This document shows, piece after piece, positions 1 through 23,424 of a stretch of 23,424 nt of DNA. The notes beneath the pieces were generated by a model. That model was not told where the DNA came from and ran no database searches. It worked only from the letters and a program-made list of their open reading frames with translations. Location of the stretch: the IMG/VR virus record IMGVR_UViG_3300007539_000232, positions 1 to 23,424 of that record. One strand, given 5' to 3'. Position numbers and translations under genes: made by a program. The number at the start of each line of letters is the position of its first letter. Positions within the stretch are counted from its first letter, which is position 1. This DNA comes from a virus.

Positions 1-132
1 ACCACGAACTTCAGCCCAGCGCAAGTCACCAGAACGATTTACACGCAGCACATCATATCCTTTAGTTCTAACAAACTGAAGGTAAAATCCCTTTTTCTTT
101 TGTTCTGTGAAAAAAGATTTAAATGTCTGCAT
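1..132 (-). CDS. Unknown small protein, N-terminal 44 residues only
   Basis: The reading frame starts with an ATG at 132 and stays open to the left edge, so the C-terminus is outside the window. The ATG shares one base with the TAA stop of the upstream 237-residue gene (TAATG), so translation is probably coupled. The protein begins MQTFKSFFTEQKKKGFYLQF and continues with a basic segment. I do not recognise the family. The first ten residues resemble the capsid-targeting leader of T4 internal proteins (Met-Lys-Thr-Tyr-Gln-Glu-Phe-Ile-x-Glu type), which the gp21 prohead protease cleaves after Glu. If so, this would be an internal head protein. The resemblance covers only ten residues and Phe replaces the usual Ile or Leu, so this is a hypothesis. 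Confidence 0.65.
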   Translation of the reverse strand, partial: MQTFKSFFTEQKKKGFYLQFVRTKGYDVLRVNRSGDLRWAEVRG

Positions 133-845
133 TAGTTGTCCAGCAAGATTAGATCAAAGATTGCACCTGCACCATTATTACCGGAAGTTGCTCTAATCTC
201 AATATCACTCTTTTCTTCCAGTTTTAAAGGAACTGAATAGTCATAAGTTACTGGTGTACCTGCTGTACCAAATTTACCTTTAATATTAAAAGAACCACCG
301 AAAGGTTTGACCATAATACTAAAATCACCTGGAGCATTTTGTGCCGATACTGATCCTTGGAACTTTTTAAGATATGCAGTTTTGTTTGCAGGGACAGTGT
401 ATAGAGCCATTAATGTTTGACCCTTCTCTGCTGAAATGCGAGCTAAGGTCTTACCATCACCGTTGATATTAATTATTTCTTCATTAGTCGAATCATTGGA
501 ACTAACCACTAATGCTCTAAACACTCTTTGAAATTCTGAAGTGCCTGTAGTTCCTGGACTTGTTACGGCTGTAATAGTTTCAGTCAGAGGTTCATAGTTA
601 GCATCTAAACCTTGAATTTCAATTTCTTTACCGCTGTCCGCAACATTTGTAGCAATAACAGTAAGAGTAGTTGCTGTGCTTGGATACTGATAGAGATTAC
701 CCGCATCCCAAATAGTTTCAGTTGTGTTGCCTACAGAAGTATTATACCCAAACTTATTGATGTGAGAAACACCTTTGGTTTGGCCATTCGCAATGCGAAT
801 AGCTTCCGCTAATTCAGAGTTGTCAAGATAACGTGAAACAGCCAT
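132..845 (-). CDS. Virion structural protein, 237 aa, marine T4-like phage family
   Basis: This 237-residue protein is rich in Thr, Ser, Gly and Asn with predicted beta character, and has no signal peptide or membrane segment. The N-terminal part reads KFGYNTSVGNTTETIWDAG followed by LYQYPS, then a QGLDANYEPLTETIT segment at about residues 78-92. I associate this pattern with a structural protein widespread in marine T4-like phages; its exact virion location is not known to me. The central LYTVPANKTAYLKKF segment is of a type found in other beta-rich phage structural proteins. The start is supported by an AAGGGA ribosome binding site. A perfect late promoter box lies 22 bases upstream of the ATG, so it probably heads its own late transcript. 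Its stop overlaps the next start by one base. Confidence 0.7.
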   Translation of the reverse strand: MAVSRYLDNSELAEAIRIANGQTKGVSHINKFGYNTSVGNTTETIWDAGNLYQYPSTATTLTVIATNVADSGKEIEIQGLDANYEPLTETITAVTSPGTTGTSEFQRVFRALVVSSNDSTNEEIININGDGKTLARISAEKGQTLMALYTVPANKTAYLKKFQGSVSAQNAPGDFSIMVKPFGGSFNIKGKFGTAGTPVTYDYSVPLKLEEKSDIEIRATSGNNGAGAIFDLILLDN

Positions 846-867
846 TGGTATCCCTTAGTTTTTAAAC

Positions 868-875
868 TATTTATA
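868..875 (-). promoter_or_regulatory. T4-type late promoter box
   Basis: The minus strand reads TATAAATA, a perfect match to the T4 late promoter -10 element recognised by the phage sigma factor gp55. It lies in the short gap between the asparagine-synthetase-like gene and the 237-residue structural gene, 22 bases before the latter's ATG. No start site data are available. Confidence 0.75.
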
Positions 876-883
876 AAATTTGT

Positions 884-1732
884 TTATTGTATCCCAAATG
901 GTATCTTTTCTCCATAATGCACAGGGAAATTGTGCGCTTCCATATATTTTTCAAAAGGAATTTTTAATTTCTCTTCAGTCGGCGTCATACCTAATGAAAA
1001 ATATTCTTTCCATACAGTGTAATCTGATAATGGAAATCGCTTCGTCATTCCTCTTGATTCATATAAAGTATTCATATCATTATAAAACTCACCCATTAAT
1101 TCATCATCGCCTGTCGAGTAAAGTTCATCAGCGCCTAAACCACTTATCACTGTAGAAGATGGAATAAAGTTTACAATAAATTCTTGTCCTCCGCCTTCAC
1201 GTAATCCATCAATAATTTCTCCGTTTACTAATTTGATTCTTTCGCTTAAAATTTTATAATTTTCAATTGATTTAATTGAAAGAACATTGAATTTTAATTT
1301 TTGTTTATGAGCAGAAGCTGTAATAACACCTGAATCATGACCGGAACTCATTGTAATGGTAGGATTGTCAGTTATTCTTAATGCAACCGCATCATCAATC
1401 GCCTGAAAGAAATCGTCGAAAGATTTTTTCTTCTTAAATCCTTGAGGATACTGATAAAATTTGCCTGAAGTTTTCCAGTTTTGCTGAAAACTGGTTATCA
1501 TATTATCTTCTAAAACAATTGTAGAATTTCTAGGTAGCTGATTGCTGGATTGTGTGCCAGCGAAATCTGTTATATAAACAGTTTTATTATCATATTCTAT
1601 TTTAATTGAATAATCGCCTTTGAGGTAACGAAAAGAAGATAATTTTTCTGCCTCCCAAATACCACAAACATCAACCGGACAAAACCCTTTAACAGTAATT
1701 TTAGCATCATTTACATAATAAATTTGATTCAT
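884..1732 (-). CDS. Asparagine-synthetase-like ATP pyrophosphatase
   Basis: The 282-residue protein carries both signatures of the AsnB / beta-lactam synthetase C-terminal domain. A PP-loop SSGHDSG lies at residues 129-135 (family SGGxDS) and binds ATP pyrophosphate. An SGLGADEL motif lies at 197-204 (family SGxGADE), the acidic active-site loop. The family activates a carboxylate by adenylation and amidates or cyclises it. AsnB exceeds 500 residues and starts with a Cys-2 glutaminase domain. Here that domain is missing or reduced to about 100 residues, where a LKGDYSIKIEYDNKTVYIT stretch resembles only its end. There is no Met-Cys start, so glutamine hydrolysis looks lost. The gene follows gp15 with a TAATG overlap; a GAGGGTGA sequence lies 12 bases before the ATG. 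It is notably AT-rich. Substrate unknown. Confidence 0.72.
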   Translation of the reverse strand: MNQIYYVNDAKITVKGFCPVDVCGIWEAEKLSSFRYLKGDYSIKIEYDNKTVYITDFAGTQSSNQLPRNSTIVLEDNMITSFQQNWKTSGKFYQYPQGFKKKKSFDDFFQAIDDAVALRITDNPTITMSSGHDSGVITASAHKQKLKFNVLSIKSIENYKILSERIKLVNGEIIDGLREGGGQEFIVNFIPSSTVISGLGADELYSTGDDELMGEFYNDMNTLYESRGMTKRFPLSDYTVWKEYFSLGMTPTEEKLKIPFEKYMEAHNFPVHYGEKIPFGIQ

Positions 1733-2514
1733 TATTCTATAGTGTCACCCTCTCCGGGATAAAGGAATGTTACTGTTGTATTAAAGTCGCTATCCCCAAT
1801 AATATTTAAATCGACAGGATTAGGCTCAACGGTTACTCTCTCAAGAAGCTCGCTGGTATTTTGATCCTTAAAGTCAACGATAGCCTTTCTAATAACCTTA
1901 GAGTCAGCAATTGGTCCAAAGAATTGAGTCTTTAGTTCAAAATCAAGAGTATAGATAATCGTTCTACGGCTTTCAAGAGTGTTTTCATAATCATCGTTAA
2001 ACGAAATACCTATGAGCGAGATAGGAATATCTTCTTTTATGTCATTATAATCGCTAAAAGGTTTCATTGTAATTGTGTATGATGGATTAAAATACGGTAT
2101 GATTTGTTCTAAAATCTGAACCGCATCCTCATTTGTCTTTGTTAAAATATTTAATTGAAAATTCAAAATATAGGGTACAGCTGTAAAAAACTTAGTTCTT
2201 ACTCCAGTGTCAGTTGAGACGAGACGAGTAAAATTATTTACTTTTGGTAGCTGTCGACTTGGATCAAAATACATCGCTGCCATTTCAAAAGACATTCTGG
2301 GCAATTTGATTGCAAGCTTGGCGTCTGCCATATCCTCAGTTTCACGGATACGATCTAAAAATTTTTGTTTCGGTGCATAACTCAAAGGCACTTTTAGTTG
2401 ATTGATAATTTGGCCTGATGAATTATTACGAATCACATAAAGATTATTGAAAAGGGTGCCGAAAACTGCAACGCACTTTCTAATTTTTTCATGATAGAAA
2501 TGTTGAGTTAACAT
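1732..2514 (-). CDS. gp15: Tail sheath stabiliser / tail terminator gp15
   Basis: The 260-residue protein matches T4 gp15 in length (272 residues) and position directly after the neck genes. T4 gp15 forms a hexameric ring that caps the tail tube and sheath and provides the surface for head joining. The N-terminal HFYHEKIRKCVAVFGTLFNN segment (residues 5-24), the later VPLSYAPKQKFLDR segment (42-55) and a central SFEMAAMYFD (75-84) are typical of this family in marine T4-like phages. The start codon overlaps the preceding TAA by one base (TAATG), and a strong GGAGAGGTGA ribosome binding site lies upstream inside the preceding gene. The stop also overlaps the following ATG by one base. No oddities were seen. 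Confidence 0.87.
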   Translation of the reverse strand: MLTQHFYHEKIRKCVAVFGTLFNNLYVIRNNSSGQIINQLKVPLSYAPKQKFLDRIRETEDMADAKLAIKLPRMSFEMAAMYFDPSRQLPKVNNFTRLVSTDTGVRTKFFTAVPYILNFQLNILTKTNEDAVQILEQIIPYFNPSYTITMKPFSDYNDIKEDIPISLIGISFNDDYENTLESRRTIIYTLDFELKTQFFGPIADSKVIRKAIVDFKDQNTSELLERVTVEPNPVDLNIIGDSDFNTTVTFLYPGEGDTIE

Positions 2515-3293
2515 TACGTCACCTCTCCGAATGGATTACCTTCACTGAAATCAATAATATCATCAGCAAATGTTTCAAATCCAGTGTTCTGTTCATTTTT
2601 CGTCAAGTTTGTAGATTCGCCTACACTTAACACTGTTCTGGTATATCTTTTATTAGTTGCACCAAAAGTAATATCTCGACCTACAACAAAATTATGATAC
2701 TTGCCATCTGAAGCGCCGACATTCACTAACTGTAAAATACCATCCTGATCAGTGTAAGAAGCTATTTCGCCTTTAATTTGAGTCCCATCAGAAAGAACCT
2801 GCGTAGCGCTGTCTCCTGGACTATACTCAGTATAGATACCCTCAAATTCAATAGCAGGATTTCTCTTATATCCGCCACCGCCAAATGTAATTGTTACGCC
2901 ATCAACTTGACCGCTTGCGTCAATTGTTGCAATGGCACGGGCAGTGAAATCAGCTGGCGTACCTGTAGCGGAATCAAAAGTTATTGACTCGTTACCAGAA
3001 CTGTTGATACTTGGGGTAACAACACTTCTTACTCCGCCCTCGCTATCAATGTTTACTAAAGCACGAACTGATGTTGCAGAATCGCCGGAATCGTAAAAAA
3101 TAGTTGCATATAATGGGTCCTGATAATAGTTCCCAGGATCATCAATAACGATTCTACTAATTGAACCGCCACTCATCACTAATGATGCTCTGGCGCCTCC
3201 TGCTTCCGCCTGAGGAGGACCAATAACTATTCTCGGCGCTGAATCATAACCGAAACCAGTATCCTGAACTGTAATTGTATTTACACGACCCAT
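2514..3293 (-). CDS. Gly-rich beta-repeat protein downstream of gp14, possibly a detached neck protein domain
   Basis: This 259-residue protein begins MGRVNTITVQDTGFGYDSAP. It contains at least three copies of a Gly-x-Gly-Tyr/Tyr-Tyr-x(3)-Pro beta module: near residues 13-20, at GNYYQDP around 53-59, and at GGGGYKRNP in the middle. The first copy closely resembles a module in the gp8-like protein of this window. There is no recognised enzymatic motif. The start codon shares one base with the stop of gp14, and no clear Shine-Dalgarno sequence precedes it. It may therefore depend on coupling to gp14 or represent a C-terminal gp14 extension in the +1/-1 frame. The position between gp14 and gp15 makes a neck or head-tail connector role likely. 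The function is inferred from context only. Confidence 0.7.
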   Translation of the reverse strand: MGRVNTITVQDTGFGYDSAPRIVIGPPQAEAGGARASLVMSGGSISRIVIDDPGNYYQDPLYATIFYDSGDSATSVRALVNIDSEGGVRSVVTPSINSSGNESITFDSATGTPADFTARAIATIDASGQVDGVTITFGGGGYKRNPAIEFEGIYTEYSPGDSATQVLSDGTQIKGEIASYTDQDGILQLVNVGASDGKYHNFVVGRDITFGATNKRYTRTVLSVGESTNLTKNEQNTGFETFADDIIDFSEGNPFGEVT

Positions 3294-3880
3294 TAGGTTA
3301 TACTCAACTTTGCTTTTGCTCGGCGAAGTGGCGTAACGCCAACATTATAGTTATAAGCATACTTTTCTTCGACTTCATCAATAACTTCCGTACCAGTATC
3401 AAAGTCTTCACCAGCGTATTCGAACAACTCAATTTCCATACGGAAAGTCGGAAGATCTTGTATTTGATAGAATGGACGGTCATCAATGACTCGCATAATT
3501 TCAAAAATCTGATCAGAGAGCGGTAGGTAAATAAGATCGCCTTCTCTTGGTCTATTGTAATCAACGTTAAGACCTACAGCAAATTCCCAACGCCTTCTTG
3601 AAACATGAAGCGTAGCTCTGTCCCTAATTTCAACACCGAATTTAGTGAACAGTTCTTGATCCCCATCAAAGCCTTCAATGTTTTCCAAATACATTTCAAT
3701 AGTATATGCATCGTCAAACCTTGATACAGCGTCTTCCCCAAATATTTTATCTTCATTGACAAGTGATCTTGGAAGATACTCAACATCTTGTCCATAAATT
3801 TTTAAGGACTCAATGATAATATCTTCATAAAGATTTTGTTCTGACCTTACTGACTGGGATATATGAGGATTGCGAGCCAT
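3293..3880 (-). CDS. gp14: Neck protein gp14
   Basis: The 195-residue protein begins with NPHISQSVRSEQNLYEDIIIES, then IYGQDVEYLPR at about residues 29-39, a hallmark of the gp14 neck protein of T4-like phages. In T4, gp14 with gp13 completes the head-tail interface after DNA packaging. The acidic central part and a VGVTPLRRAKAKL end fit the family. T4 gp14 has 256 residues, so this copy is short. The next gene starts on its stop codon and may supply a domain that is fused elsewhere. An AGGATAAGG ribosome binding site precedes the ATG, which is three bases after the gp13 stop. Order gp13-gp14-(extra gene)-gp15 matches T4 apart from the insertion. Confidence 0.87.
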   Translation of the reverse strand: MARNPHISQSVRSEQNLYEDIIIESLKIYGQDVEYLPRSLVNEDKIFGEDAVSRFDDAYTIEMYLENIEGFDGDQELFTKFGVEIRDRATLHVSRRRWEFAVGLNVDYNRPREGDLIYLPLSDQIFEIMRVIDDRPFYQIQDLPTFRMEIELFEYAGEDFDTGTEVIDEVEEKYAYNYNVGVTPLRRAKAKLSIT

Positions 3881-3883
3881 ACC

Positions 3884-4639
3884 TTATCCTAAGAAGAAAT
3901 CTACAGGTAACTCATGAGTAAGCCTTACCTGTTCCCTTAATCGTTCAATCTCTTGTGTGGCGTCATCATACAGTTGTCTACCGTTCAGAGTTATACCGCC
4001 CGGAAGCTGCATTCCTTCAAACTTTATCAGATTCGCCCCCCACTGTTGCTTAATTAGCTGTGTAAGGTATTCCTTTAAGAAAATATCATTATACACATCA
4101 TTAAATGTATCTGGGTCAATAGCCTGATAAACTTCAAAAACAAGATAATCATCAACTTCAATCTCTTGGTTATTGAAATCTCCATGAATATGAATTCTGT
4201 TTTGATTTCGGCTGAACGTAATCTGAGGATGACCATTCAGCTTCATATCTAACAAAGAAACATACTGACGCATTTGCTCATAATATGCTAAGTCGCCAAT
4301 AAATGTATTCAAATCATAAAGTTCATTCAAAGATAATTGATATTTTAAATCAAAAAAGTTTGAGGACGTAGTTCCTGAAGCATTGATCGGAAACATACGC
4401 TGCACAAAAAATACATTATCATCAACTGTAATATATTTATTACTTACGTCATCAGCAGTCACTTGGTGCTTAACATAAGTTCTGAATAACGCATCAGAGT
4501 TATATTCCCGATAAAACTGAATAGCCTCATCCACTCTATCCTCCAGCTGAGACTCTTCGACGTTAATCTCTAACACTGGAGAACCGAGCTTACGCAAACA
4601 GTAATCAATTAATCCTTGTCTACTCGATGGATTAGCCAT
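3884..4639 (-). CDS. gp13: Neck protein gp13 (head completion)
   Basis: The 251-residue protein starts MANPSSRQGLIDYCLRKLGS, followed by PVLEINVEESQLEDRVDEAI at about residues 21-40 and IQFYREY. This N-terminus is characteristic of gp13 in T4-like marine phages. T4 gp13 (309 residues) acts with gp14 to seal the filled head and form the neck to which the tail attaches. The middle carries hydrophobic-aromatic beta segments, and the C-terminal third is helical with IERLREQVR near the end. An AAGGAAA ribosome binding site lies upstream of the ATG. The gene follows the fibre genes, matching T4 where gp13 follows wac. The family assignment is firm; domain edges are by eye. Confidence 0.88.
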   Translation of the reverse strand: MANPSSRQGLIDYCLRKLGSPVLEINVEESQLEDRVDEAIQFYREYNSDALFRTYVKHQVTADDVSNKYITVDDNVFFVQRMFPINASGTTSSNFFDLKYQLSLNELYDLNTFIGDLAYYEQMRQYVSLLDMKLNGHPQITFSRNQNRIHIHGDFNNQEIEVDDYLVFEVYQAIDPDTFNDVYNDIFLKEYLTQLIKQQWGANLIKFEGMQLPGGITLNGRQLYDDATQEIERLREQVRLTHELPVDFFLG

Positions 4640-4649
4640 TCGTTTTTCC

Positions 4650-7160
4650 TTATACGTTCAACACAGTGCCAGCAGAATCTTTAACAGTAATTCTGTAGTA
4701 AGTTCCTTGCTGACCGTCTAATTTATCTGCATCTAGGTTCGTCACTGTGCTAGTTCCGCTTGCTACAGTAAATGGAACTGTTGCGCCTTGGAAATTGACC
4801 GTAGCTCCATTAGCAGCTGTAAGCGTAGTTCCGCTATTAAAAGTTAAAGTTCCGCTCGTGTAAGCATCAGTGGCGTCGCTACGTAAAAGCGATGCGCCTT
4901 CAATACCGTCAACAGTATCAGCATCAAGTCCGTTTCCAGTTCCTTCATTAGCCGTGGTCAGGACACTGTTACCGCCGACTGTTAATCCAGTAGTAATCTG
5001 AACGCTGGCAGGTAAACCAATAGTGACGTAGCCGCCAGTAGAAGTAACTTCAACTTCATTCGCTGTGCCGTTAATATGGTTATCGAAATCGGAGTCAATT
5101 TGTTGATTGACAAGAGCAGAATCGTATGCGTTAATTTCATTTGGAGCAGCTAAGAAATTAAGCGACCCGCCCATAGCTGAGTGATTCTGACAAACATAAT
5201 ACCAAGCTGTATTTACATCAACGTCCATCGGAACAGTAAAGAAAATATTGCCGTCATCAGCTCCATTATTTACAACGCCGCTATCCGAAGATAAAACATC
5301 ACCCGAAGAATATGCCCCGGAAACTTTTTGAATCCAGAAAGGATGTCCTGATGCAGAAACATCGAATTTGTATGTTTTACCTCTAGCAAGAGCAATCGAA
5401 GGATTATTTGTCGATGCAGGGAAGCCATCTCCAGTAAATACATATGCACTGCTAAGACCATTATCTACAACTTGGAAAATAGATTCTGGCGGTCTTTTTA
5501 ACGAAATATAATCAGAGTCAATTAATGCTAATGTATCCGAATCGCTTCTCGCTTTAGTGTAAAACTTGTAAGTAGCGTCTTCGAATGAGGTTAAGTTTGT
5601 TAAAGTTTCGCTAGTAGCAGCTCTTACGTTCGCTAAAGTGAAAGCTGTAAGCCCAGAAGCTGTCGCATCAAGGTCTAAATGGTCAACTGCAATACCGCCA
5701 TTTTCTTGTTTTACCCGTAAACCTGATCCTGTAATTTCAAGAGAAACGTCAGCGACGTCAACTCGAAGTTCCCCAGAAGTAATTTCAAGCCCAGAGGTAC
5801 CTGCTAAGTCGACATCTAAACGGTTGCCTGTTTTACTTAAACCATCTCCAGCTGTAATTTGTCCAGCACCAGAGAACTGAGTAAATAAGATAGCGCTGTC
5901 GCCAACCTGACCTACATGCGATTCAGTTTGAACAAATCCGGCTGATGCATTAACAGTGCCATCAATTACGAAGATAAAGTCGCCGCCTGCAACCTCAACA
6001 TCTGTATCAAAATCGTCAGCCCTCGTAATTCTTTGTGCTGAATCCCAAACATAAACACCATTGTGATTTGAATTTGTTTGGTTTTTAATTAACAGTCTAT
6101 CATTGGTCTGCAGCGCAATACCGTCAATCGAATCTAGGGAGCCTGTAATTTGCAAAAATGCACCGACCCCTAAAGTACCGCTATCATAAGCAACAGATGT
6201 TACTTTGACATCGGTCGTAAGATCTTGAACTGTAGCAACTCTGGCAGCTTCATGAATATGCAACCCTTCAGATACGGCATCTACATAAGCTTTGTTTGCT
6301 GCATCAGTATCATTAACTGGCGTAGCAACATCTTGAATGGTTCTATTTACAACAGAAATACCTGTTGGCTGGGAAATAATTAAATAATCTGAGTCTGCAG
6401 TATCATGAATTACAAAACGTATACCGCCATCCGTAGCATGAGCATGAGAATGAATCACGAGCCCGTTTTCAGTATCACCTTCAAGATGCGCTACTTCCTG
6501 ACCATTAGCGGAGTCATAGATTTTGAACTGAGCTGTAGAAGTAACGTTTGAAAATAGAACATCATCCGTAGAACTAATAGCCTGACCGACACTTATGACG
6601 CCGCCAACGCTATCATAAACAACACCTGTGCCTGCAACTAATCTTCCTCTTACAAAAGCAGAATCGACAGAAATTGTTTGTGCTACGCCCTCACCCGCAG
6701 CCGATAATGGTTTAATACCAGGACCAGCTGTAGTAGATTGTACATAATTTCCTGAAGTGTTAGTCGTAAGGGCAATCGTAGGAAGACGATTAATCGAGAC
6801 TGTACCAGCAGTAATATCTTCTCCAGCTAAACTCGGTATACGAGCCGAGTCAAAAGTTCCTGTTACAATGTCAGAAGTTGCTAAGGAAGGTATTCTGGCA
6901 GAATCAATAGAACCTGTAACAATATCAGCAGTCGATAAAGAAGGAATTCTTGCAGAATCGAAAGTGCCCGTCACAACATCAGAAGTCGCTAACGATGGCA
7001 CTCTTGCGGAATCAATAGTCCCGCTCAAATTAGAAGCTGGTACATCGCCTGTAATTGTTCCAGTAACAGAAAGATCTCCGGTGATGTTTGCACCGGAGTC
7101 TACAATTATACCTTTTTTGACTTCTAAATCATCATTAACAATGAAATTCTTTTCTGCCAT
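4650..7160 (-). CDS. Modular tail fibre protein with N-terminal 18-residue repeats and a cupredoxin-like domain
   Basis: The 836-residue fibre-like protein has no signal peptide or membrane segment. After a short N-terminal beta segment, residues 47-136 hold tandem 18-residue repeats built on FDSARIPSLATSDIVTG. The central part is fibre-type beta sequence containing NRTIQDVATPVNDTDAANKA (a common phage fibre motif). Residues about 570-672 form a cupredoxin-like domain with His606, Cys657, His660 and Met663. The C-terminus carries LDADTVDGIEGASLLRSDA and LDADKLDGQQGTYYR, a pair often seen near the ends of marine phage fibres. Part of the C-terminal region (GTANEVEVTSTGG onward) recurs in the upstream 969-residue fibre. 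It precedes gp13, the place of wac and gp12 in T4. An AAGGAC ribosome binding site precedes the ATG. Whether it is a long fibre, whisker or other appendage cannot be decided. Confidence 0.8.
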   Translation of the reverse strand: MAEKNFIVNDDLEVKKGIIVDSGANITGDLSVTGTITGDVPASNLSGTIDSARVPSLATSDVVTGTFDSARIPSLSTADIVTGSIDSARIPSLATSDIVTGTFDSARIPSLAGEDITAGTVSINRLPTIALTTNTSGNYVQSTTAGPGIKPLSAAGEGVAQTISVDSAFVRGRLVAGTGVVYDSVGGVISVGQAISSTDDVLFSNVTSTAQFKIYDSANGQEVAHLEGDTENGLVIHSHAHATDGGIRFVIHDTADSDYLIISQPTGISVVNRTIQDVATPVNDTDAANKAYVDAVSEGLHIHEAARVATVQDLTTDVKVTSVAYDSGTLGVGAFLQITGSLDSIDGIALQTNDRLLIKNQTNSNHNGVYVWDSAQRITRADDFDTDVEVAGGDFIFVIDGTVNASAGFVQTESHVGQVGDSAILFTQFSGAGQITAGDGLSKTGNRLDVDLAGTSGLEITSGELRVDVADVSLEITGSGLRVKQENGGIAVDHLDLDATASGLTAFTLANVRAATSETLTNLTSFEDATYKFYTKARSDSDTLALIDSDYISLKRPPESIFQVVDNGLSSAYVFTGDGFPASTNNPSIALARGKTYKFDVSASGHPFWIQKVSGAYSSGDVLSSDSGVVNNGADDGNIFFTVPMDVDVNTAWYYVCQNHSAMGGSLNFLAAPNEINAYDSALVNQQIDSDFDNHINGTANEVEVTSTGGYVTIGLPASVQITTGLTVGGNSVLTTANEGTGNGLDADTVDGIEGASLLRSDATDAYTSGTLTFNSGTTLTAANGATVNFQGATVPFTVASGTSTVTNLDADKLDGQQGTYYRITVKDSAGTVLNV
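5145..5453 (-). other. Cupredoxin-like domain inside the fibre protein
   Basis: Residues about 570-672 of the 836-residue fibre read like a plastocyanin-type beta sandwich: a FTGDGF strand, ALARGKTYKFDVSASGHPFW with His606, a long loop, a FFTVPMD strand and YYVCQNHSAMGG with Cys657, His660 and Met663. The ligand order His...Cys-x2-His-x2-Met and the 51-residue distance from the first His to Cys are close to plastocyanin, where the distance is 47 (His37, Cys84). The His-to-Met spacing is shorter than plastocyanin and resembles the CuA His-x2-Met. The fold is assigned with fair confidence; copper binding is inference. Confidence 0.7.
6753..7022 (-). repeat. Tandem 54-base repeat coding for 18-residue units
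   Basis: Four consecutive units of 54 bases (7022-6807) encode the pattern G-[TS]-[IF]-D-S-A-R-[IV]-P-S-L-[AS]-[TG]-x-D-[IV]-[VT]-[TA], followed by a diverged fifth unit ending near 6753. The repeats are in frame with the 836-residue fibre gene, at residues 47-136. Units differ mostly at conservative positions, so the array is an old but coherent duplication. It probably forms a repetitive beta or trimeric shaft segment. Confidence 0.9.
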
Positions 7161-7165
7161 TGGTA

Positions 7166-10075
7166 TTAAGTCCTTATAATTGTCTTATGCGGTTTAATAT
7201 TAATCGTTCCATCTCGAGTCGAGCGTCTGGTAAAGTTAAGATTAATATTCGCACCAGAAACTGTTACATCAAAGTCACCAAATACACTGTCTCCAGTAAA
7301 GACCGTACCGAACTCAGTAAACGCTACAGTCCCCGCACTATCAAAGGTCGCAAGAATTCTTGTGATTTGAGTTTCACCTTTGGTAGTTGATCCGTTTGTA
7401 TCTTTAGCATGAATGGTGTAATCAATTGATTGAGCCATATTTTCATGCGGAGTGCTGTTGACAACGACTAAGCCAGCGCCAGCATTTTGTGCCGTTGGAT
7501 TGCTTCTTATATTACCGCCTACTGCAATTTTACCAGTAAATGAAGCAGAGTCAGCAGCTAGTTTACTAAACGACATACCAGTAGAGGTAGTCTCAGCAAC
7601 TTTTACTTTATTGTAGTAAAGATCAGTGCTAGATGTAGAATTGATGGTTAATGTTGATTCAAAAGCTTTAGTTGCAAAGAATACTGTACCTGCCGCAACG
7701 GTGAGTGTGTCAACCTCACCTGCTTGAATGCGGTTTGACGATCCAGTAGAATAAACTCTAAAGTCATATGGATCAGTACCACCTGCACCAAATCTCGCTT
7801 CTACGTTATCAAGGAATGTAATTGGTCCACTAACATCATCACCAGCAACTCTTACAAAAGTTGTATCATTGGTGCGGTTACTATCAATCTGTCCTTGAAC
7901 CGCAGCGGAATCATGAGTATCTGTCGCAGTAGTTAAAACATCATTACCAGCTACGCTCAAGCTCGTTGTGATCTGAACGTCAGCTGGGAGGCCAATAGTT
8001 GCCACACCGCCTGAAGCTGTAACCTCAACTTCATTAGCTGTACCCAAAATATCATTATTGATTGACGAGTCAATTTGACCATCTATCGCAGCAGAATCAT
8101 GTAAATCTTCATCGGCAGTAAGGACTCTAACGCCATTCAGCCCTAAATTGCCTGAGCCTAAATGCGTCAGCTGAGCTGCACTATCTTGTCCTGCACTATC
8201 AAGAATTCGTAAAGTTCCATGTACACGAGTAAAGCCACGATTAATTCGTAAACCGAACTTACCTTCGCCTGTGCTATCGGAATAAAAATCTATGAAAAAC
8301 TTTTTAAATCTAGCTAAAACTAAATCTGAGTCATATGTTCGAATACTTACATTATCAGAAGCGAGCTTTAGGATTCCGCCGCCACCAAAATCGATGGTTT
8401 GAATAGTTGAAGCTTTACCTGAACCATTGGAATCATTTAAAGTTAAAACGTTATCAATGGTTGTGGTGCCAGCAATATCAACGTTGCCGGTAATATCTGT
8501 GTTACCTTGAATAGTAACGCCGCTATCAGTAGTCCTTAGCCTTTCCGTAGCAGTGCCATGATATAATCTGACCGTGCCCTCGGTTGCACCACCTTTAATT
8601 TGTAACTGATCAGTTACTGATGCGATTGACCCTTCGCCATCAAACTGAATTGATTTTGCATCTCCAAGGTCTAGTTCTCCACCAAAGATAATATCATTAG
8701 CGAAATTCGAGTCAATTTGACCTTGAATTAATGCGCTATCATGTAAATCTTCAGTGTCAGTTAACAGCCTCTCGCCATTATAATATGGGGCTTTATTTAA
8801 TGTCCATCTATCGTTTGCTGACGTATATGTAATTGTTGCATTTGCGCCATTGACAGTAATTCCAGCGCCATTAGCTTGAGAACTATCTTGTGCTGAATCA
8901 GCGAGAATAATGTTCTTATCTGAAATTGAAACTGTTGTTGAATTAATCGTTGTCGTCGTACCGTCAACTTGGAGATCGCCCAAGATAACAACCTTACCTG
9001 TGCTATCACCAACACCTGCTGGATCAATAGTAAAGGTTGCAGGGCCAGCCAAATAACCGCCGACTGTTAAGTTACTATCGACAGTCAAGTCAGCAGAAGT
9101 AGTTACATCGCCATATAAAGAAACGCCGCTTGCTGTCGTCCGTAACCTCTCTGTAGAGCCTCCATAATAGATTTTAACTAATCCATTAGAAACGCCACCA
9201 GTAACTCTTAATTCATTTGAGAAGGAATAAATTTGACCTTCATTATCGAATTGAATTGTTTTACCGTCAGCAAGGTCAAGATCGCCACCAAAAATAATAT
9301 CATTTGCCAATGTGGCATCAATTTGCCCTTGAACCGCAACACTGTCATGAGTATCAAAAGTATCAATTAAAGATTGAGTTACAGTCGAATCAATTTGTTG
9401 TTGCACAGCGACACTATCGTGAGTATCTAATGTGTCGATGTAAGTTTGAGGGACTCTTAATTGAACGTATGCAGAATCAACTAAATCGCTGGTTGCTTGG
9501 CTATCTACACCATCTGGGCGAACAGTAGGAACCGAGATAGTACCTGTGGCCGAATCATATACAACGTTAAGGCCAGCTTTCAATACGCTCGTTATTTGTT
9601 GCGAATCAGTGAACGTAATATCAAATACGCCGCTTACGTCACTATAAATTAATGTACCGAATCCGCCAGACTTTACAACACTAATTGCCTCAAGCGTCAG
9701 GTCACTGTCGCCAGCAGAAGATACTTGGTCAATTGCGACGATAAATTTTTGAACGTCGCTATCGTATTTCAAAATTCTTTGATGTTGTAAATTAGTTAAA
9801 TCTACGTCAAATAAATTACCGATACTTGTTACAGAAATTTGTGAATCAATTTGACTAACAACATTTGCTGTAGCGACAGATATAGTGTTTGTTGCACTAT
9901 CAATATCCATCGTAACGTCATCAAAATTAAAGAACGAACGATTGCCCTGTGTATCAGATAAAATAACCGAAAAGTCGCTATCTGGCTTACCTAAAAATGG
10001 CTCAGCATTAGCTAAATCAATATGAGTGTCTGTAAGCTGACGATGAAGGACTTTACCGCTTAAAAGTTTAGCCAT
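7166..10075 (-). CDS. Long modular tail fibre protein with internal duplications
   Basis: The 969-residue protein begins MAKLLSGKVLHRQLTDTHID, a start I associate with marine phage fibres. It carries five copies of His-Asp-Ser-[AV]-x-[VI]-x-x-Gln-Ile-Asp, two of which head an 82-residue duplicated block. A VDGTTTTINSTTVSISDKNI segment (plus ILADSAQ) is a well-known marine phage fibre motif. The last about 120 residues (IDYTIHAKDTNGSTTKG, then ILATFDSAG, FTEFGTVFTG and VSGANINLNF) form a compact beta domain of the sort found at fibre tips, a plausible receptor-contact or trimerisation domain. Asp-Ser occurs about 31 times. The start overlaps the end of the 111-residue gene by eight bases and uses a TGGAG ribosome binding site inside it. 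Virion location is inferred from composition and neighbours. Confidence 0.8.
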   Translation of the reverse strand: MAKLLSGKVLHRQLTDTHIDLANAEPFLGKPDSDFSVILSDTQGNRSFFNFDDVTMDIDSATNTISVATANVVSQIDSQISVTSIGNLFDVDLTNLQHQRILKYDSDVQKFIVAIDQVSSAGDSDLTLEAISVVKSGGFGTLIYSDVSGVFDITFTDSQQITSVLKAGLNVVYDSATGTISVPTVRPDGVDSQATSDLVDSAYVQLRVPQTYIDTLDTHDSVAVQQQIDSTVTQSLIDTFDTHDSVAVQGQIDATLANDIIFGGDLDLADGKTIQFDNEGQIYSFSNELRVTGGVSNGLVKIYYGGSTERLRTTASGVSLYGDVTTSADLTVDSNLTVGGYLAGPATFTIDPAGVGDSTGKVVILGDLQVDGTTTTINSTTVSISDKNIILADSAQDSSQANGAGITVNGANATITYTSANDRWTLNKAPYYNGERLLTDTEDLHDSALIQGQIDSNFANDIIFGGELDLGDAKSIQFDGEGSIASVTDQLQIKGGATEGTVRLYHGTATERLRTTDSGVTIQGNTDITGNVDIAGTTTIDNVLTLNDSNGSGKASTIQTIDFGGGGILKLASDNVSIRTYDSDLVLARFKKFFIDFYSDSTGEGKFGLRINRGFTRVHGTLRILDSAGQDSAAQLTHLGSGNLGLNGVRVLTADEDLHDSAAIDGQIDSSINNDILGTANEVEVTASGGVATIGLPADVQITTSLSVAGNDVLTTATDTHDSAAVQGQIDSNRTNDTTFVRVAGDDVSGPITFLDNVEARFGAGGTDPYDFRVYSTGSSNRIQAGEVDTLTVAAGTVFFATKAFESTLTINSTSSTDLYYNKVKVAETTSTGMSFSKLAADSASFTGKIAVGGNIRSNPTAQNAGAGLVVVNSTPHENMAQSIDYTIHAKDTNGSTTKGETQITRILATFDSAGTVAFTEFGTVFTGDSVFGDFDVTVSGANINLNFTRRSTRDGTINIKPHKTIIRT
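8498..8743 (-). repeat. Second copy of 82-codon fibre module
   Basis: This 246-base in-frame block starts at HDSALIQGQID and ends at GVTIQGNT. It aligns without gaps to the block at 9104-9349, with about 47 of 82 residues identical by eye, including ANDIIFGG, IQFD and TERLRTT. Confidence 0.85.
9104..9349 (-). repeat. First copy of 82-codon fibre module
   Basis: This 246-base in-frame block starts at HDSVAVQGQID and ends at GVSLYGDV. It is the upstream partner of the block at 8498-8743 and has exactly the same length. A further truncated HDSVAVQQQID copy lies just upstream in the same protein. Confidence 0.85.
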
Positions 10076-10403
10076 TTAAAGACTCCAGTATACCAACAAC
10101 AGCTTTAAGTTTATTGGCCTTTGAAGCTTGCATTTTAAGTATTCCATTTGCCGAGACAACCAACTTACCTGAAGTTGCATTAAGAGAATCTCGGCCAGGA
10201 ATTATGAACTGTGATAAAAGTTCCACGGTGCTTGCAGAGGCAGAATCCTGAATTGTAAACGTTAGCGTAATATCGCTATCGGATGCATTTGTAACTTGGC
10301 TGGAGAGAACAATGCCAGTATATGCTGATGGAGCCGCATAGACACTATCGAGAGAAGTCCCCACAGATTTTGTTACTGTTCTGAAAATATTTAAGTCAGC
10401 CAT
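10068..10403 (-). CDS. Small beta-rich virion structural protein, 111 aa
   Basis: The 111-residue protein contains VTKSVGTSLDSVYAAPSAYT (residues 10-29), then alternating beta strands TLTFTIQDSAS, FIIPGRDSL and SGKLVVSANGILKM. This arrangement resembles a small structural protein repeatedly found beside fibre genes in marine T4-like phages, where a [IV]Y-x-[AV]P strand opens a beta sandwich. A comparable YTVPANKTAYL strand occurs in the 237-residue protein at 132-845. No enzymatic motif, signal peptide or coiled coil is visible. An AAAGGAAAA ribosome binding site precedes the start, 14 bases after the upstream fibre gene. Its end overlaps the 969-residue gene by eight bases, which suggests coupling. 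It may be an adaptor or decoration on a fibre; that is inference. Confidence 0.7.
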   Translation of the reverse strand: MADLNIFRTVTKSVGTSLDSVYAAPSAYTGIVLSSQVTNASDSDITLTFTIQDSASASTVELLSQFIIPGRDSLNATSGKLVVSANGILKMQASKANKLKAVVGILESLNG

Positions 10404-10417
10404 TTAATATTTTTCCT

Positions 10418-12868
10418 TTAATCTTCAAGGGCAAGTGAGAATGGAGTTACACGGGCAAATAAACTACGGTCAAAGGCATCACCCTCAATGGTGCCAGTTG
10501 ATCTCTGAATTAAGAAATCTTCACCAACCCTAAAGTCACCTTTTTGGTCTGTGCTGGTGACAAACACGAGTCCAGCTTTGTTAGCGTCTTGTTCAACTTC
10601 ATTAGCTTGAATCGGAATACCGCCACGGAATGGGAATGCAGTTCTTATGTCGGTTCCTGTACCAACCCACTCAAAGGTATGTGAGGAAGCGCTCAGTGCA
10701 CTTCTTTGGAAGAATGCTACAGAGTCACTATCTGTGAGATTCTGATTAGGCACTTCAAGTAATCTTATCGAACCTGTTCCAGCTGCTGAATCCCAAGAAG
10801 CAGAATCTACAGTATAATATAAAGGATCAGCGCCAAATTTGACTGCATCAGAATTATTAGGACGTTTCGTTAATCCTTTAAGCGTGATAACATTATCAAG
10901 CGTATCTTGATCGCCATCAACTAATCCACCATATAAACTATCAGATACGCCAGTAGCTTTCAATCCGATACGCCCAAATGTGCAGTTGGAGTTTGTAATC
11001 GAACCGAACCCGCCAGTTTCACATAAAACACCTACGTCACAATAAACCGTAAACACAGACACAAGCTGGCAATAACCACGGTTAAGGATGTACACCCCTT
11101 TACCGCCTTGGTTGATTTGCGTAAAGGAATCAACAACGATAGAGCGGATACCGCCAACTTTTGAACCATCGTTACGGATACCGTCACCGCCTTGAAGCGC
11201 CAAACCGTCGCTATCCCGATACACATATAAGCCACTATCTGTCCTGCTTAGGTCTGGTCCAGTGATCGAAGAACAGTTCTGAATGTAAGGGGAGTTCGTA
11301 ATCACATTAGTGGAGGAATCGCCAGTAGGATCCCAAGTAATAGCTGCAGCAGGTTGTAAGTGATCCCTGAACGTAAAGCCTGTGATATAATTATTATTAT
11401 TCACATAAATCATATCACTAGTCTTATTCTTTGGGCGGATGCTTACATTCTTTAAGTTATCGCCAATAAGAGAGGTGTTTTTCGGTAATTCAATTGGGTT
11501 ATTAATTTCATAATCACCCGTCTTAACATAAATTGTTGTGGGGATTTCTGGTCCATCAAGAATATCCTGATAGCGGTCTCCAATGTCAAAGAGTAAAGGA
11601 TAAACGCTATCAATATGACTGACAACTGTTTCGATAATTGTTGTTTTATCTGAGTCAATTCCATCTTTTGCTAATGCTTGAGCGCCCAATGTATCGCTAT
11701 CAAATTGAGTACGAGCATCATTATTAGGAGTTACTCTATTAACATTAGTCGTTAACCAAGATTGACCGTATCTAATTGTATTGCCAATGTTTGTGACATT
11801 AGTTTTTAATTCGCTAATCTTTGCTGAATCCGGTAAATCTGTCAACTCGATGCTTTGAAGCTGAGTGTAATCAGAATCCGAGCCAGATAATGTAACTGTT
11901 TGTCCAGCTAAAATTTGCTCAACAACTCTTGCCATTCGATCATAGGCAGCGCTCGTTGCTGGAGTTTCAGCCGCAGAAATTTGAGCAGGGCCATCTCCAT
12001 TAAAGAAGAAGAAGTTGGCATTGTCATAGGTTCCAGCATTACCAAGATAGGTTGCGTCATAGATCAAGGCTTCGACAGCGAATCGAATATCTCTTTTACA
12101 TTTTGCGCTATCATATTCAATATCAAATTCATTTTTAGCCCAAAGATTAACTTCTTCAGAAATAAAGATTTTATTGTTCAGCAACAAATTACGAGAGTAT
12201 TCAGCATAATCCCCTGTAGCAATATCAGGGAAGTAGGTGGCTGTCGGTAAAGGATAAGAGCTAGAATCTAATGCGTCTGCATTATTTCTCCCGTTTTGAA
12301 TAATATCAGTAAGCTCATCCCAATATGCATTCGATCTTGCAAGCGAAGTCGCATCGGAACTAACCTGCGTTACATCCGCCACTAAATCTTTTGTTCTTCT
12401 AATACTTTCAAGAACCTCTGTGATACCTTTAGTATATGAACCAGCTCGCCCTTGGAAAACTCTGTTGAATTCTGTTCCCAGTGCAACATCGAAAGTTGCA
12501 GCGTCAATGTAATAGCCTAAATCTCTGCGAGTTTTATTCAGAATAACAGAACCCTCGGCTCCGTCAGAATCTAGATTAGCTGCGCCTCTTCTTTTAGCAG
12601 CTTCTTCACAAGCTTTATCAATCGTTAGAAATGCTTTCGATAAGGAAGTCCCGTCATTGCTGTCGCTACCGCTTTTGGAAACATAAAAGACGTTCTCAGC
12701 CACAGTCGAATTTTCGACTTCTCTAATACTAATAACACCATCTTTATTTCTCTCAAAGAAGAGCACGCCATCATGCGTGTTAATAGCTAATTCACCTAAG
12801 ATTAAATCGCTATCTGTAGGTTTATTCCCAGCTACATTACTTCTTTTATGTCTGATGTTAGTAGTCAT
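10418..12868 (-). CDS. Tail fibre / spike protein with pectate-lyase-like beta-helix
   Basis: The 816-residue protein opens with NIRHKRSNVAGNKPTDSDL then LGELAINTHDGVLFFER (about residues 4-40), a virion-attachment motif common at fibre N-termini. VFYVSKSGSDSNDGTSLSKA (about 59-78), followed by FLTIDKACEEA, is the usual entry to a right-handed parallel beta-helix. The helix resumes only near TIYVKTGDYEINNPIELPKN, followed by SLIGDN and short strand-turn rungs. Between them lie about 350 residues of mostly helical sequence with KCKRDIRFAVEALIYDATY, a segment also known in cyanophage fibre proteins. The C-terminal part includes TFEWVGTGTDIRTAFPFRGG and QKGDFRVGEDFLIQ. Catalytic residues for polysaccharide cleavage cannot be picked out. 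An AAGGT ribosome binding site and a perfect late promoter box lie upstream. Confidence 0.8.
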   Translation of the reverse strand: MTTNIRHKRSNVAGNKPTDSDLILGELAINTHDGVLFFERNKDGVISIREVENSTVAENVFYVSKSGSDSNDGTSLSKAFLTIDKACEEAAKRRGAANLDSDGAEGSVILNKTRRDLGYYIDAATFDVALGTEFNRVFQGRAGSYTKGITEVLESIRRTKDLVADVTQVSSDATSLARSNAYWDELTDIIQNGRNNADALDSSSYPLPTATYFPDIATGDYAEYSRNLLLNNKIFISEEVNLWAKNEFDIEYDSAKCKRDIRFAVEALIYDATYLGNAGTYDNANFFFFNGDGPAQISAAETPATSAAYDRMARVVEQILAGQTVTLSGSDSDYTQLQSIELTDLPDSAKISELKTNVTNIGNTIRYGQSWLTTNVNRVTPNNDARTQFDSDTLGAQALAKDGIDSDKTTIIETVVSHIDSVYPLLFDIGDRYQDILDGPEIPTTIYVKTGDYEINNPIELPKNTSLIGDNLKNVSIRPKNKTSDMIYVNNNNYITGFTFRDHLQPAAAITWDPTGDSSTNVITNSPYIQNCSSITGPDLSRTDSGLYVYRDSDGLALQGGDGIRNDGSKVGGIRSIVVDSFTQINQGGKGVYILNRGYCQLVSVFTVYCDVGVLCETGGFGSITNSNCTFGRIGLKATGVSDSLYGGLVDGDQDTLDNVITLKGLTKRPNNSDAVKFGADPLYYTVDSASWDSAAGTGSIRLLEVPNQNLTDSDSVAFFQRSALSASSHTFEWVGTGTDIRTAFPFRGGIPIQANEVEQDANKAGLVFVTSTDQKGDFRVGEDFLIQRSTGTIEGDAFDRSLFARVTPFSLALED

Positions 12869-12901
12869 TTATATACCTTGATTGATCTAGATTAACTTAA
12901 T

Positions 12902-12909
12902 TATTTATA
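12902..12909 (-). promoter_or_regulatory. T4-type late promoter box
   Basis: The minus strand reads TATAAATA in the 45-base gap between the 170-residue gene and the beta-helix fibre gene, 33 bases before the fibre ATG. It is a perfect match to the T4 late -10 element. Confidence 0.75.
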
Positions 12910-12913
12910 ATCA

Positions 12914-13426
12914 TTAAAAAGAACCGCCATCAATTGAATCAAGAGTAAAAGTAGTCGTGTTACCAAGTAGCGTGCGTTTTAAATCGCCTCCAGCGTCAAC
13001 TGTTAAAGCGCCTGTCAAACCATTGACCGATGCTACGCCTGTTTCAGCTTCAACTGAGCCAAACTTGAACGTCCCGGTAGCTTCATCAAATAACATTAAT
13101 TTATTTACAGATGAAATTCCTGAATCGTCAACATCTTGAAGGCCACGTAAAGTGGTGGCCAATGGTTGGAATTTAAATTTCCCTGTATCTGAATCATATC
13201 TTAAAATATCAAGGTTTGTTAAACCTGAATCTTCAATATCTTGAAGCTCAGTGAGGTTTCTTAAAACTGTTTCAAAAACAAATTCTTGAGCTGCGCTATC
13301 ATAAACAAAAATACCGTCATTAGCCAAATCAGAGTCATTAACGTTCGCAATTTGCGTTATGTCAACAACTCTTGCGACATTAGGTATACCAGAAAGTATC
13401 TTTTTGACTTTAATCCTACTAGCCAT
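12914..13426 (-). CDS. Small fibre-associated structural protein with three 35-residue repeats
   Basis: The 170-residue protein starts with a basic MASRIKVKKILSG segment. It then carries three consecutive units of 35 residues (30-64, 65-99, 100-134), each with the pattern [NED]-D-S-[DG]-[LI]...[IL]-x-x-[YF]-D-x(2)-[TA]-x(2)-F-x-F. These units end in L-x-x-[LI]-Q-D-[VI] in the first two. After the repeats comes ASVNGLTGALTVDAGGDL, a VNGLTG motif common in phage fibre and collar proteins. A short beta tail follows. A role as a fibre, adaptor or short spike is likely from composition and neighbours. An AAGGAAA ribosome binding site precedes the ATG. It is 13 bases downstream of the 115-residue gene and probably on the same late transcript. 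Confidence 0.72.
   Translation of the reverse strand: MASRIKVKKILSGIPNVARVVDITQIANVNDSDLANDGIFVYDSAAQEFVFETVLRNLTELQDIEDSGLTNLDILRYDSDTGKFKFQPLATTLRGLQDVDDSGISSVNKLMLFDEATGTFKFGSVEAETGVASVNGLTGALTVDAGGDLKRTLLGNTTTFTLDSIDGGSF
13025..13339 (-). repeat. Three tandem 105-base units in the 170-residue gene
   Basis: Three in-frame units of 35 codons begin at residues 30, 65 and 100. Conserved positions are Asp-Ser near the start, Tyr/Phe-Asp in the middle and Phe-x-Phe at the end of the strand pair. The third copy is the most diverged. Confidence 0.85.
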
Positions 13427-13439
13427 GTTTATTTCCTTG

Positions 13440-13787
13440 TTATGCTGTATCCGATAAAGTCACGCCTTGATTGATTTCTAAAATTCCTTCTAGAATTCGT
13501 TCTGTGACATCATCCGCATTTTTGAGTTCAACATCATAAACATATCGGCCAGCAGAGATATTTTTTGTGTCTGCTCCATTTAAAGACAATTCAATTATGC
13601 CATCTGTTTTAGGAAATGGTATAAAACTTGTGAAGGCATATGCAGTAGTCGAATTGTACGACTTTTTATATTTAGCTGATACTGTGATATTAGTTAGATC
13701 TTTTGCTAATCTATCGCTATCGACCAATTCTAATTGAAAGATAGTATCTGTACCCTGATCAGCAGTAAGAACTGCATATTCTGCCAT
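13440..13787 (-). CDS. Beta-sandwich virion protein, 115 aa
   Basis: The 115-residue protein reads like a single Ig-type beta sandwich. It has TADQGTDTIFQLELVDSD at about residues 8-25, KYKKSYNSTTAYAFT in the middle, then ISAGRYVYDVELKNADDVTE and RILEGILEINQGVT near the end. The order of strands (opening Gln-Gly-x-Asp, central Lys-Ser-Tyr, closing Gly-x-Tyr-x-Tyr-Asp-Val) matches a small conserved protein of marine T4-like phages and recalls the N-terminal domain of baseplate BppU-type proteins. The BppU comparison is only by pattern. A perfect late promoter box lies 39 bases upstream of the ATG, preceded by an AT-rich gap. An AAGAG sequence serves as a modest ribosome binding site. Confidence 0.68.
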   Translation of the reverse strand: MAEYAVLTADQGTDTIFQLELVDSDRLAKDLTNITVSAKYKKSYNSTTAYAFTSFIPFPKTDGIIELSLNGADTKNISAGRYVYDVELKNADDVTERILEGILEINQGVTLSDTA

Positions 13788-13826
13788 GTGGACAACTCTT
13801 TTTTGTTATTAATTAAATTATAACAT

Positions 13827-13834
13827 TATTTATA
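13827..13834 (-). promoter_or_regulatory. T4-type late promoter box
   Basis: The minus strand reads TATAAATA in the 52-base gap after the small helical gene, 39 bases before the ATG of the 115-residue protein. It is a perfect match to the T4 late -10 element and would separate the AT-rich enzyme block from the next structural unit. Confidence 0.75.
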
Positions 13835-13839
13835 TTGAG

Positions 13840-14064
13840 TTATTTTCCATCATCAGTCATTCTTGTAATTAAATCTTTTAACAAAGATTCAATGGTATCC
13901 ATTCGCTGCTCAATGCGTTCAATTCTATTTTGTTCTTTCTTCTTTGCTTCTTTTTGAGCTCTTGCCTTCATCAAAGCGTTTTTATCGGTATTTATAATCG
14001 CATTTGATGATGCATCCCTAAAAAGGCCATTCGAATTTTCAACTGGAATAAGTTTCTTGCTCAT
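13840..14064 (-). CDS. Small coiled-coil protein conserved in T4-like marine phages
   Basis: The 74-residue protein begins MSKKLIPVENSNGLFRDASS, then NAIINTDKNALMKARAQKEA. It finishes with a charged helical segment, IERIEQRMDTIESLLKDLI at about residues 49-67, with a clear heptad pattern. I associate the N-terminal L-x-x-V-x-x-x-x-x-L-x-R-D-x-x-x-x-A-I-[IL]-N pattern with a small conserved protein of T4-like cyanophages of unknown function. The start overlaps the stop of the glycosyltransferase gene as ATGA, with no strong ribosome binding site, so it is probably translated by coupling. A multimeric adaptor or chaperone is conceivable given the coiled coil and location, but nothing in the sequence proves it. 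Confidence 0.7.
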   Translation of the reverse strand: MSKKLIPVENSNGLFRDASSNAIINTDKNALMKARAQKEAKKKEQNRIERIEQRMDTIESLLKDLITRMTDDGK

Positions 14065-14786
14065 GCTACAGATATTGTTTTCGAATAGTGGTAAATAATA
14101 ATTTCGTCTTCTTCATTTATATGCTTTGCCTTTTGATACAAGGGTAACCAATTCCATAATATGTCATTTGGAAAAAAGTCATATTTTAGTTTGTATTTAT
14201 TCCATTCTTTATTCGTTAGCCACCAAAGCGAGAATTGATCCCATGCCCTAAATCTTATTGGGTAAAGTTCTAAATCAGGCCACCATTTTTTGTCTCTAAT
14301 TTTTTTATCTAATTTGTACCAATCTGACATAAATTTTTTAGCTGAAGACTTGTACAAGCAAATCCCGCCGTGTAATTTAAATTCGCCACCAGGGAATACT
14401 CTGTTATTACCATGCTTATGGTTGTATGCGTACTCTTGTTCTTTGGTGATCCTTGTCCAAAGCATATCATTGTTGCCAATTAAATCGAAAACTTCAGAAA
14501 ATTGATCATTCACAACAGCCATATCGCAATCCATATAAAGCGTTAAATCATAGGGACTGTTGGCCATTGCCCATAATTTTGTTCTATATTCATTTGGACA
14601 TTCTGTGATAACATTTTCAAACAAATTATTATGTGATTCATCATGATAATCTGCGTTAGTAAACAGAGTTATTTTAGCGTCAGGTAAATATTCTTGAATT
14701 GTATTGGCGCAAAATATTGCTTTTAAATAATATTCTCTGTTAAGGGTCGCAACAAGAACAACGCCTTTACTCAAAATCCAGCTCAT
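14061..14786 (-). CDS. GT8-like glycosyltransferase (GT-A fold)
   Basis: The 241-residue protein has the layout of a GT-A nucleotide-sugar transferase related to family 8. Residues 8-16 (GVVLVATLN) form the first beta strand and nucleotide-binding region. LYMDCDMAV at 83-91 holds the Asp86-x-Asp88 metal-binding motif. HGGICLY at 139-145 matches the acceptor-side strand (family pattern N-x-G). WDQ at 182-184 is the usual Asp-Gln, and IIIYHYS with His233 is the C-terminal metal ligand position. It would transfer a sugar from a nucleotide donor; donor and acceptor are unknown. It lacks a signal peptide or membrane anchor. It overlaps the oxygenase-like gene by 20 bases and the small coiled-coil gene by four, and lies among virion genes. 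A fibre or tail protein acceptor is plausible inference. Confidence 0.72.
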   Translation of the reverse strand: MSWILSKGVVLVATLNREYYLKAIFCANTIQEYLPDAKITLFTNADYHDESHNNLFENVITECPNEYRTKLWAMANSPYDLTLYMDCDMAVVNDQFSEVFDLIGNNDMLWTRITKEQEYAYNHKHGNNRVFPGGEFKLHGGICLYKSSAKKFMSDWYKLDKKIRDKKWWPDLELYPIRFRAWDQFSLWWLTNKEWNKYKLKYDFFPNDILWNWLPLYQKAKHINEEDEIIIYHYSKTISVA

Positions 14787-15405
14787 TTTTTAGATTTTCC
14801 CACATATATGCGCTATTGTCATCAGGCAAAAAACGCCAAGCTAGACTAATACGTAAACAATTGGTGTAAGCCGCATGATAAAAAGGAGGCTTGTCTTCTG
14901 TGTATGATGGAAAATATGACATCTTAATTTGCCAGCCAGGAACATCCTGAACTTTTACTGTGTTGTTATTTTCATCACGGTATAGAAAATATCCATCGCC
15001 TGTTTCTGACCAAGTCGCTAACAGATTATATCCAGGAGCATCAGCATTATTATGCCAAGAAATTCCTCCTTCGGGTGGATAAAGCGCAGCTAAAGGGCAA
15101 TGATAAGTGCCTAAAAAGGTTTGCATTTCTCTATGCAAAGGGGCAAGCTCGGTTGAGATTTCTAACGCTTTGTCATCATTTATTAGCCGTAACATATAAT
15201 CAACTTCTGGCTTACCTTTATGTAAGGTATGTTGTTTTATAATATAATCACAGTATTTTTCTGATACATGAGTTTTATCAAAATTTTGATGATTAATAAA
15301 TTCCAGAGATTCTTTGTTTGTTTTATACCACTCTAATATAATCGAAGAAAAATTATTTAAATATTCATTAAATTCTTTATTCTTCGATGTCACCTGTGTC
15401 AGCAT
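14767..15405 (-). CDS. Double-stranded beta-helix protein, 2-oxoglutarate/Fe(II) oxygenase-like
   Basis: The 212-residue protein has a helical N-terminal half and a C-terminal jelly-roll pattern. GGISWHNNADAPGYNLLATW at 113-132 is followed by GYFLYRDENN, then GWQIKMSYFPS, FYHAAYT and LRISLAWRF. This order closely resembles a family of marine phage proteins annotated as 2OG-Fe(II) oxygenases (Trp-His-x-Asn...His...Arg-x-Ser). Candidate metal ligands are His118, Asp122 and His177; Arg185 could bind 2-oxoglutarate. The His-x3-Asp spacing is not the canonical His-x-Asp, so activity is uncertain. It overlaps the coiled-coil gene upstream by 29 bases and the glycosyltransferase by 20. The start is favoured by a GGAAGAAAAG sequence. 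The substrate is unknown; hydroxylation of a virion protein or a sugar are both possible. Confidence 0.6.
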   Translation of the reverse strand: MLTQVTSKNKEFNEYLNNFSSIILEWYKTNKESLEFINHQNFDKTHVSEKYCDYIIKQHTLHKGKPEVDYMLRLINDDKALEISTELAPLHREMQTFLGTYHCPLAALYPPEGGISWHNNADAPGYNLLATWSETGDGYFLYRDENNNTVKVQDVPGWQIKMSYFPSYTEDKPPFYHAAYTNCLRISLAWRFLPDDNSAYMWENLKNELDFE

Positions 15406-15838
15406 TATTCTTTTCTTCCATTAACAAAAAGACTGCATTAATAATAGCTTCGATACTACTTTTCGATCTTCTAATTTTCGATTTAGCTTCTCTGTTATTT
15501 GATTTTGAAATTTCATCGATGTTAAAAATTTCAATCTTTGTCTCAAAAAGTTTTCTGATCTTACTGTATTCAAGCTCTTCTTTTTTTCTTTTTTCGTCAA
15601 GCTCGAGCCGTTTCTGACGCTCAATCTTTAGCTCTTCGGTAGCCTCATCAATTTTTTCTTCAGGCCATTGCTCTAAGATTTTTGTAAAAGTAGGATTTAA
15701 TTCATCATCAATATATTTCTGAACTAATCCTTGCGTTGTCGATTTTTTATTTGGCCCCAGTTCGTCAGTATATTTTACAGCGACCGCTGTTTTATCTGGA
15801 TTAGTCCAAGTCACAATATCATAAATTCTTTTAGACAT
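15377..15838 (-). CDS. Charged coiled-coil protein of unknown function
   Basis: The 153-residue protein has an N-terminal beta part (IYDIVTWTNPDKTAVAVKYT, residues 5-24) and a strongly charged helical stretch at about 63-93 (IDEATEELKIERQKRLELDE followed by KRKKEELEYSK). Then comes IFNIDEISKSNNREAKSKIR and a hydrophobic helix AIINAVFLLM near residues 131-140. I do not recognise a named family, though the C-terminal Asn-Arg-Glu-x-Lys-x-Lys-Ile-Arg segment looks like that of a small protein in cyanophage structural clusters. The gene is AT-rich. It has an AAAGGTGAG ribosome binding site and overlaps the next gene by 29 bases. A scaffold, chaperone or fibre-assembly role fits the context but has no direct evidence. 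Confidence 0.62.
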   Translation of the reverse strand: MSKRIYDIVTWTNPDKTAVAVKYTDELGPNKKSTTQGLVQKYIDDELNPTFTKILEQWPEEKIDEATEELKIERQKRLELDEKRKKEELEYSKIRKLFETKIEIFNIDEISKSNNREAKSKIRRSKSSIEAIINAVFLLMEEKNNADTGDIEE

Positions 15839-15844
15839 AATTAT

Positions 15845-17104
15845 TTAACTCACCTTTACATAAAGTGTTCGGTAATCATTAACGACCGTAGTAGTGCTAT
15901 TTAGCGCCGTAAAACTGACATCAGTCAATCCACTGTATGTCCCTGAATACTCATAATCTCTAGTACCAGCATAAGAGCCATCATAATTTCCAGCGAATGT
16001 ACGATTGCCCGAATAGTTAACAACTCTGCTAAAATTTGAATAATTTTGATTTCGGTAAAAGTTCACAGTGCGACCGTAGTTTGCCGTGGTAACTCTTGAG
16101 CCAGCATAGGTGCCGACGTAGTCTCCTGCGTAGGTACCTGTGTATGCGCCTGTATACGCAACCTCAATAATTGAACTATTACTTCCATCAAGACTTCGCC
16201 TAAGATCACGAATGCCTTGACCAAGCTGCTTATAATCGACTCCTGGGCTGGTTTCTCTTAAAAGCAATTTTCCAACGCCATCATTTAATTGATTATATGC
16301 AAGTCTATTACATATTTGTTGTGCGAAAAAAGCACCAAAATCTGAGTCACTAAAGGCTTTTAAATTGTCGAGAGAACCGCCTGTAACTTCTGGAAAGATA
16401 GGAGAAACTTTTTCTTCAACTAATTTGAAAGCGCTCGATCCTGGCGTAAGGCCAATTTTCTGATAAAGAGGGTAATCTGTACCAGCACCATTTCCGGCAT
16501 TATTGTCAAGGTGAACTAATTTCTTTTGCCATAAGTCGCTGTCTGGATAATGAATACCGTCAGTCGCATTATATACTCCAGCAGCTACATTTTGGGCGCT
16601 ATCTTGCCAGCTATAAGTACCGCATAATCCATTTTCAAAAATGTTTACAATAATATCATCAAGCAATGCATTGGTTATGGAATTATTTTCAAAGCTGGCT
16701 TCTTGTAAGTTTGTAACAGTGTAACTGACATCTTCTTCGACTAGCAAAGGCTGTCGATTACCTACTAATGGATGATCTTTAGGCTGAGCTGAAGTTGGTG
16801 ATCCATGTGTAGAATTTTGCATCCTTACAAAAGTAGTCTCAGTAACCAATGTAATTAAATCAATATCGGTTCCAGTAGCTTCGTTGTAATAATTATCTTC
16901 AATTTCACCAATACTATCAACTTGCAATGTGCGGCTAGTATGGATAATTGAAATATTACCTGCATCATTAGAATCATGATTTAGTGCGAACGATCTTCCA
17001 GAAACATTAGAGACTCTGAGTATATCTGCAGAGCTCATCTCTCTAAATTCTATTGTTCCTGCACCATCACTATCAAGCTTTAAAAGTCTGCTTCTATTCG
17101 CCAT
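15845..17104 (-). CDS. Virion structural protein with C-terminal Tyr-x-Gly repeats
   Basis: The 419-residue protein begins with MANRSRLLKLDSDGAGTIEF, then beta-rich sequence with Asn/Ser/Asp runs. The middle contains helical DSDFGAFFAQQICNRLAYNQ and a following LGQGIRDLRRSLDGSNSS segment. The last quarter, residues about 314-392, is dominated by Tyr/Phe-x-Gly units such as YTGAYTGTYAGDYVGTYAGS and FAGNYDGSYAG. No enzymatic motif is seen. Similar Tyr-Gly tails occur in structural proteins of marine T4-like phages; the job is not known to me. It follows the DUF4815 gene by 12 bases with an AAAGGCAAAG ribosome binding site and ends six bases before the next ATG. Its position just after baseplate genes suggests a tail or baseplate-attached appendage. 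Confidence 0.72.
   Translation of the reverse strand: MANRSRLLKLDSDGAGTIEFREMSSADILRVSNVSGRSFALNHDSNDAGNISIIHTSRTLQVDSIGEIEDNYYNEATGTDIDLITLVTETTFVRMQNSTHGSPTSAQPKDHPLVGNRQPLLVEEDVSYTVTNLQEASFENNSITNALLDDIIVNIFENGLCGTYSWQDSAQNVAAGVYNATDGIHYPDSDLWQKKLVHLDNNAGNGAGTDYPLYQKIGLTPGSSAFKLVEEKVSPIFPEVTGGSLDNLKAFSDSDFGAFFAQQICNRLAYNQLNDGVGKLLLRETSPGVDYKQLGQGIRDLRRSLDGSNSSIIEVAYTGAYTGTYAGDYVGTYAGSRVTTANYGRTVNFYRNQNYSNFSRVVNYSGNRTFAGNYDGSYAGTRDYEYSGTYSGLTDVSFTALNSTTTVVNDYRTLYVKVS
15930..16165 (-). repeat. Tyr-x-Gly repeat region in the 419-residue protein
   Basis: About 79 codons encode a run of Tyr-x-Gly and Phe-x-Gly units at roughly four-residue spacing, interrupted by a short NFYRNQNYSNFSRVVNY segment. 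The region is in frame and near the C-terminus. Confidence 0.8.
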
Positions 17105-17116
17105 CTATCTTTGCCT

Positions 17117-20100
17117 TTATGTACCGAGTGCAATAGCCCTTAAATCTCTGAAGGTTGGCACTTTAGAACTATTTGAACTCCGCATCACAATCTTTAATTG
17201 GAAGGTAGTGAAAGGAACAAGGTCTCCCCCAAGTCCGCCGATCGTATATTCATAATCACGGTAAACATTTCTATCCTCATCAGTTTGAACGATCGTCTCT
17301 TGGGATGCCAACACATAAGAAACATCGTTAATATTTATATCTTCCCCCGCAGAGATAGTTCTGTAGTATAAATCAAAATTAGCATTATCAGGACGATTTG
17401 CGCCGATAAGAACCTTTAATCCAACAGCTGGTTGTTCTAAACTAATTGGCCGTGTAATATGCTTAGAAAGATGTGAACCGCTTTGTGGATCAGTTTCATC
17501 AACCCATGTCAATGGATTATTCAACGGCGAAACAACGGAAGCGTCAGAATCTTGATTATCAATCAAGTTGTTTTCTGCGATAATACCAGTGCGGCTCATT
17601 AATATTACAGGTGAAACAAAATCACTTGTTGTAGTCAAATTAGCAACAATTTTAAGTGATCTTCTAGGATCGCCAGCAGCTAATAATGTTGCCTCTGTAT
17701 TTTCAATTGCTCTATGTGCAATAACTTTTGGTGATTCAAAGTCAATAGGCTCAAACGGATTGATAGCTCTTGAACCACTAATAGCGTATGTATTTGTAGG
17801 AGAAGAGAAACTTCTACCCTCAGCGAATGAGCCATTGTAAGTAATTCTTGCTTCAGGAACTGGGATAAACGATTCAATCGTCGGGAATAAGGTATCCATC
17901 TGAATATTATCAGTGAAGGTAATTTCACTTCCATCGGCGTTACCAACCAGCACACTAGAAGTTGCGGCGCTATCAGCTTGGAATGTGAAGCCTGTTCCAT
18001 CAACTTTTACAACAGTTCTTTCGCCTTGTAAGGAAGTACCTGTGATTCCTCCAAAGTCGCCTGTAGAGTCTACACCAGTTAGCGTTACCTTATCCCCTAC
18101 ACCAAGGCCATGACCTCTGGAGAAGACTGTAACGGAGCTATCTCCCGAAGCTGTTAAGAATGGACTTGGGTCAAGAATCTGATCAGGGTAATCAATATTT
18201 TCAAGGACTGCTGTGCCAGAAGAAACAAATTTAGCTCTATGCACTTTGAACATCATATCTCTTGTTTGATCTGGTGTCCAAGTAATTGCATTTTGCGAAA
18301 GGAAAAGAGAACCTAAGCTTGGCTGCTGTCTTACTCTCTGAGTTGTAGTGCCTATTACAAGATCACCAGCTTTAGCCACATATACGTTATAATCTAACGT
18401 ATCAGCCATTAAGACAAATGCTACGTTCGTTCCGCCAGGAATATAAACTGGGCTTGGGAATGCGAACCGAGTAGGAGCTGCGAGAATCGAAGCTAAATCA
18501 TCAGAATCTGCTGGTAAGTTTACGCTAGTCGCAGGAACAGTAACTGAAGAGCCAGTGAAAATTTCATTTTGACTTGGGACGCCATTGCGTAATGGACGAA
18601 CTTCTAATTTTACTGGAATATTAGCATCGACTCCTGTTGGTTTAGATGAAAAATAAACATCAATTCCTGTAAGGAAAGCGCCAGTATCTTGGGCAATAAC
18701 GAAAGATTGGGCTAACGGATCTCTTCCTAAAGGAGGAATCGTCGTAATAAATACGGTCCCTTCTACTCTAATTGTTCTTACAGTTCCTTCGCCGAAGTAA
18801 GATGCAAACGCTGAAGATTGCGAAGCGGCATCATTATTAACGCTAATATCTAAGAGTTTTACTTCACGCTCGCCACGCTCAAATCTCAAAGAATCGTTAT
18901 TTGGCACCAAGAAAGATCCAATAATTTCCCCTGATGCATCAGAAATAAGAGGTGTGGTTCCTACTGGATCAGGGTGCGTTGTAGCACGGCTGTTAATATA
19001 TTGATCTTGAAGCCTTCTCGAAAATGCCGTGAAGAATGTTTCTTCCTTCGCATATGAACTAATGTGCTCGCCATCAAAGAACAAGAAGTGTTGAGTTAAA
19101 GGACGTAAACCTTCAGCTTTAAATCTTACCAATCTGGAACGTATAAAAGGTAACAACCGAATTGAAACGGTAGTACGTGTTGTCTGTGTAGTTTCCACCA
19201 AGGTAAGTCCTGCGCTTCCTGCCCTTGGTCTGTCTGGAGTATTTTGTCGACCGCCTCTAAACCGCTCAAAAAATTCAAAACGATTTAAACGAACACGAGT
19301 CACTCCCCCGCCTACTCTACGTGTTACTGTGAAAATATCGGTTTCAGGCTCTAAACGTAAAGATCCTACGAATGTAATAACTTCAAATGGGTTAATATTT
19401 TCAGTCTCAGTCGCCAAAGTCTGAGTGATAAAAGAATCTTCTGTGTAATCAAGATGAACAAAATTTTCGCTTAATGCGGTGCCAGTGTTTGCAGCATCAG
19501 CGGAATCATATCCTAGTGGAACTGATTTAATAGCAACGTCTGAGTTAAGTCTACCTGTTCCTAAATCAAAGGTAGCAGTATATGCAGAATCATTTACATT
19601 AGAATATGCCATTGTGACAAAGTTATCTGCAAACAATCCATTTTTAAAACGATTCACTCCATTGGAATCTAAAACTTCAATACTTTCAGTTTGCGTTTCT
19701 AGCAGATTTAATGTCGTGACTTCCTCAAGATTTTCAATTCTTTCTACAATGTCAGAAATATCACGCATGGTGTAATTGCGGTTTTCGACAAAATACTCTT
19801 CAACATCTAATTCATTATCAGTAAACGGATTTAAACGATATTCTTTAATTTTAAGAGCAGTCTGTGGTGGCCTTGGAGTAATTCTGTTATCGAGCGCTGG
19901 CACACCTTGAATGTAACTAATAGTCTTATTTTGGTCGATGACGAGAATATCGTTTCGACCTTGATAGTAAATAACGTCAGCAGTGATAGTATCAGTGTTC
20001 TGCGGTAACTCATTAAGGTTTGCTACAGACACGGTAGAAATCGCATCACCATTTGATTCAATATATGGTCTAAAGTCTAAAACATTACGGAGCTCAACAG

Positions 20101-22177
20101 TTTCGCCATTACGTTGTCTATGTTTAGGAATTTCAGCGTAACGAGTTCCTCCACCAGCGCCAACTGTGGTCGTTTGTCTTGGTTCGCCCCCAGATAAATG
20201 GCTATAGGAGTTTACTGAGAAATAATCTCCGGTGCCATGAACATAGTGTCGATAGACTGCTTTGAGTTTTGTCGCAGGTGCAGTAGCGCCGCCTCTGAGA
20301 AGTAAACGGCCATTCATATAGAAGTTATCACGCTGACCATTATCAAAGATAAATCTATCTAAAACTGATCGTTCATTTCCAGCACCATCTGAGTCTACCA
20401 AAGACTGAATTGAAACAATGTCAGGATTAGGAAGTTTAACCATTTGCTGACCGTCTTGGGTCTGTACATCCAAAGATGTAGTGGTCGTTTCCGTTAGAGT
20501 TTTGGTACGAACTGTTGGTGCGCTCAGATTTACATAAGCTAGAACTTCAATATCATCGGCTGCTCTTCCTGTATTTGTTGTTACTACAGAACCAGAAACA
20601 GTAGCATCGGGTAAAATTTCATCAGTTGAACTATCAATTGCCACAATCCATTGAGTTTGATTGGTGAAGCTCTCGTTTACCCCTAAATCGCCCGATAAAT
20701 CTAATGTGCCGCCAGTGGTAGTTCCTACAAATCTGCGCTGAACTGTAAATGAAACATCTTCAACAGATTGTGGACGCTCTTTACCAAGGCTAAAGAAGAG
20801 GTTATTATTTACTGCTTCTTTGATAACAGCGACACCACCTTCAAGGACTAAATCAAAATATTGGTTTGCCCCTAAACCAATACTTCTCATATCGCTGAAC
20901 TTATACCCTGCATCCATTTGTACGTCCCAAAGGTACAGGCGATAGTTTGCACCGTCTTCTGTCAAAGAACGCACTCTGGCTGTACCTCTGGTGGTCCCAC
21001 TAAATCCAGTGCTTGGGCGTAAACTTACTCTCTGGAAAACATGCATGTTAGGAATAAAACCTGCACCAGAAGGAGCAGTCACTAAAACATAGTTACCATA
21101 ATTCGCAGCGATGGCTTCGTTTTGTACAGTTTCAGTGCTTCTTGGCTTCTCGACAATAATTTTGTTTGGCTTTTCATTCGCCACTCGATAGCCCTTAACG
21201 TATGCAATACCTCTTTGAATATCTAATCGCAGGACTGAATCCGAATCACCTTTTGACTGACTTGACGTGAAGCCCTCTACAACATAATCGCCAGATTCTT
21301 CGCTAATTCTAGTAGCAAGTTCTCTTTCAACAATGTTATATGTTGTTTCATCAACCTCTCGCTGAAGAACACCATCAACAGCTACATTATATGTGATAAA
21401 AGCATCTTCTGCGTTTAACTTATCCTGTGTTGTAAGATTTAAACGGATGCGATATCTATCTGCACCAGGAGCTGTAAGGTTTGGGTTTACTTGCTGATTA
21501 TCATAGAGTGCGTCAGTATCATCGACTGTTACAATATCTTCTGTAACTTTAAAACCAATAGTTTTGTTAGGTGTAGAAGAATAACGGTCAAGGATAATTT
21601 CTTCTTTATCAGTGGTAACGAAATGCCCAAGAACGAAAAATGTTCCTCCACCTTCAACAGCAGCTCGGGAACCTAACCCGACAGCTGGATTTGCAGTAGT
21701 ATTAGTTGCCTGAACATTGATTGAAACTGAGCCATTTGAAAGTGACTCGCTCGGTGAAAATCTAACAGTAGAAGCGCCAGCAGTACCGCTTTGTGTACTT
21801 AAATATTTTACATAAAAAGTAGCTGGATTGTCTGTATCTTCAAATTGTTCAATACGTAAGATCTTTGCGATGACGCCACTTGTACCGCCAGTGATTTGAT
21901 CACCAACAGCAAAACCAGTTGTATCAGTTGTTGCCAGCTTAACGAAAGAAAAATTTGTATCTAATGTAAGTCCACCAGGAAGGACGACACTACCCTCTTT
22001 GAAGATATGCCTACCAAGGCGCTCAATTTCTTTTTGCGTAATAGTCTGAAGCTGCGTCAGCTCTCGGGCTTGTAAGGCTCTACCCGAGTTAAAAAGAATG
22101 CGGTGATAGTGATCGCTATCTCTAAAATCATCTTTGTAAGTTGTACTAAAAGTAGTTTTTGTAAATGGATTAGGCAT
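17117..22177 (-). CDS. Large DUF4815-type tail/baseplate structural protein, 1686 aa
   Basis: The 1686-residue protein opens with a DUF4815-type domain: YKDDFRDSDHYHRILFNSGR then ALQARELTQLQTITQKEIER, followed by GSVVLPGG (residues about 14-75). Near 330 lies GIAYVKGYRV. RNYTMRDISDIVERIENLEE at about 797-820 is a helical stalk segment, followed by NGVNRFKNGLFADNF. At about 1000-1045 is FIRSRLVRFKAEGLRPLTQH and FFDGEHIS. From about 1150, DPLAQSFVIAQDTGAFLTGI begins a beta domain ending in FPSPVYIPGGTNVAFVL. This order is seen in large structural proteins of marine T4-like phages next to gp8, the position of gp9-gp11 in T4. It probably attaches to the baseplate. It starts 14 bases after the gp8 stop with a TAAGGT ribosome binding site. 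Confidence 0.78.
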   Translation of the reverse strand: MPNPFTKTTFSTTYKDDFRDSDHYHRILFNSGRALQARELTQLQTITQKEIERLGRHIFKEGSVVLPGGLTLDTNFSFVKLATTDTTGFAVGDQITGGTSGVIAKILRIEQFEDTDNPATFYVKYLSTQSGTAGASTVRFSPSESLSNGSVSINVQATNTTANPAVGLGSRAAVEGGGTFFVLGHFVTTDKEEIILDRYSSTPNKTIGFKVTEDIVTVDDTDALYDNQQVNPNLTAPGADRYRIRLNLTTQDKLNAEDAFITYNVAVDGVLQREVDETTYNIVERELATRISEESGDYVVEGFTSSQSKGDSDSVLRLDIQRGIAYVKGYRVANEKPNKIIVEKPRSTETVQNEAIAANYGNYVLVTAPSGAGFIPNMHVFQRVSLRPSTGFSGTTRGTARVRSLTEDGANYRLYLWDVQMDAGYKFSDMRSIGLGANQYFDLVLEGGVAVIKEAVNNNLFFSLGKERPQSVEDVSFTVQRRFVGTTTGGTLDLSGDLGVNESFTNQTQWIVAIDSSTDEILPDATVSGSVVTTNTGRAADDIEVLAYVNLSAPTVRTKTLTETTTTSLDVQTQDGQQMVKLPNPDIVSIQSLVDSDGAGNERSVLDRFIFDNGQRDNFYMNGRLLLRGGATAPATKLKAVYRHYVHGTGDYFSVNSYSHLSGGEPRQTTTVGAGGGTRYAEIPKHRQRNGETVELRNVLDFRPYIESNGDAISTVSVANLNELPQNTDTITADVIYYQGRNDILVIDQNKTISYIQGVPALDNRITPRPPQTALKIKEYRLNPFTDNELDVEEYFVENRNYTMRDISDIVERIENLEEVTTLNLLETQTESIEVLDSNGVNRFKNGLFADNFVTMAYSNVNDSAYTATFDLGTGRLNSDVAIKSVPLGYDSADAANTGTALSENFVHLDYTEDSFITQTLATETENINPFEVITFVGSLRLEPETDIFTVTRRVGGGVTRVRLNRFEFFERFRGGRQNTPDRPRAGSAGLTLVETTQTTRTTVSIRLLPFIRSRLVRFKAEGLRPLTQHFLFFDGEHISSYAKEETFFTAFSRRLQDQYINSRATTHPDPVGTTPLISDASGEIIGSFLVPNNDSLRFERGEREVKLLDISVNNDAASQSSAFASYFGEGTVRTIRVEGTVFITTIPPLGRDPLAQSFVIAQDTGAFLTGIDVYFSSKPTGVDANIPVKLEVRPLRNGVPSQNEIFTGSSVTVPATSVNLPADSDDLASILAAPTRFAFPSPVYIPGGTNVAFVLMADTLDYNVYVAKAGDLVIGTTTQRVRQQPSLGSLFLSQNAITWTPDQTRDMMFKVHRAKFVSSGTAVLENIDYPDQILDPSPFLTASGDSSVTVFSRGHGLGVGDKVTLTGVDSTGDFGGITGTSLQGERTVVKVDGTGFTFQADSAATSSVLVGNADGSEITFTDNIQMDTLFPTIESFIPVPEARITYNGSFAEGRSFSSPTNTYAISGSRAINPFEPIDFESPKVIAHRAIENTEATLLAAGDPRRSLKIVANLTTTSDFVSPVILMSRTGIIAENNLIDNQDSDASVVSPLNNPLTWVDETDPQSGSHLSKHITRPISLEQPAVGLKVLIGANRPDNANFDLYYRTISAGEDININDVSYVLASQETIVQTDEDRNVYRDYEYTIGGLGGDLVPFTTFQLKIVMRSSNSSKVPTFRDLRAIALGT

Positions 22178-22191
22178 TCTTTTATTTTACC

Positions 22192-23424
22192 TTACAGTTG
22201 TACGATAATTTTAATATCTTCAGTTTGCGCTGTATTCCTTTCTACAGCACTTCTATTCTCTATATATAGAACTTCTCCAGAGAATGCTTTGATCGTGCCT
22301 GCGGAATCTGTGACGATCTCTGCGGTAATCCCTGTTGCTGAGTCAAGGAAAACGTCTTCGCCATCTTGGAAAGAAATAAATCCGTCACTTTCAGTAAAGT
22401 GATAATGCAACTTATTTGAAAGTAATTCATCCCCACGAGCCTTGGCCCCAGAAGTTGCACCAACGATTAGCGCATCTCGAACAGCTTCACTATCAAAAGC
22501 TGCATCAATGTTTGTGAGCGTAAGAATATTCATCGCTCTTGCGTCAGTACCCTTAAAATCAGAATCAATAAGTTGATTTTTCTTAGGATTTTTAATTAGG
22601 CCGATTTGTCTAAAATCTTGATCAACCATAAAGGAACCGTTTTGCGTCCCCTCAGGTTTAGCATTGATCATAACACCAACTGCACCAAGATCATCTCTTG
22701 GGTCTGCGCCAATACCATTATTTGAAATAATTGGTCTAATTACAGCAGTAGTCGTTGGTGCACCGAAAGAACCAGAAAATGAAATTGAGGCATAGCTATA
22801 ATCTTTACCGAACGGAATACCGCCAGCCGAGTCATCAATTTCAACTTTAGCAATACCACCCGCAGTAGTAAGCGTAGCGATTGCTTTAGCGCCCGTCCCA
22901 TTACCATTAACAGTTAATGTTGGTGCTGAGGAATATCCAGCTCCAGCGTTTACAACTCGATAACCAATTACCGAACCAGCGATAGCTGCATCTTGTACGG
23001 TTTTTTGAGTTGTTTCAACAACAGTTAAATCATTGGCGGAATCAACTTTTGACACAGGTAAAAAGTTCGCTGACAAAAAGTTATTTGCTCTTACAGCGCT
23101 CAATGTAAACAGATATTTCCAGATATAGCCATCAGAAGTCGCTACTGCAGTTGAACCAGTACCAATCGAATCTGGATTGACGGTAGATTGCGTAACGTTA
23201 CCTGTGGTGGTTTTGCCTTGCTGAAGGCAAATATACACTCTTTGGTTATCTGATAAAATATAAAATGGATATGTAGCTGAATTTTGAACAGCGTTTAAGT
23301 TATCGCTGTACGCACTATAAATGGAACCAGATGTCCAATTGTATCTTGATGCAACAAACGATGCGTCAGTCGCTCGAATAATGGATTGTAAAGCAGTACG
23401 GAAGTTACGCTTTTCCCTTTCGGT
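22192..23424 (-). CDS. gp8: Baseplate wedge protein gp8-like, C-terminal part
   Basis: The frame is open to the right edge (first complete codon at 23424), so at least 410 residues are present and the N-terminus is missing. The internal GTG at 23238 is not the start, because the frame continues upstream through NWTSGSIYSAYSDNLN and YPFYILSDNQRVYICLQQGK. That segment and DGYIWKYLFTLSAVRANNFL are characteristic of gp8 in T4-like phages; T4 gp8 (334 residues) is a dimer in the baseplate wedge. A Gly-rich NAGAGYSSAPTLTVNGNGTG module at about 22930 is absent from short T4 gp8 and may be an insertion. The stop lies 14 bases before the DUF4815 gene, consistent with one baseplate transcript. The gp8 call is from motifs and neighbours. 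Confidence 0.75.
   Translation of the reverse strand, partial: TEREKRNFRTALQSIIRATDASFVASRYNWTSGSIYSAYSDNLNAVQNSATYPFYILSDNQRVYICLQQGKTTTGNVTQSTVNPDSIGTGSTAVATSDGYIWKYLFTLSAVRANNFLSANFLPVSKVDSANDLTVVETTQKTVQDAAIAGSVIGYRVVNAGAGYSSAPTLTVNGNGTGAKAIATLTTAGGIAKVEIDDSAGGIPFGKDYSYASISFSGSFGAPTTTAVIRPIISNNGIGADPRDDLGAVGVMINAKPEGTQNGSFMVDQDFRQIGLIKNPKKNQLIDSDFKGTDARAMNILTLTNIDAAFDSEAVRDALIVGATSGAKARGDELLSNKLHYHFTESDGFISFQDGEDVFLDSATGITAEIVTDSAGTIKAFSGEVLYIENRSAVERNTAQTEDIKIIVQL

Follow-up and report, generated by a model that had tools for sequence, protein, structure and literature searches.

The stretch of DNA analyzed here, referred to as the window, is a 23,424-base IMG/VR virus record from a T4-like phage. 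Its main genes lie on the minus strand and encode tail-fibre-like proteins, gp13/gp14-type neck proteins, gp15, an AsnB-like protein, and a protein of the phrog_8198 family. The features at and around the AsnB-like gene are given below in window coordinates.

1732..2514, minus strand: gp15 tail sheath stabiliser (PF16724, E 6.7e-71)
1730..1734, minus strand: TAATG overlap of the gp15 stop (TAA, 1734-1732) and the AsnB-like start (ATG, 1732-1730)
884..1732, minus strand: compact AsnB-like protein of 282 residues, ATG start (ORF call, homologs, and model)
868..875, minus strand: TATAAATA, a T4-type late promoter core after the AsnB-like gene and before the next gene
132..845, minus strand: phrog_8198 family protein, the next gene, annotated in some phages as a virion or tail fibre protein

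An earlier note on this DNA had described a 282-residue protein with SSGHDSG and SGLGADE motifs, no Cys2, and a TAATG joint to gp15, all of which was confirmed in the sequence. The stop-to-stop frame of the gene spans 286 codons, leaving approximately 4 extra in-frame codons upstream of the start, and therefore no glutaminase domain is hidden there. This open frame, together with orthologs of equal length, also ruled out a truncated gene call or a frameshifted AsnB. The gp14 gene appears to be split, as two ORFs that share one base match different parts of the head-closure profile phrog_460 (ORF 3293-3880, positions 14-202; ORF 2514-3293, positions 226-377). Within the tail gene run, at 14061-15405, an ORF that resembles glycosyltransferases, with an MDCDMAV motif but without a credible Pfam match, overlaps an oxygenase-like ORF that resembles 2OG-Fe(II) oxygenases and weakly matches phrog_274 (E 0.003).

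Searches with Pfam, PHROGs, NCBIfam, and phage BLAST all miss the window protein, so that surveys of metabolic genes in phages are likely to pass over such genes. Indeed, the Pfam Asn_synthase profile PF00733 gave an E value of 0.25 and 11.4 bits, below its gathering cut-off of 21 bits; a short relative in contig L190 reached 24.9 bits. No PHROGs match, no PDB sequence match, and no phage BLAST match at E 0.01 was obtained, and the single NCBIfam match was noise. Weak Pfam/NCBIfam matches to the STIV turret protein, a CdiA tRNase, and a dipeptidase were also judged to be noise. GATase_7 had no match in the window protein or in the window record, and our search of the open-access literature found no description of a glutaminase-less phage AsnB.

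The structure of the window protein was predicted with AlphaFold2 from an alignment of 34 sequences, limited to the window and the scanned loci (pLDDT 89.4, pTM 0.90). The first 15 Foldseek matches to this model were beta-lactam synthetase (top), AsnB, human ASNS, and CarA. VIA-align superposed the model (range 1-282) on E. coli AsnB (1ct9) with a Z score of 22.2 and an rmsd of 2.9 Å over 274 of 282 residues, in an alignment that starts at AsnB residue 48 and extends end to end. Scores were similar for beta-lactam synthetase (1jgt, 21.7) and TsnB9 (21.6), followed by human ASNS (20.5-21.1) and CarA (17.4-18.0). Other folds, including GMP synthetase and LarE, scored 11.7 or less and mostly aligned from residue ~100 onward, without the N-terminal part. 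The protein is thus almost certainly, as judged from the predicted model, a member of the AsnB-superfamily two-domain fold, which joins an Ntn half to an N-type ATP pyrophosphatase. The AsnB and beta-lactam synthetase scores are tied, so the fold cannot choose between the two. The parts of the protein map as follows.

1433..1732, minus strand: residues 1-100, distal-half remnant of an Ntn glutaminase domain, with Cys2 and the first half missing (profile, structural alignment)
884..1432, minus strand: residues 101-282 plus stop, N-type ATP pyrophosphatase (synthetase) domain (model, Foldseek, structural alignment)
1328..1348, minus strand: PP-loop SSGHDSG, residues 129-135
1124..1144, minus strand: SGLGADE, residues 197-203 (AsnB counterpart SGEGSDE)
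1136..1138, minus strand: Leu199, aligned with E. coli E348 and human E364 (Leu in 9 of 9 distinct short members)
905..907, minus strand: Lys276, corresponding to human K466 and beta-lactam synthetase K443 (invariant; from structural-alignment ends)

Four parts of AsnB have no counterpart in the short protein: the glutaminase domain's first half, the segment ahead of SGLGADE, the helices that lie between SGLGADE and RFPLSD, and ~100 residues at the C terminus. The window protein therefore possesses neither the N-terminal Cys nucleophile nor a complete glutaminase domain, and the loss of glutaminase activity proposed earlier agrees with the missing Cys2 and GATase_7 match. The accompanying statement that the whole domain is absent needs correction, as residues 1-100 correspond to its distal half. 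This half contains three motifs that are invariant among the short members, GFCP (16-19), YITD (53-56), and LPRNST (66-71). It should be noted that Cys18 of GFCP (window 1676-1687) lies near the aligned Asn-Gly-Glu loop of AsnB.

Besides the window, the short gene was found in 18 viral contigs, encoding proteins of 276-309 residues with identities down to 39%. One of these contigs (L001) encodes a protein identical to that of the window. A scan of gp15-containing viral contigs (80 loci) placed the AsnB-like gene directly after gp15 in six, with 63-65% identity to the window protein, and scans with short-family alignments reached the distant members (39-45% identity, 276-309 residues). The nearest homologs are thus equally short; full AsnB proteins as nearest homologs of a truncated gene call, the outcome that the earlier note had named as contrary to its reading, were not what was seen. 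The nine distinct short sequences share 61 invariant residues and group together in a phylogenetic tree as a single clade with 100/100 support, whose long branch lies next to the full-length phage proteins. The L105 and L108 genes differ with a dN of 0.07 and a dS of 0.90 (dN/dS ~0.08), values that indicate purifying selection. A recent pseudogene was ruled out by the single clade and this low ratio. Within a known enzyme class, this family is a reduced subfamily that is conserved in marine T4-like phages and has apparently escaped annotation.

A single scan of 84,980 species genomes for an origin in a sequenced host detected no relative, nor did a plasmid scan, both being absences only at the sensitivity used. 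Photo_RC, searched as a psbA-type clue to the host, had no match in 13 fragmentary records. A glutaminase acting in trans was also sought, and 12 of the 13 records, most of them fragments, had no GATase_7 match; the exception came from the record of L212, where the match was to a separate AsnB-like protein of full length. This record, G012 (L212 / L213), carries a short AsnB-like gene as well as this full-length protein, which has SGGLDSS. Of note, the window and L001 differ at 1 of 849 bases in the AsnB-like gene and at none in the 38-nt spacer (together window 846-1732), and at 61 of 714 (13 amino acids) in the next gene (window 130-845), and this abrupt change in divergence suggests a recombination boundary near the spacer.

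The nearest named relative of the window protein is the 440-residue "asparagine synthase" of Synechococcus phage S-SCSM1 (QFG06388.1; BLASTP 5e-8), and full-length AsnB-like relatives of 410-450 residues are present in many viral contigs. The S-SCSM1 protein and its IMG/VR relatives share with the short members the C-terminal domain, which in the full-length proteins carries SSGYDSG as PP-loop, SGSGSDE, RYPYLD, and a terminal Lys-x-Gly-Phe. They differ in possessing Cys2 and the full glutaminase domain, with 22-28% identity to the short family, in having Q, S, T, M, or G where the short members have Leu at the E364 position, and, for S-SCSM1, in the location of the gene in a glycan cassette. 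With phmmer, the window protein matched full-length phage AsnB-like proteins at 4e-15 (in a database of the retrieved loci only), and the short-family profile matched 26 full-length family proteins at 2e-29 to 5e-21. By contrast, the same profile gave E 0.77 against E. coli AsnB, within the range of shuffled sequences, and its sole credible PDB match was beta-lactam synthetase (1.2e-4), in which the pairing of residues 1-100 with beta-lactam synthetase 102-140 is weak alone (i-E 110). A joint profile of short and full-length proteins matched 1ct9 at 9e-35. The link of the short members to AsnB thus goes via the full-length phage family and the fold. Their assignment to the AsnB class, as first proposed, is borne out by the fold match and by the phmmer match to the full-length relatives; these two results and the Foldseek search rule out a chance motif.

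Residue invariance was scored over the 34 short and full-length sequences. The invariant positions are R119, S129, G131, D133, S134, G135, E157, G198, G200, D202, E203, R232, D237, K257, and K276, and all short members carry S[SC]G[HV]DSG and [SL]GLGADE. K276, which is invariant in these 34 sequences and in the nine short sequences, was equated with the catalytic lysine (K449 in E. coli AsnB) from the ends of the structural alignments (276-443 in 1m1z, 274-464 in human ASNS) rather than from inspected coordinates, and it was not aligned by MAFFT against AsnB alone. In human ASNS, K466 is a conserved residue essential for AS-B catalysis (PMC6748925). The machinery for carboxylate adenylation therefore appears to be kept, judging from the invariance of the ATP/PPi motifs and of K276, and the loss of ATP-binding residues that the earlier note had set against its own reading was not seen, as these residues are intact. 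The aspartate pocket is a different matter. Its acidic pair, D351/E352 in E. coli and D367/E368 in human, is retained as D202/E203, but the Glu at E. coli 348 / human 364 is absent: the window protein has Leu199 there, and each of the nine distinct short members has Leu. The Arg-403 equivalent is also not Arg, from a hand reading of the AsnB alignment. With the ATP motifs and K276 kept, and E364 and its flanking segments altered, the nucleotide half of the site is preserved and its aspartate end changed.

The genomic context proved to be less constant than the protein. Functional coupling to gp15 had been proposed from the TAATG joint, yet the gene is not next to gp15 in 11 of the 18 other contigs. 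Two of these T4-like records contain gp15 at another site, 58 kb from the AsnB-like gene in G005 (gp15 at 42.4 kb, AsnB-like gene at 100.7 kb) and 79 kb from it in G007 (94.4 kb and 14.4 kb), and even the gp15-adjacent orthologs vary at the joint (a 4-nt gap in L108, a GTG overlap in L105). In L192, L194, and L197, the gene overlaps an exonuclease-like gene by 29 nt, and other members overlap or abut other small ORFs. Equally tight packing against unrelated genes indicates that phage genes are normally packed in this way and that the tightness does not mark a partnership. Most other gp15 loci scanned run straight from gp15 to gp16 or have unrelated cargo between them. The gp15/gp16 boundary (window 1-1732; L105-L184) is itself a variable insertion site in marine T4-like phages, holding the AsnB-like gene, the phrog_8198 protein, Gly-rich proteins, a LamG-like protein (L129), tail-fibre-like proteins, or nothing.

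In L001, L105, L106, and L108, the distance from the AsnB-like gene to the TATAAATA core that follows it is fixed, and the core thus serves the next gene; late expression of the AsnB-like gene of the window might plausibly come about by read-through. The window contains five TATAAATA cores (868-875, 12902-12909, 13827-13834, 13989-13996, and 17332-17339), all on the coding (minus) strand, when 2.2 would be expected on both strands. The 108 neighbors of the full-length relatives include nucleotide-sugar epimerases, GDP-mannose dehydratases, several glycosyltransferase families, methyltransferases, and carbamoyltransferases; glycosyltransferase, epimerase, sulfotransferase, and radical SAM genes are also found near the distant short members. 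No glycan cassette flanks the gp15-adjacent members, and the glycosyltransferase-like and oxygenase-like ORFs of the window are located ~12 kb away.

Taken together, we lean toward the reading that these proteins form a reduced, glutaminase-less phage AsnB subfamily of acyl-adenylate-forming amidotransferases whose substrate is other than free aspartate. We consider it probable that the window protein is an active adenylating enzyme and, with similar confidence, that it is not an asparagine synthetase. The predicted enzyme would bind Mg-ATP and adenylate a carboxylate, releasing PPi, and the resulting acyl-AMP would be attacked by free ammonia or an amine to give an amide and AMP. The short enzyme would not be able to produce its own ammonia from glutamine. 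Its acid substrate is unlikely to be free aspartate, since every short member has Leu at the E364 position, and the human E364A and E364Q variants are inactive with aspartate, ATP, and ammonium (PMC6748925). The full-length relatives sit in nucleotide-sugar and glycosyltransferase cassettes, which makes a carboxylate on a sugar or glycan the likeliest ancestral substrate, as in the uronamide formation of the WbpS/WbqG type. By this analogy with neighboring genes, a sugar or glycan acid is our best single guess for the substrate, albeit a tentative one that the gp15-adjacent members, with no such cassette beside them, speak against. A somewhat more speculative possibility is that half of the glutaminase domain was lost once, giving rise to a minimal class of phage amidotransferases. 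In these, the remaining half would have become a new substrate-docking part (GFCP with Cys18, LPRNST), and a phage- or host-specific acid (a glycan, nucleotide, or protein) unused by known AsnB-class enzymes would be amidated or coupled.

An enzyme that amidates or crosslinks a protein or peptide carboxylate, such as a virion Asp or a C terminus, appears unlikely. The deleted segments may open the active site, AsnB-class enzymes acting on peptide carboxylates, including peptide C termini, exist (TsrC, ScdTA, and PesC; PMC13060819), and the gp15-adjacent members sit in a run of virion genes. However, the gp15 neighborhood is not conserved, no conserved partner gene was seen across the contexts examined, and nothing found points to the virion Asp suggested earlier. 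We regard as slightly less probable still an ammonia-dependent asparagine synthetase that would serve as an auxiliary metabolic gene supplying asparagine in infection. The AsnB fold, the ATP site, and the retained D202 and E203, which are compatible with an amino-acid-like substrate, speak for it, and human ASNS can use ammonia (PMC11615228), but the Leu at the E364 position, where Ala or Gln inactivates the human enzyme even with ammonium (PMC6748925), the deletion of the segment before SGLGADE, and the non-Arg residue at the Arg-403 position all argue against it. The earlier conclusion that ordinary asparagine supply is unlikely thus stands on the Glu-to-Leu change, and not on the reasons first given for it, namely tail coupling and late expression. 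More generally, the biochemical inference of that note was reasonable and its genomic argument was not.

The loss of one domain half and of the key Glu could also suggest a catalytically dead remnant retained as a structural or regulatory partner. This is improbable, as members only 39% identical all keep the ATP motifs and the catalytic Lys unchanged, which would be unexpected if ATP chemistry had been lost. A lactam- or lasso-type ring-forming enzyme is very improbable indeed: beta-lactam synthetase is the top Foldseek match and the only credible PDB match of the short profile, but VIA-align ties it with AsnB, and no biosynthetic cluster was noticed nearby. The partners of lasso cyclases (precursor peptide and protease genes) were not noticed among the neighbor genes examined, and the Tyr of the Tyr-Glu catalytic dyad of beta-lactam synthetase presumably occupies a position that does not match Leu199.

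The favored reading, a reduced amidotransferase acting on another acid, would make this family, if active, a small glutamine-independent amide-forming enzyme. It is a natural case of reduction of the AsnB fold, with ~280 residues instead of 554 and a strictly conserved ATP-activating core, and because of the Glu-to-Leu change, the choice between asparagine and another acid can be put to a direct test. Among known systems, WbpS and WbqG, which are described as AsnB-like amidotransferases converting uronic acids to uronamides (PMC7468200), set a precedent for the amidation of a sugar carboxylate by AsnB-class enzymes, a likeness drawn from their description; the cited passages mention no reduced form. 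E. coli AsnB (1ct9) shares with the window protein the fold, the PP-loop Asp, SGxGxDE, and the catalytic Lys, but it is twice as long, has the Cys1 nucleophile and E348, and keeps the internal and C-terminal segments that the window protein lacks. Beta-lactam synthetase (1jgt, 1mbz) belongs, like the proposed enzyme, to the AsnB relatives that make a product other than asparagine, and differs from it by a longer N-terminal domain and an intramolecular amide product.

Follow-up and report, generated by a model that had tools for sequence, protein, structure and literature searches.

Amicyanin, a copper protein of the plastocyanin/azurin class, has methylamine dehydrogenase as its partner, and rusticyanin is a periplasmic electron carrier. 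In plastocyanin the ligand loop reads Cys-x2-His-x4-Met, CuA domains have two bridging Cys residues, and in multicopper oxidases the first type 1 His is followed by the HLHGH-type histidines of the trinuclear cluster. Iron has been reported in phage fibres, and a role for it in metal cycling or host contact has been put forward (the Trojan Horse idea, with siderophore receptors; PMC11705849). In Pseudomonas aeruginosa, azurin, a copper-binding cupredoxin, binds OprC, a copper transporter of the TonB-dependent type (PMC6907878). A viral copper nitrite reductase has also been published, in the section of the account drawn on here as a metabolic gene and not as a virion part. Our search of the openly licensed literature found no account of a cupredoxin domain in virions.

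We analysed a virus record of 23,424 bases (hereafter the window), in which 18 ORFs were taken as genes, every one on the minus strand. Judged by its sequence, the gene set looks like a T4-like structural cluster. A head-tail adaptor Ad2 and a head closure Hc2 were matched among the window genes in a PHROG search, and a 1,686-aa protein has 27-33% identity to the 12 phage relatives listed, including the Pelagibacter phages HTVC008M and Mosig. The domain of interest is carried by a fibre-like protein with PHROG matches to tail fibre, head decoration and gp9 connector families (Table 1). Its module common to phage fibre and decoration proteins gave a tblastn match to the S-CAM9 tail fibre, among others, and the part beyond the domain contained no best-scoring family stretch in family-profile and PHROG searches of the 836-aa protein.

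The earlier note on this DNA had placed four putative copper ligands, His606, Cys657, His660 and Met663, in this protein with a distance of 51 from the first His to the Cys, and both the positions and the distance were borne out in the ORF. The span it had given, 5145-5453 (residues 570-672), covers the four residues but misses the first strand of the domain, which starts at about residue 557 (position 5492). Cys657 is the sole Cys of the protein. The motif C-x2-H-x2-M occurs once in the 18 ORFs of the window (7,560 aa), compared with about 0.003 occurrences expected from composition. Chance clustering of the four residues was ruled out by this expectation together with the finding, described below, that 148 of 148 viral copies are complete.

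Table 1. The fibre-like protein, its parts and the four ligand residues, in window coordinates.
Feature	Position	Strand	Basis
836-aa fibre-like structural protein, carrier of the domain	4650..7160	-	ORF and PHROG matches
Module common to phage fibre/decoration proteins, residues 266-518	5607..6365	-	phrog_30390, phrog_2647
Cupredoxin domain, residues 557-670, about 114 residues	5151..5492	-	Homology limits, AlphaFold2, fold matches
His606, first ligand, within G-H-P-F	5343..5345	-	Invariant in 40/40; aligned with the His of rusticyanin G-H-S-F
Cys657, thiolate ligand	5190..5192	-	Invariant in 40/40
His660, second His ligand	5181..5183	-	Invariant in 40/40
Met663, axial ligand	5172..5174	-	Invariant in 40/40
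C-terminal part past the cupredoxin domain, residues 671-836	4653..5150	-	Sequence

Residues 553-673 were modelled with AlphaFold2, using as input an alignment of the window domain with 39 viral relatives (40 sequences). The model has eight strands, with a mean pLDDT of 95.4 and a pTM of 0.88. By DSSP, one strand starts right after the first His, another ends at the Cys, and the loop that comes next holds the second His and the Met, which is the placement of the ligands in cupredoxins. A Foldseek search of the PDB gave 1026 matches, 24 of them at E<=0.001, and the best 50 of the 1026 were by title cupredoxin-type copper proteins and cytochrome-oxidase subunit II domains, with nitrite reductase 2dv6 (E 2.6e-5) and rusticyanin as the top matches. 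VIA-align likewise placed 2dv6 first (residues 24-134, Z 11.1, rmsd 2.0 over 96 residues), followed by rusticyanin (Z 8.9-10.2) and then by small laccases. The window domain is predicted to have the cupredoxin beta-sandwich fold; the fold part of the structure-prediction check proposed in the earlier note was thereby confirmed, in a model without metal. A gp9-like 498-aa protein was modelled poorly outside its cupredoxin domain (mean pLDDT 60, pTM 0.32). A common fold by itself proves no function, and our argument rests on the ligand residues in common.

These residues were located by profile comparison with proteins of known structure. Using a 9-sequence profile, the first eight rows against the PDB were nitrite reductases, amicyanins, azurin, rusticyanin and plastocyanin (E 0.0017-0.014), and the lower rows (E<=10) included non-copper proteins too, such as LptD and a retinoic-acid-binding protein. 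With a 40-sequence profile, the 27 PDB sequences at E<=0.1 were copper proteins without exception, led by rusticyanin (E 0.001), on whose His, Cys, His and Met the profile places the four residues of the window. The E-values of these PDB comparisons are modest (0.001-0.01). A complete type 1 ligand set, as claimed before, is upheld by the register with the rusticyanin ligands and by the predicted cupredoxin fold. The suggestion that the loop is intermediate between those of plastocyanin and CuA proved wrong, as Cys-x2-His-x2-Met is the spacing found in the aligned amicyanin chains. A single-sequence search of the PDB returned hemolin (E 0.0014), which we took as a chance match to another beta-sandwich.

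Family models recognise the relatives in part. Among the 40 alignment members, NCBIfam matched four as amicyanin (best 8.7e-7, the strongest curated match in the set), three as plastocyanin and three as halocyanin. Pfam Copper-bind matched five of nine sequences at E<=1 and six of 40 at E<=0.01, leaving 34 of the 40 without a match, and the Pfam model matching most relatives was the At5g54830-like domain (8/40, best 1.4e-6). The curated Copper-bind cut-off was passed by two relatives (L005 and L203), the proximal tail fibre of P-SSM2 (23.3 bits against a cut-off of 21.2) and one Bacteroidetes protein. The window copy alone gave no match to Pfam PF00127, either as the whole protein or as the domain, and did not reach the curated cut-off; it gave no match to TIGR02657 (amicyanin) at E<=0.01 and no other NCBIfam copper match. 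We therefore classed it by its fold and ligand set, and not under the family models, as a cupredoxin domain with a type 1 ligand set.

The four residues are invariant in both the 9-sequence and the 40-sequence alignments, each of which includes the window. We then applied a profile in which the four ligand columns were masked to all sequences retrieved so far, and obtained 184 distinct domains, rows with fewer than 90 match columns being left out of the count. The masked profile read HCHM in 181 of the 184, the exceptions being L184, L187 and L218. The viral L184 is complete, with its ligands shifted by a one-residue loop insertion (C-x2-H-x3-M); the bacterial L187 has Gln in place of Met, and the bacterial L218 has lost all four ligands. 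All 148 distinct viral copies are complete, 147 by column and L184 with its insertion. The median column identity among the 184 domains is 61%, and the residues between Cys and His and between His and Met are variable while the four ligands are constant.

As the way in which the copies were retrieved bears on this count, we separated them by source. Seventy of the 148 viral copies were credited to a scan whose pattern contained C, H and M, and are for this reason uninformative on these three residues; the other 78 were retrieved otherwise. The claim of conservation is carried by 53 distinct viral copies from a ligand-free scan and, less strictly, by 24 from a tblastn set, with any sequence found in both scans credited once and with ligand residues included in the tblastn scoring. 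Scanning viral contigs with ligand-free patterns, drawn from the half that precedes all the ligands, gave 80 loci and 52 distinct sequences, of which 51 contain H...C-x2-H-x2-M and one contains C-x3-H-x2-M. The 24 phage loci, picked for diversity and weak scores from 120 listed tblastn matches (8 better-scoring and 16 others, many of them weak, to E of about 3), have the four residues in every case. Together, these two sets rule out that the conservation comes solely from retrieval bias. One copy, L176, was missed by the motif pattern and yet has all four residues by eye (T-H-A, then C-x2-H-x2-M), and a single-sequence scan of the viral contigs found no relative. In the 205 rows reading HCHM, the spacing from the first His to the Cys ranges from 41 to 65 with a mode of 47, and the first His is followed by Pro in 196; in small blue copper proteins, a second-shell Asn or Ser is usual at this place. 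One Cys only is present in 177 of the 184 domain copies, and a lone Cys in an extracellular domain, unusual unless it serves a purpose, argues for its being in use.

The copies that have lost the site were bacterial. A match at E<=0.001 was present in 31 of 296 genomes of one bacterial order, and 30 of 40 loci from another genome scan are by title from Bacteroidetes. The scan behind these 40 loci used patterns containing ligand residues, so that its 36 distinct copies are partly biased. A combined set of 220 domains, leaving out rows with fewer than 75 match columns or with masked letters, contains 206 with all four ligands (in four loop lengths), two with Gln at the Met position and 12 without the Cys. 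The short rows left out include L195, a truncated copy with its distal part unaligned, and L264, which is without the Cys. In 11 of the 12 Cys-less rows the aligned positions hold neither the distal His nor the Met, and the remaining row (L270) is a doubtful member. A partial Cys-His-Met group occurs nowhere in the 220 except in the two Gln copies. Five of the 12 still have the first His. Ten of the Cys-less rows belong to a pair of genomes that closely resemble each other, with one stretch entering the count twice; the other two are L218 and L270. These copies come chiefly from tandem-repeat proteins of the two genomes and represent about two bacterial lineages; as the genomes are so similar, the independent losses are few. 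The earlier note had proposed co-variation of the four residues as a check, and Cys, distal His and Met indeed stay or go together, as the 206 complete rows and the 11 joint losses indicate. Free variation of the Cys and His among homologues that keep the fold, which it had named as speaking against a metal site, was searched for and not found.

These patterns bear on the alternative that the four residues are kept for packing, and that the natural site is empty or is occupied by a different metal (Zn, or Cu only by accident). The high confidence of a model built without any metal would suit this reading, as would the assembly of fibre proteins in the cytoplasm, a compartment with little free copper in most bacteria. 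The variation of the residues between the ligands, the losses that take Cys, distal His and Met together and the replacement of the axial Met by Gln in two copies all speak against it; Gln in this role is known from stellacyanin. Joint loss and unbroken viral conservation are more in line with a functional metal site than with residues kept for packing, and we regard packing or another metal as unlikely.

In a tblastn search, the domain was found in 218 of 50,697 phage records at E<=0.01 (264 at E<=10), comprising by name 188 Synechococcus, 15 Prochlorococcus, 11 Cyanophage, three Marine and one Actinomycetia record. No phage record among the 218 has at least 60% identity to the window domain, and 72,556 plasmid records gave no match at E<=0.01. 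The most frequent annotation among the best 60 phage records listed is gp9, the baseplate wedge tail fibre connector, although many of these records are isolates of a single phage species. In the four phages checked, the domain forms the C-terminal end of gp9, encoded after gp7 or a large structural gene. It occurs in two copies in the proximal tail fibre of P-SSM2, and other phage carriers are gp7 of P-HM1, fibre-linked S8-protease proteins and collagen-like fibres, where it lies in mid-protein. S-SCSM2R encodes the domain as a stand-alone protein adjoining an S8 protease. The databases already label the domain in part, as Copper-bind in P-SSM2 and as PetE in S-SCSM2R.

Of 185 viral domain ORFs, which were not made distinct and include some contigs twice, 103 contain collagen-like runs, a figure inflated by the selection of the ligand-free scan. 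More than one copy is present in 13 of the 185, and the domain ends within 25 residues of the C-terminus in 29 of 99 complete ORFs. Five of the eight bacterial or archaeal carriers scanned have DUF7282, CHRD, InlB-like repeats, NHL repeats or a secretion-system sorting tail. The domain is a movable module of virion fibre and baseplate proteins and of apparently secreted bacterial proteins, and not a part of one machine.

The same distribution weighs on a second alternative, in which the domain, once loaded with copper, docks on a copper-handling protein at the host surface. A function that requires the metal would suit the finding that every viral copy keeps its ligands, and there are published analogues, namely iron in phage fibres (PMC11705849) and azurin with OprC (PMC6907878). 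This sits poorly with a domain that is often off the fibre tips, in gp7, in S8 proteases, at the gp9 C-terminus or midway along collagen-like fibres, and with carriers that infect both cyanobacteria and an actinobacterium; in addition, no receptor is known. We consider copper-dependent docking improbable.

Since the conservation pattern demands a function dependent on an intact site, we infer that the domain binds copper, and virus particles with the domain may well carry the metal. We think it reasonably probable that the whole explanation is a true cupredoxin domain in a virion fibre, with one copper per chain acting as a staple. Each chain would bind one copper ion, taken up either as the cell lyses or from the surrounding water, and the ion would make an exposed beta-sandwich spacer or adhesion module rigid and long-lived outside the cell, a role that would need no electron transfer. 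Service as a staple or spacer is favoured because the carriers are so varied. Apo-plastocyanin (2pcy) is among the fold matches, and apo-cupredoxins are folded too; because they fold without metal, stability alone may not explain the strict viral conservation, so that copper-dependent docking and redox roles stay in play. In the latter, Cu(I)/Cu(II) cycling would protect the virion against reactive oxygen or sense contact with the cell. Electron-transfer copper proteins have the same ligand set, but no redox partner was recognised among the window genes searched, and we hold a redox role to be very unlikely. It is tempting to speculate more broadly that aquatic phages, including many cyanophages, use copper cupredoxins of their tails in infection, for docking on a host surface protein that handles copper or as a redox trigger, and so offer a parallel in copper to the Trojan Horse idea for iron, although we would call this distinctly unlikely.

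What is new is where the cupredoxin domain occurs, namely in a virion fibre, and that none of the viral copies examined has a broken ligand set. If copper is present, the virions of well-known marine cyanophages would be blue-copper particles, and copper would join the iron reported for phage fibres. A gp9-type trimer at each of six baseplate corners would then give about 18 copper ions per particle, an estimate that uses the stoichiometry of T4, while the window protein matches gp9 over its C-terminal part only. Copper would also provide a metal-dependent handle on fibre stability or adhesion. Even without copper, the analysis gives a name to a domain mostly left unlabelled in the phage records examined.

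Compared with known systems, the window domain differs from plastocyanin in its x2/x2 loop spacing, from CuA domains in that the whole window protein has one Cys, and from multicopper oxidases in reading GHPFWIQ at the first His. Among virion proteins, the cyanophage gp9 connector (phrog_677) has the window domain as its C-terminal part (profile positions 303-407 of 412, E 2.3e-26); the window protein is twice as long, with the domain internal, and its best stretch on the profile is 279-407 of 412, so that the N-terminal two thirds are not covered. The HxH motifs that bind iron in phage tail fibres (T4 gp37; R22Y) are likewise a metal site in a virion fibre, with another metal and another motif than in the window fibre; the passages that describe them make no mention of a cupredoxin (PMC11705849). 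By fold and profile, the nearest systems are rusticyanin and the first cupredoxin domain of Hyphomicrobium nitrite reductase (2dv6). In rusticyanin the first His lies in G-H-S-F, in contrast to the G-H-P-F of the window, and the Cys-His-Met loop is longer. By its loop, the nearest known system is amicyanin, of the plastocyanin/azurin class (PF00127; TIGR02657), which combines an eight-stranded beta-sandwich with His...Cys-x2-His-x2-Met as here; the window domain differs from this class in the Pro after the first His and in being a module of a long virion protein instead of a free electron carrier.

A few relatives of the cupredoxin domain in bacteria depart from the predicted type 1 copper ligand set. 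Two bacterial loci (L262 and L263) carry cupredoxin-like repeats in tandem in which three ligands are all substituted, Cys by Ser, the distal His by Asp, Thr or Asn, and Met by Val, Ile, Leu or Lys. In an Acidobacteria copy the axial Met is replaced by Gln, the residue that takes the place of the axial Met in stellacyanin. The domain also occurs alone in Synechococcus phage S-SCSM2R, adjoining an S8 protease gene; its product, annotated PetE, is probably not a photosynthetic plastocyanin. When the AlphaFold2 model was compared with BFVD, structural matches included 'Beta-sandwich' proteins from Pithovirus and Marseillevirus records (ranks 20, 23, 25, 29 and 34).

Two proteins within the fibre gene cluster gave no Pfam match (E<=0.01); judged by eye, their sequences may resemble a glycosyltransferase and a 2-oxoglutarate oxygenase. 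Elsewhere in the window, a protein with neither a Pfam nor a PHROG match (E<=0.01) contains S-S-G-H-D-S-G-V, reminiscent of a PP-loop ATPase motif.

Coordinates of the domain relatives and window features
Feature	Location	Residues
Acidobacteria copy	L187:6001-6282	
S-SCSM2R PetE-annotated gene	L008:3773-4279	
Fibre-cluster proteins	window 14061-14786; 14767-15405	
S-S-G-H-D-S-G-V protein	window 884-1732	
H-S-H-A-H	window 6438-6452	237-241
H-I-H	window 6252-6260	301-303

Upstream of its cupredoxin domain, the 836-aa fibre-like protein contains two His-rich motifs, H-S-H-A-H and H-I-H. In T4 gp37, iron is bound by HxH motifs (PMC11705849).

Follow-up and report, generated by a model that had tools for sequence, protein, structure and literature searches.

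What do genes for a glycosyltransferase-like and an oxygenase-like protein do within the tail gene cluster of a T4-like phage? The question is raised by a 23,424-base virus record (hereafter the window), which is a T4-like structural gene cluster on the minus strand, and for which a first-pass annotation had suggested that the two enzymes act as a pair on a virion protein. A literature search covering work outside most subscription journals returned no description of the module, and a hydroxylase/sugar-transferase cassette for phage fibres has, as far as we found, not been described before. We propose that the two genes belong to a self-contained, late-expressed cassette which modifies the phage's own tail fibre, a reading that we hold to be rather probable.

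Composition of the gene unit

Four consecutive genes had been singled out by the first-pass annotation on account of overlaps of 29, 20 and 4 bases, and all three overlaps are present between the helper, oxygenase-like, GT8-like and 74-aa genes (Table 1). Their setting among baseplate, tail and fibre genes was likewise borne out: VrlC/DUF4815 and gp8 flank them at one end, and fibre genes together with gp13, gp14 and gp15 at the other. The four-gene grouping itself stood for the first three genes; the 74-aa gene was rejected as a member of the cassette because it is a virion structural protein of PHROG 473 that occupies the same place after VrlC in ordinary cyanophages (in cyanophages, and in Pseudomonas phage pf16 too, a gene of its type follows the VrlC-type gene immediately or almost immediately), and the fibre gene upstream has to be added. 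The true unit is therefore fibre, helper, oxygenase-like and GT8-like gene.

Elsewhere in the window, gp14 (head closure) is apparently split into two overlapping ORFs; the first corresponds to the N-terminal half of PHROG 460, and the second to its C-terminal half with a fibre-like stretch in addition. The relative L003 has a single gp14 gene of 290 aa.

Table 1. Features of the window, with positions counted from its first base.
Feature	Position	Strand	Remark
gp8	22192-23424	-	outer neighbour of VrlC/DUF4815 gene
VrlC/DUF4815 baseplate protein	17117-22177	-	upstream border of host-recognition cluster
Fibre gene, 419 aa	15845-17104	-	predicted substrate
Helper, 153 aa	15377-15838	-	obligate partner
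2OG-oxygenase-like protein, 212 aa	14767-15405	-	predicted double-stranded beta-helix; H118-x-N120...H177...R185
GT8-like glycosyltransferase, 241 aa	14061-14786	-	DxD 86-88, D183-Q184, H233
Small virion structural protein, 74 aa	13840-14064	-	PHROG 473; neighbour, outside cassette
T4-type late-promoter word TATAAATA	13827-13834	-	just after cassette
Further copies of the same word	13989-13996, 17332-17339		
Protein of 'L-shaped tail fibre assembly' PHROG group	13440-13787	-	flanking gene
gp13	3884-4639	-	
gp14	3293-3880 plus 2514-3293	-	
gp15	1732-2514	-	

The glycosyltransferase

The Asp-x-Asp core first noted as GT8-like is strictly conserved; Asp86 and Asp88 are invariant in 52 of 52 distinct homologues, as are D183 and Q184, and H233 is present in 51 of 51. 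The protein has the DxD metal site, the DQ motif and the C-terminal metal-binding histidine expected of GT8. Structure prediction, which the first-pass annotation had suggested for both enzymes, gave an AlphaFold2 model (pLDDT 90.5, from a 28-row alignment) with a GT-A fold whose top match among those listed is glycogenin (Z 17.4, rmsd 3.1, 191 residues aligned); GlyE and the Skp1 galactosyltransferase, which are protein-directed, come next, and the lipopolysaccharide enzyme LgtC is also listed. The predicted GT-A fold (Z 15-17 across some 190 residues), the DxD and DQ motifs and the C-terminal His are thus shared with GT8 enzymes whose acceptors are protein or protein-linked, but identity to them is 13-17%. 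Pfam PF01501 yielded no match above its curated cut-off for the window protein, and even a divergent homologue (L155) reached 18.8 bits, below the cut-off of 24.3, for which reason we file the enzyme as GT8-like; searches of Pfam, PHROG, NCBIfam and PDB sequences placed it in no named family.

A pattern-based scan of 84,980 prokaryote species genomes in GTDB, from which distant relatives may escape, gave two matches to the glycosyltransferase, and both come from MAG bins but are phage contigs that carry the cassette; they were accordingly rejected as bacterial homologues. The same scan placed no homologue in bacterial envelope gene clusters, where an auxiliary metabolic gene for lipopolysaccharide modification was looked for. 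As far as found, then, the family appears to be phage-only. The two contigs (L313 and L314) carry T4-like phage structural clusters and are filed under Sphingobacteriales and Gammaproteobacteria MAGs, probably through misbinning.

The oxygenase-like protein and the helper

A jelly-roll oxygenase-like core of His118, His177 and Arg185 had been proposed, and these three residues are indeed invariant (63/63, 62/62 and 61/61); the second metal-ligand position, however, is Asn120 in 63 of 63 sequences, so that HxN stands where HxD/E defines the 2OG-Fe(II) oxygenases, and the HxD/E motif is absent from all 63. Since the acid ligand is replaced throughout, activity is not assured, and we do not class the protein among canonical 2OG-Fe(II) oxygenases. 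The AlphaFold2 model (pLDDT 93.7, 36 rows) is a double-stranded beta-helix, with PHD2 (Z 11.4) and bacterial P4H (Z 10.9) among the matches listed. With PHD2 and bacterial or algal P4H the protein shares this predicted fold (Z about 10-11), the distal His (H177) and the 2OG-binding-type Arg (R185) of prolyl-hydroxylase type, whereas it differs in HxN for HxD, in an identity of about 10% and in the rarity of proline in its predicted substrate.

Searches of Pfam, NCBIfam and PDB sequences gave no match to the oxygenase, and PHROGs gave a weak one to PHROG 274 alone, labelled endonuclease V. Cyanophage proteins under this 'DNA endonuclease V' label (PHROG 274; BFVD A0A127KLI7) resemble the oxygenase weakly in sequence and fold, and the label may be wrong. 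Paralogues of the oxygenase also exist without a glycosyltransferase, between the major capsid (gp23) or tube genes and UvsY/UvsW, or near a helicase gene (L004-L009; phage C48C1, 18267-18920 and 40130-40804), which argues that the oxygenase can work without the glycosyltransferase. A single in-frame TAA interrupts the second oxygenase copy of G006, G009, G010 and G022.

The helper is a charged protein with a conserved C-terminal RR-K-E block and fell into no named family of Pfam, NCBIfam or PHROGs; the PDB sequence search covered the glycosyltransferase and the oxygenase.

Linkage of the cassette across viral contigs

A glycosyltransferase profile run against 2.9 million viral contigs gave no fewer than 80 loci; a second scan started from the helper (at least 80 loci) and a third from a DNA pattern encoding NYxGNYxGNY. 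The viral records are mostly fragments and many loci are near-duplicates, so counts are given on distinct proteins. HMM searches around the glycosyltransferase loci showed helper, oxygenase and a Tyr/Phe-rich repeat fibre adjoining throughout, in many uncultured, mostly aquatic T4-like phages. Among the matches listed, helper and oxygenase are both present in the locus for 119 of 126 distinct glycosyltransferases; the seven exceptions are ends of contigs or loci, or have the oxygenase elsewhere on the same contig (L267 being judged from a truncated glycosyltransferase). A neighbouring ORF with at least four [YF]xG[TNDSEQ] motifs accompanies 124 of the 126; of the other two, L029 has a truncated fibre and L158 a short one from the same family. 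L158 was rejected as a counterexample, since its short fibre yields few regex matches and is still of this family; L066 was rejected as well, because in the near-identical L069 the fibre lies one gene further upstream.

Scanned from the helper, both enzymes are present in 74 of the 80 loci listed; of the six incomplete loci, five are cut off by the end of the contig, and in the sixth (L122) a fibre is inserted after the glycosyltransferase and the contig ends inside that fibre. From the fibre side, the cassette accompanies tetrad-repeat fibres when the contig extends far enough downstream, among the matches listed; of seven NYxGNYxGNY contigs lacking it, six end in or just after the fibre and one (L258) holds an unrelated 166-aa ORF. 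The order is helper, glycosyltransferase, oxygenase in 115 cases and helper, oxygenase, glycosyltransferase in three plus the window, and the glycosyltransferase has moved away in one (L314); because order varies while the partners stay together, the linkage survives rearrangement. A tblastn search of 50,697 phage records, even with divergent glycosyltransferase queries, found the set in phage C48C1 only.

The survey of homologous clusters that the first-pass annotation had called for thus shows that the two enzymes co-occur and track the fibre genes, and that their homologues adjoin fibres and not DNA- or lipopolysaccharide-modification genes, consistent neighbourhood with the latter being what it had named as evidence against its proposal. 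Its view that such a cassette would be unusual for T4-like phages did not hold, given at least 126 distinct versions and the GT8 genes of the host-recognition cluster already described in a published report (PMC7029224).

The tetrad-repeat fibre

The fibre of the window consists of a conserved N-terminal part, a short region of aromatic tetrad repeats (AYTGAYTGTYAGDYVGTYAG...) and a conserved C-terminus (...TLYVKVS). It contains 9 [YF]xG[TNDSEQ] motifs against 1.6 in shuffled sequences (0 of 500 shuffles), and among the window proteins clear enrichment is confined to it, with a weak signal in 7166-10075 (p 0.014). In long fibres the aromatic residues recur every four residues, with a 3.3 to 3.9-fold excess at spacing 4, and the repeat unit is [N/D/T/Q][Y/F]x[G/R]. 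The residue before the aromatic is Asn or Asp in about 60%, the residue after it is Thr or Ser in about 40%, and proline makes up 1-6% of the fibres. With Phe and Tyr in a ratio of 48:52 at the aromatic position, Tyr is weakened as the sole acceptor and an obligatory Tyr-O-sugar is disfavoured; the low proline content likewise weakens Pro as an acceptor and disfavours prolyl hydroxylation despite the fold.

Fibre lengths range from about 360 to 3,347 aa; the longest (L002 9406-19449, in C48C1) has about 200 aromatic tetrad motifs and is annotated as a hypothetical protein only. The fibres of the window, L003 and L017 have few repeats although the cassette is present, so there may be targets besides the repeats. 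A C-terminus of TLYVR.A or KLW[VIL]RTA type stands immediately before the helper gene in the window and other loci; among 128 distinct proteins encoded upstream of the helper, 96 have the ending [TSKR]L[YWF][VIL][RK] followed by one to three residues, most others being close variants, and this end is a possible docking tag.

The Ser/Asp/Tyr-rich fibres named initially as targets are upheld in so far as a Y/F tetrad-repeat fibre is tracked by the cassette; Ser/Asp richness is a lineage trait of its own. Asp-Ser dipeptides, often as DSD or DSA, exceed expectation more than twofold in the fibre and baseplate proteins of the window (119), in L003 (95 vs 37) and in L017 (113 vs 44), and show no excess in C48C1 (38 vs 48 expected).

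Co-divergence and late promoters

Pairwise distances among glycosyltransferase, oxygenase and helper, computed over 47-75 lineages thinned at 90% identity, correlate with r of 0.78-0.89, against a permuted maximum of 0.29; correlations of the cassette proteins are 0.53-0.64 with VrlC and 0.72-0.82 with the flanking fibre-assembly protein. The late-promoter word of Table 1 occurs within about 60 bases after the cassette some 63 times in 107 loci, whereas 216 kb of cassette interior contain 13 copies; the density of T4-type late-promoter words immediately behind the cassette is about 160 times that within it. Of 88 complete fibre genes, 30 have the same word in the 200 bases preceding them, and in C48C1 it stands 56 bases ahead of the fibre gene and again 20 bases past the oxygenase. 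A search for the cyanophage promoter variant CTAAATA gave nothing. Because of these promoter words and the overlaps of the genes, fibre and cassette look like one late unit.

Discussion

Modification of the fibre is well supported by association, whereas hydroxylation and glycosylation as its putative chemistry draw on predicted folds and conserved residues. The first-pass proposal of a virion fibre as the substrate of both enzymes is retained as to the fibre, which neighbours their homologues, and loses its Ser/Asp basis.

Its main competitor is that the glycosyltransferase alters host lipopolysaccharide or capsule and so blocks other phages, the fibre being linked to it via a shared concern with the receptor. 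The GT8 genes of the pelagimyophage host-recognition cluster have been read as modifiers of the lipopolysaccharide O-chain, and fibre modification conflicts with this account of genes in the same region; they resemble ours in being GT8 genes located between VrlC and gp14 but differ in their published role, and linkage to a fibre, helper or oxygenase was not found in the available portion of that report (PMC7029224). A host-surface role would also suit the match to LgtC and the genes for UDP-glucose dehydrogenase and an epimerase that C48C1 also carries; the closest listed folds, however, are protein-directed, and the glycosyltransferase is tied to a single kind of repeat fibre, whose C-terminus is conserved, rather than to receptor-binding tips that vary. 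Since lipopolysaccharide modification explains poorly the obligate repeat fibre, helper and oxygenase, the absence from bacterial genomes in the pattern-based GTDB scan and the placement in a late unit, this rival is weakened, and we regard it as unlikely. DNA as the substrate, hydroxylated and glucosylated, has a precedent in that glucosyltransferases acting on phage DNA are classic, as in T4; with no DNA-modification genes in the window, a consistent fibre context and a predicted fold nearest to protein-directed GT8 enzymes, its probability is close to nil.

The enzymes could also act on virion proteins separately, for example the glycosyltransferase on the fibre and the oxygenase on another structural protein or a cofactor. 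The paralogues without a glycosyltransferase would fit such a division, as would L062 and L122, where a fibre gene separates the two or follows the glycosyltransferase, but the oxygenase copy of the cassette is always found with glycosyltransferase and helper and co-diverges with them; separate action is in our view rather improbable. It is less plausible still that both are non-catalytic assembly factors, folds recruited as chaperones for a difficult repetitive fibre. While HxN in place of HxD/E, the obligate helper and the strict fibre linkage would be expected of chaperones, the other catalytic-type residues (DxD, DQ and His of the glycosyltransferase; two His and Arg of the oxygenase) are invariant across 52-63 sequences.

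The closest conceptual relative of fibre modification is Mimivirus collagen, which is reported to be hydroxylated and glucosylated by L230 and related proteins (PMC9546862). What the two systems share is a hydroxylase and a glycosyltransferase, both encoded by the virus, for a fibrous protein of repetitive sequence; Mimivirus, however, is a giant virus with a collagen Gly-X-Y substrate and an unrelated domain set, whereas here a phage would employ separate genes and a helper on an aromatic tetrad fibre. The candidate substrate is here the four-residue aromatic repeat and not collagen Gly-X-Y. Mycobacteriophage glycosyltransferases are also phage-coded and proposed to glycosylate the virion, but their target is the capsid, and the part of the source available mentions no oxygenase or fibre cassette (PMC11256854).

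From these observations we infer a substrate, a chemistry, an order of reactions and a benefit. One late transcription unit would yield the fibre and its three partners; the helper probably binds the fibre soon after its synthesis, perhaps via the conserved C-terminus, and presents it to both enzymes. The oxygenase-like protein, of peptidyl prolyl hydroxylase build with HxN, probably hydroxylates residues in or near the tetrad repeats, where Asn or Asp, frequent just ahead of the aromatic, is a likelier target than the scarce Pro. The enzyme with the glycogenin-like fold probably adds sugar to hydroxyls of the repeat, whether of Thr/Ser, Tyr or a newly hydroxylated residue, and the modified shaft might be stiffer, more protected or better-binding than the bare polypeptide. 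In its most specific form the proposal is a widespread phage-coded system, guided by a dedicated helper, that hydroxylates and then glycosylates the new fibre at many positions by means of a prolyl-hydroxylase-fold oxygenase having a 2-His-1-Asn metal site and of a glycogenin-like transferase; in this form it is offered tentatively and is itself doubtful.

If true, many T4-like phages would have chemically decorated tail fibres that are not predictable from sequence alone, and GT8 genes of the host-recognition cluster taken for lipopolysaccharide modifiers would be reinterpreted. Three unnamed protein families would gain a testable function, among them an oxygenase family with Asn for the usual acid ligand, and the cassette may offer orthogonal enzymes with which to decorate protein fibres of repetitive sequence.
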